A DNA stretch of 64,000 bases from Xenococcaceae cyanobacterium MO_167.B27 (GTDB lineage Bacteria; Cyanobacteriota; Cyanobacteriia; Cyanobacteriales; Xenococcaceae), in NCBI GenBank assembly GCA_030065935.1, contig JASJCP010000002.1, forward strand, positions 1 to 64,000, read 5' to 3'. The notes under the pieces are model-generated. The model ran no database searches. It saw only the letters and a program-made list of their open reading frames with translations, and was not told the DNA's origin. Numbering within the stretch: position 1 is the stretch's first letter; each line of letters opens with the position of its first letter. Made by a program: the position numbers and the translations under genes. Below, in pieces: positions 1 to 64,000 of this stretch.

Positions 1-50
1 AAAGGCTGGTATTTTAATAAAGCGCAAGTCCCTAAGCTCAACTGAAATGA

Positions 51-92
51 CCGCGAGAGAGGCTTCCTAGCCGGAAGCCTCTCTAATCGCGG
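51..92. terminator. Long hairpin at window edge
   Basis: CCGCGA and GAGAGGCTTCC pair with GGAAGCCTCTC and TCGCGG around a short loop, giving a near-continuous stem of about 17 bp. There is no T-run after it on either strand, so it may be a processed 3' end or a transcription end for a gene left of the window. The rest of positions 1-230 holds no gene that I can see. Confidence 0.5.
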
Positions 93-230
93 TGTTGACT
101 AATAATTCGTTGAGCGATAAATTTATAGTTCGATAAATTTTGCTCATATATCGAGTATTTGCCGAAAATACCCCCTATTTCCCTATCTCCCTATTTCCTC
201 ACCTGTCTCATAGTAGAATGAAACAGTATG

Positions 231-923
231 TTATTTACTTTGATTCCAAGCAGGATGAGAAAAGATCGCATTAATTACTCTAACTCCTCGCAACTGATTA
301 GATAGTGGTAAATGTCCTCTCGGTGCAGTTAAATCCCAAGTAAAACCATTAGGATAACGAGTCCAAGTGTTGCCGTTTTTCCAATCTATTTTTTCCCAAA
401 GTTTAGTGTAATCTTTCCCCAGAGATAACCAGATTTTTCTTTGTACAGAAAAGCCAAATTTACCCTCGGAGTGAATTCTCCACAAGTTATCTATAGTTTG
501 TAAATCTGTTACAGGAAAATTGTCTATTTCAGTAAAGTAGATCCACTTGCGATTAACGGCGGTTTCCCCTGCTACTTCACACATCTTTTGTAAAGTCACA
601 GCATCCGCTTGTTGAAAATCTTGTTGAGCTAAAAGAATTTGTAGCGGTTGATAATCAATGTTGCACTCTGATTTTAGAGGGACGATTCCTTGAGGAAAAT
701 AGCTTTGTAAAAATTCTTTAGTTTCAGGGGTATTAGCCATATAGATTGCTTGATAGGCTTTCCCTATAGCTAGGTTGGGTGGTGTTTCTCGCAGCGAATA
801 CATCCAATCCATCAAAGTTTTCCAGCCAGGATCCCCGATTTCGACGATCTTGGGAATAAGCTTGATTTGGTTTTTTTCCGATTCCGATCTTAATTTGGAA
901 CTTAGATCGTTAATGTCCTGCAT
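231..923 (-). CDS. GUN4 domain-containing protein
   Basis: The C-terminal two thirds (about residues 85-225) match the GUN4 fold, with the typical run of short motifs around 'ADAVTLQKMCEVAG', 'IPVTDLQTIDNLW'-like, 'FGFSVQRKIWL' and the closing 'GHLPLSNQL'. The N-terminal 80 residues form a separate helical segment of the type seen in multidomain cyanobacterial GUN4 proteins. GUN4 domains bind porphyrins; true Gun4 stimulates Mg-chelatase, but cyanobacteria carry several paralogues of unknown role, so I do not call this gun4 itself. It stands alone, transcribed towards the window start. Confidence 0.85.
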   Translation of the reverse strand: MQDINDLSSKLRSESEKNQIKLIPKIVEIGDPGWKTLMDWMYSLRETPPNLAIGKAYQAIYMANTPETKEFLQSYFPQGIVPLKSECNIDYQPLQILLAQQDFQQADAVTLQKMCEVAGETAVNRKWIYFTEIDNFPVTDLQTIDNLWRIHSEGKFGFSVQRKIWLSLGKDYTKLWEKIDWKNGNTWTRYPNGFTWDLTAPRGHLPLSNQLRGVRVINAIFSHPAWNQSK

Positions 924-1001
924 ACAACTGAGTTTACTTTGGTGGCGATGGCTATCATAACATTTATTGGGGACTGCTAAATTATGAAATAGTTAATAAT
1001 G

Positions 1002-1028
1002 TTGGGGTTTAGCATTGCCAAACCCCAA
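1002..1028 (-). terminator. Hairpin after the HtrA gene
   Basis: On the minus strand TTGGGGTTTGGC and GCTAAACCCCAA form a 12-bp stem with one G-U pair and loop AAT, ten bases after the protease stop. On the plus strand the same pair would be an A-C mismatch, so it is built for the minus transcript. A close relative of the same hairpin sits at 22831-22857 after another minus-strand gene. Confidence 0.6.
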
Positions 1029-1037
1029 AGCCAGTTA

Positions 1038-2237
1038 TTAGGACATATTTTCCAGTTGAGCGGTTATCACATTAAATAATAAAGTGCGATCGCCCCTCAG
1101 AATTTTAAATTTCAGATTAGCATCCAAACCGCTATTTTCTACTATGGACTGTAGCTGACCAGCATCGGTAATCTGTGTGCTGTCAATAGATACAATCACG
1201 TCTCCTCTGCGAATTCCTGCTTTTTCTGCTGGAGTACCAGGTATAATCCGCATTACTAGCACCCCTTCTGTTTCGGGGATAAAGAAAGCAGAGTTGGGGT
1301 CGTTGTTGTTTTGTTTAGCTAACTCAGGAGTCAGAGAAATCATCTGCACTCCTACATAGGGATGGGGGACTATTTGTCCTCTAGCCAAAGTATCTTTGAG
1401 AGATTTGGCTTTATTAATGGGAATTGCAAAACCAATCCCTGTAGCATCCGCCCGAATTGCGGTATTAATCCCAATTACATTACCTTGTTGATCTAGAAGG
1501 GGTCCCCCAGAGTTACCAGGGTTAATAGCAGCATCAGTTTGTAAGAAGTCAATTCTTTTGTCAGGAATGCCTACTTGTGCAGAGGAGCGAGATAAAGTAC
1601 TGATAATACCTAGAGTAACAGTATTGTTGAGTCCTACAGGATTGCCTACTGCGATCGCCCAATCTCCTACTTGTACTTGGTCAGAATCACCCAATGTTGC
1701 AGTAGGTAAATCTGCTCCCCCTGGATTGATTTTAACTACTGCGAGATCGGTTACTTCATCTGTCCCTTGAACCATCCCATCAAACTCTCGTCCATCTTTG
1801 AGGGTGACAGTAACTCTGTCTGCACCACTTACTACGTGAGCATTAGTGAGAATTATACCGTTTTTATCAGTAATAAATCCTGAGCCTTGACCCCTAATTT
1901 GTCTTTCTCTAGGAATTTGACTGCTATAGCGATCGCCAAAAAACTCGTTAAAAAAAGGGTCATCAAAAAATGGATCTGCTCGACGGGCAACAGTCTTTTC
2001 TGTATCAATTCTTACTACTGCTGCACCAGTGCGATCGATTGCTTTTGCCACAAAGCTACTGGGGGCTACAATTTCTGTTTGAAGCGCGATAGTATTATGG
2101 TTATCTTGTACTGAGGATGGAGTCAGAGCATTTGCTGAAGAAGACATCCCCCTCAAACCACCAAAAGTTAATAAGACTCCTAACACAAGTGCCATAGTCC
2201 CGCTAGCTACTTTGCTTAGAAATCCAAATTTTTCCAT
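1038..2237 (-). CDS. Deg/HtrA-family serine protease
   Basis: Trypsin-like periplasmic/luminal protease with one PDZ domain. An N-terminal membrane or signal segment (about residues 10-30) is followed by the protease domain with the catalytic triad readable as His134 in 'TNAHVV', Asp164 in 'TDLAVV' and Ser243 in 'GNSGGP'. The PDZ domain covers about residues 290-390. The 399-residue length and single PDZ match cyanobacterial HhoA/HhoB/HtrA, which degrade misfolded envelope proteins. Which of the three paralogues it is cannot be decided from sequence reading. It is monocistronic, with a hairpin just after the stop. Confidence 0.93.
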   Translation of the reverse strand: MEKFGFLSKVASGTMALVLGVLLTFGGLRGMSSSANALTPSSVQDNHNTIALQTEIVAPSSFVAKAIDRTGAAVVRIDTEKTVARRADPFFDDPFFNEFFGDRYSSQIPRERQIRGQGSGFITDKNGIILTNAHVVSGADRVTVTLKDGREFDGMVQGTDEVTDLAVVKINPGGADLPTATLGDSDQVQVGDWAIAVGNPVGLNNTVTLGIISTLSRSSAQVGIPDKRIDFLQTDAAINPGNSGGPLLDQQGNVIGINTAIRADATGIGFAIPINKAKSLKDTLARGQIVPHPYVGVQMISLTPELAKQNNNDPNSAFFIPETEGVLVMRIIPGTPAEKAGIRRGDVIVSIDSTQITDAGQLQSIVENSGLDANLKFKILRGDRTLLFNVITAQLENMS

Positions 2238-2308
2238 TGTTTTGCCGAAATTATAATGATTTAACTAATATCTATTCTTCCCTAATTATAGTAGAGAGCT
2301 ATTAGCTG

Positions 2309-4999
2309 TTAGCTGAGTGATTGAATAGTAGCGAGTAATTTTTGAGGATTGACGGGTTTTCCCAGATAGCCTGTGGCACCTAATTCCATAGCTTGCTTTC
2401 TGTGACGAGCGCCTGTTCTCGAAGTTGCCATTACTACAGGTATATTTAGCCCTACAGGATGCTGTTTAATTTTTTCTAAGAGTTCAAATCCATTGAGGCG
2501 AGGCATTTCCAGATCAGATATAACTAAATTGATCTGAGAATAATTAACTTGGAATTGTTCTAGGGCTTCTTGTCCATCACGACAGACAATTACTTTTAAA
2601 CCCACAGAAACCAAGATTTTTTCGAGCATTTTACGAGTCGCTACCGAGTCTTCCGCAATTAATACAGTGGATATAGTGCTAGCAGTAGTTACAGAAGGTG
2701 GTGTGATGTTTTTGTCAGTTTTAATAGAGGATAGATTAAAGCCTTGGGGTAATAGCACGGGGACAATTTCCCCAGTACCCAAAATAGTACATCCTGCTAG
2801 ATAGGGAGGAATGGGAATCGTATCATCAAAAGGTTTAACAATTAACTCTTCTTCTGCAATTAAGCTATCTACAGCGATCGCAAACCGCCTTTTCCTTGCC
2901 GATCTCCCAATTAATTTTGAACCTTGTTCTAAGATAATAACTACTTTCGGTTGAGTTAGTTGGAATGGCTGTCTGGGACAGGGTAATAACTGAGACAATG
3001 GAATTAAACTTACTTGCTGATTTTGCCATCGGATCAGAGACTTTTCCCCATTGACAAAATCTAATTCTCGATATAGTAAGTTATCTTGGATGCTTCTAGT
3101 AGGTATAGCGATAATGCGATTTTGCAACTGTACCAATAATAGAGAAGTCAAACTTAAGTTAACAGGTAATCGCAAAGTAAATGTTGTCCCCTGATCCAAT
3201 TTAGTATCAACGTTAATACTTCCTCGCAATTTCCGAATTTGACTCCGTACAATATCCATTCCCATACCGCGCCCTGATATATTGCTTACTCGATCAGCAG
3301 TAGAAAATTCTGGGAGAAAAATCCAATCCAAAATTTCTTGAGAATCAAATTCTTCAAAAGCCCAATCTGAAGCAATAATTTTTTTGGCTAATGCTTTTTG
3401 ATAAACCTTATTCAGATCGATACCGCGACCATCATCTTGTATAACAATTACTAGTTCACTATTCTGTACAGTAGCTTCTAATGTAATAGTTGCTATAGTG
3501 GATTTCTCAAGTGCTAAACGCTCTGGGATAGATTCAATACCGTGGTCAAAAGCATTATTAATTAGGTGAGTTAGAGGTGTTTGTAATTGCTCTAATAAAA
3601 CTTGGTCAACTAAAGTATTTTCCCCAACAATTTCCAGGTTAACTGACTTATCATATCTTATATTAAGGGATTGAATTTGAGGAATAAATCTTTTGGCTAA
3701 TACCAAAAATGGTACCAGACGAGAATCAGTCAGATTCTTATAAAGTCCATCGACATTCCGTCGTACTTGTTCGAGGTTTTCTGCTAAATTACGATTAATT
3801 AAAGCAATATCATTTCTAGTTTCTTGAATTTGCACCATTAGTTCTTGAAAAGACTGCAAAGTAGTATGAAGCTCTGTATAGCGGTCTAATTCTAAGGCAT
3901 CAAAATCATCTTCATCAGAAGTAAGAGCTACAGATGAATTGTTATTACTACTTCTTTGACCTATGGCTAATTGATTATAAAAAACTTGTACTTGTTCTCT
4001 AATAGGTTCAAATTGACGATTTAATTTAAGTAGGTGGTTTTGAGACTGTTGGAGTTGTTTTTGTCCCAAATTTAATCTCGACTGAATTAAGATTAATTCT
4101 TCCACATCGTTAGTCATTGTCTCGACTCTTTGTAGAGGAATACGCAGTTGAGCTTGGGAAGTATTTTTTTGGGTTACTATAGTGGAAGCTTGTAATATTA
4201 TAGTATCTTCAATTGGTTCGGGAATTACTGTAGTATCTTCCATATCTTGTATGGGTTGAACCAAGCCCATTTCAGTTAAATAATCATCTCTTTGAGAGCG
4301 CAACTCTGAGATTAGCTCTTGAGCCATTAATAAAGTTTGATCGGGAGGAAATACTTGTAATACTTCTCCTAGAGATGTCGCTTTTTCTACCAACCAAGGT
4401 AAATCTAGAGTTTCTCCGAGAAACATACACTCATCATAAAAATTGCTGATAGCCTCTTGTAAAATTTCTGGTGGTAAATCTGCTGTTAACTCTTCTATTT
4501 CTAATAACTGCTGTTCCAAATCTTCAGTTAAAGCCTTAACTACTAGATTATTTCCTGAAACACTATTATTACTTGCTATTTCTGGTTGTGAGTTATCCTC
4601 TCCCTTTACTAAACTTTCTAAAGCAGTAATCAGATTATTATCGACTTCTATATCAGGAGTAGTTCTAGCTTGGCTCAAAATAAAAGCCACTTCATCAATA
4701 GATTTAGCGACTAATTCCCAAGCAACTTCCACATCTTTAATGCGATCTTTCTGTATCGCCTCCATTACATCTTCCAGTTTGTGCGCCAACTCTTGTAAAC
4801 TAGATAGCCCAGCTAAACCTGCACCTCCTTTAATAGAATGAGCAGCCTGTAACATAGGAATAAAATCTAAATTTTGTGGGTTTTGTTGGACTCCAAGTTG
4901 CAAAGCTTGGAGATATTGAGGAGCATCCTCATCCAAAAAACACTGACGAGCTTCCTCGGTAATAGCAGCAAGAATATTGGGGTCTAATTGAAAACTCAT
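2309..4999 (-). CDS. CheA-type hybrid histidine kinase (PilL-like)
   Basis: Cytoplasmic chemotaxis kinase of 896 residues. Domains in order: Hpt at the N-terminus with phospho-His54 in 'AAHSIKGG'; a long acidic/coiled linker; a dimerisation helix pair; the CheA ATPase domain with the N box ('INNAFDHGIES'), 'DDGRGID' and 'GRGMGMDIV'; a CheW-like coupling domain; and a C-terminal receiver with phospho-Asp in 'VISDLEMP' and Lys in 'GKPVNP'. This layout is that of cyanobacterial PilL/PixL. It is the last gene of the minus-strand taxis operon, 128 bases after the transducer gene. It should pass phosphate to the CheY-like and PatA-like proteins encoded upstream. Confidence 0.92.
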   Translation of the reverse strand: MSFQLDPNILAAITEEARQCFLDEDAPQYLQALQLGVQQNPQNLDFIPMLQAAHSIKGGAGLAGLSSLQELAHKLEDVMEAIQKDRIKDVEVAWELVAKSIDEVAFILSQARTTPDIEVDNNLITALESLVKGEDNSQPEIASNNSVSGNNLVVKALTEDLEQQLLEIEELTADLPPEILQEAISNFYDECMFLGETLDLPWLVEKATSLGEVLQVFPPDQTLLMAQELISELRSQRDDYLTEMGLVQPIQDMEDTTVIPEPIEDTIILQASTIVTQKNTSQAQLRIPLQRVETMTNDVEELILIQSRLNLGQKQLQQSQNHLLKLNRQFEPIREQVQVFYNQLAIGQRSSNNNSSVALTSDEDDFDALELDRYTELHTTLQSFQELMVQIQETRNDIALINRNLAENLEQVRRNVDGLYKNLTDSRLVPFLVLAKRFIPQIQSLNIRYDKSVNLEIVGENTLVDQVLLEQLQTPLTHLINNAFDHGIESIPERLALEKSTIATITLEATVQNSELVIVIQDDGRGIDLNKVYQKALAKKIIASDWAFEEFDSQEILDWIFLPEFSTADRVSNISGRGMGMDIVRSQIRKLRGSINVDTKLDQGTTFTLRLPVNLSLTSLLLVQLQNRIIAIPTRSIQDNLLYRELDFVNGEKSLIRWQNQQVSLIPLSQLLPCPRQPFQLTQPKVVIILEQGSKLIGRSARKRRFAIAVDSLIAEEELIVKPFDDTIPIPPYLAGCTILGTGEIVPVLLPQGFNLSSIKTDKNITPPSVTTASTISTVLIAEDSVATRKMLEKILVSVGLKVIVCRDGQEALEQFQVNYSQINLVISDLEMPRLNGFELLEKIKQHPVGLNIPVVMATSRTGARHRKQAMELGATGYLGKPVNPQKLLATIQSLS

Positions 5000-5127
5000 G
5001 TTATTGGTTAATTGCTAATTGCTGATGGTTGAGACCTTCGGTAGTCGCTTCGCGATGGTTGATGGTTAATGGTTGATCTGGCACCAAGTTAATGGTTAGT
5101 AGGGCGATGCACTGCCCACCCAATTGA

Positions 5128-7884
5128 TTAAGATTTAACACGGAACTCTGATACAGAAGATTGCAGGGTTTGGGCTTCTTTTACCAAAGACTGGAGAGAT
5201 TGCACTACATCCTGTGCTTCTTGAGAAGTAGTTTGAGCAATGTTAGCCACATCAATAATTTTGAGGTTAATGGCTTCTGATGACTGGGTTTGTTCGGTGG
5301 TGTTAGTAGCAATAGACTGGAGATATTGGTCAATTTGCTCACTAGTTTTAGCCAAACTTTGTAAAGTAAGCTGAGTTTTGCGAATTAACTCTGTTCCTGT
5401 TACCACTTCTGATGTACCTACTTCCATTGCTTCTAATACCTGAGAAGTTTCTGTTTGGATATTGCTTACCAACTGTTGAATATTTTTGGTTGCATCTGTC
5501 ACCTGATCCGCTAGTCTTCTAACCTCTTCTGCAACGATACGGAAACCTTCGCCGTGTTCTCCAGCGCGAGAAGCCTCAATGGAAGCATTAAAAGCCAGCA
5601 AGTTAGTTTTTTCCGATATTTCGCCGATAATTTCCACAATCTGCGAAATTTCTTGGGAAGATTCTGCTAACTGTTTTACTTTCTTACTGGTATCGGCGAC
5701 AGTAGAACGAATTTTGTCAATACTTTCTACTGTTTGAACCATAGTCGCATCGCCTTTTTTCGCTTTATTCTTCGCTAATCTGGCGACTTTTGCTGCTTCT
5801 TGAGTCGAACTTGCTACACTTTGAATCGAGTTATTGATTTCGACAATATTATTTAATGTCAAATTAATTTCATCCGCTTGACTCAAAGCTGCTTCTGATA
5901 AAAGACTTACAGAGCTTTCACTGTTTTGAGATAAATAATCAACCTCGCTAGCAACTGCTTGAACTCTTAATACTAGTTGTTTGAGGTTACGAATGGTAGA
6001 GTTAAACGCATCAGCAATAGAGCCTACAGGACCTTCTGTAAGTTTCGCTTCTACGGTTAAGTCTCCTTTTCTCGCTCCTTCAATATCCAACAACAGTTCA
6101 ATTACTTCTTGTTGTAATGTTTCTCTGGCTTGCTTTTGTGCTTTCGCTTCTGCTTCTTGAGTTTGGGAAATAGCTAGGAGTTTCTCTTCTGAAGCCTTGA
6201 TACTATGCACCATTTCATTAAAAATAGCACTGAGTTCTCCTAGTTCGTCTTTTCCCATGACTTCCGCTCGCACGAATCTATCACCTGAAGTAAATTTCCG
6301 AGTCGTAGCTTGTAATTCTTCTATAGGATCTGTGATCGCTTTACCCAGATAAGTAGCAATACTAGCACTAATGAATACCACAACCACCAATACTAATCCT
6401 TGGATAGACAAACTATTGAGAAGAAGAATATTTAAAGAAGCTTGAGGTGTTCCTCTAAGTAAAACAGCAATTGGTTCTCCTGCATAATTAGTTATGGCTT
6501 TAGCAGCTACAGTGTAAGTTTTTCCTTCAATTGTGTCTGTTCCTGTAACAATTTCTCCTTTGGCTTGTACTGCCTCTTTGACTAAAGCTAAATTTGAGAC
6601 ATTGACCTGAGATTTAATTGTGCCATTTGCTAATTGGAGGTTAGTAATACCCCGTGTGATTTGCCCATCAGGATAAACCTTATAAACTCCACTAAAACCA
6701 CCATCAAAAGTAGCATTGGTATTTTCAAAAATAGCTGCTTTGACTATATCCGCCGAAATTAAAGCCCCAATTCTTCCACCCCCTGCATTTTTCATAGGAG
6801 TAATGGTGTAGCGAATTAGCAGATAGGGTAGCTCCTCTGCTCTGACTTGTTTAAGGTCTAGGATCAGTTTGGCAAAGCGAGGACTTTCTTTTACTAATTC
6901 TTCGTAAGATATAAATTCAGAAGTCTTAATTTGAGTATCGTTAGCTATAGCTTTTGTCACCAAACCTTCAGGATTAAACTCATCTCCATAACGATCAATG
7001 TTGGAGTTAACAATAATACGAGCATTGGTATCAACTAAAGTAGCAAATTCAATTTTCCGTTTCCAAGTTTCATTAATCAAAACAGCTTTAGCAGCAGGAC
7101 TATATTTTCTGGTTTTAGCTGCTTCAATCAAAGTTGCGTTATCTGCTTGTCCTTGAAAACCAAATCCCATTTGGTTGATTTTAAGGTTGTAGTTTATTTG
7201 AGCAACTTCTAATTCTAATTTTGCTTGTTGTACTAATTGTTCTCTACCTGTATTAACAATTAGGAAAGCTCCTGCTCCTACAACTCCTAATACAGAAAAT
7301 AACTGAGTCGCCACAACTGTAGTAAACTGTTTACGGCGAATTGGTAAATCATAGAACAAGCTCAGTATTCCTGACTTATTGTTCCCTTTTGTTCCATGAT
7401 CTCCAATAATTTGTCCGCGATATTTTTTGATAGTTTTGGTTTGAACAGTATCAGAAGCAGAGGCTAAATTACTTAAATTATTTAAAGCTTGTTGGGCAGT
7501 CTTACCATAAATACCCCCTGGATCTAGTTGTACAATTTCTTGATAAAGTGCGATCGCTCCTGAGATTTTCCCTTCTTGTTCTAAACTATTAGCAGCCGGA
7601 ACTTTACTTACTAAATCACTACTGTTGCTACTATCAATAGGTTGTTTTGGCTCTGGTGAAACAGTATTAGAAGCAGAGGATAAATTACTTAAATTATCTA
7701 AAGCTTGTTGGGCAGTATTACCATAAGTACCCCCTGAATCCAGTTGGACAATTTCTTGATAAAGTGCGATCGCATCTGAGATTTTCCCTTGTTGTTCTAA
7801 ACTATTAGCAGCCAGAACTTTACTTACTAAATCACTACTGTTATCAGCAGCATTATTAGAAGATGGTGATACATTATCAGACAT
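5128..7884 (-). CDS. Methyl-accepting taxis transducer (PilJ-like)
   Basis: 918-residue membrane receptor. Domains in order: two near-identical 60-residue TPR-like repeats in the first 150 residues; TM1 around 190-215; a periplasmic dCache-type sensor; TM2 around 495-515; HAMP; a second HAMP-like linker; and the methyl-accepting signalling domain with the hairpin-tip region around '[14 protein letters not shown]'. No phytochrome GAF domain is present, so it is closer to PilJ than to the photoreceptor PixJ. It lies 26 bases after the CheW gene and feeds the CheA kinase encoded downstream. The ligand cannot be deduced. Confidence 0.92.
7443..7850. repeat. Intragenic tandem duplication in the transducer gene
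   Basis: Two copies of about 190 bp lie side by side inside the coding sequence. Each encodes 'SSDLVSK(V)..[23 protein letters not shown]' and ends in a 'QQAL.NLSNL' segment. The copies differ at only scattered bases, which points to a recent duplication. The encoded unit looks like a single TPR-type helix pair. Confidence 0.8.
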
Positions 7885-7910
7885 AATATTTAATCCTAAA
7901 AATAATTACT

Positions 7911-8390
7911 CTAAACAGACAATAAAGAATTTTGATAAATTTGCTCAAATAAAATATCGGTATCAAGAAGATAAATTTGTTTATTTTCTTCTTCAGCTAC
8001 AGTAGGACATATTTTTCCCCCCAAAGAAGAAAGAGCGGAAGTTGCAGACCAAGATTTACACTGTTTTCTATCTATTGTTAAGATTCCTGCTAATTTTTTT
8101 ACTATCAAAGCCACTTGCTTTTTTTGTCCCTCCTGTATTTGAGGTTTTAATACTAGCAATGTTTGCTTTTTCGGCATTGTTTCTGCCAAAGATGCAACTG
8201 TTAAAAACTGACTATCAAGAATCCAAACTAAAGAACCTCGATAATTAAAAACTCCAGCCCAAAAAGATGCAACCCCAGGAATCACACAAATATTATCCGA
8301 CTCTAAATGAATCAATTTGTCAATAGAATCTAGCGGTAATCCTAAATAAATTGATTCAGACAATCCAACATTAAAATACTCTTGATTCAT
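7911..8390 (-). CDS. CheW-like coupling protein (PilI-like)
   Basis: A 159-residue single-domain CheW protein. It shows the family's beta-sandwich pattern, including 'GVASFWAGVFNYRGSLVWILD', which corresponds to the CheW 'IPGV..YI.G..N.RG' segment. It should link the transducer encoded immediately downstream to the CheA kinase. In related operons it follows directly after the CheY-like gene; here about 690 bases separate them and hold a dead transposase. Confidence 0.85.
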   Translation of the reverse strand: MNQEYFNVGLSESIYLGLPLDSIDKLIHLESDNICVIPGVASFWAGVFNYRGSLVWILDSQFLTVASLAETMPKKQTLLVLKPQIQEGQKKQVALIVKKLAGILTIDRKQCKSWSATSALSSLGGKICPTVAEEENKQIYLLDTDILFEQIYQNSLLSV

Positions 8391-8497
8391 ACCCTAACTA
8401 ACATTACATGCAGACTTTTAAAACTTTTTATACCAATTCCCAAAATGCTCGACCCTGGAAGGAGTAAGGAAGAAGGTTTTAGAAACTAACGGGACTT

Positions 8498-8840
8498 TTA
8501 AAAAATCGAGCCTCGGATAAAGCCTAAACTCGCTTTATAAGCTATAAATACGTCACGATTATGATTGAGCCATTCTACAATCATCACTTCCAGTCGGGGT
8601 ACATTGATCTGATTTGCTGACCAGTTAGACTCCGTCAATAAATGATGTAATTTGTGGTAAGTTACCCCTACGCTAGTCACAAGCCATCTGATATAGGTTT
8701 TTTCTCTCGCTTTCTCTCAATAATCCTGCCAAATAGTTTCTAAAATCTCTTTTTTGCGCCTTAGTCCTTAAGTTTTCATCGAACTTTTTACACCATCTAT
8801 CAAAGCAGGTCGCCATGGCTGAAAGACTTGTTTCTTTCAT
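8498..8840 (-). pseudogene. Decayed IS701-like transposase
   Basis: Read on the minus strand from an ATG at 8840, the frame gives 'MKETSLSAMATCFDRWCKKF', continues through 'RTKAQKRDFRNYLAGLLRE' and reaches 'NLYQMACD' before a stop. The next frame continues the same protein as 'TSVGVTYHKLHHLLTESNW', so about two bases were lost near 8675. After 'PRLEVM' the text jumps to a C-terminal-like 'WLNHNRDVFIAYKASLGFI', so most of the catalytic middle is deleted. The N-terminal segments match IS701-type DDE transposases as I know them. Weak inverted matches (about 8485-8500 and 8884-8900) could be the element ends. Confidence 0.75.
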
Positions 8841-9078
8841 TGGTAGTGATGGCTATATTAAAGACGGAAAGAGTTTTATAGTTGTTTAAGTCCTGCTAAG
8901 AACTTATCAGTTAAAAGGTAAAAGTCTGCACTCTGCTCAACTTGTCATTCAAGCTAAAAACTGAAATCAAACAAAACCTCTTACCTATAATAATTGCTAA
9001 TTTTTTGATAGGTTAGTAATTCCTAATTACCTAATACCTCGTTCCTTACGACTCTAAGAATTGCGATAATTTAATTAT

Positions 9079-9444
9079 CTAATCTGCGTATTTAGTAACA
9101 ACCTCAATTAACTTCTGGGGTAAGTAAGGTTTAGTTATATATTCTGTACCACCTTGACGCAACGCCCAGAAACGATCAAATTCTTCTGATTTAGAGCTAC
9201 AAAATAGAATTGGAATATCTTTCCATTCGTCGCGAGAACGAATTTTACGACAAAAGTCTAATCCACTTTCCCCTGGCATAATAATATCTAGTAATATTAA
9301 ATTAGGTGGATTATTATTATTTAGCCATTCCCAAGCACTTTCAGCACTATCTGTCCCTGCTACCTTAAATCCTGCATGGGTTAACAACGCAGAACTCATC
9401 TGTCTTTCTGAGTTAATATCGTCAATAATTAATACAGTTTTCAT
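9079..9444 (-). CDS. CheY-like response regulator (PilH-like)
   Basis: A 121-residue stand-alone receiver domain. The acidic pair is in 'IIDD', the phospho-acceptor Asp is in 'LILLDIIMP', and the conserved Lys is in 'TKPYLP'. No output domain is present. Its place between the PatA-like and CheW-like genes matches PilH/PixH of cyanobacterial taxis operons, where such a protein is a phosphate target or sink for the CheA kinase. Confidence 0.88.
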   Translation of the reverse strand: MKTVLIIDDINSERQMSSALLTHAGFKVAGTDSAESAWEWLNNNNPPNLILLDIIMPGESGLDFCRKIRSRDEWKDIPILFCSSKSEEFDRFWALRQGGTEYITKPYLPQKLIEVVTKYAD

Positions 9445-9516
9445 GATGATTATAAAAAAAACTATTCATCTCTATAGTTCCCGAAATACTATTATAAATA
9501 ACTATTACCAATCAAA

Positions 9517-10746
9517 TTAAGAAGAAGTTTCTGTATTAACTTCTTCTTTAACCATATCTAATAACCCTTGTGGTTCAAAAGGTTTCGTCAAATACTTATT
9601 AGCCCCCACAATTTTAGATCGCATTTTATCTATGATGCCATCTCTTCCCGTCAGCATAATAATGGGTACTTTCTTAAATTTTTGGGAACGCCTCAACATA
9701 CTACATAAATCATACCCATTGATTTCAGGCATATTAATATCCATTAAAATTAGCTCAGGTTGTTGACGAGATAAAGTCCTTAAAGCCGTAGTAGCATCAG
9801 TTATATTGATTACCTCATAACCACTAGCCCGTAAAATCATGGTGACTTGTTTTTGTACAGTTTTACTGTCATCAATGCAAGCAATTATAGGAGACGCTTG
9901 TGAGCCATCATTTTTAATTGGTAAAGCAGGTTCTACTGATTCATTATCAGACTTAGCTAGGTTAGTCTTGACAGGACGACTAGTTACTTGCGGTGGACTA
10001 GATGAGATTTTTGTTTCATCAAAAGGTAAAACTTCAATCAGATTTTCTTGAATAAAAAATTGGAGATACTTTGCTAAGTCTAAAGCAGATATAGCCAATA
10101 AATCAGCCAACTCATATAAACTAACTTTTTTAAATAACGGATTAACCCAATCCGACATTTTTTGGTTACTAATAATCTCAGTAAATTGGGGATTATTCTT
10201 AATTAAATCTTTCCAATACTTATAAAAAGTAAAAGCTTTATCTTGCGGTAGATAAAGACTGCTCAATGGGGATTTAAGATAACTCTTAACTTTCTGCCAA
10301 GATTCTATCTGTTTTTGATCGATCAGACTTTGCCAAGAAAAAGAAGTTATCACCTTTCCAGGTAATTTACTATCTGATAAACGAATTTGGGTTTTACCAA
10401 GACTTAAAACTTGTGTTAAAGCTTCCTGACTAAGTTTCAGTAAAATTTGTTGTGCATCAGCAATAGATATTTTATTGTCCACAAAGCACTGATATATTTG
10501 TCTATAGTCAGAAATTTCATTTTCGATGTTTGATAAAGGAAATTTAACAGACAACTGCTGCCATAAATAATTTAATCTCGATCTCTGCTCTACATTGCTA
10601 GTAGCATATTGCAATTTTCCTTCGTGTAAATATACTTGCCATCCCGCAGAAATATTTTGTAACTCTAAAATAATACAACAACCAGACCAACTTTCTTGTG
10701 ATTTAGCCTCTAGCAATTCTTTGGGGCTAGTAATACTATCATTCAT
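9517..10746 (-). CDS. PatA-like response regulator (PilG/PixG-like)
   Basis: 409 residues. The N-terminal ~230 residues have the pattern of the PATAN domain of cyanobacterial PatA family proteins. A low-complexity linker follows (about 235-275). The C-terminal receiver has 'CIDDSKTVQ', phospho-Asp in 'ELILMDINMP' and Lys in 'TKPFEP'. It is the first gene of the taxis operon; the spacer upstream (10747-11091) separates it from the divergent NRPS operon and should contain its promoter. PatA-like proteins act as outputs of Pil/Pix pathways that control pilus motors. Confidence 0.88.
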   Translation of the reverse strand: MNDSITSPKELLEAKSQESWSGCCIILELQNISAGWQVYLHEGKLQYATSNVEQRSRLNYLWQQLSVKFPLSNIENEISDYRQIYQCFVDNKISIADAQQILLKLSQEALTQVLSLGKTQIRLSDSKLPGKVITSFSWQSLIDQKQIESWQKVKSYLKSPLSSLYLPQDKAFTFYKYWKDLIKNNPQFTEIISNQKMSDWVNPLFKKVSLYELADLLAISALDLAKYLQFFIQENLIEVLPFDETKISSSPPQVTSRPVKTNLAKSDNESVEPALPIKNDGSQASPIIACIDDSKTVQKQVTMILRASGYEVINITDATTALRTLSRQQPELILMDINMPEINGYDLCSMLRRSQKFKKVPIIMLTGRDGIIDKMRSKIVGANKYLTKPFEPQGLLDMVKEEVNTETSS

Positions 10747-11091
10747 CGGATTAAAAATAATAGTTTATAATATGCTTCAGTACTTATAATTCCCAAATAG
10801 TGTAATAGATTCAACAACATTCCTAAATTACCTCATCACCTACTAACTAGGCTCTCGGGGGAATCATTATTCCCAGATACCCACTAATACCAATTCTCCA
10901 TGAATAATTGGTATTAGTTTAACTATTTAAGTGACATTTCATCTAAGTCAGAATTAAGATTGGGAATAATATTGATTAATTTGAGATAGCAGTAGTCAAA
11001 AATAGTCTTTTGCTAAATATCTCCCTCTAAAAAAGGCATCTTACATTATTTTCTAGAGCTTTAAACTTGAGTTATTGACCAATTTATTATT
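10747..11091. promoter_or_regulatory. Divergent intergenic region with a perfect palindrome
   Basis: This is the 345-base spacer between the taxis operon (minus) and the NRPS operon (plus). It must hold both promoters, though I cannot place them with confidence. A perfect 12-bp inverted repeat with a 10-base loop lies at 10884-10917. Confidence 0.5.
10884..10917. repeat. Perfect 12-bp inverted repeat (ATACCAATT family)
   Basis: CTAATACCAATT and AATTGGTATTAG flank a 10-base loop. The word ATACCAAT recurs at 8431, 50872, 59424 and (inverted) 59597 in other spacers, which suggests a dispersed repeat family rather than a local operator. Confidence 0.65.
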
Positions 11092-13005
11092 ATGAATCCT
11101 GAATCTAATTTGACCAATCAAGTAGTTATTGAAAGTATTAAAGGTGTTATTACTGATAATAATCATAAATATCCTAACAGCACAGCAATTTTAGCACCAG
11201 GAAGACAAATTCTTACTTATAAAAACTTAAGTAAATTTACACAAAAAATTGCTTTTCAATTAAGAAGTTTAGGTATTAACCGTAATGAGCGCGTTGCTGT
11301 TGCACTTCCTAATGGTGCAGAGATGGCGGTGAGTTTTTTAGCTATTTCTAGTTGTGCCACTTGTGCGCCGTTGAATCCAAATTATCGTGAGGCGGAATAC
11401 GATTTTTATTTGACTGATTTAAACGCCAAGGCTTTGATAGTGCAGTCAGGAGTGGCACAAGCAGCAAAAAAAGTAGCCATTAGTAAAAATATTCCCGTAA
11501 TTGAGCTAAAACCCGATATTTCAGCTTCAGCAGGAATCTTTAGTTTAGGAGATATTGCTACAGATTCGGATCTAGAGATCGATTGGGCGCAAAGTGATGA
11601 TATTGCCTTGGTTTTACATACTTCTGGTACTACTTCTCGCCCCAAGATTGTACCGTTAACGCAAAAAAATTTATTGACTTCTGCCAATAATATTCGTACT
11701 ACACTAAACTTACAATATAGCGATCGCTGTTTAAATGTAATGCCATTGTTTCATATTCATGGTTTGATGGGGGTACTTCTCTCTTCTATGACAGCAGGAG
11801 CTAGTGTAGTTTGCACGCCAGGATTTTATGCACCGCAGTTTTATAACTGGATTAAGGAATGTCAGCCCACCTGGTATTCCGCTGTACCCACTATGCATCA
11901 GGGTATTTTAGCCAGAGCGGAAGCAAATCGCCATATTATTGCTAATAATCCTTTACGTTTGATTCGCTCTTCTTCCGCACCTTTGCCACCCCAAATAATT
12001 AAAGAATTAGAAACCACTTTTAATGCACCTGTGATTGAAGCCTATGGGATGACGGAAGCTTCGCACCAAATGGCAAGCAATCCTTTACCACCCCAGACTC
12101 GTAAACCAGGTTCAGTAGGAATTGCAGCAGGGTTAGAGTTGGCGATTATGGATGAGGGGGGTAATATTTTGCCGAAGGAAACTGTGGGAGAAGTAGTAAT
12201 CAAAGGTGCAAATGTCACCCTAGGTTACGAAAATAATCCAGAAGCCAATGCTAAGTCTTTTACTAAGGGTTGGTTTCGCACTGGCGATTTGGGCAGCTTA
12301 GACACAGAGGGTTATCTTTATCTCAAGGGTAGGATTAAAGAAATTATCAATCGTGGAGGGGAAAAGATATCTCCGAGAGAAGTCGATGAAGTACTCTTAG
12401 ATCATCCTGCGGTGGAGCAAGTTGTTACTTTTGCTGCACCTCACACCTTATTAGGAGAAGATGTCGCAGCAGCTATTGTATTAAAAGCCAATCAATCCGC
12501 TACAGAATTAGAGCTTAAAGAATTTACAGCTACCAAATTAGCAGATTACAAAGTACCCAGAGTTATTTTATTTTTAGAGGAAATTCCCAAAGGTGCAACA
12601 GGCAAAAGACAACGCATTGGTTTAGCCAATAAATTAGGTTTAACCGCCACTAATCCCGATGTAGCTAGAGCAGAATATGTTGCGGGTCGTACTGGTATTG
12701 AAGCAGATTTAGCTAGCATTTGGGCAGCAGTTTTAGACATTGAGCGAATTGGAATTCACGATAATTTTTTCCAACTAGGAGGAGATTCGATTTTAGCTGC
12801 TCAAATTGTCAACCGCGTTAGAGAAAATATGGGAGTTGAATTATCTTTTTTGATTTTCTTTCAACAACCTACTTTAGCAAGTATGGCAATCAAAATTACT
12901 GAAGCGCAAGCGCAAAATTTAGAATCTGATTCTGTTGAAAAAATGTTAGCAGAATTAGAAACTTTAAGTGATGCAGAAGCAGAAATTTTAAGTGAGAAGA
13001 TTTAA
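11092..13005 (+). CDS. Acyl-adenylating enzyme with C-terminal carrier domain
   Basis: 637 residues. An ANL-superfamily adenylation domain (about residues 10-515) has the phosphate-binding core 'HTSGTTSRPK', 'GMTEA', 'TGDLG' and the A10 lysine region 'PKGATGKRQ'. It is followed by a peptidyl/acyl carrier domain with 'LGGDSILAA', whose Ser566 would carry phosphopantetheine. The body resembles acyl-CoA or oxalate-CoA ligase-type enzymes more than amino-acid NRPS domains, because A-domain core motifs such as 'YGPTE' are replaced by 'YGMTEA'. I infer that it activates a carboxylic acid and loads it on its own carrier, as the starter unit for the NRPS encoded downstream. The substrate is unknown. 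Confidence 0.85.
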   Translation: MNPESNLTNQVVIESIKGVITDNNHKYPNSTAILAPGRQILTYKNLSKFTQKIAFQLRSLGINRNERVAVALPNGAEMAVSFLAISSCATCAPLNPNYREAEYDFYLTDLNAKALIVQSGVAQAAKKVAISKNIPVIELKPDISASAGIFSLGDIATDSDLEIDWAQSDDIALVLHTSGTTSRPKIVPLTQKNLLTSANNIRTTLNLQYSDRCLNVMPLFHIHGLMGVLLSSMTAGASVVCTPGFYAPQFYNWIKECQPTWYSAVPTMHQGILARAEANRHIIANNPLRLIRSSSAPLPPQIIKELETTFNAPVIEAYGMTEASHQMASNPLPPQTRKPGSVGIAAGLELAIMDEGGNILPKETVGEVVIKGANVTLGYENNPEANAKSFTKGWFRTGDLGSLDTEGYLYLKGRIKEIINRGGEKISPREVDEVLLDHPAVEQVVTFAAPHTLLGEDVAAAIVLKANQSATELELKEFTATKLADYKVPRVILFLEEIPKGATGKRQRIGLANKLGLTATNPDVARAEYVAGRTGIEADLASIWAAVLDIERIGIHDNFFQLGGDSILAAQIVNRVRENMGVELSFLIFFQQPTLASMAIKITEAQAQNLESDSVEKMLAELETLSDAEAEILSEKI

Positions 13006-13089
13006 GCTATATTAGCTTTTTTTTAGATAATAGAGCTTAAATATTAATTTTTGCTCAAAGTCTATCAATTTTAGGTAATCAAATAAACA

Positions 13090-13356
13090 ATGAATTTAAA
13101 ACAGGAATTAGCTAACAGAGAGATTATTCCTTTTATTGGAGTATATGATGTTTTTTTTGCTGCGATCGCAGGTAAATATTACGACGGAATTTTTATTAGT
13201 AGTTTTAGCTTTGCTGCTAGTTACTATGGTTTACCCGATATTGGTTTTATTGCTTGGTCTGATATTGTAGCCTTTGTGCAAAGAGTCAAAACTATTCTAC
13301 CGAATCATTTAATTTTAGTAGATATTGATGATGGCTATAAAGTTTTTAATTGGTAG
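13090..13356 (+). pseudogene. Truncated isocitrate lyase/PEP mutase family gene
   Basis: The 88 residues match the start of ICL/PEP-mutase family enzymes: 'PFIGVYDVFFAAIA', 'GIFISSFSFAASYYGLPD' and the metal-site-like 'LVDIDDGY'. The family is normally about 250-300 residues, and the reading frame here ends right after the DxDxGY motif with 'KVFNW'. No continuation is visible in other frames before the NRPS start 84 bases later. It is most likely a remnant of an enzyme that once supplied or modified a building block for this pathway. A functional short protein cannot be excluded, because the part that remains is undamaged. Confidence 0.7.
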
Positions 13357-13440
13357 TACTAATATTTTTCCTCAAGTATTACTTATTTTAAATCTTAAAT
13401 CCATTACAAAGTTTTCGAGCAGCGATAAATAATCAATAAA

Positions 13441-16400
13441 ATGACAAATATCTACGATAGAATTGCTAAACTACCTCCAGCTAAACGTAAACTTTTAGAA
13501 CAAAAACTCAAACAAAGAAATATTAGTAATTCTCAGCGCGAGATCATTCCTGACAGAGATAGACAGAGTAAAATCCCCTTATCTTCTGCTCAAATGCGAA
13601 TGTGGTTATTAGATAAGTTTGATCCAGGAAATCCAGCTTATAATCGTCCGACTAACTTAAGTTTAATCGGCAAGTTAGAGCTTCAAGTCTTACAGCAAAG
13701 TATTAATGAAATTATACGTCGTCATGAAATTTTAAGAACCAGTTTTCCTGCTGACAACAATGGTATCCCAAAACAAAAAATACATAATAATCTAACTTTA
13801 GACTTACCTGTAATCAATCTTTCCAATTTATCTGATGCAGAACAAGAAAACAAAGTTACAGAATTAGCTATCAAAGCAGCAAAATATACTTTTGATTTAA
13901 GCAAATTACCTTTAATTCAAGCTAGTATCTTAAAATTAAAATCAAACGAACATATACTGTTACTTAATTTTCATCATATTATTTTTGATGGTTGGTCAGC
14001 AGAAGTATTTTTAACAGAATTAAACTCTTTATACGCTGCTTTTATTCCAGGTAAATTATCGCCTCTACCAGAGTTATCAATTCAATATGCTGACTTTGCT
14101 ATTTGGCAACAAAAACAATTAAAAGATGGTGTATTTGATTCTCAATTAGCCTATTGGCAACAACAACTACAAGGAGAATTACCCGTCTTAGATTTACCCA
14201 CAGATCGACCTAGAGGAGGAACACAAACCTTTAATGGCGGTCGAGTTTGTCTTAATTTATCTCCAGAAATAACTAAATCTTTAAAAGCTTTAAGCCTAAG
14301 AGACAATACTACTTTATATATGACCTTACTCGCTGCTTTTAAGGTCTTACTATATCGCTATACTAACCAACAAGATATTATCATAGGCTCTCCCATTGCA
14401 GGACGCGATCGCGCTAAAACAGAATTTTTAATCGGTATTTTTATTAATACTTTAGCTATTAGAACTAAAATTAATCCCGATCTTACGTTTAAGCAATTTT
14501 TAGCACAAATATGTCAGATTACTTTAGATGCACAAAGTAATAAAGATATTCCATTTGATAAATTAATTGAAACTCTTAATATTCAACGTAATATCAATAT
14601 TAATTCAGTATTTCAGGTATTGTTTCAACTGAGAAATATGCCTAAAGCAGCGTTGAGCATCCCAGATTTAGAAATTAAAAATTTTTACTGTAATTTAGAT
14701 TCTGTAATGCTAGACTTGGCATTAGAGATTGAAGAAAATAACAATAAATTATTATGTATTATTAAATATAATAGTGATTTGTTTAACTCAATTACTATCG
14801 AGCGTATGGCTGGACATTTCCAGACTATATTAGAAGGAATTGTTACTCAGCCAGACAGTAAAATTCAGCATTTACCATTACTGACTCAAGCAGAAAAACA
14901 GCAAATACTAATCGATTGGAATAACAGTAAAGCTGATTACCCTCAAGATAAGTGTATCCACCAATTATTTGAAGCACAAGTAGCAAAAACTCCAGATGCT
15001 ATAGCTGTTGTTTATAAGGATAAAAAATTAACCTACAGAGAGTTAAATAATCGTGCTAATCAATTCGCTCATTACCTACAATCTTTAGGAGTAAAACCAG
15101 AAACTTTAGTAGGTATCTGTATCGAACGTTCGTTAGAAATGGTTATTAGTTTATTAGGAATTCTCAAAGCTGGTGGTGCGTATCTCCCTTTAGACCCTAA
15201 TTATCCCCAAGAACGTTTAGATTATATTTTAAAAGATTCTCAAATAGAAATATTAATTACAAAATTTCATTTACATAACAGTTCATTCCAGTGCCAATCG
15301 GTTATTTGTTTAGATACAGATTGGCATCAAATAGCAACTTATAGTCAAGAAAATGTAGTAAGTGAAGTAAAAACCAATAATTTAGTTTATGTAATTTACA
15401 CTTCTGGTTCGACAGGAAAGCCTAAAGGAGTAGCCATAGAACATCAATCATTAGTTAATTTTGTTCAAGCTGCGATCGCACAATATCAGATTACTCACAG
15501 TGATACTATCTTACAATTTGCTTCCATTGGTTTTGATACAGCGATCGAAGAAATTTACACTTGTCTAACTGTTGGTGCTACTTTAGTCTTAAGAACAGAA
15601 GAGATGCTAAGTTCTAGTGCTAAGTTTTTAAAACAGTGTCAAACTTGGAATATTACTGTTTTAGATTTACCCACCGCTTATTGGCATCAACTTACCAACG
15701 ATTTAACTACAAATAAACTATCATTACCTCCATCTCTGCGTTTAGTCATTATTGGGGGAGAAAAAGCCTTAGCTTATAAAGTAGCGTTATGGCAACAATA
15801 TGTAGGAGACTATCCTGAATTAATTAACACCTATGGTCCCACAGAAAGTACAGTAGTCACAACAGCTTATAAAATTACTACTAATACTGCTACGGATATT
15901 GATATTCCAATTGGTAAACCTTTAGCTAATTTAGAGTGTTACATTCTCGATCGCAATTTGCAACTATTACCTATGGGTATTCCTGGGGAACTTTATATTA
16001 CTGGAAAGGGATTATCTAGAGGTTATCTCAATCCTCCAGAATTAACTAGAGAAAAATTTATCAACAATCCATTTAACACCTCCTCTATATTATATAAAAC
16101 AGGGGATAAAGCTTTATATTTAGCTGATGGCAATATTCAGTTTTTAGGCAGAGTTGATAATCAAGTAAAAATTAGAGGTTTTAGAGTTGAATTAGGAGAA
16201 ATTGAAGCAATTTTACTAACTTATTCTCTTATTAAAGAGACAGTTGTTATCAGTACCGAAGTCAACCCAGGTGATTTACGTTTAGTCGCCTATTATGTCC
16301 CTAATCAAGCTCATAAAGTAGAAATTGAAGAGATTAGAAATTATTTAAGCTCCAGACTTCCAGAATATGCTATCCCTTCTGTTTTTATTTCTTTAGATAC

Positions 16401-19400
16401 TCTTCCTTTAACTACTAATGGAAAAATAGATCGGCGTAATCTACCTAATCCAGATTTCACAGTAAGACAAACTGATAAAAATTACATTGCTCCTAGTACA
16501 GAAATAGAAACTCAGTTAGCTAAAATTTGGACTAATGTTTTAAAGTTAGACAGAATAAGCATAGAAGATAATTTCTTTAATAATCTAGGGGGGCATTCTC
16601 TCTTAGCTGTACAATTAGTATCTCGGATTTCTCAAAAGTTAAAAATAGAGCTATCTCTCAACAAGATCTTTGAATTTCCCACAATAAGAGAATTAAGCCA
16701 AGAAATAGCCAGATTAGAGAAAACTAATTCTGAAGGGATTATACCCAGAGCTAGAGAAGATAACTTACCTCTTTCTTTTGCCCAAAGTAGGCTCTGGTTT
16801 TTAGAACAATTAGAACCAGGTAAGAGTACTTATAATATACCTTTTGCTTTTAGGATCTTAGGTGCTTTAAATATTACTGCTCTAAACGCCAGTCTGAATC
16901 AGATTCTACAACGTCATGAAGTATTACGTACCAGTTTAATTGCAGTAGAAGGAGAAACCCAACAGGTAATTACACCTCATATAAAAATAGATATTCCTGT
17001 CATTGATTTAAGCAACTATGGAGAAGCCAAGGCGGAAACTCAAGCACAACAAATTGTTCAAGAAGTAGCCAGAGAAACTTTTGATATAACCTTTACACCT
17101 TTACTCAAAGTTAAATTAATTCGTCTTAATAAGCATCAGCACTGGTTAGTGATTAATATCCATCATATTGCCTTCGATGGTTGGTCAAAAGATATTTTTT
17201 ATCGTGAGTTATCTGCACTTTATTCAGCCTATTGTAATTCTGACACTCCACCCCTTAGACCCTTACCCATTCAATACGCAGATTTTGCTTATTGGCAAAG
17301 ACAATACTTACAACAGGATAATATTAAATATCAATTTACTTATTGGCGCAACAAACTAGCTGGAGATTTACCCCGATTACAACTACCTACAGATTATCCT
17401 CGCCCTAAAGTTATTAGTTACAAAGGTGCAAGAGAAATCTTTGAAATAGATGCAGAACTAGCCACACAACTAAAACAACTTAGTCAACAGCAAGAAAGCA
17501 CTTTATTTATGACGCTGCTGACAGCATTTAAAGTACTATTGCATCGCTATACCAATCAAACAGATATTATAGTTGGCTCACCCATTGCAGGAAGAAATCA
17601 ACCAGAAATAGCAGATTTAATTGGCTTTTTTGTGAATACTTTAGTTTTACGTAGCCAAGTAAACCCAGAAGAGAATTTTACTACCTTACTCAATCAAGTT
17701 AAACAAACTGCTTTACAAGCCTATGAACATCAAGACATACCTTTTGAGAAATTAGTTGAAGAATTAAAACCTCAAAGAGATTCCCGTTATACTCCTCTGT
17801 TTCATGTTGCTTTCATGCTGCAAAATGCCTCTGAAACGCTAACACTATCTGACTTAGAAGTTACGCCCTTAAACCTAAAACAAGAAACAGCAAAATTTGA
17901 TTTAGCTCTATATTTAGAAGAAACTACCATAGGAATCAAAGGACGGATTTCTTACAGTACGGATTTATTTAAAGCTACAACAATTCAACGGATGGTCAGC
18001 CATTTCCAGATTTTACTACAAGGAATTGTGACTCAACCAACTCAAGCAATTTATCAGTTACCGCTACTAACTGAAGCAGAACAGCAGCAAATATTAGTAA
18101 ATTGGAATCAAACTCAGACTAACTATCCTCAAAAGTCTATTAATAAGTTATTTGAGATACAAGTCACTAAAAATCCTGATTCAATTGCTCTAGTTTACAA
18201 TGAACAGAAACTTACTTACCAACAATTAAACAGTAAAGCAAATCAGTTAGGGAGATACTTGCAAAGCGTTGGCATACAATCAGGGGATACAGTAGGGATT
18301 TGTTTAGAACGCTCTTGTGACAGCATAATTAGTTTACTAGCTATTCTCAAAACGGGCGGTGTCTATTTACCTTTAGATACTACTTATCCTCAAGAACGCC
18401 TCAATTTTATGCTTTCAGAGCCAGAAGTAAAAGTCTTGTTAACTAATACTTCTTTATCCCACAGATTTGACAATCAATTTCATAATCGAATTTGCATAGA
18501 TAGAGATTGGGATAAGATTGCTCAACAACCAGATAATAATCTTGATAAAGAGGTAAAACCAGATGATTTAGCTTACATCATGTATACTTCTGGTTCTACA
18601 GGAAAGCCTAAAGGAGTATGTATAAAGCATCGAGGCGTAGTCAGGTTAGTGAAAAATACTAACTATGCTCAATTTGATTCTCAACAGGTATTTTTACAGC
18701 TAGCACCTATATCTTTTGATGCTGCAACTTTAGAAATTTGGGGCAGTTTACTTAACGGTGCAAAACTTATTTTATATCCAGAGCGCACTCCTACTTTAGA
18801 AAAATTAGCTCAAATTATTCAGCAGCATCAAGTTACTTTCTTGTGGTTAACCGCAGCTTTATTTCATTTAGTAGTAGATGAACATATCACCGCTTTACAG
18901 CCAATCAAGCAGTTATTAGCAGGAGGAGATGTTTTATCTGTACCTCATGTCCAGAAAGTACTAGAAAACCTCGATAATTGTCAACTAATTAATGGTTATG
19001 GTCCTACAGAAAATACTACTTTTACTTGCTGTTATCCCATCCATCAATTAGATGAAAATTGTACTTCAATTCCTATCGGTAAACCGATTGCTAATACTCA
19101 AGTTTATATTTTAGATTCCTATTTGCAACCAGTCCCTATTGGTATTCCAGGGGAATTATATATTGCTGGAGATGGATTAGCACAGAGTTATTTTAATCGT
19201 CCTCGATTCAATCAAGAACGATTTATTAATAATCCTTATGGTCCAGGAAAATTATATAAAACGGGTGATTTAGTACGCTATCTAGATAATGGCAATCTTG
19301 AATTTATAGGCAGAATTGATAATCAAGTTAAAATTCGAGGCTTTCGTCTTGAATTAGGGGAAATAGAAGCAATGTTAGTCAAACATCCCCAAATTAAAGA

Positions 19401-20820
19401 TGCAATTGTTTTAGCCAAAGAAGCTATTTCAGGAGATAAAAAACTGGTTGCTTACCTAATATCTAACGAAAATAATCAACCTAGTAGCAAACAATTACAA
19501 GAATTTTTAGCGAACAACTTACCTAGCTATATGATTCCTCGTAATTACTTATTCTTAAAGCAGTTTCCCCTATCTCCAAATGGTAAGGTGCAGCGTCAAG
19601 CATTACCAACAGCTAAATTTAATACCACCGAATTAGCTCCTGAAAATATTGCTCCTCGTAACTATTTAGAAGCCAAACTAGCTCAAATTTGGCAACAAAT
19701 CTTAAATGTTCCTGCCATAAGTGTTAAAGATGATTTCTTTGCCATAGGAGGTAATTCTTTACTCTCTATTCGTTTAGTATCTGCTGTTGAAACAGCCTTT
19801 AAACAAAAAATTCCTGTAAGTACTTTTTTCCAATTATCAACTATTGAACAATTAGCAGAAGCCATTGACAAACTTCAACAAAAACCAACAACTAGAGAAA
19901 AATCTCTCTCTTCTATTTCTAATTCCTTCTCTTTGTATAAACTTACCGAAAAAGAACAAAATATGCTCTTAGCAAGTACTATCCGCAAAAAAAGAGCATT
20001 AGGGGATAAATCACTAGTAATGTTAGAAAAATCAGGAAATCCCAACCAAAGAAAACCTTTATTTTTCGTCTATCTTTTAGGAGACTTAGCTAAACATTTA
20101 CCCACAGATTTGCCTGTATATAATCTTACTGTCTGGACAAAAGTAGAAAGACCAGAGACTTTTGTGAAAGCTTTAGCTGCTCATTATGTCCAAGAAATTA
20201 GAAAAATTCAACCAGAAGGAGAATATTATATTGGTGGTTATTGTGTAGGTGGCTATGTCGCTTTAGAAATTGCTCGACAACTACAAGCTCAAGGACAAAA
20301 AGTAGCGAATTTAACTTTAATTCAAACCAAAGCTTTTGACCCTGTTTATCAGCATTATCAAGCTATCTTGCTCAAATTTGGCTATAAATATTGGCTCAAA
20401 GCTTTGAATTACGCCAATAGATTCAAGAAGTACAATTCTCAGGAAAAAATTACATCTATCCAAAATATCTTAACTAAAGTTGTTGCTAAAATCAGTTCCA
20501 AATTTGCTGCGAAACCTACAACGCAAACCCCAAGTAAATCCAATTTACAGCAAGCTAATGAGCATTATGAAGCAGAAATTCTCAATTCTTTAAAATCAGC
20601 AATGGCTTACTATCGCCCAGAATCTTACTCTGGTAAAGTAACTCTTTTTCTTGCTAGGCAAGGAACATTATATTCTCCCTTATTTCTTCAAGGTGGTTGG
20701 AATAATTTTTTTCAGGGAGAATTAAATACTTATATCATTCCTGGTAATCATACTGGAATCAATAAAGAACCCAATGTTATCTCATTAGTGCAAAAATTAA
20801 ATCAACATTTAACTCACTAA
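13441..20820 (+). CDS. Dimodular nonribosomal peptide synthetase with thioesterase
   Basis: 2459 residues, order C-A-PCP-C-A-PCP-TE. C1 has HHIIFDG at 178-184. A1 has YTSGSTGKPKG at about 653. PCP1 carries Ser1053 in 'LGGHSLL', with one extra Asn before the Leu. C2 has HHIAFDG at 1241-1247. A2 has YTSGST at 1715. PCP2 carries Ser2106 in 'GGNSLL'. The TE covers about 2190-2459. Aligning by eye to GrsA, I read pocket residues D-T-E-D-I-G-T-V-V-K for A1 (acidic pocket, perhaps a basic amino acid) and D-A-L-W-L-G-G-T-F-K for A2 (like Val/Ile codes); both are tentative. No epimerase or methylase domain is present. The leading C domain should accept the acyl starter from the ligase-carrier protein upstream. 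Confidence 0.95.
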   Translation: MTNIYDRIAKLPPAKRKLLEQKLKQRNISNSQREIIPDRDRQSKIPLSSAQMRMWLLDKFDPGNPAYNRPTNLSLIGKLELQVLQQSINEIIRRHEILRTSFPADNNGIPKQKIHNNLTLDLPVINLSNLSDAEQENKVTELAIKAAKYTFDLSKLPLIQASILKLKSNEHILLLNFHHIIFDGWSAEVFLTELNSLYAAFIPGKLSPLPELSIQYADFAIWQQKQLKDGVFDSQLAYWQQQLQGELPVLDLPTDRPRGGTQTFNGGRVCLNLSPEITKSLKALSLRDNTTLYMTLLAAFKVLLYRYTNQQDIIIGSPIAGRDRAKTEFLIGIFINTLAIRTKINPDLTFKQFLAQICQITLDAQSNKDIPFDKLIETLNIQRNININSVFQVLFQLRNMPKAALSIPDLEIKNFYCNLDSVMLDLALEIEENNNKLLCIIKYNSDLFNSITIERMAGHFQTILEGIVTQPDSKIQHLPLLTQAEKQQILIDWNNSKADYPQDKCIHQLFEAQVAKTPDAIAVVYKDKKLTYRELNNRANQFAHYLQSLGVKPETLVGICIERSLEMVISLLGILKAGGAYLPLDPNYPQERLDYILKDSQIEILITKFHLHNSSFQCQSVICLDTDWHQIATYSQENVVSEVKTNNLVYVIYTSGSTGKPKGVAIEHQSLVNFVQAAIAQYQITHSDTILQFASIGFDTAIEEIYTCLTVGATLVLRTEEMLSSSAKFLKQCQTWNITVLDLPTAYWHQLTNDLTTNKLSLPPSLRLVIIGGEKALAYKVALWQQYVGDYPELINTYGPTESTVVTTAYKITTNTATDIDIPIGKPLANLECYILDRNLQLLPMGIPGELYITGKGLSRGYLNPPELTREKFINNPFNTSSILYKTGDKALYLADGNIQFLGRVDNQVKIRGFRVELGEIEAILLTYSLIKETVVISTEVNPGDLRLVAYYVPNQAHKVEIEEIRNYLSSRLPEYAIPSVFISLDTLPLTTNGKIDRRNLPNPDFTVRQTDKNYIAPSTEIETQLAKIWTNVLKLDRISIEDNFFNNLGGHSLLAVQLVSRISQKLKIELSLNKIFEFPTIRELSQEIARLEKTNSEGIIPRAREDNLPLSFAQSRLWFLEQLEPGKSTYNIPFAFRILGALNITALNASLNQILQRHEVLRTSLIAVEGETQQVITPHIKIDIPVIDLSNYGEAKAETQAQQIVQEVARETFDITFTPLLKVKLIRLNKHQHWLVINIHHIAFDGWSKDIFYRELSALYSAYCNSDTPPLRPLPIQYADFAYWQRQYLQQDNIKYQFTYWRNKLAGDLPRLQLPTDYPRPKVISYKGAREIFEIDAELATQLKQLSQQQESTLFMTLLTAFKVLLHRYTNQTDIIVGSPIAGRNQPEIADLIGFFVNTLVLRSQVNPEENFTTLLNQVKQTALQAYEHQDIPFEKLVEELKPQRDSRYTPLFHVAFMLQNASETLTLSDLEVTPLNLKQETAKFDLALYLEETTIGIKGRISYSTDLFKATTIQRMVSHFQILLQGIVTQPTQAIYQLPLLTEAEQQQILVNWNQTQTNYPQKSINKLFEIQVTKNPDSIALVYNEQKLTYQQLNSKANQLGRYLQSVGIQSGDTVGICLERSCDSIISLLAILKTGGVYLPLDTTYPQERLNFMLSEPEVKVLLTNTSLSHRFDNQFHNRICIDRDWDKIAQQPDNNLDKEVKPDDLAYIMYTSGSTGKPKGVCIKHRGVVRLVKNTNYAQFDSQQVFLQLAPISFDAATLEIWGSLLNGAKLILYPERTPTLEKLAQIIQQHQVTFLWLTAALFHLVVDEHITALQPIKQLLAGGDVLSVPHVQKVLENLDNCQLINGYGPTENTTFTCCYPIHQLDENCTSIPIGKPIANTQVYILDSYLQPVPIGIPGELYIAGDGLAQSYFNRPRFNQERFINNPYGPGKLYKTGDLVRYLDNGNLEFIGRIDNQVKIRGFRLELGEIEAMLVKHPQIKDAIVLAKEAISGDKKLVAYLISNENNQPSSKQLQEFLANNLPSYMIPRNYLFLKQFPLSPNGKVQRQALPTAKFNTTELAPENIAPRNYLEAKLAQIWQQILNVPAISVKDDFFAIGGNSLLSIRLVSAVETAFKQKIPVSTFFQLSTIEQLAEAIDKLQQKPTTREKSLSSISNSFSLYKLTEKEQNMLLASTIRKKRALGDKSLVMLEKSGNPNQRKPLFFVYLLGDLAKHLPTDLPVYNLTVWTKVERPETFVKALAAHYVQEIRKIQPEGEYYIGGYCVGGYVALEIARQLQAQGQKVANLTLIQTKAFDPVYQHYQAILLKFGYKYWLKALNYANRFKKYNSQEKITSIQNILTKVVAKISSKFAAKPTTQTPSKSNLQQANEHYEAEILNSLKSAMAYYRPESYSGKVTLFLARQGTLYSPLFLQGGWNNFFQGELNTYIIPGNHTGINKEPNVISLVQKLNQHLTH

Positions 20821-20842
20821 TAATTCTTTTCTCATAGCGATC

Positions 20843-20866
20843 GCTTTACTCGTCAACCAGTAAAGC
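20843..20866 (+). terminator. Hairpin after the NRPS gene
   Basis: GCTTTACT and AGTAAAGC form a perfect 8-bp stem with an 8-base loop, 22 bases after the NRPS stop. A weak AT-rich tail follows. It probably separates the NRPS operon from the cobyrinate amidase gene. Confidence 0.5.
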
Positions 20867-20923
20867 ATTTATACAAGCTCTCTATTGGTAGAAGTTACCG
20901 CTAACCACCAACCAAGATGAAAA

Positions 20924-22303
20924 ATGGGTTTAATTATTGCAGGAGAACGCTCGGGAGTAGGTAAAACAACTCTCACTTTGGCATTACTGGCGTTTCTTTC
21001 CGCTCAAGGTTACAGAGTTCAAGCTTTTAAAGTGGGTCCTGATTACATCGATCCGATGTTTCATACTGCTATAACAGGGATTCCGTCTCGCAATCTCGAT
21101 CCAATTCTAACTTCTCCTAATTATGTGCAATCTTGCTTTACTCGCCACTCTCAAGGAGCAGATTATGTGGTGATAGAAGGGGTGATGGGATTATTTGATG
21201 GGGTAAAATTTCAGTCTTCAATGGAAGATTATGCTAGTACCGCCCATGTTGCCAGAATTCTCAAGCTTCCTGTCGCTATAGTTATTGACTGTTCTCGTTT
21301 ATCTGGCTCGGTAGCTGCGATCGCTTACGGCTATTCTCGTCTCGATCCTCAAGTTCAAGTTGCTGGAGTAATTTTAAACAAAGTAGCAAGCGATCGCCAT
21401 TTAAGATTACTGAAATCTGCTTTAGCAAGAATTAAAATGCCAATTTTAGGGGTACTATTCCGCAATCAAGATATTTCTATCCCTGACCGCCATTTAGGGC
21501 TTGTACCGACAGCAGAACTACCACAAATGACATCTATCGCGGAAAAACTGGCAACACTGGCAAAAACTTGCTTTAACTGGGATTTACTATTACCTCTACT
21601 CAAAAGTGATAACCAAACTTCTATTACCCCGTCAGCATTCTGTGACAAATTTGAATCAAAAATTAAAATTGCCGTAGCACGCGATCGCGCTTTTAACTTC
21701 TACTACCAAGATAATCTAGACATTCTCGAAGAATTGGGAGCAGAATTAATCTTTTGGAGTCCCCTAGAAGACCAAAAATTGCCCCCAGATATTGCAGGAA
21801 TGTATTTTGGTGGGGGATTTCCTGAAGTTTTTGCCGAAGAACTTAGTGCTAATTATGCTGTACGCCAACAAGTCTATCAAGCCGTGGTTTCAGCAATGCC
21901 GATCTATAGCGAATGTGGTGGATTAATGTATTTATGCGATCGCCTAGTTGATTTTCAAGGCAAAGATTGGGAAATGGTAGGCGCAATTCCCACCACAGCT
22001 AGAATGAGTCAGCGTTTAACTCTCGGTTATCGTCAAGCCAGCCCCCTAAAAGAAAGTTGTTTAGTTGCTCCATCCTCTTGTTCTAGCCTTTGGGGACATG
22101 AATTCCATCGTTCTCAATTAGATATTTTGCCTCAATATCCCTTATGGCAAACTCAAGGCATCAGTAGCCAGACTCAGATATCCTATGAAGGTTGGCAAAT
22201 CAAACAAATTCATGCTTCTTATATTCATCTTCATTTTGGTGAGTCTAAATTTTTACCCCAAAGATGGCTCAAATCTTGCCTAAATTATAGAAATCAGTTA
22301 TGA
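20924..22303 (+). CDS. cbiA: Cobyrinate a,c-diamide synthase
   Basis: 459 residues. The N-terminal dethiobiotin-synthetase-like P-loop domain has 'SGVGKTTLTLALL' near residue 8. The C-terminal class I glutamine amidotransferase domain has the catalytic Cys331 in 'YSECGGLMYL'. The enzyme amidates the a and c side chains of cobyrinate using glutamine and ATP, an early corrin step of cobalamin synthesis. CobB is the aerobic-pathway name; cyanobacterial enzymes are usually listed as CbiA. No other cobalamin gene is near and I see no B12-box riboswitch in the 103 bases upstream. Confidence 0.93.
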   Translation: MGLIIAGERSGVGKTTLTLALLAFLSAQGYRVQAFKVGPDYIDPMFHTAITGIPSRNLDPILTSPNYVQSCFTRHSQGADYVVIEGVMGLFDGVKFQSSMEDYASTAHVARILKLPVAIVIDCSRLSGSVAAIAYGYSRLDPQVQVAGVILNKVASDRHLRLLKSALARIKMPILGVLFRNQDISIPDRHLGLVPTAELPQMTSIAEKLATLAKTCFNWDLLLPLLKSDNQTSITPSAFCDKFESKIKIAVARDRAFNFYYQDNLDILEELGAELIFWSPLEDQKLPPDIAGMYFGGGFPEVFAEELSANYAVRQQVYQAVVSAMPIYSECGGLMYLCDRLVDFQGKDWEMVGAIPTTARMSQRLTLGYRQASPLKESCLVAPSSCSSLWGHEFHRSQLDILPQYPLWQTQGISSQTQISYEGWQIKQIHASYIHLHFGESKFLPQRWLKSCLNYRNQL

Positions 22304-22304
22304 T
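22276..22304 (+). promoter_or_regulatory. Sigma-70-type promoter inside the end of cbiA
   Basis: TTGCCT (22276-22281) and TATGAT (22299-22304) are separated by exactly 17 bases, so a start near 22311 is expected. It overlaps the cbiA stop and points into the structured region that follows, where there is no large gene. Confidence 0.55.
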
Positions 22305-22310
22305 GTCTAT

Positions 22311-22600
22311 CAGTGACAAACAAAACCGTTTAGGGATATAGGAGGTGATGCCCATGATAGAAAGTAGTAAAAGCATGGGTCTCCTAGTTGATGGTAGTCG
22401 GCTGTGCGCCGAGGCTGTTCTCTAGCAACCGCCCAATAACTTCTTCGGAAGTTAAATAAGTGTCTGCTTGAGTTCCACTCGGCAGTCAGGCTTCAACTAG
22501 AAGACCCCACTAGACCGCCCCCACAAACTAATGATTTTTTTGGCTATTATTATTAGACCAAAGCGATCGTTACCTGTGGGGGCGGATAGTTTTATGTGTA
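22311..22600 (+). ncRNA. Candidate structured noncoding RNA
   Basis: The region folds by eye into many perfect stems. TAGGAG 339-344 pairs with CTCCTA 381-386 around CCCATG/CATGGG. A TCGGC/GCCGA hairpin lies at 398-412. A 7-bp UUCG-capped hairpin lies at 437-454. A bulged hairpin lies at 464-485. GTTGA 387-391 closes them with TCAAC 493-497. An 11-bp CCGCCCCCACA/TGTGGGGGCGG pair spans 22515-22585 (the three-digit positions omit the leading 22). A promoter lies upstream and a terminator at 22767-22816. A 23-codon frame (22354-22425) starts after GGAGG, but that site is buried in the first stem. I cannot assign an Rfam family; a HEARO/omega-RNA-like element is one possibility. Confidence 0.5.
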
Positions 22601-22766
22601 AGTAACAACTTTACGGGTGCAAACCGTTCGCCCTCACTCACCACTAACCAGTAACCACTAACCACAACAATATGACAATTGGTAAAGTGTCACTAAATAA
22701 TCCCAGACTTTCTAGTAAGCTCCCTATACTATTAATTGTGTGAGGAGTAAGTGTAAAAGAGAAAGG

Positions 22767-22816
22767 CTTTGGGGTCGAAACACGGAAAGACTCCCAAGGT
22801 CTTTTTCTTCTTTTTC
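22767..22816 (+). terminator. Rho-independent terminator of the candidate ncRNA
   Basis: CTTTGGGGTC pairs with GAC(T)CCCAAGG with one bulged T, followed by the T-rich run TCTTTTTCTTCTTTTT. It is oriented on the plus strand, where the only transcript to end is the one from the promoter at 22276 or read-through from cbiA. Confidence 0.6.
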
Positions 22817-22830
22817 AAGTATTTAATACA

Positions 22831-22857
22831 AAGGGGTTTGGCATCGCCAAACCCCTT
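22831..22857. terminator. Perfect 12-bp hairpin after the ABC exporter gene
   Basis: AAGGGGTTTGGC and GCCAAACCCCTT form a perfect stem with a three-base loop. It lies between convergent transcripts and could end both. The same GGGGTTTGGC hairpin occurs at 1002-1028, so it is also a dispersed repeat. Confidence 0.6.
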
Positions 22858-22914
22858 ATTGATTAATAGCCAAAAGCTAATAACTAACATCTGTCTTAAT
22901 CAAAAACTAAGGAC

Positions 22915-25900
22915 TTAGACAGAGGACTCTTGTTGCTGATAGAGATAGTAGTAACGACCTCTCAAAGCCATTAACTCTTCGTGAGTACCTTGCTCTACCA
23001 CTGAACCTGCGTCCATCATCACGATAACATCTGCATTTTTGATTGTTCCCAGACGGTGGGTGATAAAAAATACAGTGCGACCTTTAAGAGCTTCCTTAAG
23101 ATTGCGGGATACTTGTTGTTCTGTATTGTAGTCTAAGGCACTAGTCGCCTCATCCATGACTAACATAGCAGGTTGTTGTAGGATAGTACGAGCGATCGCA
23201 ATCCTTTGTCGTTGTCCTCCAGATAAAGCAGAACCCCGTTCCCCTACCCTGGTATTGTAACCATTAGGTAAGCCCATGATAAATTCGTGAGCAGCAGCAA
23301 TTTGAGCAGCAGCGATAATTTCTTCTGTTGTGGCATCAGGGTTAGTTAGAGCGATATTCTCCATGATTGTTCCTTCAAACAAGAGAGTTTCTTGGGGTAC
23401 TACTCCAATTTGACGGCGTAAAGAATACAGTTCCACACGGTTGATATCATAGCTATCAATGAGAATCCTGCCTGATTCTGGCTCATACAAGCGAGAAATC
23501 AATTTAGTGAGGGTACTCTTACCAGCACCACTTTGTCCTACTATGGCAGTGAAAGTTCCAGGGGGAATATCCAGATTTACCTTATTAAGTTGCAGGGGAC
23601 CAGTGTTTTTAAACCTGAATGAGAGATTTTCATATTTAACTGCCCCTTTAATAGCTGGCATAGGAATATTATTGCGGTCTTGTTCTCCTTCTTCTGGATG
23701 ATCGACGATATCTGCTAAACGTTCTAAGGATAATGCGGTTTCTTGGAAATTTTGCCACAACTGAGCCAAGCGCATAATGGGAGAAGTTACATAACCAGAA
23801 ATAATCCTAAAAGCAATTATCTGACCCAAAGTTAGTTTGCCATCTAGTACCAGATAAGCACCCATCCCAATGATTAAGACACGGGAAAGCTTGTTTAAGA
23901 AGCCACTAGCAGAACTAGCCAAAGTAGAAGTAATTACGGTTTTAAACCCAGTAGAGATGTAACGAGCATAGCGTTCTTGCCATTGCCAACGAGAACGTAA
24001 CTCAATATTTTGTGCTTTAACAGTTTGAATTCCTGTAAGTACCTCTACAAGATAGGATTGAGTTTCAGCATTTCGTTCTGCTTTAACTCGTAATTGTCTT
24101 CTGATAGTGGGAGAGAAGATTAGAGTTAGCGCAATAAAAATAGGAATAATACCCAAAGAAACTGCCGTCAGCAAAGGGCTATATAACAGCATTACCGCAA
24201 TATAAACCACAGAAAATACTGAATCCAGTACTACTGTGAGGGCTGTTCCTGTCAAAAACTGACGAATTTTCTCTAATTCATTAACACGGGTCGAAATTTC
24301 CCCTACTGGTCGCCGTTCAAAATAGCGCAATGGCAGACGCAGCATATGATCGATAATTTCTGAACCTAGAGCCAGGTCAATGCGATTGGTGGTGTCAACG
24401 AAAAGATAGGTTCTAAGAGTTGTTAGTAAGGCTTCAAAGACGTTGAGAGTAATTAGGAAGAAAACCAGATAACCTAGGGTATCAACACTATTTTGGCTAA
24501 TTACCCTGTCGATGATCACCTGAATCATTAATGGGTTGGCTAGAGCAAATAGCTGAACGAAGAAAGAAGCTACAAATACTTCAATTAAAACTCGCTTGTA
24601 CTTGTATAAAGAGGGTAAAAACCAACTCAAGCCAAAACGTTCTTGAGGCGTTTCTTTAGTTTTTTGTAGTAAAAGTACTTCTCCACCATCACCCCAAGTG
24701 GAAATAAAATCATCAGGTTTATAGCGACGTAATCCTAATTCGGGTACAGCGATAACTAACTCTCGTTCACTGATGGCATACACTAGAGCCAAGCTATCCT
24801 GCCAACGTACTAAACAAGGACCTTCTAGACGGGTGAAAGCTTTTGCAGGGATATTAATTAGTTGGGGATTTAAGCCCATCAACTCTGATACTGCACCACA
24901 TAAAGGTAAAGATAAAATACCTGTTCTTTGGAGTTGTTCGGAAAGAACACGACGGATTACCTCTTTGCGGAAGGGCATATTAAAGTACTTGCTCAACATT
25001 TGAAAGCAAGCCACACCCACATCTAAGGTCGTTCTACCTGCATAGAAAGGATAATCTTGTTTTTTACTAGCATCCTCTTCCCCTTCTTCGATAACAACTA
25101 CAGGTAGTGGTTCTTCTGCTTCTGCAACCTCTTCTCCCCATTCAATGGCGGAAGTAGTAGTACTGGAAATAGAGGAGGGTGATACAGGAACTATTGCTTC
25201 TTCTGTCTGGTTAACCTCGCTTTTGAACCATATACTACGAGGAATAGATAATAGACGAGCAGGTTTATCTCCTGTAACGACTATGGAACGACGATCTTTA
25301 GTAAATTCTAAGCGGGTGCCTACTGGAAATTCCTCAATCTTACCCCCACCACTAACTAACCAAATGCGATTATTGTCTAATAGGGGTTGAGTCAGTTCTG
25401 AGCTTAATTCATGCTCTCCTGGGGGTAGGTAGTAAATTTCTGATGCTTCGGCTGCTTCTATTGCGAGATTTTTTAGTTCCCAATCTCCTTGAGCTTCTTT
25501 TTCTAACTGAATTCCCAGAAGATCGAATATTTCTATATTAGCAGGGCGATCGCGAAATTCTTGCCGTAAATGAGGGTATTTATCTAAAAGTTCCAGAAAA
25601 TAGTCATTCTCTAGAGCTAGACAGACAACTTCTGTACTAGCCATAGCTGTTTCACAGGGTATATTCCTCGCCAGGTTAATCCAGCCTATGATTTGCCCTG
25701 GTTTCAGTTTATCCACAGTGGTGGGCATTTTGGTACGGGGGTCGTAACCAAGGATTCGCACTTCTCCTTCGGAGATAATAGCGACTTGTCCCTGCATTTT
25801 TTCCCGCATGATCATTACTTTCCCAATCCCATATCTCAGAGGTTGCAGATTGTTGGCAAGTCTAGTAATTTCTTCTTGAGGGAGTTGATTAAATTGAGGA

Positions 25901-25950
25901 ACAAGAGACAAGAATTGTTCGACAAGTTTAGTTGTACTTGTATTACTCAT
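22915..25950 (-). CDS. ABC exporter with cNMP-binding and degenerate C39 domains
   Basis: 1011 residues. Domains in order: a cyclic-nucleotide-binding-like domain (about 1-130); a linker with a second cupin-like segment; an acidic stretch; a C39-peptidase-like domain (about 300-430); six-helix ABC membrane domain (about 450-720); and the ATPase with Walker A 'GQSGAGKST', signature 'LSGGQRQR' and Walker B 'LVMDEATSALD'. The C39 domain reads 'DVGVACF' where the catalytic Cys of 'DCGxAC' should be, and its His is missing, so it should bind substrate but not cleave it, as in HlyB. It should export a protein or peptide in a type I system, perhaps with the isomerase encoded just upstream. No HlyD-like partner is visible nearby. 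Confidence 0.88.
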   Translation of the reverse strand: MSNTSTTKLVEQFLSLVPQFNQLPQEEITRLANNLQPLRYGIGKVMIMREKMQGQVAIISEGEVRILGYDPRTKMPTTVDKLKPGQIIGWINLARNIPCETAMASTEVVCLALENDYFLELLDKYPHLRQEFRDRPANIEIFDLLGIQLEKEAQGDWELKNLAIEAAEASEIYYLPPGEHELSSELTQPLLDNNRIWLVSGGGKIEEFPVGTRLEFTKDRRSIVVTGDKPARLLSIPRSIWFKSEVNQTEEAIVPVSPSSISSTTTSAIEWGEEVAEAEEPLPVVVIEEGEEDASKKQDYPFYAGRTTLDVGVACFQMLSKYFNMPFRKEVIRRVLSEQLQRTGILSLPLCGAVSELMGLNPQLINIPAKAFTRLEGPCLVRWQDSLALVYAISERELVIAVPELGLRRYKPDDFISTWGDGGEVLLLQKTKETPQERFGLSWFLPSLYKYKRVLIEVFVASFFVQLFALANPLMIQVIIDRVISQNSVDTLGYLVFFLITLNVFEALLTTLRTYLFVDTTNRIDLALGSEIIDHMLRLPLRYFERRPVGEISTRVNELEKIRQFLTGTALTVVLDSVFSVVYIAVMLLYSPLLTAVSLGIIPIFIALTLIFSPTIRRQLRVKAERNAETQSYLVEVLTGIQTVKAQNIELRSRWQWQERYARYISTGFKTVITSTLASSASGFLNKLSRVLIIGMGAYLVLDGKLTLGQIIAFRIISGYVTSPIMRLAQLWQNFQETALSLERLADIVDHPEEGEQDRNNIPMPAIKGAVKYENLSFRFKNTGPLQLNKVNLDIPPGTFTAIVGQSGAGKSTLTKLISRLYEPESGRILIDSYDINRVELYSLRRQIGVVPQETLLFEGTIMENIALTNPDATTEEIIAAAQIAAAHEFIMGLPNGYNTRVGERGSALSGGQRQRIAIARTILQQPAMLVMDEATSALDYNTEQQVSRNLKEALKGRTVFFITHRLGTIKNADVIVMMDAGSVVEQGTHEELMALRGRYYYLYQQQESSV

Positions 25951-25953
25951 GTT

Positions 25954-26703
25954 TTAAGTAAGCTGAACTGGTGATTGAAATGGAGAAAAAGATACTTTTT
26001 GCTCGATTTCGGAATTAAGCCATTGACGGAATAATTCATCAAGCATTCTCTGTCGAGTAGGGGGATCTAATTTGGCTGAGAGGAAATTTTCTAGTCTGAT
26101 AATGACTATCCATTCTCCTACACGAGTCGGTGGAATCAATTGACCTGGTTGACAAGTAGAGATAATTTGAGCAATTTTGGGATGGGGTGCATTCATTTCT
26201 ACTGGTCCAATGAGTCCACCTGTTTGAGCTTCTGAACCTTGAGAATATTCCATGGCTAGCTCACGGAAAGTACTTTCTCCTTCTTGAATGCGAAAATATA
26301 ATTCTTGGGCTAATTCCGCTCGGTCAATTCTAATTAAAGAATAGACAACTCGGTCTAGCTGGGATTTTCGTTGTAGAAAATATTGTTCTACTTTATTACC
26401 CCAATTTTCCTCTTTATATTTATCAATTTTGACTCTTCTTATAATAATCTTTTGTAATTGCTCTTGATTTAAACCTTGTCTTTTTAACCAAGTTTCGATC
26501 TGTTCTTCACTTGAGATTTGGTGTTGCTGACAAAATTGATTGTATGCTAAAGTCTGCTCTTGCTCTGAACATTCTACATCAGCGATCGCATCATCGATGA
26601 TAATTTCTTGAGCTAATTTGGGCAACATTTGATATTCTGTGAGCAAAGGAGCTAAATCCTCTGCTGTATAAACTCGGTCACCGATTTCTAAAACTACACC
26701 CAT
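25954..26703 (-). CDS. Parvulin-type peptidylprolyl isomerase
   Basis: 249 residues. A SurA/PrsA-like N-terminal helical part is followed by a rotamase domain (about residues 105-215) with 'AMEYSQGSEAQTGGLIGPVEM', broken here only by family-typical changes, and a closing 'GEWIVIIRLE'. There is no signal peptide. The stop lies three bases before the start of the ABC exporter gene, so the two are one transcript. In cyanobacteria such isomerases are regularly paired with HlyB-like exporters and may keep the cargo export-competent. Confidence 0.85.
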   Translation of the reverse strand: MGVVLEIGDRVYTAEDLAPLLTEYQMLPKLAQEIIIDDAIADVECSEQEQTLAYNQFCQQHQISSEEQIETWLKRQGLNQEQLQKIIIRRVKIDKYKEENWGNKVEQYFLQRKSQLDRVVYSLIRIDRAELAQELYFRIQEGESTFRELAMEYSQGSEAQTGGLIGPVEMNAPHPKIAQIISTCQPGQLIPPTRVGEWIVIIRLENFLSAKLDPPTRQRMLDELFRQWLNSEIEQKVSFSPFQSPVQLT

Positions 26704-27412
26704 ATTTTTATTACATATTGATTGCAGAAAGACAGCACTATTAATAGAGAATAGGAACGTGAAAAACTAGAGTAGTAATTCTAGCGGTCTGAAAAATTAA
26801 ATTACCGCAGAATAGTTTTGCTATGTCAGAATCTCTCTAATTTTGCTATTCAAACTTAACCTAAATCATAGTAAAGTGACATCTATGATGAGACTCCGAC
26901 AGTTAATATAAACCCTGTATTAGTCTGGTAGTTAGGCAGTGGATTTTAGCTTTGTCGGCCAGAAGCCCAGCATTCTGTGGGATAGCACGAATGTCTGGGT
27001 CGCTCCGCGACCTTCGGTGAGAAAGCGGACGCAGGGTTTATCGGTCATAACTTGACAATTTTTTTGAATCTGTATCTTCATAAAACAAAGGTAAAGAGCG
27101 TTGTATACTACTTACAATCCGACATCCGCTCGTAATAGCGGAATCGGACAATTGCACCAGGAAAATAAAATAGACACGGGTTGTGAACCAGAATTCTCGA
27201 ACATTTCCTTGGGAGCGTAAAAGTCTATTGGGAAATCGAGTGGGTAGAAAGTTTTTTCTTCTCTACAAAAACAGGGGCTGGGCGTGTTCCTCTGTATAAA
27301 ACGCGGTAGTGGGAAAGATAACCGAGTACCACTTTCCGAAGTTCTTCTCTCTTCAAGAGCGAAGGGACTAAGAAGCCCGCGTCTGTACCGCAAGCGGTGA
27401 GCGTCGGGTACG
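26704..27412. other. 709-base spacer without a convincing gene
   Basis: It contains the inverted-repeat element at 26908-27041 and then open but low-quality reading frames on the minus strand (27112-27423) rich in Arg, Ser and Pro that resemble no family. The palindromic word CGCTCCGCGACCTTCGGT at 27001 belongs to a GC-rich repeat type also seen at 5030, 56036 and 62380. I see no gene. Confidence 0.6.
26908..27041. repeat. MITE-like element with 10-bp inverted ends
   Basis: ATAAACCCTG (26908-26917) and CAGGGTTTAT (27032-27041) are perfect inverted ends of a 134-base segment. Inside, CCCAGCATTC pairs with GAATGTCTGGG (26966-26999). The inner hairpin is preceded by 'AGAAG', like the terminal hairpins of the TnpB elements in this window, so it may derive from such an element. 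Confidence 0.5.
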
Positions 27413-28432
27413 TCACCAGTCAAAAGTACCGTTTCCTGGGGTAACTTCCCCTATTTTATAAGAGGGAATATTCCGAACTTCAAACCAATTGCGAGTTAAA
27501 TCAGCTTGTTCTGCTGGAACAATTACCACAAAACCAATACCCATATTAAAAGTTTCTAGCATTGCTTCTGGAGATACTTGACCTACTTCTGCTAGCCATC
27601 GGAAAATAGGGAGTACTTCCCAGCTATCAAGATCAACTTTAATAGACTGATTCTGACCTAGACAACGGGGTAAGTTTTCAGGTAAACCACCACCAGTAAT
27701 ATGTGCCATACCATGAATTTCTATTTCTCCTCGTAAAGCTTCTAGTATGGGTTGCACATAAATTCGAGTAGGAGTGATTAAGGCTTCTCCTAATGTTTGT
27801 CCTCCCAATATTTTTGGCGAATAGTCCCAAGATATGTTCAAAGATGCCACAATTTTTCTGACTAAACTAAAGCCGTTACTGTGAACACCTGTACTAGATA
27901 ATGCGATCGCCACATCTCCTACTTGAATCTTAGAGCCATCTAGTAACTGACTTTTTTCCACTACTCCCACACAAAAACCTGCAATATCATACTCTCCCAA
28001 CTGATAAAAACCAGGCATTTCTGCGGTTTCTCCCCCCAATAAAGCGCAACCACTGAGACGACAACCCTGTGCGATACCTTTTACTACATCTGCTAGTTGT
28101 TGAGGATTGAGTTTTCCTGTAGCTAAATAGTCAAGGAAAAATAGAGGCTCTGCACCTGAAGTGAGAATATCATTAACACACATGGCAACCAAATCAATAC
28201 CCACTGTGTCATGACGATTTAATTCTTGAGCAATTTTGAGTTTTGTTCCTACCCCATCTGTCCCCGATACTAATATGGGTTGTTGATAACCAGAAGGTAA
28301 CTGGAAACAACCACCAAAACCTCCTAATCCCCCCAAAACCTCGGAGCGATAAGTACTTTGTACATCTTGACGAATTTGAGTAACAAAATCTCTTCCTGCT
28401 TCAATATCAACACCAGCGTCTTTGTAATCCAT
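27413..28432 (-). CDS. purM: Phosphoribosylformylglycinamidine cyclo-ligase (AIR synthetase)
   Basis: 339 residues, the full family length. It starts '[13 protein letters not shown]' and shows the ATP/substrate motifs '[10 protein letters not shown]', 'GGETAEMPG' and '[13 protein letters not shown]'. It closes the imidazole ring to form AIR from FGAM in de novo purine synthesis. purF and purL lie 10-15 kb away on the same strand, so the pathway genes are dispersed as usual in cyanobacteria. Confidence 0.97.
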
Positions 28433-28833
28433 CTGTAATCCTACGTAAATAAAAATAACTGTAAAACAACTTAATAACTATAGATAAGAAACCATAAATT
28501 ATTCAACAAGTTTGGCTTTTGTTGATCTGTTGTTTCTGCTTAATAGTCTGGCTTTGTTGTGGTTTAATCTTCACAAATTTCTTAGTGCTAGTTTTTTATT
28601 TCTTTATATTTGTCAAGGGGTATTTTAACTATTTATGTATATTTCATTGATTAAATATTTTGTTCAATTTATGTTCATCAATCGCAATTATTAACTTAAT
28701 TATCGGTATTTTTACCATTTTTTGGTAATTTGATTCGCGATTAAACTATAAAAAAGCTTTTTCGAGGAGTAATATCGATAAGAAATTGAAACAATTTTTT
28801 TAATTTTTTGTATCGATAAATAACTATAAATTT
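28433..28833. other. AT-rich spacer between purM and rlpA
   Basis: About 400 bases between divergent genes, strongly AT-rich with many T-runs. It must hold the promoters of both genes, but I see no clear boxes, palindromes or small reading frames. Confidence 0.6.
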
Positions 28834-29448
28834 ATGATGAAAAAAAATCAATTTTCTGTAACTACAGTCCTATTATCCTTTAGTGCCAGCCTTGGCTTTT
28901 TGACCCTAGATCAGCTTCCAGGCAAAGCACATACGATCCAGGATCTACAGAACCAGAGTAAATCATCTGTGATAAACCAGGACAATTCTCAAACAATCCC
29001 CAGTGAGAGTTTAACAATTGAACAAGAATTTTCTCAGATTAATGAGCTAGAACTAGATAACTCTAATTCTGTATCTTTGTCTGCATCTGAAATTAATTTT
29101 CCCATTTCTTCTTCTAACCAAATTGCTCACCATATTAACCGTGTAGTATCTGGTGCAGTATATCAAGGAAAAGCCTCTTGGTATGGACCCAATTTTCATG
29201 GTCGTCGCACTGCAAACGGAGAAATTTTTAACTCTAATGCTTTAACTGCTGCTCATCGTAGTTTGCCTTTTGGTACTAAAGTCAGAGTTACTAACATCAA
29301 AAATGGTCGCTCTGTAATAGTAAGAATAAACGATCGCGGTCCCTTTATTCCAGGAAGAATTATTGATGTTTCTGCTGGTGCTGCTCGGGTTTTGAATATG
29401 GTGCATAGTGGAGTAGTACCAGTCAGGGTAGAGATTCTGGGAAGATAA
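28834..29448 (+). CDS. RlpA-like lytic transglycosylase / DPBB protein
   Basis: 204 residues. An N-terminal signal peptide (about 1-33, '[10 protein letters not shown]' core) is followed by a low-complexity Ser/Asn/Gln stretch and a C-terminal double-psi beta-barrel (about 110-204) with '[19 protein letters not shown]', '[12 protein letters not shown]' and 'INDRGPF'. RlpA proteins act in the periplasm on peptidoglycan, often at division sites. There is no SPOR domain, as usual in cyanobacteria. Confidence 0.88.
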
Positions 29449-29454
29449 ACGATA

Positions 29455-29745
29455 AGGGATAAAGGATAAAGGATGAGGGATGAGGAAATATTCAATAGAC
29501 TATTAATAACCACGAAACAGTTTTCTCATAATTGATCATTAGACCTCTTGCAAAAGTAAATTTTTAATCAATTTCTTCCTTGTCTTCGGAGTCTTCTTAA
29601 ACCGATTAATGAGGAATGGGTGCAAAAAGTCTATTCATCCCTCATCCTTTCTTTGATTTCCTGGTATCCCACCATCCCTCATCCCTCATCCCTCATCCTT
29701 TCTCTGATTTCCTCATCATTCATCCCTCATCTCTCATCCTTTGAA
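29455..29745. repeat. Heptamer repeat spacer (GGATGAG type)
   Basis: Tandem 7-mers GGATAAA and GGATGAG occur at 29457-29485, and their complements (TCATCCC, TCATCCT) at 29636-29745, in several short arrays. The second array runs into the 3' end of the small gene at 29720. Similar words are found at 59760-59800. Such heptamer arrays are common in cyanobacterial spacers. Confidence 0.7.
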
Positions 29746-29947
29746 GATAGAGACTTTGAACGAAGTTTTCCAGTTTTTCTGGGCTGCTACACTCAATCAG
29801 AGCTTCAAAAGCATCAAGGAGTTTAGCAGCACTTTCTCCATGAATTGCACTTAAGTCCCAGACATCTTGTACCCAGTCTGAAGGCTGCATCTCTTCAAAA
29901 ATCATTCTTTCTAGTAATTGTTTGGCTTCTTGTTTTGATATTGACAT
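29720..29947 (-). CDS. Small acidic protein of unknown function
   Basis: 75 residues, helical and acidic, with no recognised domain. The frame starts with 'MSISKQEAKQLLERMIFEE', is divergent from the Rieske oxygenase gene and has no competing gene. Its last codons ('RMRDEG', stop) are made of the TCATCCC heptamer array, so the original C-terminus may have been replaced. The amphipathic pattern makes it likely to be real, but I cannot give it a role. Confidence 0.55.
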   Translation of the reverse strand: MSISKQEAKQLLERMIFEEMQPSDWVQDVWDLSAIHGESAAKLLDAFEALIECSSPEKLENFVQSLYLQRMRDEG

Positions 29948-30042
29948 CTAGTTTCGAGTAGTTATAAGTTTTCCCACAATCATACAGCTAACAAAGTATG
30001 TAACAATTGTTAACAAAAAGACATACTTCGTAGAGCTACTTC

Positions 30043-31434
30043 ATGACTATTAACACAATAGAAGATAGAGAATTACTTGTTGCTGGGGGTGATGACCCCA
30101 CCAAATTTGACCCAGCCGAAGCCTGGTATCCTGTCCACTATCTAGAAGATTTAGACAAAGCCAGACCCACAAAGTTTACTCTTCTTGAGATGGATATTGT
30201 GATTTGGTGGGATAGTAATGAACAAACTTGGCGAGCATTTAGAGATCAATGTCCTCATCGTCTTGCACCTTTGAGTGAGGGTAGAATTAACGAGCAAGGA
30301 CATATAGAGTGTCCTTATCACGGTTGGGGATTTGAAGGAAATGGTAATTGCAAGTATATTCCTCAACAAGCAGCAGAAGGGAAAGCAGAAACCGCTAAAA
30401 GAGCCTGTGTGCAATCTTTCTCCACCGCAGAAGCCCAAGGACTATTATTTGTCTATGCTGGAAATCCTCAAAACAGCAGTTGCGTTGAACTTCCTCTAGT
30501 AGATGTGCTGCAAGAATCTGACTCAGATTGGGTATGTCTTAATACTTTTCGCGATATTCCTTATGATGCTCTGACTCTGTTAGAGAATGTGCTGGATGTT
30601 AGCCATATTCCCTATACTCATCATAATACTGTAGGCGATCGCAGTAATGCAGCACCAGTAGAATTAAAGGTAACAGATTCAGGAAAATGGGGTTTTAAAG
30701 GAATTTGGGAAGAAGGACCGCGTAAAGGAGCATTAGGAACACAATACACTACTTTTACTGCGCCCTGCTTAATGTGGCATGACTTAACTTCAAAACAGTT
30801 TGGACGCACTCTTACTGTGGTTTATGCAACTCCCATTCGCAAGGGAGAATGTCGCCTATTTGCTCGTTTCCCCTTCAAGTTTAGTTCTCCCATTCCTGCT
30901 TTTTTTATTAAACTTTCCCCTCGTTGGTATTCCCACATTAGTCAAAATGCCATCTTAGAAGACGATCAAATCTTTCTCCACTATCAAGAGCGTTATCTAG
31001 AATCTAATGGAGGTAGTTTTAATTACAATCAAGCTTGTTATTTACCTAGCAAAGCAGATTTGTATGTTTCAGAATTACATCAATGGGTAAATTTATATCA
31101 TAGCGATCCTTTCCCCAATAGCCCTCTTCCTGCTTCTCCATTAACAGAAAAATTATTAGAACGCTATCATTCCCACACTAAAAAATGCTCTAGTTGTCGT
31201 CAAGCCTTAAAAAGAGTTAAGCAGATTAAAGTTGTGCTAGCTGCGATCGCCATAATTGGTTGGACAATTAGCCCTGTAATAGCCTTGTGGTTAGGAAAAT
31301 CTGCAATCTGGACAACAGGGGGATTCAGTGGAATAGCTCTGATTGCTGCTGTAGTATGGTGCAAACTGGCTCAACTAGAGCGAAAATTTTATCAGGGAAG
31401 AGAAATACCACCAAGAAACTTTTTAAATATTTAA
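30043..31434 (+). CDS. Rieske oxygenase of the PaO/TIC55/PTC52 family
   Basis: 463 residues. Rieske [2Fe-2S] ligands are Cys70, His72, Cys90 and His93 ('CPHR' and 'CPYHGW'). The mononuclear iron site is in 'DVSHIPYTHH'. A PaO-like C-terminal domain carries the redox motif C382-S-S-C385, followed by two membrane helices. Family members oxidise chlorophyll breakdown products or related tetrapyrroles in chloroplasts; several cyanobacterial homologues have no fixed substrate. It stands alone with a strong terminator 21 bases after the stop. Confidence 0.92.
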   Translation: MTINTIEDRELLVAGGDDPTKFDPAEAWYPVHYLEDLDKARPTKFTLLEMDIVIWWDSNEQTWRAFRDQCPHRLAPLSEGRINEQGHIECPYHGWGFEGNGNCKYIPQQAAEGKAETAKRACVQSFSTAEAQGLLFVYAGNPQNSSCVELPLVDVLQESDSDWVCLNTFRDIPYDALTLLENVLDVSHIPYTHHNTVGDRSNAAPVELKVTDSGKWGFKGIWEEGPRKGALGTQYTTFTAPCLMWHDLTSKQFGRTLTVVYATPIRKGECRLFARFPFKFSSPIPAFFIKLSPRWYSHISQNAILEDDQIFLHYQERYLESNGGSFNYNQACYLPSKADLYVSELHQWVNLYHSDPFPNSPLPASPLTEKLLERYHSHTKKCSSCRQALKRVKQIKVVLAAIAIIGWTISPVIALWLGKSAIWTTGGFSGIALIAAVVWCKLAQLERKFYQGREIPPRNFLNI

Positions 31435-31454
31435 ACTTATCTTCTAACTGGAAA

Positions 31455-31486
31455 GACTCCCGAAAAGCGATCGCCTTTTGGGAGTC
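31455..31486 (+). terminator. Terminator-like hairpin built around a HIP1 site
   Basis: GACTCCCGAAAAG pairs with CCTTTTGGGAGTC with one G-T pair. The loop region is the HIP1 palindrome GCGATCGC (31467-31474). It lies 21 bases after the Rieske gene stop. Confidence 0.55.
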
Positions 31487-31618
31487 GGTACTAGATTGAG
31501 CTTTCAAAGTCTATTTAATTGATCCCAATTCCTATCAATAATCTGTTACAAATTGACGCTTTATCTGGCTTTTTTTTGCCAGAATATAAGTGTAACCTCT
31601 TGGTCAAAGGAGGTAGTC

Positions 31619-31744
31619 ATGAAAAAGACTTTACCACAACAGAAAAAGCAACTCATCAAACAACGTCCGCCCAAATCTATTTACAATCCCGCAAAACAAT
31701 TCAAACATCGGGATCGTGGTACTCAATCGGGACGAACCAAATAA
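31619..31744 (+). CDS. Small basic protein, 41 residues, unknown
   Basis: ATG at 31619 follows a perfect AAAGGAGG site at seven bases' distance. The 41-residue product is very basic and rich in Lys, Gln and Pro ('MKKTLPQQKKQLIKQRPPKS' at the start). An upstream in-frame extension is possible but the ribosome site decides for this start. It looks like a nucleic-acid-binding or ribosome-associated peptide; this is inference only. Confidence 0.5.
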   Translation: MKKTLPQQKKQLIKQRPPKSIYNPAKQFKHRDRGTQSGRTK

Positions 31745-31764
31745 GAGCAAAAAGCTGTAACCGT

Positions 31765-32184
31765 TCACTGGTTTTTAGATTCTTCTGTCCAGTTTGATTT
31801 TGCAGTAGATTTTCTGTTAAGCACCTCGTTGCGATGTTCGACAGAGCCAGCTACCGCTACAGCTTCTTCAATTAAAGCTGGAGAAATTTCTAGCTCTTTA
31901 AGAGTTTCAACTAAGTCTTCGACAAAAGCATTAAAGTGTTCATCACTAAGTCCTTTTTGTCGAACCAACTTCTTATGTACTTCTCTCATAGTGGAACCGC
32001 GATAACGCTCAGAGCCTTCAAAAGCATAGGTCAGGAAGTCGAGTTGGTGAATTTTCTGTTTGAACATATCCACTCCCTCGAAGAAATGCTTGATTCTGTC
32101 ATCGTTTAAAACTCGTTCATAAAATTTTTCGACGACTAGTTTAACTGTCTTTTCGCTTCCCAACTTCTCATATAAGGTTGACAT
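31765..32184 (-). CDS. glbN: Truncated 2/2 hemoglobin, GlbN type
   Basis: 139 residues with the group I truncated-globin fold starting 'MSTLYEKLGSEKTVKLVVEK'. His46 and His70 are the two axial heme ligands known from Synechocystis GlbN. His117 ('SVEHRNEVLN') is at the position that forms the covalent heme-vinyl bond there. A 15-residue polar tail extends past the usual end. GlbN protects against reactive nitrogen and oxygen species in cyanobacteria. Confidence 0.94.
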   Translation of the reverse strand: MSTLYEKLGSEKTVKLVVEKFYERVLNDDRIKHFFEGVDMFKQKIHQLDFLTYAFEGSERYRGSTMREVHKKLVRQKGLSDEHFNAFVEDLVETLKELEISPALIEEAVAVAGSVEHRNEVLNRKSTAKSNWTEESKNQ

Positions 32185-32516
32185 AATTTGATGCCCGATA
32201 AAACAGGGAAAGAGTTTGACAACATTACCATTTTAGCTTTTGTGCAGCGGAAAATCGGTCTGGAAATGAGCGGATGGGGTTAATTCTGGTGCAGATGATG
32301 GTAGTTTAAGTCCTTGTTGACCTAATTTCTTGGTTAATTGTCAGTATATTAATTGGGCATCTTAAGAGAATTGATTTGATGATACTCTCACTAGGTTACT
32401 TTTGAAGCAACTAGTATTACCAAAGGTGGTTATAATGGTGATGACAGGTGTAAGGACAACTTTGATGACAACCAGATTTTAGCCTATAAAATAAGGAAAA
32501 TTAGAAGGGATGCTAG
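32185..32516. other. 332-base spacer, nothing recognised
   Basis: The spacer lies between two minus-strand genes. It should contain the glbN promoter at its left end. I see no reading frame with codon structure, no strong hairpin and no repeat. Confidence 0.55.
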
Positions 32517-33161
32517 CTATTTCATTTCTCTAAAGAAAGTAGTTCTCCAACTCTCCCTAGTTTTCATCTTTTTGTGGCATAGTAAATTAAAATTATTCAG
32601 TTTTTCTACGACAAAATCAGTCGCTTTTCTAGCTGCTTGATAATTACTATCAGTTCTATTACGTGAATAGAGTTGAAGCTTGATATCGACATCCCAAGTT
32701 GCTTCTATAATTTCTTCAAACTTTACTGAGAGCTTTTCCTCTTGAGGTGTATTTTCAGATTCGGGAAAGTAAAACAATAGAAGTGTTTGATCAGAAGTTG
32801 ATACAGCAAACCATTTTGCCTGACGCTGATTATATTTTTCTATATAAGTGTTTCGCTGTTGAGGTTGTCCTTTTCTAATCGATTCAATCGCTGTATTGGC
32901 ATCCGCAACATAATAACCAACATCAGCATTAATCTTCTCAATAATGTTAACTTGACGGTCAAATATTACCTCTGCACGATTAAGGTTTGCCTTCTGCACC
33001 CAATCTACACGTTGCCAGGTAAACAAGCCGATAATCCCAATGAAAGAGCCCACTAGAAGAACTATCAAAGGAAAGTTGAAAAAGGCGACAAGTTGAGAGG
33101 AAAAATTACTGGTAGTTTTTTCTTGATGCTGATTCCCTAAATTAGATTCCTGAGACTCCAT
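32517..33161 (-). CDS. Single-pass membrane protein, unknown function
   Basis: 214 residues. A polar N-terminus (1-28) is followed by one membrane helix (about 30-50, 'PLIVLLVGSFIGIIGLF') and a soluble domain predicted outside, rich in Gln, Asn and charged residues. I recognise no family. It could be a sensor-like or envelope protein. It is isolated between glbN and the AbrB/Doc pair. Confidence 0.65.
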   Translation of the reverse strand: MESQESNLGNQHQEKTTSNFSSQLVAFFNFPLIVLLVGSFIGIIGLFTWQRVDWVQKANLNRAEVIFDRQVNIIEKINADVGYYVADANTAIESIRKGQPQQRNTYIEKYNQRQAKWFAVSTSDQTLLLFYFPESENTPQEEKLSVKFEEIIEATWDVDIKLQLYSRNRTDSNYQAARKATDFVVEKLNNFNLLCHKKMKTRESWRTTFFREMK

Positions 33162-33348
33162 ACAAAGATTTCTCCTGATATTTATATAATAAGATTAATT
33201 AGTCAAAATTAGCTGCCATTTTGGCACTATAAAACTCAATAATTAATAGCTCAGAGCAAATATAATGCTATTTATCAACTTCAATACCTATTTAACAGGC
33301 TTAATTACTATTAAGTTATAATATTTGTATTACACAAGCTGTGAAATC

Positions 33349-33570
33349 ATGTATAAAATCAAAATTCGTAAAGTTGGTAATTCTCTAGGTGCAACCATTC
33401 CCAAAGAGATATTAGAAAAACTGCGAGTAGGAGAAGGAGATACGGTTTTTGTTACGGAAACCCCTGATGGGGTAAAACTTTCAGCATACGATCCTGAATT
33501 TGAGAAAGCCATGTCTATATATAAACAGGGTAGCCACAAGTATAGAAATGCTTTGAAAGAGCTAGCATAA
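33349..33570 (+). CDS. AbrB/MazE-type antitoxin
   Basis: 73 residues from the ATG at 33349; an upstream TTG at 33325 is less likely. It is a swapped-hairpin AbrB DNA-binding domain ('IRKVGNSLGATIPKEILEKL', then 'GDTVFV') with a C-terminal tail that should wrap the toxin. The stop overlaps the toxin start by one base (TAATG), so the two are translationally coupled. It is predicted to neutralise the Doc-type protein and repress its own promoter. Confidence 0.88.
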   Translation: MYKIKIRKVGNSLGATIPKEILEKLRVGEGDTVFVTETPDGVKLSAYDPEFEKAMSIYKQGSHKYRNALKELA

Positions 33571-33953
33571 TGCAAGAGCCTACTTGGGTTACAGAAAAGA
33601 TAGTATTAGCTATCCATGAAGATCAGCTAGCACAACATGGTGGAAGTCCAGGTATTAGGGATAAGAATTTACTGGGTGCTAGTTTAGCTAGACCAAAACA
33701 CTTATTTACTTACGGTAATCCGACAATCTTCGATTTAGCAGCAGCTTATGGTTATGGTTTAGCTAAAAATCACCCTTTCCTAGATGGTAATAAAAGAACT
33801 GCATTTATGGTTATGTACACCTTTCTGGGTTTAAATAACTACTGGCTAGAAGTTGCAGAGACGGAAGTGGTTGTAAAAATGGAAAGTCTAACGATGGATA
33901 CTGAAAACCAAGAATCAATTGCCTTGTGGTTAAAAGATAACAGTACAAATTAA
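33570..33953 (+). CDS. doc: Doc-family (Fic fold) toxin
   Basis: 127 residues. The Fic/Doc active motif reads 'HPFLDGNKRTAF' with His68. Doc proteins phosphorylate EF-Tu and stop translation until neutralised. It is coupled to the AbrB-type antitoxin gene upstream. The last bases overlap the end of the convergent ABC ATPase gene by four bases. Confidence 0.9.
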   Translation: MQEPTWVTEKIVLAIHEDQLAQHGGSPGIRDKNLLGASLARPKHLFTYGNPTIFDLAAAYGYGLAKNHPFLDGNKRTAFMVMYTFLGLNNYWLEVAETEVVVKMESLTMDTENQESIALWLKDNSTN

Positions 33954-35044
33954 ACTTTCCTTTTTCCACTCTCAGGCTCGAAAATATACAATTGGTTGGA
34001 ATCTAGAGTGACTTTTAGATAATCCCCTGGTTTTCCTGACCAATTAGCATCAGCAAAAACATCTATCGCAGTATTAGACTCAGGAAGTTTACCTTTTACT
34101 AGAATTTCTTTTCCTAAAGGTTCAATAGTAATAATTTGAATTTTTAGGGATGGTTGCAAATCACTGGTAGTTTCCGAGTTATTAATAGTAATATGTTCGG
34201 GGCGAATTCCTAAATCAAAATGTTCTCCTGATGTCGGTTGCAATTGCTGTTGAAGTTGAGGAGGAATGGGTATTACTTGCTTATTGGCGATAAATTTACC
34301 GTCTGTGTAGATAACAGGTAAGATATTCATCGGTGGACTACCTAAGAAAGTAGCAACCATACGATTGGCTGGATGTTGATATATGTCTTGGGGTGTTCCG
34401 ATTTGTTGAATTCTGCCATCTTTGAGTACTACAATGCGGTCAGCTAGGGTCATAGCTTCTACTTGGTCGTGGGTGACATATATAGTAGTAATGGCAACAC
34501 GGTTTTGTAATTGTTTTAATTCTGCTCTAGTATCGTCTCTTAATTGAGCATCTAAGTTAGATAAAGGTTCATCTAGTAAGAATACTTTGGGTTCACGAGC
34601 GATCGCTCTTCCTAAAGCAACTCTTTGTTGTTGTCCCCCAGAAAGCTGTTTGGGTTTGCGTTTTAACAGATGTTCGATGTTTAGCGATCGCGCTACTTCT
34701 TGAATACGGCGGTTAATAGTAGCTCGATCTGCTTGACGCATCTTTAGACCAAATGCCAGATTTTCCGCTACACTCATGTGGGGATAGAGTGCATAGTTTT
34801 GAAACACCATAGCAATGTCTCTCTGACGCGCAGGAATATCATTAACTAACTGGTCATCTATATATAATTTGCCACTAGTAGCAGTTTCTAGACCAGCGAT
34901 CGTTCTTAAAATAGTAGATTTACCGCACCCTGAAGGACCAACTAAGACCCAAAACTCTCCATCAGGAACATCAAAGGTAATGTTTTCAATTGCTGTTACA
35001 TTACCATAGATACGTTTAATATCTTGTAAGCTGACCTTTGCCAT
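33950..35044 (-). CDS. Sugar/polyol ABC transporter ATPase (UgpC/MalK type)
   Basis: 364 residues. Walker A 'GPSGCGKST', signature 'LSGGQQQRVALGRA', Walker B 'VFLLDEPLSNLDA', and a C-terminal OB-fold (TOBE) domain typical of the MalK/UgpC group that serves carbohydrate importers. It is divergent from glpD, which suggests glycerol-phosphate, glycerol or glucosylglycerol as solute. The partner permeases are not adjacent; one of the matching type is at the window's right edge. Confidence 0.9.
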   Translation of the reverse strand: MAKVSLQDIKRIYGNVTAIENITFDVPDGEFWVLVGPSGCGKSTILRTIAGLETATSGKLYIDDQLVNDIPARQRDIAMVFQNYALYPHMSVAENLAFGLKMRQADRATINRRIQEVARSLNIEHLLKRKPKQLSGGQQQRVALGRAIAREPKVFLLDEPLSNLDAQLRDDTRAELKQLQNRVAITTIYVTHDQVEAMTLADRIVVLKDGRIQQIGTPQDIYQHPANRMVATFLGSPPMNILPVIYTDGKFIANKQVIPIPPQLQQQLQPTSGEHFDLGIRPEHITINNSETTSDLQPSLKIQIITIEPLGKEILVKGKLPESNTAIDVFADANWSGKPGDYLKVTLDSNQLYIFEPESGKRKV

Positions 35045-35219
35045 AGCAACAAAAATAAAAATTCACTTCTCTGGATAGACACTTAGACAGATTTCATTTT
35101 GCTAAGTTGAGTTAGAAATAGTAACAACAAAACCTAATTGAAATCAAAAGATACCATAGCAAGATTTTAATCTTTCCTATCATTACATTATCCAGGCAAA
35201 CCAAGACTTAAATATTATC

Positions 35220-36881
35220 ATGAGAGATTTTTCTCAAATTCAACAAACCAACTATGACCTGATCGTTATTGGTGGAGGTATTAACGGTGCTGGGGTCGCT
35301 AGAGATGCAGCTACAAGAGGCTTAAAGACGATTTTAATTGAAAAAGGAGATTTCGCTAGTGGTAGCTCTAGCTGGTCAACTCGTTTGATTCACGGTGGAC
35401 TGCGTTATTTAGAATATTTTGAATTTCCCTTAGTTAGAGAATCTCTCAAAGAAAGAGAAGTCTTATTACGGAATGCACCCCATTTAGTAAATCCTTTATT
35501 ACTGACTATCCCGATATATCGCGATCGCTCTCGTCCGTATTGGAAGATTTGGGCTGGTATGATTTTATACGATGTATTGAGTTTTGATAAGACTCTTCCT
35601 CTCCATCGGATGTTACCAAAAGCCCAGTTTCAGCAGTTATTCCGTTATATAGACGGGGATAATTTAGCAGGAGGGGCGCAATATTATGATGGTCAAGTAA
35701 CCCTAGCTGAGAGATTGTGTTTAGAAAATATTATCTCCGCTCAAGAAGCAGGTGCTACTGTTTTAAATTATATAGAAGTAACTCAACTAGAAATTGCAGC
35801 TAACCGCATCACTAATATTACTTGTAAAGACAAACTTACAGGAGAAGCATTCACCGTTACAGGAAACTCAGACACTATAGTAATTAATACTTCAGGACCT
35901 TGGGTAGATCAAGTCTGTAAACTAGGACATAGTCAAAACCAAGACCAACCTATTGGTAACAGGAAAAAAATTGGTGGGACGAAAGGTAGTCATATTGTGG
36001 TTAAGGCTTTTGCTGGCGCACCAAAAACCAGTAGTTTATATGTAGAAGCTAAATCTGATGGTCGTCCTTTCTTTATTGTCCCCTGGCTGGGAATGTATTT
36101 AATCGGTACAACGGATTTACCTTTTAAAGGCGACCTCGACCGTGTTAAGGCAGATAATCACGAAATAGACTATTTACTTACAGAAACTAACAATATCATT
36201 CCCAAAGCTAATTTATCTAGAGACAGTATCGTTTTTACTTACTCTGGAGTCCGTCCCCTTCCCAATGCAGAGGGTAAAAAACCAGGAAGCATCACTCGTA
36301 AACATATTCTCTTTGACCACAAGAAAGAGGGAATTAAGAATCTGATCTCTCTTATTGGGGGTAAACTCACTACCTATCGTAATGTGGGGGAAGAAATGAT
36401 AGATGCTGTGTTGAAAAAAATGCGACGACCTTATAAACCTTCTACTACAGACAAATCTCCATTACCAGGGTGTATTCTGCCCAATGATGAGAGAATCGAA
36501 CAAGCTATCCAAGATTATCAAGATATAGTTGCTTCCAGTACTATTAATTATATATTTTCTGTTTATGGTGCTAAAGCCTTAGAATTATTAAAGTTAACTA
36601 GAGAGCATCCCCAACTAGGAACAAAAATCACTCCTGAATTTCCCGATATTAAAGCCCAAATTGTCTATGCTGTACAAGCAGAATTCGCCCACAATTTTAC
36701 TGATATCCTGCGTCGTCGCACCACTTTAGCAATGCAAGGTAATTACGGTTTAGACTTATTCCCTGTTGTCGCCGAAACCCTTAGTAAATACTGTGGTTGG
36801 AGTCAAGAAAAGTGCGATCGCTCTTGGGCAGAATATCGCACTTACATCGAAGAAAATTGTCTTCCTGACTATTTGATGTAA
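35220..36881 (+). CDS. glpD: Glycerol-3-phosphate dehydrogenase, FAD-dependent
   Basis: 553 residues. It starts with the FAD-binding 'DLIVIGGGINGAGVARDAA', followed by the family signature 'GSSSWSTRLIHGGLRYLE'. A DAO-like domain and the C-terminal GlpD helical domain follow. It oxidises glycerol-3-phosphate to dihydroxyacetone phosphate at the membrane, passing electrons to quinone. It is divergent from the UgpC-type ATPase gene with a 175-base shared promoter region. Confidence 0.95.
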   Translation: MRDFSQIQQTNYDLIVIGGGINGAGVARDAATRGLKTILIEKGDFASGSSSWSTRLIHGGLRYLEYFEFPLVRESLKEREVLLRNAPHLVNPLLLTIPIYRDRSRPYWKIWAGMILYDVLSFDKTLPLHRMLPKAQFQQLFRYIDGDNLAGGAQYYDGQVTLAERLCLENIISAQEAGATVLNYIEVTQLEIAANRITNITCKDKLTGEAFTVTGNSDTIVINTSGPWVDQVCKLGHSQNQDQPIGNRKKIGGTKGSHIVVKAFAGAPKTSSLYVEAKSDGRPFFIVPWLGMYLIGTTDLPFKGDLDRVKADNHEIDYLLTETNNIIPKANLSRDSIVFTYSGVRPLPNAEGKKPGSITRKHILFDHKKEGIKNLISLIGGKLTTYRNVGEEMIDAVLKKMRRPYKPSTTDKSPLPGCILPNDERIEQAIQDYQDIVASSTINYIFSVYGAKALELLKLTREHPQLGTKITPEFPDIKAQIVYAVQAEFAHNFTDILRRRTTLAMQGNYGLDLFPVVAETLSKYCGWSQEKCDRSWAEYRTYIEENCLPDYLM

Positions 36882-36919
36882 TAGGTCAAGCAGGGATTGG
36901 GAAACAAAATTAAGCTCAC

Positions 36920-37024
36920 ATCTTGCACCAGGAACAAAAAATCACCAAGAAATCAATTTCTTGGCTAATAGTATCAACTCCTCTTAAGAGGACTTTTATC
37001 TAGTTTGGTATCGAGGTGCAAGAT
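36920..37024. repeat. Nested palindromic element after glpD
   Basis: Outer arms ATCTTGCACC (36920-36929) and GGTGCAAGAT (37015-37024) enclose two perfect hairpins: CCAAGAAAT/ATTTCTTGG (36945-36964) and the palindrome TCCTCTTAAGAGGA (36979-36992). A third hairpin, GTTCCGC/GCGGAAC, follows at 37040-37059. It could be a MITE or the 3' structure of the glpD mRNA. Confidence 0.55.
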
Positions 37025-37164
37025 ATCAGTTACCTGGCTGTTCCGCGAGAATGCGGAACGCTAAAATTTTAATGAAAGCGGTGGGATGAATCGCGGTCAA
37101 TAATTGTGTATCGTGGTCAATAATTGTGTTAAACTCATTTTTATCAGACTCGGCTTTGATAAGA

Positions 37165-38352
37165 ATGCTAATCTACGAAATGAAACTAAAAGGTAATACG
37201 AATCAGTACAGGCAGTTAGATGCTGCAATTCGTACTGGTCGCTTCATTCGTAATAGTATTATTAGGGCTTGGATTGATGGAGAGATTAAGGGGAGAAACG
37301 ACGCATATAAGTACAGCAAAATACTATCTGATAATAAAGAACAATTCCCTTGGGTTAATAAGTTAAACTCAATGGCTAGACAAGCTCACGCGGAAAGAGC
37401 CTGGGCTAGTATTGCTCGGTTTTATGACAACTGCAAAAAGAAGATAGCAGGTAACAAAGGCTATCCCAAATTTAAAAAGTATCAAGTTAGAGCTAGCGTT
37501 GAATATAAAACTTCTGGCTGGAAACTATCTCCGTGCAGAAAATATCTAACGTTCACCGACAAATTTAAAGCTGGTACTTTTAGGTTATGGGGTAGTCGCG
37601 ACTTACATTATTATCAAATTAAGCAAATAAATCGAGTCAGAGTAATTAGAGGGCATGATGGTTATTATGCTCAATTTCTAATTAATCATACTAGGGAAGA
37701 AAAGAAACAATTAAGCAATAAGCAATCTGGTTTAGATGTTGGTTTAAATCATTTCTACACCGATAATCATGGCTTCAAGGTAGATAATCCTAGATTTTTC
37801 AGACGAGATGAAAAGCGAATCAAGAAATTACAGCGTCGCTTATCTCGCACTGCTCAAGGGAGTCAAAACAGGAAGAAAACCAGAAATAGATTAGGTAGAG
37901 CGCATCAGAAGGTTTCTCGCAGACGTAACGACTGGGTATGTAAGTTGGCTCGGCGCGTCATACAATCTAACGATTTGGTAGCGATAGAAAACCTACGGGT
38001 GCGTAACATGGTTAAAAATCACAAACTAGCCAAGTCTATATCGGACGCTGCTTGGAGCAAGTTTAGGGAATGGCTGGAATATTTTGGCAGGGTTTATGGT
38101 GTTCCAGTTGTTGCCGTTGAACCCGCATATACCAGTATTAATTGCTCGTCTTGTGGTGCAAAGGTAACTAAATCTTTAAGCACTAGAACCCATCAATGTA
38201 GATGCGGTTTAGTGTTAGATCGTGATGAAAACGCAGCAATAAACATACTTCAAGCAGCACTTAAAAAACTATCAACTACCGTCGGGCAGACGGAAAGTAA
38301 CGACTCTGGAGAGTCCGACCTCGGCAGCTCGCCAGGAAACTGGGGGTTGTAA
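37165..38352 (+). CDS. tnpB: TnpB-family RNA-guided nuclease (IS200/IS605 OrfB)
   Basis: About 395 residues from the ATG at 37165; a GTG at 37126 would add 13 residues but has no ribosome site. The RuvC-like catalytic residues are visible: Asp in 'SGLDVGLNHF', Glu in 'VAIENL' and Asp in 'LDRDENAAIN'. A zinc finger (CSSCG, then CRCG) lies between the last two. There is no tnpA beside it, so it depends on a transposase encoded elsewhere. TnpB proteins cut DNA guided by an RNA made from the element's right end. Confidence 0.93.
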   Translation: MLIYEMKLKGNTNQYRQLDAAIRTGRFIRNSIIRAWIDGEIKGRNDAYKYSKILSDNKEQFPWVNKLNSMARQAHAERAWASIARFYDNCKKKIAGNKGYPKFKKYQVRASVEYKTSGWKLSPCRKYLTFTDKFKAGTFRLWGSRDLHYYQIKQINRVRVIRGHDGYYAQFLINHTREEKKQLSNKQSGLDVGLNHFYTDNHGFKVDNPRFFRRDEKRIKKLQRRLSRTAQGSQNRKKTRNRLGRAHQKVSRRRNDWVCKLARRVIQSNDLVAIENLRVRNMVKNHKLAKSISDAAWSKFREWLEYFGRVYGVPVVAVEPAYTSINCSSCGAKVTKSLSTRTHQCRCGLVLDRDENAAINILQAALKKLSTTVGQTESNDSGESDLGSSPGNWGL

Positions 38353-38435
38353 GTCGTCTCGCGGAAAGAGTAAACCCAGTCAGTGATGATTGGAATCCCC
38401 CGTTAAATCAAAGATTATAACGGGGGAGGATGTCA
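38353..38435 (+). ncRNA. Right end / predicted omega-RNA 3' part of the TnpB element
   Basis: After the tnpB stop, CCCCCGTTA (38397-38405) and TAACGGGGG (38418-38426) form a perfect 9-bp hairpin followed by GGATGTCA. In TnpB systems the guide RNA scaffold ends in such a hairpin and the guide lies just beyond the element end. The last bases TCA are the complement of the purF stop codon. Confidence 0.6.
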
Positions 38436-39914
38436 AACTTGGGTTGTTTCTAACATGAGTTTAGAGCGTTTCACTTTTTCAGGAATCTGAATGGGATAAT
38501 TCCCTGTAAAACAAGCTGAACAGAAGTCTTGGGGATTTTCTCCTGTCACTTGTAACATTCCTTCCCAACTTAGATAGGCTAAAGTGTCAACCCCAATTTG
38601 CTGTTCAATATCTTGGACAGATTTAGTCGCAGCAATTAATTGTTTTTGATTATCTGTATCAATACCATAAAAGCAAGGATGGGTTACAGGGGGAGAAGAA
38701 ATCCTCATGTGTACTTCTTTTGCTCCTGCATCTCTCAAAGCCTTAACTATTTTACGGCTAGTAGTACCCCGTACAATAGAATCATCTACAATAATAATTC
38801 TCTTATTGGCGATCGCATCTTTCAGGGTATTGAGTTTCATCTTAATTCCTGCTTCTCGCATTCCTTGAGTGGGTTGAATAAAAGTACGCCCCACATAACG
38901 ATTTTTAATTAACCCTTCTCCATAGGGAATCTCAGACTTGCGAGAAAAACCAATAGCAGCAGGTATCCCAGAATCTGGAACACCAATCACCATATCTGCT
39001 TCAACAAAAGATTCTATAGCTAGTTGTTCCCCTAACCGCAAACGATAGCTATATAAACTCTCGTCGTGCATAACGCTATCAGGACGAGCAAAGTAAATCA
39101 TTTCAAATATACAAAGCTTCTTTTCCGATTTTTTGTCCCAGTGCAACGAAACCAAGCCTGATTCTGTAATCCAGACTAATTCCCCTGGTTCGACATCTCT
39201 CAAATATTCTGCACCAATAATATCTAAGCCACAGGTTTCTGAAGATAGCACATAGCGAGTAGTTTCTCCTTTCAAAATCCCGATAACTAAGGGGCGAATC
39301 CCATTAGGATCTCGCGCCCCTATCATTCCTTCAGGAGTCCCAATAACTAAGCTATAAGCACCATTACACTTCTGAAAAGCACTTACCGCAGCTTCTAACC
39401 AGTCTTTTCCCTTATCTACTTCATCGGCGATCGCCAAACCAATCATTTCGGAATCTGTAGTTGTGCGAAAAATGCGATCGCTCCTACTTAAATCTTCTCT
39501 CAGTTGTAAAGCATTAACTAAATTACCATTATGTGCTAGAGCCAGGTTCCCTAATTTAGTATCAAATACTACAGGTTGGGCATTAGCCTTGAGACTCGAC
39601 CCTGTAGTAGAGTAGCGAGTATGACCAATGCCCATGTATCCTGGTAATTCTTCTAAAATCTCTTCATTAAATACCTGAGAAACCAAGCCCATATCTTTAT
39701 GACAATGAACTTTATCCCTCTCAAAAGTAGCAATTCCTGCGGACTCTTGTCCCCGATGTTGCAGTGCGTATAATCCAAAATAAGTTAGTTTAGCTACTGC
39801 TTCTCCTGGTGCATATACCCCAAACACACCACAGGCTTCTTCTGGTTTATCTGGTCTATGATCCAGATGGGAGACTGGGGAATTTTGCTCCGAGTGGGGA
39901 GATTGATACCACAT
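38433..39914 (-). CDS. purF: Amidophosphoribosyltransferase
   Basis: 493 residues. A propeptide is followed by the N-terminal nucleophile Cys28 in 'PEEACGVFG'. The glutamine-amidotransferase part has 'GHTRYSTTG', and the PRPP-binding signature is 'RIIIVDDSIVRGTTS'. Four Cys residues fitting an Fe-S cluster are present, including 'CSACF' near the end. It makes phosphoribosylamine, the first step of purine synthesis. The gene is convergent with the TnpB element, whose end supplies or overlaps the TGA stop. purL follows upstream 93 bases away on the same strand and is probably co-transcribed. Confidence 0.97.
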   Translation of the reverse strand: MWYQSPHSEQNSPVSHLDHRPDKPEEACGVFGVYAPGEAVAKLTYFGLYALQHRGQESAGIATFERDKVHCHKDMGLVSQVFNEEILEELPGYMGIGHTRYSTTGSSLKANAQPVVFDTKLGNLALAHNGNLVNALQLREDLSRSDRIFRTTTDSEMIGLAIADEVDKGKDWLEAAVSAFQKCNGAYSLVIGTPEGMIGARDPNGIRPLVIGILKGETTRYVLSSETCGLDIIGAEYLRDVEPGELVWITESGLVSLHWDKKSEKKLCIFEMIYFARPDSVMHDESLYSYRLRLGEQLAIESFVEADMVIGVPDSGIPAAIGFSRKSEIPYGEGLIKNRYVGRTFIQPTQGMREAGIKMKLNTLKDAIANKRIIIVDDSIVRGTTSRKIVKALRDAGAKEVHMRISSPPVTHPCFYGIDTDNQKQLIAATKSVQDIEQQIGVDTLAYLSWEGMLQVTGENPQDFCSACFTGNYPIQIPEKVKRSKLMLETTQV

Positions 39915-40007
39915 AATCCTATTATTTAGCTCCTCTTTGAGGTAGTGAGTACTAGAGAGATTTTGTTTTGTGGATATAGGTTTTAGCTAGAATCTGGTTA
40001 CAGATAT

Positions 40008-43000
40008 CTAAGATACTTCAAGTCTGTTTTGTATTGCCCTATACCAGATATTTTTCATGTTAATAATCTTAACATTGATTAACGTTAAATTATTTTGAGT
40101 ATCAATCTTAAGGGATGATTCTAAGCCCATTACCTTTCCAATTTTACTCCAGGCATATTTTAAAACTTCTTTCAAATAATCTTCCCACTCAGACACTTTT
40201 TCAGGATTCACCGAAACCACAATACGACTTCCCGACTCACCAAATAACACTTCATCAAGACGCTGTTGAGTAGTTACCTCAAGATTAACTTCCGCACCCA
40301 AACCATTACCAATACAAGATTCTGCTAGAGTAACTGCTAATCCGCCTTCCGCGCAATCATGAGCAGAATTTATCCATTCTTTGCGGATACCATAACGACA
40401 AGCTTCTTGTACCTTTTTTTCCAATTCAAAATCAATTACAGGGGGTTTCCCTGCGACAGTGTTATGTATTACAGCCAAGTATTCTGATGCACCTAACTGG
40501 GGAATTGTTGATGGGGATGAACCAAGAATATATATTATGTCGCCTTCAGTCGTCCAAGATTGTCCACAGATTTTGCTTATATCAGGAATTAGACCCACCA
40601 TCCCAATTACAGGAGTAGGATAAATAGGTTCGGGATTACCTTCAGAATCAAGAGTTTCATTGTAAAGAGAGACATTCCCACCAGTTACAGGGGTATCCAT
40701 TTCCCGACAAGCATCTGCCACACCACGACAAGCATTAGCTAATTGCCAATATCCGATAGGTTTTTCAGGACTACCAAAATTAAGATTATCAGTAACGGCA
40801 ACAGGTTCAGCACCCACACAGCTTAAATTTCTCGCTGCTTCAGCCACAGCATATTTTGCCCCTTCATAAGGATTAAGATAAACATAACGAGCATTACAAT
40901 CAGTAGTTGCAGCCACCCCAGTGTTACAGTCTTCGGGTTTCGCGTCTATCGGGCGTACCCTTACCACTGCTGCATCTGCACCACCAGGAAACAAGATAGT
41001 ATTATTTTGTACTTGATGATCATATTGTCGATATACCCAATGTTTAGAAGCAATAGTCGGAGTATCCAGTAATTTTAGTAAGATATCATTCCAAGTAAGA
41101 TAGTTTTCTCCCACAAACAACCCTTCATAGTCGCAAGCAGATAGACTGTCCGCCGTCCATTGCCAAGCTTTTTGGGCATATTCAGGAGCTTCTTTAAGTA
41201 ATTCACGGTGATAGATAGGGGTATCATCAGATAAAGCCTTAGCAGGAATATTAGCAGCAATTTCCCCTTTAAATAAGATTCTCACTACAGGTTCTTCTAT
41301 AACTTCCCCTGCTACTACCGCGTGGAGTCCCCAACGGTGGAAAATATCAATTAATTCCTGTTCTCTGCCCTTTTCTCCCACAAATAACATTCTTTCCTGA
41401 GATTCCGACAGCAGATACTCATAAGGAATCATCCCTGTTTCCCGTACAGGAATCTTATCCAAATCTAATTCAATCCCTACATTACCCTTTTCCGCCATCT
41501 CCGCAGTAGAACAAGTAAGCCCTGCTGCCCCCATATCTTGCGCTGCTACTACCGCTCCTGTTTTAAAAGCTTCCAAGCAAGCTTCGACTAAAGATTTCTC
41601 TAAAAAAGGGTCGCCCACTTGCACCGCAGGGCGGTCATCCATAGATTCATCAGTTAATTCCGCAGAAGCAAAACTCGCCCCTCCCATACCATCTCTTCCC
41701 GTAGTTGAACCCACATAGATAACAGGATTACCAATACCAGATGCACCAGCTTTCACAATCTCATCGGTTTCCATTAAACCTAATGCCATAGCATTAACTA
41801 AAGGATTCCCTGTATAAGCAGGATCGAAATAAATTTCCCCTCCTACAGTAGGTACACCAATGCAGTTGTGAGTAACTATACCTGAAGTAGTAACAAACAA
41901 ATGAGTATTATCTACTTCTACGTCATATACAGGGGTTTCATCTACATTCTTAGTCTCAATACTCTTAACTTTAACGAAAGCTAATTTATCAGCCAGAAAG
42001 TATCGAGGGAAAGAATGTTTATTTCCTTCATACTTATCTAAAGCATTAGTTAATTCTTGATTTCGTTCTTTACTAAAAATATTAGTGAGTGAACTTAACC
42101 CATCGTAATTATTAATTTCGAGTTGCCAAAGAGGAGAGCTAATATATTCTCTTCCTTCAATTGTTCCTTTTTTAGAAGGCTGATAATAAATGTAGGGAAC
42201 AATTGCTTGACTTTGTAACAAGGTTAAAGTTTGTTCAAATAACTTACTACTGGTCGTCGCAAAACCTATCTTGGCGTGATTCCCATTAGTTTTTGTAGTT
42301 AGAGAACCATCTCCTCTTAGCAAGCCTTTTAATACCTCTTTTTGTAAGTTGTTAGATAACTGAAAGACAAAAGCAGGAATAGCTTTATTTGTTGCAGAGT
42401 CTCCACATTGCCAAACTTTTTTGATAGCATATCCTAATAACCAGGAAGTTGCATAAACAATTGTGGTAGAAGTTCGGGTTTCAGTGCAAGGACGTAATCC
42501 CAAACTTTTTAATCCTTGGATAACATCATTGAGATAATCTGTTTCATGATGGGCAAAGGTAAAAATAATCTTGTAAGTATTACCATTTTTGGAAACACAA
42601 CCTTCAGAAAGATAGTAACCTAACAAACGACAGAATAAATCATTAATAGAAATCACTGCATGAGCATAATTAGCTTTGCCACTACGTCGATAAAGTTGTA
42701 GATGACGACGAGGAATATTGAGTAATGGTTCTAATTTTAAAAAATGCTGAAGAGGTAAAAATCCTTTTTTCCAATAGAGACAACGATTAGTCGCAGAAGT
42801 TTCAATTTCCGTTAATGCTTCTCTGATTTCTGTAGTTGGTTGCCAATCTGAGGGCAAATCCACATAAACATCTTGATGTTGTTCTCCTAAATTTGCTAAT
42901 AAATCTATTTCCTTTGGAGATGCCTCATTTTTAGGAAAATCTGTAAGTAAAGAAAGACAATCGCCCTTTTCTAACTTAGCTGCTGGTTTAAAGGTTAAAT

Positions 43001-43763
43001 ATCCCTCTTCTGACACTAATAAAAGATGGTCTGGTGTAACTGTCAAATTACGCCCTAAAGCAGTACGGATTTTAATTAATTTTTGAGTGCTACGTTTAAA
43101 AACCCTTCTGACGGGTTGCCAACAACTTTCCCCTGTATTGGTATTGTAAGAAAGAGTTTCTACTTGATTGGATTGTGATAATTCCCAGGTATCTTGATTC
43201 TCTGGTAAACGAGATTCTACAAAATTACCGATGTTATCAAAGTAAACTCCATTTGAATCTCGCCAGATAAAAGTTTCGCTAGCAATCAAACAATTACCAT
43301 AGTGGCTGATACCTTCAACTACACCCTGAAAAATCCTTCTAGTTTTAGCATCTTCTAAATTACCAAACCGTAGGGAATTTAAAATGGCAATAGGACGCGC
43401 CCCCATAGTAAAGATATCCCGTAAAATACCCCCCACCCCTGTAGCAGCACCTTGAAATGGCTCAACTGCAGAAGGATGATTATGGGATTCGATTTTAAAG
43501 GCTAGTTGTAAGCCATTACCTAAGTCTATGACTCCTGCGTTTTCTCCTGGGCCTACTAAAATTCTTTTACCAGTAGTGGGAAACTGACTTAATAATGGTC
43601 GAGAATTTTTATAGCAACAATGTTCTGACCACATTACACCAAACATTCCCAACTCTGCTTTATTAGGATGGCGACCTAATCTTTTAACGATTTCTTGGTA
43701 TTCTTCAGGCTTAATACCTTCTGCTGCAATTTCCTCGGGACTAAAAGCAGTAGTTTCTGTCAT
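40008..43763 (-). CDS. purL: FGAM synthase large subunit with intein
   Basis: From the Met at 43763 ('[16 protein letters not shown]') this is the usual PurL start, with AGGG six bases upstream; the reading frame is open back to an ATG at 43814, which has no ribosome site. The extein is about 775-790 residues, the small-type PurL length that needs PurS and PurQ. Active-site text such as '[20 protein letters not shown]' is intact. The coding sequence is split between 'ISHYGN' and 'CIGVPTVGG' by a 476-residue intein. The enzyme makes FGAM from FGAR, ATP and glutamine-derived ammonia. Confidence 0.95.
41865..43292 (-). mobile_element. LAGLIDADG intein in PurL
   Basis: 476 residues inserted in-frame. 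It begins with Cys ('CLIASETF'), ends 'GIVTHN', and the next extein residue is Cys, which are the residues needed for class 1 splicing. Block B is visible as '[10 protein letters not shown]'. Two DOD endonuclease motifs are present, '[11 protein letters not shown]' and '[12 protein letters not shown]', each with an acidic catalytic residue (Glu and Asp). All key positions are intact, so splicing and homing may both work. The site is the conserved 'HYGNC' of PurL. Confidence 0.93.
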
Positions 43764-43941
43764 GGCAACCCTACAAGCAACGGCACAATCGTTTATTGTA
43801 GCGACTGTTGGCATTATTGACGGATTTTTTTCTCACGCCACGGGGTCTGACTTCTTCCCTTGTAATATCAAGTCCGTTTAATTAGTTAGAAAAAAACTTA
43901 TGAGCGCAACCAATTCTCAACTTTCTGACCTCTGACCCCCC

Positions 43942-44010
43942 GGGAGGAGACTTAATATATCTAGGTATTGAACCCAAAAGAGATCGACTGTGTAATGAAG
44001 TCTCCTTCCC
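43942..44010. repeat. MITE-like element, short copy
   Basis: GGGAGGAGACTT (43942-43953) and AAGTCTCCTTCCC (43998-44010) are inverted ends of a 69-bp segment. The inner text 'AATATATCTAGGTATTGAA' recurs, inverted, inside the longer copy at 59470-59584. Two homologous copies 15 kb apart with matching ends argue for a mobile, non-autonomous repeat. Confidence 0.7.
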
Positions 44011-44108
44011 GCCCCTCACCTTGTTTCTAACCTAAAATGTAACTATAAAGAGCGGACTTAATATAAGAGCTTAGGACACCGAATGGGGGAATTACCTTCA
44101 ATTGTTAA

Positions 44109-44378
44109 TCAATAATGATATTTTGCTTGTAAAAATTCAATAAAATTCTCTGCTACTCGATAGACTAACCTATGTTCTTTAGTAATTCTTCTCGACCAAG
44201 TATTAGGTGATAAATACTTCAATGGTTCGGGTTTGCCAATGCCTTTAAAGGGGTCTTCTGTAACTGCTTCAACTAGATTGAGAATCTTCTCTGCTTTAGT
44301 TCGATCTTTTTTATACCACCAACCAAGGTCTTGACCAAACTTGTCGTTGAAAATGATTTTTCTATTCTTCGCGCTCAT
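44109..44378 (-). CDS. yoeB: YoeB-type toxin
   Basis: 89 residues of the Txe/YoeB ribosome-dependent RNase family. Recognisable are 'GWWYKKDRTKAEKILNLVE', 'DPFKGIGKPEPLK', 'WSRRITKEHRLVYRV' and the C-terminal 'AKYHY' with the catalytic His-Tyr. The start overlaps the antitoxin gene by 17 bases. Family members cut mRNA in the ribosomal A site when the antitoxin is lost. Confidence 0.93.
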   Translation of the reverse strand: MSAKNRKIIFNDKFGQDLGWWYKKDRTKAEKILNLVEAVTEDPFKGIGKPEPLKYLSPNTWSRRITKEHRLVYRVAENFIEFLQAKYHY

Positions 44379-44757
44379 TTTCTAATTCTTGGCGCAAGTT
44401 TTCTATTGTATGATGAGGCAAAGATTCTGGCTCAGTGTTATCTCTTGCTATTGATTCTTCTAGTGCTGAAAATAGTCTTTTGGCATTAGTTGGAGAACGC
44501 AATAAATGTAAAGTCTCGAAGATATTTGCCAATTCATCAGCAGGAAGCATTGCTATATCCTTGTGTCCTTCTCTAGTTATTAAAGCGATCTTGCTCTCAT
44601 TTTCGATTCGATCTAATAAAGAAGTTTGAATGTTTGCTTCTGACCCCGCTTCATATTCTTTCATAATCTCTTCTGTTGTTTCACCTTTCGCCAAGAGAGT
44701 GAGAGCATACTCTACAGTTAGAGATGTGGTTTTAATAAATATTTCTTGATCGCTCAT
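44362..44757 (-). CDS. YefM/Phd-like antitoxin with DUF433-like N-terminus
   Basis: 131 residues, longer than the usual 80-90. The N-terminal ~50 residues ('VEYALTLLAKGETTEEIMKEYE') read like the helix-turn-helix-type DUF433 segment. The middle ('IALITREGHKDIAMLPADEL') is the YefM/Phd DNA-binding core. The C-terminal acidic helix should bind YoeB. The gene overlaps yoeB by 17 bases, the usual coupling of this pair. Confidence 0.8.
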   Translation of the reverse strand: MSDQEIFIKTTSLTVEYALTLLAKGETTEEIMKEYEAGSEANIQTSLLDRIENESKIALITREGHKDIAMLPADELANIFETLHLLRSPTNAKRLFSALEESIARDNTEPESLPHHTIENLRQELENEREE

Positions 44758-44808
44758 AGTTTTTTTTTTACGATATCTTGCCTATATGTTAGATGACTAT
44801 TTTGCTCA

Positions 44809-45030
44809 TTATTCAGACTTAATAAAATCTCGTAACTCGGAAATTGCTTCCGAAGCAGTTTGAATCTTAAGCTTTCCTGCTCTGAATTCTGCTAAGGAAG
44901 ATGCAGCATCTTGAGCAATTTCATCCCTGCGTCGCTCTATCATCGGACGTTGTAAGATTTGTATCAGCATCTCCTGCTGTTCTAATGGCAAATCCATTGC
45001 CTCATCTAAAACTTTATCTAGGTTCGTCAT
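44809..45030 (-). CDS. Orphan antitoxin-like small protein
   Basis: 73 residues, helical and acidic, with 'DEAMDLPLEQQEMLIQILQ', a segment typical of small antitoxins that precede RelE/ParE-type toxin genes in cyanobacteria. No toxin follows; the next gene downstream is the separate YefM/YoeB pair. It may be a remnant pair partner or a stand-alone regulator. Confidence 0.6.
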   Translation of the reverse strand: MTNLDKVLDEAMDLPLEQQEMLIQILQRPMIERRRDEIAQDAASSLAEFRAGKLKIQTASEAISELRDFIKSE

Positions 45031-45154
45031 TGTACATACTCTAAACTCTATCTGCTATTGATGATAACAGTGTGAATATTAAAAACAGATTTAACAAAAT
45101 CTTGTACTGTAGTCATAGTTAATAGTTAATAATTTTCTAATTAATTGGAACTAA

Positions 45155-46879
45155 CTACTTATTTTTAAGATATCTATCCAATTCAAGCACGTATCTGGGA
45201 ATACCAATGGCAATACCTTCTTTATCAAAAGCTAGCTTGAGGCGACGGCGAAATTCACGACCTACCGCAAACTGCTGTAACGGCTGAGTCTTGAGCCAAA
45301 GTACAATTTCAACACCAGTTTCTAAGATATCGTTAACGCCTAGAACATTAACAGGGTCAATAATATGTTCTTGCCATTCTGGTTCTTGTTGCATCTGTTG
45401 GGCAACTTGTTTAATTATTTTCATTGCTTGGTCGATATCTGTTTCATGAGGAAGCTTGACAGTAAAATCAATCCTAGACCAATCTTTAGTCAAGTTATGA
45501 ACAATGGAAATGCTACTGTTAGGAATAGTTGTTAAACGCCCCCTCTCACCCCGTAACTGAGTCATACGTAAGTTCATATCTTCAACAACGCCTGCTGCTT
45601 CTCCCAGTAAAATGATATCTCCAATGGCATATTGGTCTTCTAAAACGATTAAGCTACCGTTGATGACATCTCGAATCAGATTTTGAGAACTAAAAGAGAT
45701 GGCAAAGCCGAGAATACCTGCACCTGCTAATAAAGGAGCAATTGGGATACGCAAGTGAACCAAAATCAAGAAGATACCCATCAGAACTAAAGCATAGCTG
45801 ATGATTCCCTCTAGAACGTGAAAAAAAGTAGTCAACCGCAGCTTACGTCGCTTAGATAAGATGTTTGTTTCTTGATCATTTTCGATCAATCCTTGTAAGA
45901 TGCGATCAATAACCACAACGCTAACTTTAATTGCAGCATAAGTTCCCAAGATAATTCCTACTAATTCCCATTTAGTGAACAACCATCCTTGAATATGACG
46001 GGTGTAAGGAAACAGTCCAAAAATATAAGTCAAACCCACTAGCCAAACAATGACGTGACCAATTTTTAGTAATCCTCGTTTGAGAATATTTACATTTTTC
46101 TGTCTTTCCCAAATTGTTGTTTGCTCCATAACCGCTATAAGCTTTTCCTGGGATGGAGCATTTATGTCACTTGAATCAAGGTTTTCTTCTGGAGAAACTA
46201 CCGATGTAGGTTGCTGTAGTTTGAGGTTTTCCCATTGTAGTGTCAAGCGTTTTTGCCAGATGATAAATAAACCGCAAAGCAACATCATTCCCAGTAAAAT
46301 CCCTCCAGTAAGGAGCAATTGACGGCTTAAGTACGCTGGTTGACGTTCCTTTTGAGCTTGTATTAAAGCAGAATGAATAATCTTACTCCACTGTTGGGCT
46401 AGATAATATACAGATAATCCGTGGATTTGAGCATCTAGTTGTGTGACATTGCCAACTTGACGCTGTGGCAATTTTTTTTTGTCACTAGCGACAATTATAG
46501 TTTGACCATTGAGATTCCTAACTCTGACAGCAAGGGTTTGAGAGTCAAAACCTTGACTAATAATTTCTTGTAGCTGCTGCTGGTATCCCTTAACCCGCAT
46601 ATTCATTGGTAAGAGGCTGCGGGAAGAAGTATTACTAGAATTAGTTGCAGCCATTGCTGCAACAGGAAAAAGCTCCCGTCCATCAAGTTTGACGTAAGTA
46701 TAAATTAGATTAGGATTGCTAGGGATTTCTTCTTGAGCGAAAGTTACGGCAATACTATTAATGACAACGGTAAAAATAAGTAAGCTGGAGAAAAATAAGG
46801 ATGAAAATTTTGATATACGCCAACAGCGTAATTTATGCTTAATAAATAACCACAATCTTTTCTTATTAATCAAGTCCAT
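45155..46879 (-). CDS. MscS-family mechanosensitive channel
   Basis: 574 residues. An N-terminal membrane/signal segment (about 22-45) and a periplasmic domain (50-180) precede several membrane helices. The MscS core has the pore-lining helix 'APLLAGAGILGFAISFSSQNLIRDVI', here read as separate short motifs 'LLAGAGILG' and 'ISFSSQNLI', then the beta domain ('YAIGDIILLGEAAGVVEDM'). Such channels release solutes on osmotic downshock. The gene stands alone. Confidence 0.9.
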   Translation of the reverse strand: MDLINKKRLWLFIKHKLRCWRISKFSSLFFSSLLIFTVVINSIAVTFAQEEIPSNPNLIYTYVKLDGRELFPVAAMAATNSSNTSSRSLLPMNMRVKGYQQQLQEIISQGFDSQTLAVRVRNLNGQTIIVASDKKKLPQRQVGNVTQLDAQIHGLSVYYLAQQWSKIIHSALIQAQKERQPAYLSRQLLLTGGILLGMMLLCGLFIIWQKRLTLQWENLKLQQPTSVVSPEENLDSSDINAPSQEKLIAVMEQTTIWERQKNVNILKRGLLKIGHVIVWLVGLTYIFGLFPYTRHIQGWLFTKWELVGIILGTYAAIKVSVVVIDRILQGLIENDQETNILSKRRKLRLTTFFHVLEGIISYALVLMGIFLILVHLRIPIAPLLAGAGILGFAISFSSQNLIRDVINGSLIVLEDQYAIGDIILLGEAAGVVEDMNLRMTQLRGERGRLTTIPNSSISIVHNLTKDWSRIDFTVKLPHETDIDQAMKIIKQVAQQMQQEPEWQEHIIDPVNVLGVNDILETGVEIVLWLKTQPLQQFAVGREFRRRLKLAFDKEGIAIGIPRYVLELDRYLKNK

Positions 46880-47059
46880 TGGCTTCTAAAAATACCCTAG
46901 CTATATTTAATGTTTATCTTCAGAATAGTAAGATAAGATTATTTTATTTGAGTATCAAACTGCTCGCGAAATATGCAATTAAAATTAACTAACGTTTCTG
47001 AAGGAGTGGCTTTGTTAAAGAACTACCAGGAGTAAATACTCAAGCCAATTGTTTAAATT

Positions 47060-47164
47060 AATCTCGATCCTGATATTAGTGAATTTCTGACTAAGTTAGG
47101 GCAAGAAAGAAATGTCGAACTTCAAGTTTTAGTTAATCAGATGCTAAGAAATAATCTTAAATAA
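47060..47164 (+). pseudogene. Fragment of an antitoxin-like gene
   Basis: The frame reads 'NLDPDISEFLTKLGQERNV' and ends 'NQMLRNNLK' before a stop, a C-terminal pattern seen in small cyanobacterial DNA-binding or antitoxin proteins. A stop codon directly precedes it, so the start is gone. Confidence 0.4.
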
Positions 47165-47182
47165 TTAGTTTCCAGCCTTGAA

Positions 47183-47269
47183 AAATTAGTAGAAACTCAA
47201 AAGGGAGAAACCATAATTTATGCTAGAGTTTCGACTAATACTGAAAAACATGATTTACAACATCTCTAA
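47183..47269 (+). pseudogene. Fragment of an IS607-type serine recombinase
   Basis: The frame gives 'LEKLVETQKGETIIYARVST' and 'NTEKHDLQHL' before a stop. 'IIYARVSTNTxKHDL' is the N-terminal catalytic segment of IS607-family TnpA serine recombinases, with the nucleophile Ser in 'RVST'. The rest of the recombinase and its TnpB partner are absent. Confidence 0.6.
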
Positions 47270-47291
47270 AGCACACTCAGCACAATAATTC

Positions 47292-48185
47292 ATGTCCTCT
47301 AAAAAAATGCACGCTAACGAGGTAAGTACCGACGTATCTATCGTGCGCCACCTACTTACTTCACAGTTTCCTCAGTGGGCTAATCTAGCTATTAAACCTG
47401 TTCTCTCTGCTGGAACAGATAACGCCATCTTTCGATTAGGTCATGATATGTCAGTACTACTTCCTCGAATTGATTGGGCCCAAGCTCAAGTTGATAAAGA
47501 ACACGAGTGGATGCCCCGCCTTGCTCCCCATCTGCCACTTGCCATCCCTTTACCACTTGCTAAGGGTGAACCTGATGAAAAATATCCCTATAATTGGTCT
47601 GTTTATAAATGGCTTAAAGGTGAAAATGCTTCAATTGAGCAGCTCCTAGACCCATGCCAGACGGCGATTGAGTTAGCACAATTCATAACGGCTTTGCAAC
47701 AAATTGATACAATAGGCGGTCCACTTGCCGAAGAGCATAACTTACGTGGTGTGCCTCTAAAAACTCGAGACAAGGTGACTCGTGAGTCTATTGCTACCTT
47801 GAAGGATACTATCGATACGAATGCAGCATTTGCTGTCTGGGAGGAAGCACTTCAAGCACTTGAATGGAATAATAAACCTGTTTGGTTTCATGGCGACTTA
47901 TTAATTGGAAATCTACTATTCGAGCGGGGTCGCTTGAGTGCTGTTATCGACTTTGGAGGCTTGGGTGTGGGAGATCCTGCCTGTGACTTAATGATTGCGT
48001 GGAGTCTCTTCTCTGGTGAGAGTCGAAAGGTATTCCGTGAGGCTTTAAAGGTTGATGATGCAACTTGGGCAAGAGGTCGAGGTCAAGCTTTATCCCAAAC
48101 TGTCATCTTCATTCCCTATTATTTGAATACTAACCCTATAGGAGTAGGGTATGCCCGAAAAATGATTAAGGAAATTCTTGCTTAA
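47292..48185 (+). CDS. Aminoglycoside phosphotransferase family protein
   Basis: 297 residues with the APH/kinase-like fold. The catalytic loop is 'WFHGDLLIGNLL' (His200, Asp202) and the metal-binding segment is 'VIDFGGLGVGDPACDL'. The N-lobe has 'AGTDNAIFRLG'. Similar proteins phosphorylate antibiotics or small metabolites; resistance cannot be claimed from this. The gene lies directly after dead mobile-element and antitoxin fragments, which points to recent acquisition. Confidence 0.85.
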   Translation: MSSKKMHANEVSTDVSIVRHLLTSQFPQWANLAIKPVLSAGTDNAIFRLGHDMSVLLPRIDWAQAQVDKEHEWMPRLAPHLPLAIPLPLAKGEPDEKYPYNWSVYKWLKGENASIEQLLDPCQTAIELAQFITALQQIDTIGGPLAEEHNLRGVPLKTRDKVTRESIATLKDTIDTNAAFAVWEEALQALEWNNKPVWFHGDLLIGNLLFERGRLSAVIDFGGLGVGDPACDLMIAWSLFSGESRKVFREALKVDDATWARGRGQALSQTVIFIPYYLNTNPIGVGYARKMIKEILA

Positions 48186-48260
48186 TTATCCCTCTTCGAT
48201 TAAATTACTCAATCCTTATTTACCTATTAGGTGAGCTTACCCTGCGGTGCATATATCGCC

Positions 48261-50711
48261 CTACATCTCGGTGAGTTGGATAATTTCATCGTATTCAAAT
48301 TTTTCTAACATACTATTTAAGCCTTGAGTCAAAGATGTATTGTGAGATGGAATTTGTTTAATTAGTTGCCGAATTGAGTCTGCGTCTATTTCAATAGCTG
48401 CTTGTTTCAGTTGAGCGATCCATTTTGGAGGCATAATTGTTAAGGATGCACTATTAATTTGTGTAGAAGGTTTAGGCTCTATAATTTTGGTTACTGATGA
48501 AGTTGATAGGGTTTTATTTATATTATTTGTATTGGTTTTGACTGAGGCTGCTTGGGATAAGTTTGGGGATTTTTGGGATATTAATAAGGTTGGTAGATTG
48601 CTTTGGTTGATGAGAGTAACAGGAATATAAAATTTAAAAATTGAGCCTTGATTGAGGACGCTATTAACAGATATTTTTCCTCCAAGGAGGTTAACAAACT
48701 GTCGGCTAATTGCCAATCCTAATCCTGTACCTTTGCGATGAGAAGATTGTTTCGTCTGGATAAAAGCATCAAAAATAGTGTCTAATTCTGAGGGTGCAAT
48801 CCCACAACCAGTATCCTCCACTTCAAAATAAAGAGTCATTTGTTTTTGAGGAGTATTTTTTGACAATTTGTTACTGATACCAGATGATTCACTCATAACT
48901 GATGATACTTTGAGACTAACTTTGCCTTCCTGAGTAAATTTGATGCTGTTTTCTAGTAGATTAATGAGGATTTGGCGTAGTTTTATGGGATCAGTGTAAA
49001 TATATTGGGGAATCTGAGGAGATACGGAAAAGCTCAGGTGCAGATTTTTTTCTCTGGCTCTTAATTTCAACATTTTGGCTAAATTTGCCAATAAAAGAGC
49101 GAAATCGAATACTTGTGGCTTTACTGAAACTGCCCCCGATTCTATTTTAGACATTTCCAAAACATCATTGATTAAAGTAAGTAAGTGTTCTCCACTGCGT
49201 TTGATGGTGTTTAGGTTTTTGCGCTGTTGTGGATTGAGAGAGGAATCTTGTAGGGATACTTGAGTAAAACCGAGAATAGCATGAAGTGGTGTGCGTAGTT
49301 CGTGACTCATGTGGGCTAAAAATTCGCTTTTTGCCAGATTAGCAGCATCAGCAGCTTCTTTTGCTGACATTAGAGCAGCCGTTCTTTGTTCTACGCGGAT
49401 TTCTAGTTCTTCGTTAGTTCTGTCTAAATCTTTAAAAGCTGCTTTTAATTGAGTCGTCATTTCGTTAAAAGATTGTGCTAATATCTTTATTTCTTTGATG
49501 TTTTTGGCTTTAACTTCAGGATAAAGATTGGTTCTGGTGCTTCTTTTTCGCGCACTTTGAGCAATAATACTACTTACCTGACTTAGATGGGCAATGGGTT
49601 GAGCAATTTTACGAGAAGTAACAACCCCAATAATTGTGGCAATAAATAAAGCTCCCAAACATAATAAAGCTGTCTTGCGAGTGTTGCGGTGGATGTCTCT
49701 CATAAAATCTGCTTCTGGTACTACCACCACAATTAACCAATCTAAACCCAATTCTTTCCCATAGGGTAATACTTGGACTAATTGGCGAGTTCCTTCTAGT
49801 TTGAAGTCTAACTGTTGGGTTTGTTCAATAGTTTCTAAGCTGCCAAAATATTCAATTAAATAATTATATGTACCTTTGGTAAAGAGATTTTGACTATCTA
49901 TTGCTTTGAGTCTTTGTTGTGTGCCATTGACTGCATTGTAAGTAAAAGGTTCTTCTTGTGTAGAGGTAGCAACTAAATAACCGTTGCGTTCAAGAATAAA
50001 AACTTGTCCATTATCGCTAATTTTAATACTTTCGAGAAAATCCCCTATGCGACTGAGAACTAAGTCAACACCTACTACCCCACGAAAATTGGCTTTGCTA
50101 TCATACAATTCCCCTCCAATAGTCATTCCTAATTCCCCACCAGCAAAAGTATAGATTTGAGTCCAGTTATCACGACCAATAGTAGTGGTGGTAATATACC
50201 AAGGTCTTACACGGGGGTCATAGCGATCGCTCTCTAAAAATTTACTTCTTTCTCCCTTTTCGTCTAAAAGATAAGCTTGACGTTGGGGAACAGTATCTAC
50301 TGGTTTAGCAATAAAAGTATCATCTATATCTCTTTTTACATAAGCAAATTTTCCTGCTTCATTAGCTAAATAAATCGCATAGACAGAATCAAAAATTTTA
50401 ATTTGTCGCCAAAGATCAGTTTCAATTTTCCGCCAATTATCAAAAGATAACTGTTCTAGCTCGGCTGCTTTTTGATTGAGTTGGACTATCAAACAAGGTT
50501 TTTCTACATAATTTTGAAGATGCAGTTGGACAGTAGAAGTCACCTCATTTCTCAATTTTGTTGCTACCTGATTCACAGCTTGCTGTCCGTTGCGAAATGA
50601 AAAATAGCCCACTAACCCCACTGTGATAAATATTTGTAGCAAAAAAGGTATAGTCAGAATACTTTGCAGAGAAAGATTAGCTATTCTGCGTTGAAGCAGC
50701 TTGAAAGCCAT
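48261..50711 (-). CDS. Cache-domain sensor histidine kinase
   Basis: 816 residues. TM1 (about 18-38), a large dCache sensor outside the membrane (about 40-340), TM2 (about 345-370), HAMP, coiled coil, HisKA with phospho-His in 'MSHELRTPLHAIL', HATPase with 'NLLENSIKFT', 'DTGCGIAP' and 'GTGLGLAIS', and a C-terminal ~120-residue helical tail. No receiver or Hpt is attached. No regulator gene is adjacent, so the partner is unknown. The sensor is of the small-molecule Cache type. Confidence 0.93.
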   Translation of the reverse strand: MAFKLLQRRIANLSLQSILTIPFLLQIFITVGLVGYFSFRNGQQAVNQVATKLRNEVTSTVQLHLQNYVEKPCLIVQLNQKAAELEQLSFDNWRKIETDLWRQIKIFDSVYAIYLANEAGKFAYVKRDIDDTFIAKPVDTVPQRQAYLLDEKGERSKFLESDRYDPRVRPWYITTTTIGRDNWTQIYTFAGGELGMTIGGELYDSKANFRGVVGVDLVLSRIGDFLESIKISDNGQVFILERNGYLVATSTQEEPFTYNAVNGTQQRLKAIDSQNLFTKGTYNYLIEYFGSLETIEQTQQLDFKLEGTRQLVQVLPYGKELGLDWLIVVVVPEADFMRDIHRNTRKTALLCLGALFIATIIGVVTSRKIAQPIAHLSQVSSIIAQSARKRSTRTNLYPEVKAKNIKEIKILAQSFNEMTTQLKAAFKDLDRTNEELEIRVEQRTAALMSAKEAADAANLAKSEFLAHMSHELRTPLHAILGFTQVSLQDSSLNPQQRKNLNTIKRSGEHLLTLINDVLEMSKIESGAVSVKPQVFDFALLLANLAKMLKLRAREKNLHLSFSVSPQIPQYIYTDPIKLRQILINLLENSIKFTQEGKVSLKVSSVMSESSGISNKLSKNTPQKQMTLYFEVEDTGCGIAPSELDTIFDAFIQTKQSSHRKGTGLGLAISRQFVNLLGGKISVNSVLNQGSIFKFYIPVTLINQSNLPTLLISQKSPNLSQAASVKTNTNNINKTLSTSSVTKIIEPKPSTQINSASLTIMPPKWIAQLKQAAIEIDADSIRQLIKQIPSHNTSLTQGLNSMLEKFEYDEIIQLTEM

Positions 50712-50771
50712 GATGTAATATTTTTATATACAAATTTAAAATTGACCACAGAGACTAAATATAATACTAAA

Positions 50772-50945
50772 TCAATTTTTAATAACTAGTTGATAATTGC
50801 CAATCGGACAAAAGGCTATAGTCCTAGATGCTGTAAGAAATTCACTGTAATCTGCTAAATCGTCTATACCAATTAGGTTGAAGACAGCTTCTAGCGCGAG
50901 CCAAAATAATATTTTCAGAAATAATTGTTGCCATTGGGTTTTCAT
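50772..50945 (-). CDS. Small hydrophobic protein, 57 residues, cyanobacterial type
   Basis: ATG at 50945. The product starts 'MKTQWQQLFLKILFWLALEA', then 'VFNLIGIDDLADYSEFLTA'. One amphipathic or membrane helix is followed by an 'LxxxDDLADYSEFL' motif that I have seen in short cyanobacterial proteins. Codon structure and an intact frame support it; function is unknown. Confidence 0.6.
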   Translation of the reverse strand: MKTQWQQLFLKILFWLALEAVFNLIGIDDLADYSEFLTASRTIAFCPIGNYQLVIKN

Positions 50946-51024
50946 TTTTTAGATTTTCTATGATGCTCATGTCAAAAATTACTTAAGTTGATTGATATAC
51001 AGTCTATTTAGTTCCTACTTTAAA

Positions 51025-51186
51025 CTAGAAAGGATAACATTTGCTGTAACTAATTCCTCGATAAGTGAAAAAATCTACTCGTACCCGCTTTAACTGTTGG
51101 TTAGATAGGCTTGCTACTGTTATCTCTGAGTTGGTATTCTCTTTAAGGTTGCATTGATATCTGATTCCACGATAGATAAATTTCAT
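51025..51186 (-). CDS. DUF4278-like small protein, 53 residues
   Basis: ATG at 51186 follows 'CTAGGAGAACAAAAC'. The product starts 'MKFIYRGIRYQCN' and ends 'FFTYRGISYSKCYPF'; the doubled 'YRGxxY' motif is the hallmark of DUF4278 proteins of cyanobacteria. Function is unknown. It lies between the 57-residue gene and the HicA/HicB pair. Confidence 0.65.
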   Translation of the reverse strand: MKFIYRGIRYQCNLKENTNSEITVASLSNQQLKRVRVDFFTYRGISYSKCYPF

Positions 51187-51449
51187 GTTTTGTTCTCCTA
51201 GTTTAGTATTTGCCTTAACTAACCACTAGATTAAAAACCAATCGAGAAGAAGTAGAGATTATCCCAATTGAAAAAACTAATTCGCAAGTTAACTTTTTCC
51301 TATCCTCATCAACAACTTGTCACATTGCTGTGACTATAAGTCTAGCTTGGTCATATAATACTATTCCTGGGGTAAGGCGATCGCACTCTGGATTAGAGGA
51401 ATTTACTGTCCAAGAGCGATCGCGCTTTTCTAATCCTTGCAAGCTACAA

Positions 51450-51692
51450 TTACCCAAACAATATTTTTATTAATTCATCACGACTTAAACCAGTATGCTC
51501 ACTAATTCCTCTAAGAATAGCGTTAAGAGTTCCTATTTTAATCGGATCGTGTGCGGGAACTGTAATATGATGTTTTCCATTGCGTTGAGTAGTTAATCTG
51601 ATATGACTACCAGTTTGACGAGTGACTTCGTAATCTAGACAAGCAAGAGCTTTCACTAAATCTTTTCCCGATAAATCTCGCGGTAGCTTCAC
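51450..51692 (-). CDS. hicA: HicA-family mRNA interferase
   Basis: 80 residues with the double-stranded-RNA-binding-like HicA fold. The active His is in 'TGSHIRLTT', and 'ITVPAHDPIKIGTLNAILR' is typical. The start overlaps the HicB-like gene by four bases. It is predicted to cleave mRNA when not bound by its partner. Confidence 0.92.
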   Translation of the reverse strand: MKLPRDLSGKDLVKALACLDYEVTRQTGSHIRLTTQRNGKHHITVPAHDPIKIGTLNAILRGISEHTGLSRDELIKILFG

Positions 51693-51895
51693 GAAGCAAT
51701 AACCTCATCTCGGACAATATGCAAACGAATTACTTTTGGTTTTTGTTCTTCTGTAAAATGACAATTAACTGCATCACGGATCATTTCTTTGAGACTGTCT
51801 AGATCATCTGCTTGCGTGAATATAGATTCTCCTAAAGCTCTAGCTGTATAGCCTCCATCGGGATCGTCTTCAACTAGAAAAACAATTTCTATCAT
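51689..51895 (-). CDS. hicB: HicB-like antitoxin
   Basis: 68 residues of the short HicB type: 'FLVEDDPDGGYTARALGESI' followed by a helical 'LKEMIRDAVNCHF' and a C-terminal basic strand. It lacks a separate DNA-binding domain. It is the first gene of the pair and overlaps hicA, so the two are translated together. Confidence 0.9.
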   Translation of the reverse strand: MIEIVFLVEDDPDGGYTARALGESIFTQADDLDSLKEMIRDAVNCHFTEEQKPKVIRLHIVRDEVIAS

Positions 51896-52314
51896 TGTTG
51901 GTATTCGCTACAGTCTGTTCTTCTTGATTTTAAAATACTTTAAATCATAATCAAGTCTGATCGCCTGACTGAGATTGATTAATACCAGCGATCGCCTCAT
52001 CTGCTGTATCATAGAAATATTATTTTAATAATACTAATTCCCTTATTACTAATCCTGACCAGCTAAAATTATAAAAGACTATCCTAAACTTATCTAAATG
52101 TTCAACTAAAAATAAAGGTATTCCCATAAAGCCAAATTTTTTTGATTGATTAGATTCTATTCACAGTGTTCCCATCAATATATGTTTAAATAACATTTGT
52201 TTTATAGGTATATAAATTCTAAATTTCGGTTATCCCAACACCTCAACTCCTAAACTCTGCATCAAGAAAGCGTTACGGTAAAGAGATATACAATTTATCG
52301 GCAATATCTCATTT
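51896..52314. other. 419-base spacer with a decayed frame
   Basis: The spacer separates hicB (minus) from the oligopeptidase gene (plus). On the minus strand a short stretch near 51950-52015 reads 'YDTADEAIAGINQSQSGDQT' before a stop, without a start, perhaps the tail of a lost gene. The rest is AT-rich with no clear element. Confidence 0.4.
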
Positions 52315-54402
52315 ATGACAAACGCAACCATTACAGAAAACCCCTTATTAATTGGTAAAGGTTTACCTCCCTTTGATAAAATCGAACCATCTCATGTAGT
52401 TCCTGCTATGACTGAACTACTGAAAGAATTAGATACAGATTTAACAAACCTAGAAGCTAATGTAACTCCTACTTGGTCGGGTTTAGTTGAACCCCTAACA
52501 GCAATGGAAGAGAAGTTAGGCTGGAGTTGGGGTATTGTGGGACATTTGATGGGTGTGAAAAATAGTCCTGAACTCAGAGAAGCTTATGAGACAATACAAC
52601 CTGAGATAGTGAAATTTTACAACAAGCTTTCTCAAAGCAAACCCCTCTACGAAGCATTTAAAGGATTACGCAATAGTGCAGACTGGGATCAGTTTGAACC
52701 AGCGCAACAGCGTATTATTGAATCTTCCCTCAGAGATTTTAAACTCTCTGGTGTAGGTTTGGAAGGAGAAACCAAAGAGAGATTTAACCAGATACAGTTA
52801 GAGTTAGCAGAACTTTCTACTAAGTTTTCTAATAATGTTCTGGATGCGACAAAAGCTTTTAAACTAAAACTGACAGATAAAAAGGATATTGAGGGTTTAC
52901 CCAATAGTGCTTTAGGTTTAATGGCGCAAACCGCTAAAGCAGAAGGGGAGGAAACTGCAACTCCTGAAAATGGTCCTTGGGTAGTGACTTTAGACTATCC
53001 TAGTTACATTCCTTTTATGAAGTATGCGGTAAGTAGTGAGTTACGGGAAAAAGTCTATAAAGCTTTTATCTCTCGTGCTTCTGATGGGGAATTGGATAAC
53101 AAAGCCAATATTGATCGAATTCTAGAATTAAGAAAGGAAAAAGCTAATATTCTTGGTTTCGATACTTTTGCTGAACTCAGTCTAGCCCGTAAAATGGCAC
53201 CTACTGTAGAAGCAGTGGATAAACTCTCGGAAGAATTGCGAGTTGCTTCTTATGATGCTGCAATGAAAGAGTTTGAAGAGTTAAAAACTTTTGCTGGTAA
53301 AGATGACTTAAAACATTGGGATACTACCTATTGGACAGAGAAGCAAAAAGAAGCTAAATTTGACTTTAACGAAGAAGAATTGCGCCCTTATTTCCCCTTA
53401 CCTCAAGTTTTATCAGGTTTATTTGGTTTAGCAAAGCGTATCTTTGGGGTAACGATTATTTCAGCCGAGGGACAAGCACCAGTATGGCATGAAGATGTAC
53501 GCTATTTCCAGATTAACAATGAAGCAGGTGAAGCTATTGCCCACTTCTATTTAGACCCCTATTCTCGTCCAGCAGAAAAACGCGGTGGTGCGTGGATGAA
53601 TGATTGCATCGGTAGAGCGAAAATGACTGTAGAAGGTAAAACTACAACTCGTCTTCCTGTAGCGTATTTAATCTGTAACCAAACTCCTCCTGTAGATAGC
53701 AAACCCAGTTTAATGACTTTCGGTGAAGTAACTACCCTCTTCCACGAATTCGGTCATGGTTTACAACATATGCTTACTACTATTGATTATGTCGGTGCAG
53801 CAGGTATTAACAATGTGGAATGGGATGCGGTAGAATTACCAAGTCAGTTTATGGAAAACTGGTGTTATGATCGCCCCACTCTCTTCGGTATGGCAAAACA
53901 CTATGAAACTGGCGAAACTTTACCCGAAGAATATTATCAAAAACTGCTAGCAGCCAAAAACTATATGAGTGGTTCGGCGATGCTGCGTCAGTTACACTTT
54001 GGTTTAGTGGATATAGAGTTACACCACCGCTATCAACCAGGTGGAGAAGAAACTCCTAATGAGGTACGGGACAGAATTGCGGAAACTACTACTGTCTTAA
54101 AACCCTTACCAGAAGATAATTTCTTATGTTCTTTCGGACATATCTTTGCAGGAGGTTATGCAGCAGGTTACTACAGTTATAAATGGGCGGAAGTCCTCAG
54201 TGCAGATGCTTTTGCAGCCTTTGAAGAAGTCGGTTTAGATAACGAATCAGCAGTTGCTACTGTCGGTAAAAAATACCGTGATACCATCTTATCTTTAGGT
54301 GGAAGTCTGCACCCAATGGAAGTATTTAAACAATTCCGAGGACGCGAACCCAAAACTGAACCATTATTAAGACATAGTGGTTTACTTGCTACTGCATCAT
54401 AA
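52315..54402 (+). CDS. prlC: M3-family oligopeptidase A
   Basis: 695 residues, the full length of the family. The zinc motif HEFGH uses His477, Glu478 and His481, with the third ligand Glu in the downstream 'NVEWDAVELPSQFMENW' region. The enzyme is a cytosolic thimet-type peptidase that degrades short peptides, including cleaved signal peptides. It is monocistronic, with a strong terminator right after the stop. Confidence 0.95.
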   Translation: MTNATITENPLLIGKGLPPFDKIEPSHVVPAMTELLKELDTDLTNLEANVTPTWSGLVEPLTAMEEKLGWSWGIVGHLMGVKNSPELREAYETIQPEIVKFYNKLSQSKPLYEAFKGLRNSADWDQFEPAQQRIIESSLRDFKLSGVGLEGETKERFNQIQLELAELSTKFSNNVLDATKAFKLKLTDKKDIEGLPNSALGLMAQTAKAEGEETATPENGPWVVTLDYPSYIPFMKYAVSSELREKVYKAFISRASDGELDNKANIDRILELRKEKANILGFDTFAELSLARKMAPTVEAVDKLSEELRVASYDAAMKEFEELKTFAGKDDLKHWDTTYWTEKQKEAKFDFNEEELRPYFPLPQVLSGLFGLAKRIFGVTIISAEGQAPVWHEDVRYFQINNEAGEAIAHFYLDPYSRPAEKRGGAWMNDCIGRAKMTVEGKTTTRLPVAYLICNQTPPVDSKPSLMTFGEVTTLFHEFGHGLQHMLTTIDYVGAAGINNVEWDAVELPSQFMENWCYDRPTLFGMAKHYETGETLPEEYYQKLLAAKNYMSGSAMLRQLHFGLVDIELHHRYQPGGEETPNEVRDRIAETTTVLKPLPEDNFLCSFGHIFAGGYAAGYYSYKWAEVLSADAFAAFEEVGLDNESAVATVGKKYRDTILSLGGSLHPMEVFKQFRGREPKTEPLLRHSGLLATAS

Positions 54403-54409
54403 ATCAAAT

Positions 54410-54451
54410 GTAGGGGCGCAAAGTTTGCGCCCCTACTTAGTTAATTTTTTT
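54410..54451 (+). terminator. Rho-independent terminator of the M3 peptidase gene
   Basis: GTAGGGGCGCAA and TTGCGCCCCTAC form a 12-bp stem followed within a few bases by a run of seven Ts, eight bases after the stop codon. Confidence 0.85.
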
Positions 54452-54657
54452 GCATTCATTATTTAACTATATTGTTTGTACAAGTTTACATAGAAACGAT
54501 ACATAAGATTGTGGTTTAATAAACAACAAAACTGCTGTACCGCAATGATCATCTTTCCTTCTCCAGCAAGGAGGAACAAAGAGAAAGGCGGAAAGAGTTT
54601 AGCAAAGGTGCAAGCAGATTCAAAACAAATCCTCATTCGGACTTGCTCATTCCTTAG

Positions 54658-55149
54658 ATGACCAATAATTCTACAGCCAACCAAACTACAACTACTTCCA
54701 TTCCCGAATCGGTAAAGCTAGCAGACACTTACTACGGTATTTTAGGGCTACATCCTTCTGTCTCTATGATTGACATTCGTCGCCGTTATCGCCAACTTAG
54801 TAAGAAATATCATCCTGATACTACAGAATTACCACAAGTCCAGGCGAAAGCTAAATTTCAGCGACTCAATGAAGCTTATGGTACTCTAAGTAATCCCGAG
54901 AGGCGTTCGCTTTATGATCTAAAAATCGGTTATTCTCGCCTTAATGTTATTCAAGCACCAAAAGGGTGGGAACAACCAGGACAAGAAACAAGTTATCGTA
55001 CAGCTTATCTGGATCCTACAGACCGTCCTCTTTCTTCAGGAGAAATTTTTGTATTATTTCTCTTGGGTGCAACTTTTGTGGGTTGTATCCTTCTAGTTTT
55101 AACTGTTGCTTATTTCCGAGGTGAAACTCTTATCCTTATCTATCCTTAA
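54658..55149 (+). CDS. J-domain protein with C-terminal membrane helix
   Basis: 163 residues. The J domain (about 22-85) has the HPD motif in 'KKYHPDTTEL', needed to stimulate DnaK ATPase. One membrane helix follows near the C-terminus (about 128-150, 'IFVLFLLGATFVGCILL'). There is no Gly/Phe or zinc region, so it is a type III J protein that recruits DnaK to a membrane. The DUF3143 gene follows 21 bases later and is probably co-transcribed. Confidence 0.92.
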   Translation: MTNNSTANQTTTTSIPESVKLADTYYGILGLHPSVSMIDIRRRYRQLSKKYHPDTTELPQVQAKAKFQRLNEAYGTLSNPERRSLYDLKIGYSRLNVIQAPKGWEQPGQETSYRTAYLDPTDRPLSSGEIFVLFLLGATFVGCILLVLTVAYFRGETLILIYP

Positions 55150-55170
55150 ATTTCACAATATAAATCAACA

Positions 55171-55443
55171 ATGGAATTACCAACCCCAGATACACCCCTT
55201 TACAATCATCCTTTACCTAAAATAGAAAAGTGGCTTATTAATTTAGGTTGCCACCAAGACAAAGATAATCTTCATTGTTGGTATATAAAACAACCAACTT
55301 GGCAAGCAGAAATTTGTCTTGAAGTCGAAGAATTAAGGGTAAGTTACCTTAAAGCTGCTCCAGAAGGAGGAAATCTTAATCGTTCTTTCAAATACTCTCT
55401 AAGTCGCCAAGATATAGAAGATGCTGTCTTTTCTGGTCCTTAA
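55171..55443 (+). CDS. DUF3143 family protein
   Basis: 90 residues. It starts 'MELPTPDTPLYNHPLPKIEK' and keeps the 'WLINLGCHQD', 'CWYIKQPTWQAEI' and C-terminal 'YSLSRQDIEDAVFSGP' motifs of this cyanobacteria/plastid-specific family. The next upstream gene encodes the J-domain protein, and this pairing is common in cyanobacteria. Function is not established. Confidence 0.9.
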   Translation: MELPTPDTPLYNHPLPKIEKWLINLGCHQDKDNLHCWYIKQPTWQAEICLEVEELRVSYLKAAPEGGNLNRSFKYSLSRQDIEDAVFSGP

Positions 55444-55482
55444 CTAAGGAACAAGGAGTAAGGAATTTATTTCTGTTACTTT

Positions 55483-55968
55483 CTAGTTCGTTATGTCTTC
55501 AGTAATTAATACTAGAGGCATAATCTCATTTTCAGGAACAGATGAGATACTTGCTTCAATTTTTTCTTTTAAACAAGTAGCTATTAATCGATTAACTAGT
55601 CGAATTTCAGGAGTGGGATCGTATTTATAGATCACTTCATAGATGGGCTGTTTTTTGACTAATCTAATATTTTTGGGGTTTGTAACTTGCTTCTGCTTTT
55701 TTTTAATATAAATCTGAGGTTTCTTATTTCTGTCTTTGATGTCTGGTAAAATATCACTGGTTTGCCAATACCCTTTATATACATGACTACGAGGGTTTTG
55801 ATATAGCTTGAAACTAGGAAAAGAAGGGATATACAGGGAGCAAAAATCTTCTTCTTTTTTGATCTGGAAACAACCATAATCTTTTTCTTGTTTATCCAGC
55901 ATTTTGTTAATAGCTAATACTAGTCCAGGTAAATTATGGATTAGTTCCCTAGTTTCAGTTAAATACAT
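55483..55968 (-). CDS. Hypothetical basic protein
   Basis: 161 residues with no recognised domain. A helical N-terminus ('HNLPGLVLAINKMLDKQEKD') precedes a strongly basic middle segment (Lys-rich, about 80-110) and a mixed C-terminal half. It stands convergent to the DUF3143 gene with a 39-base gap. The intact frame and normal composition make it likely to be real. Confidence 0.6.
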   Translation of the reverse strand: MYLTETRELIHNLPGLVLAINKMLDKQEKDYGCFQIKKEEDFCSLYIPSFPSFKLYQNPRSHVYKGYWQTSDILPDIKDRNKKPQIYIKKKQKQVTNPKNIRLVKKQPIYEVIYKYDPTPEIRLVNRLIATCLKEKIEASISSVPENEIMPLVLITEDITN

Positions 55969-56107
55969 TACAAATACTCCAAAGAAAAAATATTATATAG
56001 TAATTTTCCAAGTTTATGGGGTAAATTTCCATCAACCCTCGCGAAGCGACGAGTTAGGTCTCTACCATCAACTTTCAACCAGGATATGCTGTAGCTCACT
56101 TAACTCA

Positions 56108-56155
56108 ATGTCAAAAGAAGTCCCACACTTAGAGTGTAGGGATGAATTTTGACCA
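56108..56155 (+). repeat. TnpB right-end-like hairpin
   Basis: 'GAAGTCCCACACT', TAG, 'AGTGTAGGGATGAAT' forms an imperfect stem and resembles the terminal hairpin of TnpB-type elements ('GAAGCCCAC...GTGGG'). It lies upstream of the TnpB gene at 56252 and could be its left end or the end of a lost neighbour element. Confidence 0.45.
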
Positions 56156-56251
56156 ATAAATAAATTTCCGCGCGGAGCGCATCCTTACTCTACAATTGAC
56201 TTGGGCTTATGTTTTTGCTTATAATAATGTTTATCGAAAAATATAATTCAT

Positions 56252-57451
56252 GTGAAAGCCTTGCACAGAGCTATCAAAATTAGAATTTATCCAACATCTG
56301 AGCAGTCCCAAAAGCTTAGTCAAGTCATGGGTTGTGCCAGATGGTGGTGGAACTACGCTCTGAACTTATGCAACCAAACATATAAGGATACTGGCAAAGG
56401 ATTGGGCAGAACAGCACTCAATAGTGTTTTGCCTCAACTCAAAAAAGCAGAAGAAACAGAATGGTTAGGAGAATGTTATTCACAGGTTTTGCAATCAACA
56501 ACGTTAAACCTAACTAAAGCTTTCAAAAACTTTTTTGAAAAACGAGCTAAATATCCAAGATTCAAATCTTATCATGGGAGACAATCAGCACAATATCCTC
56601 AAAACTGCCTCATAGTTGAAGGAGGGCTAAAAATTCCACAAGTTGGAATTATTAAAGCCAGTATTCATCGTTTATTTGATGGAAAATTAAAAACCGTAAC
56701 TATTAGTAAAACACCAACAGGGGAATATTATGCTTCTTTATTATTTGATACGGAGCAAGAAGAACCCGAGGTTGTTATTGCTGGTAAAGTTATTGGAATA
56801 GATTTAGGGATTAAGGATTTTGCGATTACTAATGATAATGAGAAAACAAGCAAATATCCTAATCCCAGGTACATTAAAAAACATGAACGTAACTTGGCAA
56901 GAAAGCAAGCTAAGTTAGCCCGTAAGAAAAAAGGGAGTAAATCAAGACAAAAAGCCAGAAGGCTAGTGGCAAGAGTACACGAACGTATTAGCAATGCCCG
57001 TCAAGATTTTCTACATAAATTGTCAAGAAAAATAGTCAACAACAATCAAGTAGTAGTCATTGAGAATTTGAACGTCAAGGGTATGGTTCGTAACCGTAAA
57101 TTAGCCAAAGCAATATCTGATGCTGGTTGGGGAATGTTTACCAATTTCTTAGATTACAAGCTCAAAGAAAAAGGCGGTTTGTTATTAGAAATTGATAGAT
57201 GGTTTCCCAGTTCTAAAACTTGTTCATCTTGTCTTTATCAAATGTCAGATATGCCATTAGAGGTAAGACAATGGACTTGTCCTAGTTGTGGAACACATCA
57301 TGACAGAGATGAAAACGCAGCTAAAAATATTAGAACAGAAGGCATCAGAATTTTATCGGTCTTAGGAACTAGGACTGCTGCTAGTAGAGGGGATGTAAGA
57401 CCAAGGAGTGGACGTAAGTCTGTTTTGAGCGCGGGGGATGCTCTCGGTTAG
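56252..57451 (+). CDS. tnpB: TnpB-family RNA-guided nuclease (second copy)
   Basis: 399 residues from a GTG start ('MKALHRAIKIRIYPTSEQSQ'), typical for this subgroup. RuvC residues: Asp in 'IGIDLGIKDFAI', Glu in 'VVIENLNVKG' and Asp in 'HDRDENAAKN'. The zinc finger is CSSC then CPSCG. It is only distantly related to the other two copies in this window. No tnpA is adjacent. The GTG start and full set of catalytic residues suggest an active protein. Confidence 0.93.
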   Translation: MKALHRAIKIRIYPTSEQSQKLSQVMGCARWWWNYALNLCNQTYKDTGKGLGRTALNSVLPQLKKAEETEWLGECYSQVLQSTTLNLTKAFKNFFEKRAKYPRFKSYHGRQSAQYPQNCLIVEGGLKIPQVGIIKASIHRLFDGKLKTVTISKTPTGEYYASLLFDTEQEEPEVVIAGKVIGIDLGIKDFAITNDNEKTSKYPNPRYIKKHERNLARKQAKLARKKKGSKSRQKARRLVARVHERISNARQDFLHKLSRKIVNNNQVVVIENLNVKGMVRNRKLAKAISDAGWGMFTNFLDYKLKEKGGLLLEIDRWFPSSKTCSSCLYQMSDMPLEVRQWTCPSCGTHHDRDENAAKNIRTEGIRILSVLGTRTAASRGDVRPRSGRKSVLSAGDALG

Positions 57452-57531
57452 AGAGCATATCCAATCACGCTGTTGAAGTCAAACAACTTTAGGGAAGCTA
57501 GAAGCCCACGGTGAAACCGTGGGTAGTTCAC
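57452..57531 (+). ncRNA. Right end / predicted omega-RNA 3' part (second TnpB)
   Basis: After the stop, 'GAAG' leads into CCCACGGT (57505-57512), loop GAA and ACCGTGGG (57516-57523), a perfect 8-bp hairpin, then TAGTTCAC. This matches the usual right end of IS200/IS605 TnpB elements, where the guide begins just beyond. Confidence 0.6.
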
Positions 57532-57611
57532 ATGATGAGTGCTATATATTTGTGCAGCAAAATTGCCTATAATTTTAGACGATTTACCTAAAATTTAACG
57601 ATAAATATTCT

Positions 57612-58139
57612 ATGGATCTCAAAAAATTTTTAGAACATTGTCAAGGCAATTGGTTTAGTCAACGTACTAATTATCATCTCAACTCAGAAAAAACCGAAAA
57701 TAGTAAAGCGGAGATTGCCATAGAATTTCTTGACCCAGAAGATTCTAGGGTAGTTCAACTATGCAAAGAGCATCAAATTAATCCTCAATTAAGTATAGGC
57801 GCGATCGCTTCAGATTGGGATAATGCTCCAGACTGGGGAAAACCAAAACAGCAAGGCTCTTGTTTAGTAGTTTTAATTCCTAACAGCGATCGCGATCAAC
57901 AAGGTAAAATTCTCCAAACTATCCCTAAAACTCCCACTACTAGTAATACTGGTAGTTATATTCTAGGAGCAGATGAAGCTCTCACCCTGATTATGGAGAC
58001 AAAAGATTTTGTTGTGGAAGAACGTCTCTGGTTTGCTGGTGATAATCTAAGATTGCGAACCATCATCATCAAAAACTCGCAAGGTAAGATGCAAACTACT
58101 TTCTATTCTGAAATTCGCAAACTACCACCCAAAAAATAA
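57612..58139 (+). CDS. Phycobiliprotein lyase, CpcS/CpeS family
   Basis: 175 residues with the lipocalin-like CpcS/CpeS pattern: 'FLEHCQGNWFSQRTNYHL' at the start and 'RLWFAGDNLRLRT' near the C-terminus. These lyases attach phycocyanobilin or phycoerythrobilin to Cys-84-type sites of phycobiliprotein subunits. S-type proteins come as CpcS, CpcU, CpeS and CpeU; which one this is cannot be read directly. No phycobiliprotein gene is near. Confidence 0.9.
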   Translation: MDLKKFLEHCQGNWFSQRTNYHLNSEKTENSKAEIAIEFLDPEDSRVVQLCKEHQINPQLSIGAIASDWDNAPDWGKPKQQGSCLVVLIPNSDRDQQGKILQTIPKTPTTSNTGSYILGADEALTLIMETKDFVVEERLWFAGDNLRLRTIIIKNSQGKMQTTFYSEIRKLPPKK

Positions 58140-58309
58140 TCTTTTTAATTCTTCTTGCAGAAAATATTAAGATACGTAAAGGCAGGAGTAGTTGAGATTT
58201 GTCTAAAAAAAAGTAAATTAAACTTTTTAAAACTTCACAACCAAAATGCCTATGCTACTATCTGGATGATCGATCAGAGAGCGAAATTTCTAGTTAACTC
58301 TGATTCTTT

Positions 58310-59413
58310 GTGGTGGAGGAGTCTAATCAAGTGCAATCTAAATTTTCTCAAGAACAAAAAAATCTCAAAAGCAAAAGAATACACCCACAGCCACTCCGTA
58401 TGGGGGTTATTGGTGTGGGAAACATGGGAAGACATCATGCTCGTATTCTGAGTCTCATTAAAGATATTGAACTAGTTGGAGTATCAGATATTAATGTAGA
58501 GCGTGGGATTGATATTGCTAGTAGATATCGAACTCGCTTTTTTGAAAATTATTTAGAATTATTACCTCTTGTGGATGCAGTATGTATAGCTGTTCCAACT
58601 CGATTACATCATCAAGTAGGGCTTGATTGTCTGCAAACAGGGGTTCATGTTCTAATCGAAAAACCGATTGCAGCTTCTATTCCCGAAGCAGAATCTTTGG
58701 TGAATGCAGCAGCAGAATCCCAATGTATTTTACAAGTAGGTCATATCGAAAGATTTAATCCAGCTTTTGCTGAATTAAGCAAAATTACCCAAACAGAAGC
58801 AATATTATCTCTGGAAGCACGTCGGATGAGTCCTTATTCTCAAAGAGCTAATGATGTTTCTGTGGTTTTGGACTTAATGATCCATGATATAGATTTGTTG
58901 TTGGAGCTTACCTCATCACCAGTAGTTAAGCTAACTGCTAGTGGTAGTAGTGCTTCTGATTCTGGTTATCTAGATTATGTTACTGCTACTCTAGGTTTTG
59001 CCAATGGGGTAGTTGCTACTCTAGCAGCATCAAAAATTACTCATCGTAAAATCCGTTGTCTTACCACCCATTGCAAGAAATCTTTAATTGAAACAGACTT
59101 TTTAAATAACGACATTTCTATTTATCGCTATCCTACCGAGAATATTCTCAATTCATCTTCTAACAAAGTCTATCGCCAAGACGGTTTGATTGAAAAAGTT
59201 TATACCAGTAACGTTGAACCTCTCTACGCAGAATTAGAACACTTTGTCGGCTGTATTCGGGGAGGGGAACATCCTTCTGTGGGTGGTAAGCAAGGAATTC
59301 AAGCTTTGCGTTTGGCGAGTCTAATTGAACAAATGGCTTTTGATGGAAAAGTCTGGCATCATACAGACTGGCAAACACAAGCTATCGATCATCCCAGTAT
59401 TAGTGTCTCGTGA
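58310..59413 (+). CDS. Gfo/Idh/MocA-family oxidoreductase
   Basis: 367 residues. The Rossmann domain begins 'MGVIGVGNMGRHHARIL' and continues with 'VCIAVPTRLHHQVGLDCLQ' and the Lys of the family motif in 'VLIEKPIA'. The C-terminal sheet domain follows. The start is uncertain: a GTG at 58310 gives a 30-residue polar leader, while the ATG at 58400 begins exactly at the Rossmann fold but has no ribosome site. Substrates of this family are mostly sugars or sugar nucleotides; biliverdin reductase is a relative. I do not assign one. Confidence 0.88.
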   Translation: MVEESNQVQSKFSQEQKNLKSKRIHPQPLRMGVIGVGNMGRHHARILSLIKDIELVGVSDINVERGIDIASRYRTRFFENYLELLPLVDAVCIAVPTRLHHQVGLDCLQTGVHVLIEKPIAASIPEAESLVNAAAESQCILQVGHIERFNPAFAELSKITQTEAILSLEARRMSPYSQRANDVSVVLDLMIHDIDLLLELTSSPVVKLTASGSSASDSGYLDYVTATLGFANGVVATLAASKITHRKIRCLTTHCKKSLIETDFLNNDISIYRYPTENILNSSSNKVYRQDGLIEKVYTSNVEPLYAELEHFVGCIRGGEHPSVGGKQGIQALRLASLIEQMAFDGKVWHHTDWQTQAIDHPSISVS

Positions 59414-59423
59414 CCTCTACCTT

Positions 59424-59604
59424 ATACCAATTCTGAAAAGTCAAGCTACAGATGGGGAAGTGGGGCACCGAAGGAGACTTCATTACAAAGTCGATACGGA
59501 CATCTTACGGTGAGCCGTGCTCCCGCTCACCCGTGTCCTCCTCTTTTGGCTTCAATACCTAGATATATTAAGTCTCCTCCCGGGGGGAAGTGGGGGATTG
59601 GTAT
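59424..59604. repeat. MITE-like element, long copy
   Basis: The core 59470-59584 has inverted ends GAAGGAGACTT and AAGTCTCCTCCC and matches the 69-bp element at 43942-44010 in reverse orientation, with about 45 extra bases inside. That extra part is itself a hairpin (GGTGAGC/GCTCACC within GGACA/TGTCC). The core is flanked by a second inverted pair, ATACCAAT (59424-59431) and ATTGGTAT (59597-59604). Apart from this repeat, the 59414-59785 spacer shows no gene. Confidence 0.7.
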
Positions 59605-59785
59605 TAGATGGGGAACGAAAGTAGCAAGTCTAAATAGAAATGGTATTAAAGGACGAGGAATGAATTATGAGGGCGGAGGAAAAACTTTCCTTTCTCCTTA
59701 TCACTCATTGGTACAGGTTTCCTGAGAAGGGGGATTTTAAATTAATGATTAGCTGATTCCATATCTATTCCTCATCCTTCATCCT

Positions 59786-60709
59786 TTATTCCTCATCCTT
59801 ATTAATTGATTTAGCTAGAGTTTCGCTGACTAAGTGATTTCCTTGGGGACTAAGGTGAATATGGTCGCGGTATAAAAACTCTGGTTGGGGAAAATCAGCA
59901 AATATGGGCAAAAAATCAATGTAAGTAATTTGCTCTTGAGTGGTAAATTCTTCAAGACGATTTCTAGCTTTTTTTTCATAATCTCTGGAGCCTGTTGCTT
60001 CTAATTCCCTGAGTAAAGGAGTCATAGCCAAGATAAATTCTGTATTTCCCGCTTCTGCGATCGCCTTAATCTCTCGGATAGCTTGTAAATTCGAGCCTAC
60101 GCGATCGCCTTTTTCTTGATTCTGATTCGGTAAAGGTTTGGGTTTAGCCACAAATCGCTCTATAGCTTCTGTCAAAGCTAGGAGAGGCTTTTGGTCTGGA
60201 TAGTTGCGATCTACTCCCACTACAGAAGAATTGGGCGCAGTAGCAAATAAATCATCAGTATTAATCACTAAAATCAGGACTTGAGACTCAAATAAACCAA
60301 ATCGCTTGAGATAAGCTAATTCGTTGCGAGGTCCCCAAGAGTTAGCAGAAGCATTTAGGACTTGGACAGAGTTAGCGGAAGAGTTTAACTCTTTAGCAAC
60401 AGAAGCAGACAGAATTTCTTGTTGATCTGTCCACCAACCCCCATTAACAATAGAATCTCCTAACAACAATACTCGAAACATAGAATCTGGTTTCGCTTCT
60501 GCGATCGCTTCATGGCGCATCGAGTACTGATTAATCTGGATTTGATTACCCATTCTTCTGAGATTTTGATTAGGCGCAAGCAAATAGCCAATTTCATCAT
60601 CAGCAATATACAGTGGAGGGTTGCCCAAACCAAAAATCAATCTTAAGCCTCCCTCAACTACTACCACAGAACCTATTACTGTAGTGATAATAATCAATAA
60701 TATTTTCAT
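59786..60709 (-). CDS. Membrane-anchored SGNH/GDSL hydrolase family protein
   Basis: 307 residues. An N-terminal membrane anchor (about 3-22) is followed by an SGNH hydrolase domain with the Ser block 'LLLGDSIVNG' and the Asp-His block 'RDHIHLSPQGNHL'. The Gly and Asn blocks are less clear. Members hydrolyse esters on polysaccharides or lipids outside the membrane. It stands alone. Confidence 0.88.
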   Translation of the reverse strand: MKILLIIITTVIGSVVVVEGGLRLIFGLGNPPLYIADDEIGYLLAPNQNLRRMGNQIQINQYSMRHEAIAEAKPDSMFRVLLLGDSIVNGGWWTDQQEILSASVAKELNSSANSVQVLNASANSWGPRNELAYLKRFGLFESQVLILVINTDDLFATAPNSSVVGVDRNYPDQKPLLALTEAIERFVAKPKPLPNQNQEKGDRVGSNLQAIREIKAIAEAGNTEFILAMTPLLRELEATGSRDYEKKARNRLEEFTTQEQITYIDFLPIFADFPQPEFLYRDHIHLSPQGNHLVSETLAKSINKDEE

Positions 60710-60878
60710 GTTTGTTTGTTGAGTATTTTTATTTCTTCTTAATAAAGCATTAATTTAGAGTAAACCAGTCCCAAATGTAATATAAAAGAGAAGAATTGTT
60801 GTTACTATCATTTACTTGCCATCCTAAAATCTATCAAATTCACTCACAAATCATCTAGCTAATAAGGAGTTTTGAGTT

Positions 60879-61016
60879 ATGTCCGACTTAAATCGTGGAA
60901 TTATGAAATTTAAAGGAGCAGATAAACCCATAATAGTTGCTACTTCTGCTCTTATAATTTTTAGTAGCATTATTGTACTCATTGTGTGGGCATTAACGTC
61001 CGCTTATGCCGTGTGA
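60879..61016 (+). CDS. Single-pass membrane microprotein, 45 residues
   Basis: ATG at 60879 follows AAGGAGT. The product starts 'MSDLNRGIMKFKGADKPIIV' and has one hydrophobic helix (about 18-40) ending 'LTSAYAV'. Size, single helix and short polar N-terminus are like the small subunits of photosynthetic or NDH-1 complexes, but I cannot match it to one by memory. Its TGA stop is made of bases that look like the end of the convergent TnpB element. Confidence 0.7.
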   Translation: MSDLNRGIMKFKGADKPIIVATSALIIFSSIIVLIVWALTSAYAV

Positions 61017-61053
61017 CATCTCCCGACACTCTATCCGTAGGATAGAGTGCGGG
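61014..61053 (-). ncRNA. Right end / predicted omega-RNA 3' part (third TnpB)
   Basis: On the minus strand CCCGCACTCTATCC and GGATAGAGTGTCGGG form a 14-bp stem with a single bulge, preceded by 'GAAG' and followed by AGATGTCA. The tnpB stop lies inside this stem. The last bases coincide with the stop codon of the 45-residue gene on the other strand. Confidence 0.6.
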
Positions 61054-62308
61054 CTTCCAATCCTCGCAGATTGGTATTTCTGGATCGGCACTTATCTAGG
61101 CAAGAAACCCCCGATAGTACGCCATTACCAGACAGTTTCCTTTCCCGACAGTCCATCGGTACTACTGATTCCAATCCTCGATTTAGAATTACTCGACCAC
61201 TAGCATGATCTCTTGTAGTTTGATAGTTACATTCAGGACAGATATGGACTCTTTCTTTGAGTTGTTTCTTACCTGTGTGAGTCCCACATTCAGGGCAAAT
61301 TTGACTGGTGTACTTGTGGTCAACTTGAGAAAAGTACTTACCACGTTTCCAGCAAACCCAAGACAGCAAATCGCGGAATTGACCAAAACCACCGTCAAGC
61401 ATTTGTTTACCCACAAAACCTTTGGCACTCATCTTAAAGTTGATGTCCTCAACAAAAATCATGTCTGCCTGGTCGCATAAGATATGACTAGTTTGAAAGT
61501 GAAAGTTTTTACGAGAATTGGCTATTTTATGGTGAAGTCTAGCAACTTTTAGTTGCGCTTTTTCCCAGTTTTTTGACCGCTTATTCTTACGAGATACTCT
61601 CCGTTGCAGCACTTTAAGCCTACCTTGGAGTTTTCGGAAAAATAAGCTGGGTTCGACTCGAAAGTTGTCGCTAGTCACCAAAAACGATTCTAATCCGATA
61701 TCAATTCCGATACCTCGCCCAAAAGGCAAAGGATCGGGTACATTAACATCGCACTGGATACTTACAACTGCATACCAGATAGTTCCTCTTGCTCTTGATA
61801 CAATCCTGACTCCTTTAACCTTAAATCCCTCTGGGATTGGTCGATGACAATTAATAATTACTTCGCCAATTTTGGGGAGTTTAATGGTGTTTCCTTTAAT
61901 TGGATTATTGGCAAACTGAGGAAACAAAAAGGATTGATATCTTCCGTATTTCTTATAACGAGGAAATCCGAAACCTCTATTTTTAAAGCTTTCCCAAGTA
62001 TTATGCAACCGCTTAACTACATCCTGAGTTACTTGAGAATGAACATCCTTATAAAATGGATTAACCTTTTTCCATTGTGTAAGTTGTCGCTTTTGTTCCA
62101 AATAACTAGGAAAAGGGATATCAGGAGATATTATATATTCCCTTACCAAAGAGCAAGAGAACAAACTACATTTTCTCGATGCTATCCAATCCTTGAGGTC
62201 ACGCAAACATTTGTTGTAAAGATGTCGGCACGTCTCCAACCATTCCAGCATCAATGTTTGCTGTCGTGCCGTTGGATATATTCGATAGGTGTAGTTCATC
62301 GTAAGCAT
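61031..62308 (-). CDS. tnpB: TnpB-family RNA-guided nuclease (third copy)
   Basis: 425 residues, starting 'MLTMNYTYRIYPTARQQTLM'. RuvC residues: Asp in 'GIGIDIGLESFLV', Glu in 'IFVEDINFK' and Asp in 'TTRDHASGRVIL'. The zinc finger is CPECG then CPECN. Its ends share the GATGTCA terminus with the element at 37165 although the proteins differ. No tnpA is adjacent. Upstream (62309-62460) lies an inverted repeat, CTGGCATTC/GAATGCCAG, that may belong to the left end. Confidence 0.93.
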   Translation of the reverse strand: MLTMNYTYRIYPTARQQTLMLEWLETCRHLYNKCLRDLKDWIASRKCSLFSCSLVREYIISPDIPFPSYLEQKRQLTQWKKVNPFYKDVHSQVTQDVVKRLHNTWESFKNRGFGFPRYKKYGRYQSFLFPQFANNPIKGNTIKLPKIGEVIINCHRPIPEGFKVKGVRIVSRARGTIWYAVVSIQCDVNVPDPLPFGRGIGIDIGLESFLVTSDNFRVEPSLFFRKLQGRLKVLQRRVSRKNKRSKNWEKAQLKVARLHHKIANSRKNFHFQTSHILCDQADMIFVEDINFKMSAKGFVGKQMLDGGFGQFRDLLSWVCWKRGKYFSQVDHKYTSQICPECGTHTGKKQLKERVHICPECNYQTTRDHASGRVILNRGLESVVPMDCRERKLSGNGVLSGVSCLDKCRSRNTNLRGLEARTLSYG

Positions 62309-62370
62309 AGAACTATCTTAGCATGATAAATGAACCACGATAAAACTTTTGAGAATTACCGACTGGCATT

Positions 62371-62436
62371 CTCACCGAAGGTGCGCGGAGCGACCCCGAC
62401 GCTCATGCTACCCATAGAGCGCGGGGAGGAATGCCA
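62371..62436. repeat. Palindromic element beside the third TnpB
   Basis: CTGGCATTC and GAATGCCAG enclose a GC-rich segment containing the CACCGAAGGTGCGCGGAGCG type of repeat also found near 27001. It may be the left end of the TnpB element or an independent repeat inserted there. A run of 13 As follows at 62464-62476. Confidence 0.5.
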
Positions 62437-62485
62437 GATTAGCTAAAATTATTTAGCTCACCCAAAAAAAAAAAAAGAATAAGAC

Positions 62486-62514
62486 TTGGATTTTGGTAAA
62501 GGATGTGCTAGGAT
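62486..62514 (+). promoter_or_regulatory. Promoter of the tRNA-Tyr gene
   Basis: TTGGAT (62486-62491) and TAGGAT (62509-62514) are 17 bases apart, with an extended -10 TGC directly before. A start near 62521 would leave a short leader before the tRNA. Confidence 0.6.
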
Positions 62515-62534
62515 AAATAACTGTGACAACAAAG

Positions 62535-62616
62535 GGGTCGATGCCCGAGTGGTTAATGGGGGCGGACTGTAAATCCGCTGGCTATGCCTACGCTGGTTCA
62601 AATCCAGCTCGGCCCA
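62535..62616 (+). tRNA. tRNA-Tyr (GTA)
   Basis: The acceptor stem GGGTCGA pairs with TCGGCCC (one G-T pair), discriminator A. The anticodon stem-loop 'GCGGACTGTAAATCCGC' gives anticodon GTA. A long variable arm, as in bacterial tRNA-Tyr, and the T loop 'GGTTCAAATCC' follow. CCA is not encoded. Confidence 0.96.
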
Positions 62617-62642
62617 TTTCAAAAATCAAGACAGTCTCTAGA

Positions 62643-63137
62643 CTAATCAACAATTTCAAACTTTAGTTGTTGCTGAGTTAGAAAGTTGTGGGTGAAGTGA
62701 TCTATAACATTAGTATCACTCAATTCTAGATTGTAAAAGTCTGTAGTTTCATGATCAAAATAAGGACCCGCGTGCCAAGTACCCACTTCTAGCTTAATAA
62801 AGCAATCACCAGGGATGTGAAAAGCAGCCATTTTGCTAATATCTGGTTGAGATTCTGAGTTAGTAGGCGCAACAGCTATATACCAGTCTTTTCCTTCTAA
62901 TGACCCCAAACATTGAGTACAGAGATTATGGCGTGTAATCTTAGTAAATTCTCTACCTCTGTGACTTAACTGCATAATATAAAATCGAGGTATGCCACCA
63001 CTTAACTGAAGTTGAGCATCAGTGTCATCATAGGGTTTACCATCAAAAGATGGAGTAATTAACTGCCCATAAGGCTTAAATTTTTCTGGAGTGATTAATT
63101 CTGCACGGAGTTGTTTAACAGTAAAAGTGTTACTCAT
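62643..63137 (-). CDS. Ureidoglycolate lyase family protein (AllA-like)
   Basis: 164 residues with the AllA cupin pattern: 'LITPEKFKPYGQLI' at the start, 'HRGREFTKITRHN', 'FHIPGDCFIKLEVGTWHAGPY' broken only by family changes, and 'DFYNLELSDTNVIDH'. The metal or active His is in 'GTWHAGPY'. Ureidoglycolate lyase releases urea from ureidoglycolate in allantoin breakdown. No other purine-catabolism gene is close, so the actual role is open. Confidence 0.88.
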   Translation of the reverse strand: MSNTFTVKQLRAELITPEKFKPYGQLITPSFDGKPYDDTDAQLQLSGGIPRFYIMQLSHRGREFTKITRHNLCTQCLGSLEGKDWYIAVAPTNSESQPDISKMAAFHIPGDCFIKLEVGTWHAGPYFDHETTDFYNLELSDTNVIDHFTHNFLTQQQLKFEIVD

Positions 63138-63149
63138 AAGTAAGTAATT

Positions 63150-63262
63150 AGTAGTGAGTCGTGAGTCGTGAGTCGTGAGTAGTTAGTAGTTAGTAGTTAG
63201 TAGTTAGTAGTTAGTAGTTAGTAACAACAATCAATCCCCCTGACCCCTGACCCCTGACCCCA
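63150..63262. repeat. Three adjacent heptamer arrays
   Basis: GTGAGTC is repeated about four times (63154-63180), then AGTTAGT about six times (63181-63223), then CCCCTGA/CCCTGAC about three times (63237-63259). All three units are seven bases long but different in sequence. They fill the spacer between the AllA-like gene and the permease gene. Confidence 0.85.
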
Positions 63263-63289
63263 ATCCCCAGTCCCTACTAACATTAATTT

Positions 63290-64000
63290 TTACCCTTTAA
63301 CACCACTACCTACATCTGTAGGGATAATATATTTTTGTAAAATAATAAATACGATCAGAATAGGAGCAATAGAAATTACTGAACCTGCTGCTACTAACCT
63401 CCAATCAAGAGAAAACGCTCCAGCTAAATTAGCTACTCCTAAAGGTAAAGTATAATACTCAGGACGGTCTAAGATAATTAGAGGCCATAAAAAATCACTC
63501 CAAGAACCGATAAACACAAAAATTGCCAGAGTCACTAAAGCTGGTCTAATAGCTGGTATCATTATATGCCACCAAATTCCTAGTTCCGAACAACCATCAA
63601 TACGGGCTGCTTCTTCTAATTCTTTGGGGACTCCTTGAAAAGCTTGTCTTAATAAAAAAATGCCAAAAGCTGAAGCTATATTCGGCAAAATTAATCCTAG
63701 ATAGGTATTTCTTAAACCAAGATTCACCGCCAGTATATACAGAGGAATCATTACAATTTGAAAAGGAATAATAATTGTCGTGACAACAAGGGTGAAAATA
63801 ATTTTTCTTCCTTTAAACTCTAATCTTGCTAAAGGATAGGCAGCTAAAGCACAAAATAACAAATTTAAACTGACAGAAAGAATTGCTATGATCGCACTGT
63901 TAAGTAGATACTGACTAAAGGGATAAGCTTGCCAAACAGTCTTAAAATTGGAGAAAGTTGGCTCAGAGGGTAAAAGTTGGGGCGGAAAGCTAAAAATATT
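63290..64000 (-). CDS. Carbohydrate ABC transporter permease, partial (MalG/UgpE type)
   Basis: The frame stays open through the right window edge (codons for 'NIFSFPPQLLPSEPTFSNF' at the edge), so the N-terminus lies outside. The visible 236 residues include several membrane helices and the EAA loop 'EEAARIDGCSELGIWWHIMIP' that contacts the ATPase. The periplasmic segment at the edge is typical of MalG/UgpE. It could partner with the UgpC-type ATPase encoded at 33950-35044. Confidence 0.9.
   Translation of the reverse strand, partial: NIFSFPPQLLPSEPTFSNFKTVWQAYPFSQYLLNSAIIAILSVSLNLLFCALAAYPLARLEFKGRKIIFTLVVTTIIIPFQIVMIPLYILAVNLGLRNTYLGLILPNIASAFGIFLLRQAFQGVPKELEEAARIDGCSELGIWWHIMIPAIRPALVTLAIFVFIGSWSDFLWPLIILDRPEYYTLPLGVANLAGAFSLDWRLVAAGSVISIAPILIVFIILQKYIIPTDVGSGVKG

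Follow-up and report, generated by a model that had tools for sequence, protein, structure and literature searches.

Two small RNAs downstream of cbiA in a cyanobacterium: a probable Sye_sRNA1 homologue with a conserved short reading frame, and a Yfr2/Cyano-1 RNA

The spacer that follows cbiA in the cyanobacterial genome studied here raises the question of what is encoded at positions 22276–22816 of the window, by which we mean the whole stretch of 64,000 nucleotides that was analyzed. A sequence-only reading had described this interval as one self-contained structured RNA, complete with promoter and terminator, holding no gene except a 23-codon frame with a sequestered ribosome site, and belonging either to a known class that had gone unrecognized, such as 6S or a HEARO/omega-like RNA, or to a new one. 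The signal is real, and it consists of two separate RNAs, RNA A and RNA B, arranged head to tail on the plus strand in the spacer that separates cbiA from a convergent ABC-transporter gene (Table 1). As an account of a self-contained unit bounded by promoter and terminator, the description fits RNA A and fails for 22276–22816 as a whole: RNA A ends at ~22593, and the T-run thought to close a single unit belongs to RNA B, a Cyano-1/Yfr2 RNA. Further upstream, window positions 13441–20820 contain a 2459-aa ORF that resembles, by eye, a two-module non-ribosomal peptide synthetase with a terminal thioesterase.

Table 1. Features of the cbiA–ABC-transporter spacer and its flanks, in window coordinates.
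Feature	Position	Strand	Basis or remark
cbiA	20924–22303	+	CbiA and GATase_3 domains
Promoter-like site TTGCCT-17-TATGAT	22276–22304	+	overlaps cbiA stop codon; predicted start ~22311
RNA A, ~283 nt	22311–22593	+	5′ end predicted from promoter, 3′ end from terminator
5′ leader box ACCGTTTAGGG	22325–22335	+	alignment A1; conserved
Extended Shine-Dalgarno (SD) site AGGAGGTGAT	22340–22349	+	4 nt before ATG
ORF, 23 codons, MIESSKSMGLLVDGSRLCAEAVL, stop TAG	22354–22425	+	ORF reading; homologous loci
Rod 5′ arm, inside ORF	22377–22422	+	consensus fold of A1
UUCG-capped 7-bp hairpin, rod tip	22437–22454	+	direct reading; region highly variable in relatives
Rod 3′ arm	22470–22507	+	covariation count on A1
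RNA A terminator CTA-GA-CCGCCCCCACA ... TGTGGGGGCGG-A-TAG-TTTT	22510–22593	+	49-nt loop, conserved asymmetric internal loop
TAACCAC-type heptamer repeats	22634–22673	.	between RNA A and RNA B; many genome copies
RNA B, Cyano-1/Yfr2-type, then T-rich tail to ~22816	22734–22809	+	RF01701, 54.2 bits vs gathering score 41
ABC-transporter gene, convergent	22915–25950	-	flanks RNA B on its 3′ side

RNA B is typical of the Yfr2/Cyano-1 family: it shares the UGUGUGAGGAGU motif and differs from the family in nothing notable. The Rfam search that had been proposed as a check assigned the 3′ part of the interval to RF01701 and gave no credible match for RNA A to any class of Rfam 15. Both classes named as candidates were discarded: 6S RNA (RF00013) is not matched anywhere in 22000–23100 at E ≤ 10, and the 6S RNA of this genome lies elsewhere (G000:C255:42099–42283); HEARO and omega RNA have no Rfam match at E up to 10, and the flanks are cbiA and the ABC transporter. 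The guess that a known class had gone unrecognized was sound, in that RNA B is Cyano-1/Yfr2 and RNA A is very probably Sye_sRNA1. Another genome holds three tandem Yfr2/Cyano-1 copies within ~400 bases (G007:C105:3189–3593). In the window, a strong palindrome, perhaps a bidirectional terminator, separates RNA B from the ABC-transporter gene (22820–22868, core GGGGTTTGGC-ATC-GCCAAACCCC).

Used as a query, the whole finding matched 58 of 60 genomes at E ≤ 0.01 (own genome counted), mostly in split form, with query 1–223 at one place and the Yfr2 part at another. Among the genomes compared, RNA A and RNA B adjoin only in the window’s genome and in congener G001; in congener G002 they lie on different contigs, in congener G003 only the Yfr2 part was matched, and in G004–G015, as in G002, the two are widely separated or sit on different contigs. 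In the window’s own genome the same query found no second copy of RNA A, and its 41 further matches all fall at query 327–382, equivalent to window 22630–22685, in the TAACCAC-type repeat. A mobile element was considered and rejected, with one RNA A copy in the genome and nothing found by blastn among plasmids and phages; one pattern for RNA A had no hit in viral contigs.

The promoter with 17-base spacing that had been reported over the cbiA stop is present as described. Among 42 distinct upstream sequences from cbiA-linked relatives, 41 contain its general form, TTGNNN-16..18-TANNNT, where shuffles average 2.4 and reach 7 at most (relatedness uncorrected); in psbD-linked upstream sequences (1/25; shuffle mean 2.1) and in the remaining contexts (7/90; shuffle mean 6.2) the form occurs only at chance level. 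By eye, psbD-linked loci have -10-like sites further upstream, and their RNA A may start there, with an extra 5′ hairpin (AACCCAGAG ... CTCTGCC), unlike the cbiA-linked form. The covariance model R1, which includes the window among its own sequences, placed RNA A at 22312–22595 with 232.7 bits. The leader box reads ACCGYTYAGG in many relatives and is absent from Cyanobiaceae-type forms.

At the other end, the terminator helix comprises 15 pairs, of which 8 change on both sides, with 95.5% of cells paired in alignment A1. Its internal loop is nearly fixed (CTA-[GC]A-CC ... GG-A-TAG-T), columns 260–266 of A1 reading CTAGACC in 37/56 sequences and CTACACC in 15/56. Of the 183 loci collected with a regular expression for the SD site, the start ATG and a Ser motif soon after it, 154 have the terminator 3′ motif; these gave 61 representatives, of which 56 are in A1 (L121, L168, L190, L198 and L212 excluded), so that the conservation of the terminator in A1 is partly by construction. 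An automatic terminator scan of the finding, limited to loops of 8, returned none; the loop of RNA A is far longer (Table 1). The T-run of RNA A in the window is four T only.

The perfect stems named in the sequence-only reading exist, namely the UUCG-capped hairpin and an 11-bp stem at 22515–22525/22575–22585; a 15-nt arm pair at 22377–22391/22493–22507 is 93% complementary. The region 22304–22620 folds with z = −6.02 on the plus strand and −5.96 on the minus strand, values so close that the fold alone does not assign the strand. The consensus of the 56 sequences in A1 is a long rod followed by the terminator. In the window the rod pairs 22377–22381 with 22503–22507, 22383–22392 with 22492–22501, 22397–22403 with 22484–22491, and 22408–22422 with 22470–22483. 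Covariation against homologues, a check also suggested earlier, bears this structure out: for 27 of the 48 pairs of rod and terminator, one or more of the 56 sequences have both partners changed, compared with 15.3 pairs in shuffles, counts that are favored by the derivation of the structure from A1 itself. Cells with two-sided change number 219 versus 64.3 in shuffles, 95.1% of 2683 cells are paired versus 88.5%, and sliding the structure by one column drops pairing to 48–50%. A three-segment switch, conceived from repeated CCGGC segments, was rejected: the two rod helices explain the changes, and the alternative local hairpin within the ORF has two-sided change in 2/5 pairs. A weaker switch in RNA A is possible.

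The 23-codon frame also exists, and the view of the interval as free of genes does not stand, the short frame itself being conserved. An ORF of 17–24 codons lies behind a GGAGG site in 91/91 credible loci, whether these came from blastn or from the covariance model, with lengths of 17, 23 or 24 aa. It is kept in 54/54 blastn loci (23 aa in 45, 24 aa in 9) and in 18/18 further blastn loci, both sets found with no ORF pattern, and in 19/20 covariance-model loci, where the model contains the SD site and the exception, L261, is taken as spurious. The long form AGGAGGTGAT appears in 179/183 collected loci, most of them picked by a pattern that includes it; some deep lineages lack it and have a shorter GGAGG-type site. 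Among the matches listed, L078–L194 were found by a pattern holding SD site and ATG, so that conservation of both is partly by construction there, and L093, L132, L136 and L142 were removed from this set as chance matches. With an assumed 16S 3′ end as the anti-SD sequence, the SD duplex energy is −19.6 kcal/mol, and the best value among 34 ORFs of the window (starts taken as the first ATG) is −9.0; a search for the 16S gene in the window’s assembly did not find it and also missed some control genomes.

The supposed sequestration of this site found no backing. The hairpin that would hide it (CCCAUG/CAUGGG) has two-sided change in 0/6 pairs, though 92.9% of cells pair, and energy folding predicts the SD site to be unpaired with a mean of 0.49 (above 0.5 in 31/61 sequences, 0.39 in the window); this half accessibility counts against the translated reading.

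By nucleotide similarity, homologues of RNA A were found in 79 of 244 genomes of the phylum, and by R1 in 143 of 386 at E ≤ 0.01. The 143 comprise 119 with E under 1e-20, 16 of divergent form and 8 that are doubtful; weak R1 hits outside oxygenic cyanobacteria were discounted, and L261, the one of the doubtful eight that was inspected, lacks the rod’s conserved segments. All 16 divergent forms come from family f41, a group of small genomes that we take to be probably the Cyanobiaceae. In all of the eight forms that were inspected, the frame is 17 aa long and of the type MSSSCLTQGLLIAENAG; a frame-start pattern matched 37/121 f41 genomes, and 12/12 f41 loci from that pattern have a 17-aa frame with stop TGA. 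A well-conserved peptide, ..SC..[QK]GLL[IF].E.., was noted in Cyanobiaceae-type loci L243–L250 and L263–L274. The Cyanobiaceae-type terminator has a similar asymmetric internal loop of other sequence (CGA-GA-GCCCC ... GGGGC-A-TCG in several). Among 20 listed genomes unmatched by R1, with 223 more beyond, 7 belong to the window’s order, 11 to f41 and 2 to other families.

The two commonest upstream neighbors among 167 loci are the cbiA cluster (47, window counted) and the psbD cluster (26); 45 loci have no ORF of at least 80 aa in the available stretch, and the remainder have other genes. These neighbor clusters, like the dehydratase and porin clusters below, were each named from one member.

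RNA A very probably belongs to the Sye_sRNA1 family of cyanobacteria, an assignment made by position and cbiA extension. When cbiA is read past its stop, the frame continues for nine codons in the window and 21 in L052. Four loci, L195, L196, L197 and L212, come from a genus that is presumably Synechocystis: L196 and L197 add 23 codons and the stop itself, 24 in all; L195 adds 41; and L212 gave no upstream cbiA frame. In L195 the two frames, cbiA and the short ORF, share one phase, and the read-through covers the whole short frame. The count of 24 matches the report for Synechocystis PCC 6803, in which the Sye_sRNA1 homologue is fused to sll1501 with 24 added codons (PMC6091082). The main text of that paper presents Sye_sRNA1 as the most abundant sRNA of Synechococcus elongatus UTEX 2973, with counterparts TU475/TU2045 in Synechocystis and homologues mostly downstream of psbD or cobB/cbiA, and treats it as non-coding, giving no function (Tan et al. 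2018, PMC6091082). RNA A shares with the published description the position downstream of psbD or cobB/cbiA, the wide cyanobacterial spread and the conserved secondary structure, the last found here by covariation in A1; L251, with psbD upstream, may be the counterpart of the UTEX 2973 RNA. As for abundance, the accessible text of another report gives the top rank in Synechocystis 6714 to the transcript Ncr0700, whose level peaks in darkness (PMC5386190), so that the label ‘most abundant’ varies with strain and condition. The literature search returned nothing with the peptide string SRLCAGAVL, and no further paper on RNA A under TU475/TU2045. As far as searched, the conserved frame, the rod overlapping it and the divergent picocyanobacterial forms are new; the RNA family itself is known.

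The account that we consider likely is that RNA A is a Sye_sRNA1 member of ~283 nt, translated and acting in trans, beside an ordinary Yfr2 RNA B. Judged from sequence, translation of RNA A is the most likely case, possibly with a dual function. It would be transcribed as a unit of ~283 nt, 30S subunits would bind it through its anti-SD complement, and the short frame would be translated. Because the second half of the ORF forms the rod 5′ arm, which corresponds to codons 8–23, translating ribosomes must melt RNA A: each ribosome passing the frame would open the rod, which would re-form behind it, and the state of RNA A would report, or depend on, ribosome loading. RNA A would then act in trans, as RNA, as peptide or as both, an action that is more likely than attenuation in cis since the neighbors change between lineages and no plus-strand gene follows in the window. 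A more specific proposal, that RNA A senses or buffers ribosome availability through 30S loading and translation through the rod, the act of translation mattering more than the peptide sequence, strikes us as rather improbable.

The alternative that survives best, though we think it unlikely, is a tiny mRNA whose product is the 17–24-aa peptide, with rod and terminator serving as stabilizing 3′ structure. It is in keeping with the strong SD site and the conserved frame and stop, and with a peptide core, S-[SC] and a following G, that is recognizable across deep lineages. Against this, selection on the amino acids appears weak: dN/dS over 62 pairs is 0.61 in frame and 1.21 and 1.57 for the two shifted readings, a contrast that favors the frame, but set beside column shuffles the value of 0.59 (62 pairs of 23-codon ORFs) is only modestly low. 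The length and C-terminus of the peptide vary (17 vs 23–24 aa): codon 18 is mostly Cys but Arg, Ser, Trp or stop at some loci, and the stop at this codon in some lineages means that the last six residues are dispensable there. The rod, moreover, covaries in fine detail across the ORF, and four ORF peptides had no match in Pfam or NCBIfam, which carries little weight at 23 residues. A ribosome-arrest peptide is unlikely as well, codons 18–23 being missing in several lineages. Two side observations concern the frame’s 3′ portion. In the deep-lineage loci L198, L199, L251, L254 and L259, the stop at codon 18, which gives a 17-aa frame, falls within a rod bulge; in L203–L205 (family f14), the frame is one codon shorter and the usual terminator motif is absent by eye.

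Attenuation in cis, whereby a leader peptide and the terminator would set how often transcription runs on into the downstream gene (pterin dehydratase or porin in many genomes), is quite improbable. The downstream ORF lies on the same strand in 142/167 loci, a dehydratase-cluster gene comes next in 62/167, a porin-cluster gene stands within two ORFs in 95/167, and in L076 the dehydratase begins shortly 3′ of the T-run. Such an arrangement is disfavored by the variation of the downstream genes with lineage (dehydratase, porin, PALP-type enzyme, DnaJ), by an opposite-strand ORF in 19/167 loci, and by the window itself, in which the next large ORFs 3′ of RNA A are all on the minus strand. The consensus folds, in which alternatives were searched non-exhaustively, offer no supported helix competing with the terminator, and the ORF contains no codon run for a single amino acid. 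Cysteine-responsive attenuation, an idea taken from the PALP-type, cysK-like neighbor, was rejected, the Cys codon not being conserved.

Still lower in our estimation stands a purely non-coding sRNA, the open frame being a by-product of strong constraint on the RNA. Sye_sRNA1 was indeed published as an sRNA (main text of PMC6091082), and the rod is held at the nucleotide level, as are the Ser-Ser codons, whose near fixation as AGTAGT in A1 points to RNA-level constraint; the in-frame dN/dS is also not clearly under that of column shuffles, 46/500 of which are as low as 0.59. The frame itself argues the other way. The 22 codons after the ATG contain 0 in-frame stops across the 54 blastn loci, versus a stop in 49/54 and 54/54 for the two other frames of the same stretch, and 0/1000 column shuffles are stop-free (median 42/54 with a stop). 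Set beside the dN/dS shuffles, this indicates clearer conservation for the absence of stops than for the amino-acid sequence. Gaps within the ORF in A1 are all of 3 nt, at two sites, and those 3′ of the stop are mixed (row counts, not events); three different stop codons are used in the 183 collected loci (TAA 100, TAG 81, TGA 2), and the SD site is strong and normally spaced. Finally, a single transcript of ~500 nt over 22276–22816 is highly improbable: the shared strand, the short T-run of RNA A and the like arrangement in congener G001 speak for it, and the conserved RNA A terminator helix and the separation of the two RNAs in G002 and G004–G015 speak against it.

If RNA A is translated, as the preferred reading holds, its class would shift from sRNA to mRNA or dual-function RNA, and a widespread cyanobacterial gene for a 17–24-aa peptide would have been missed in the libraries searched. 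The alignment and covariance model of RNA A would also fill a gap in Rfam. SgrS/SgrT and RNAIII are dual-function sRNAs, and RNA A resembles them as a structured RNA with a short frame, its translation and target being hypothetical. RNA A differs from Sye_sRNA1 as published in its predicted length, ~283 nt versus ~200 nt on a Northern blot, and in its conserved ORF, of which the paper’s main text makes no mention (PMC6091082). A further parallel is Yfr103 of marine picocyanobacteria, described in the accessible text of PMC5069720 as a dominant RNA with conserved structure and no assigned function, as RNA A is, and present in Synechococcus CC9605 as seven paralogues of 290–328 nt. Compared by description, the Cyanobiaceae-type homologues of RNA A measure 178–221 nt and occur as one hit per genome, in contrast to the seven paralogues of Yfr103.
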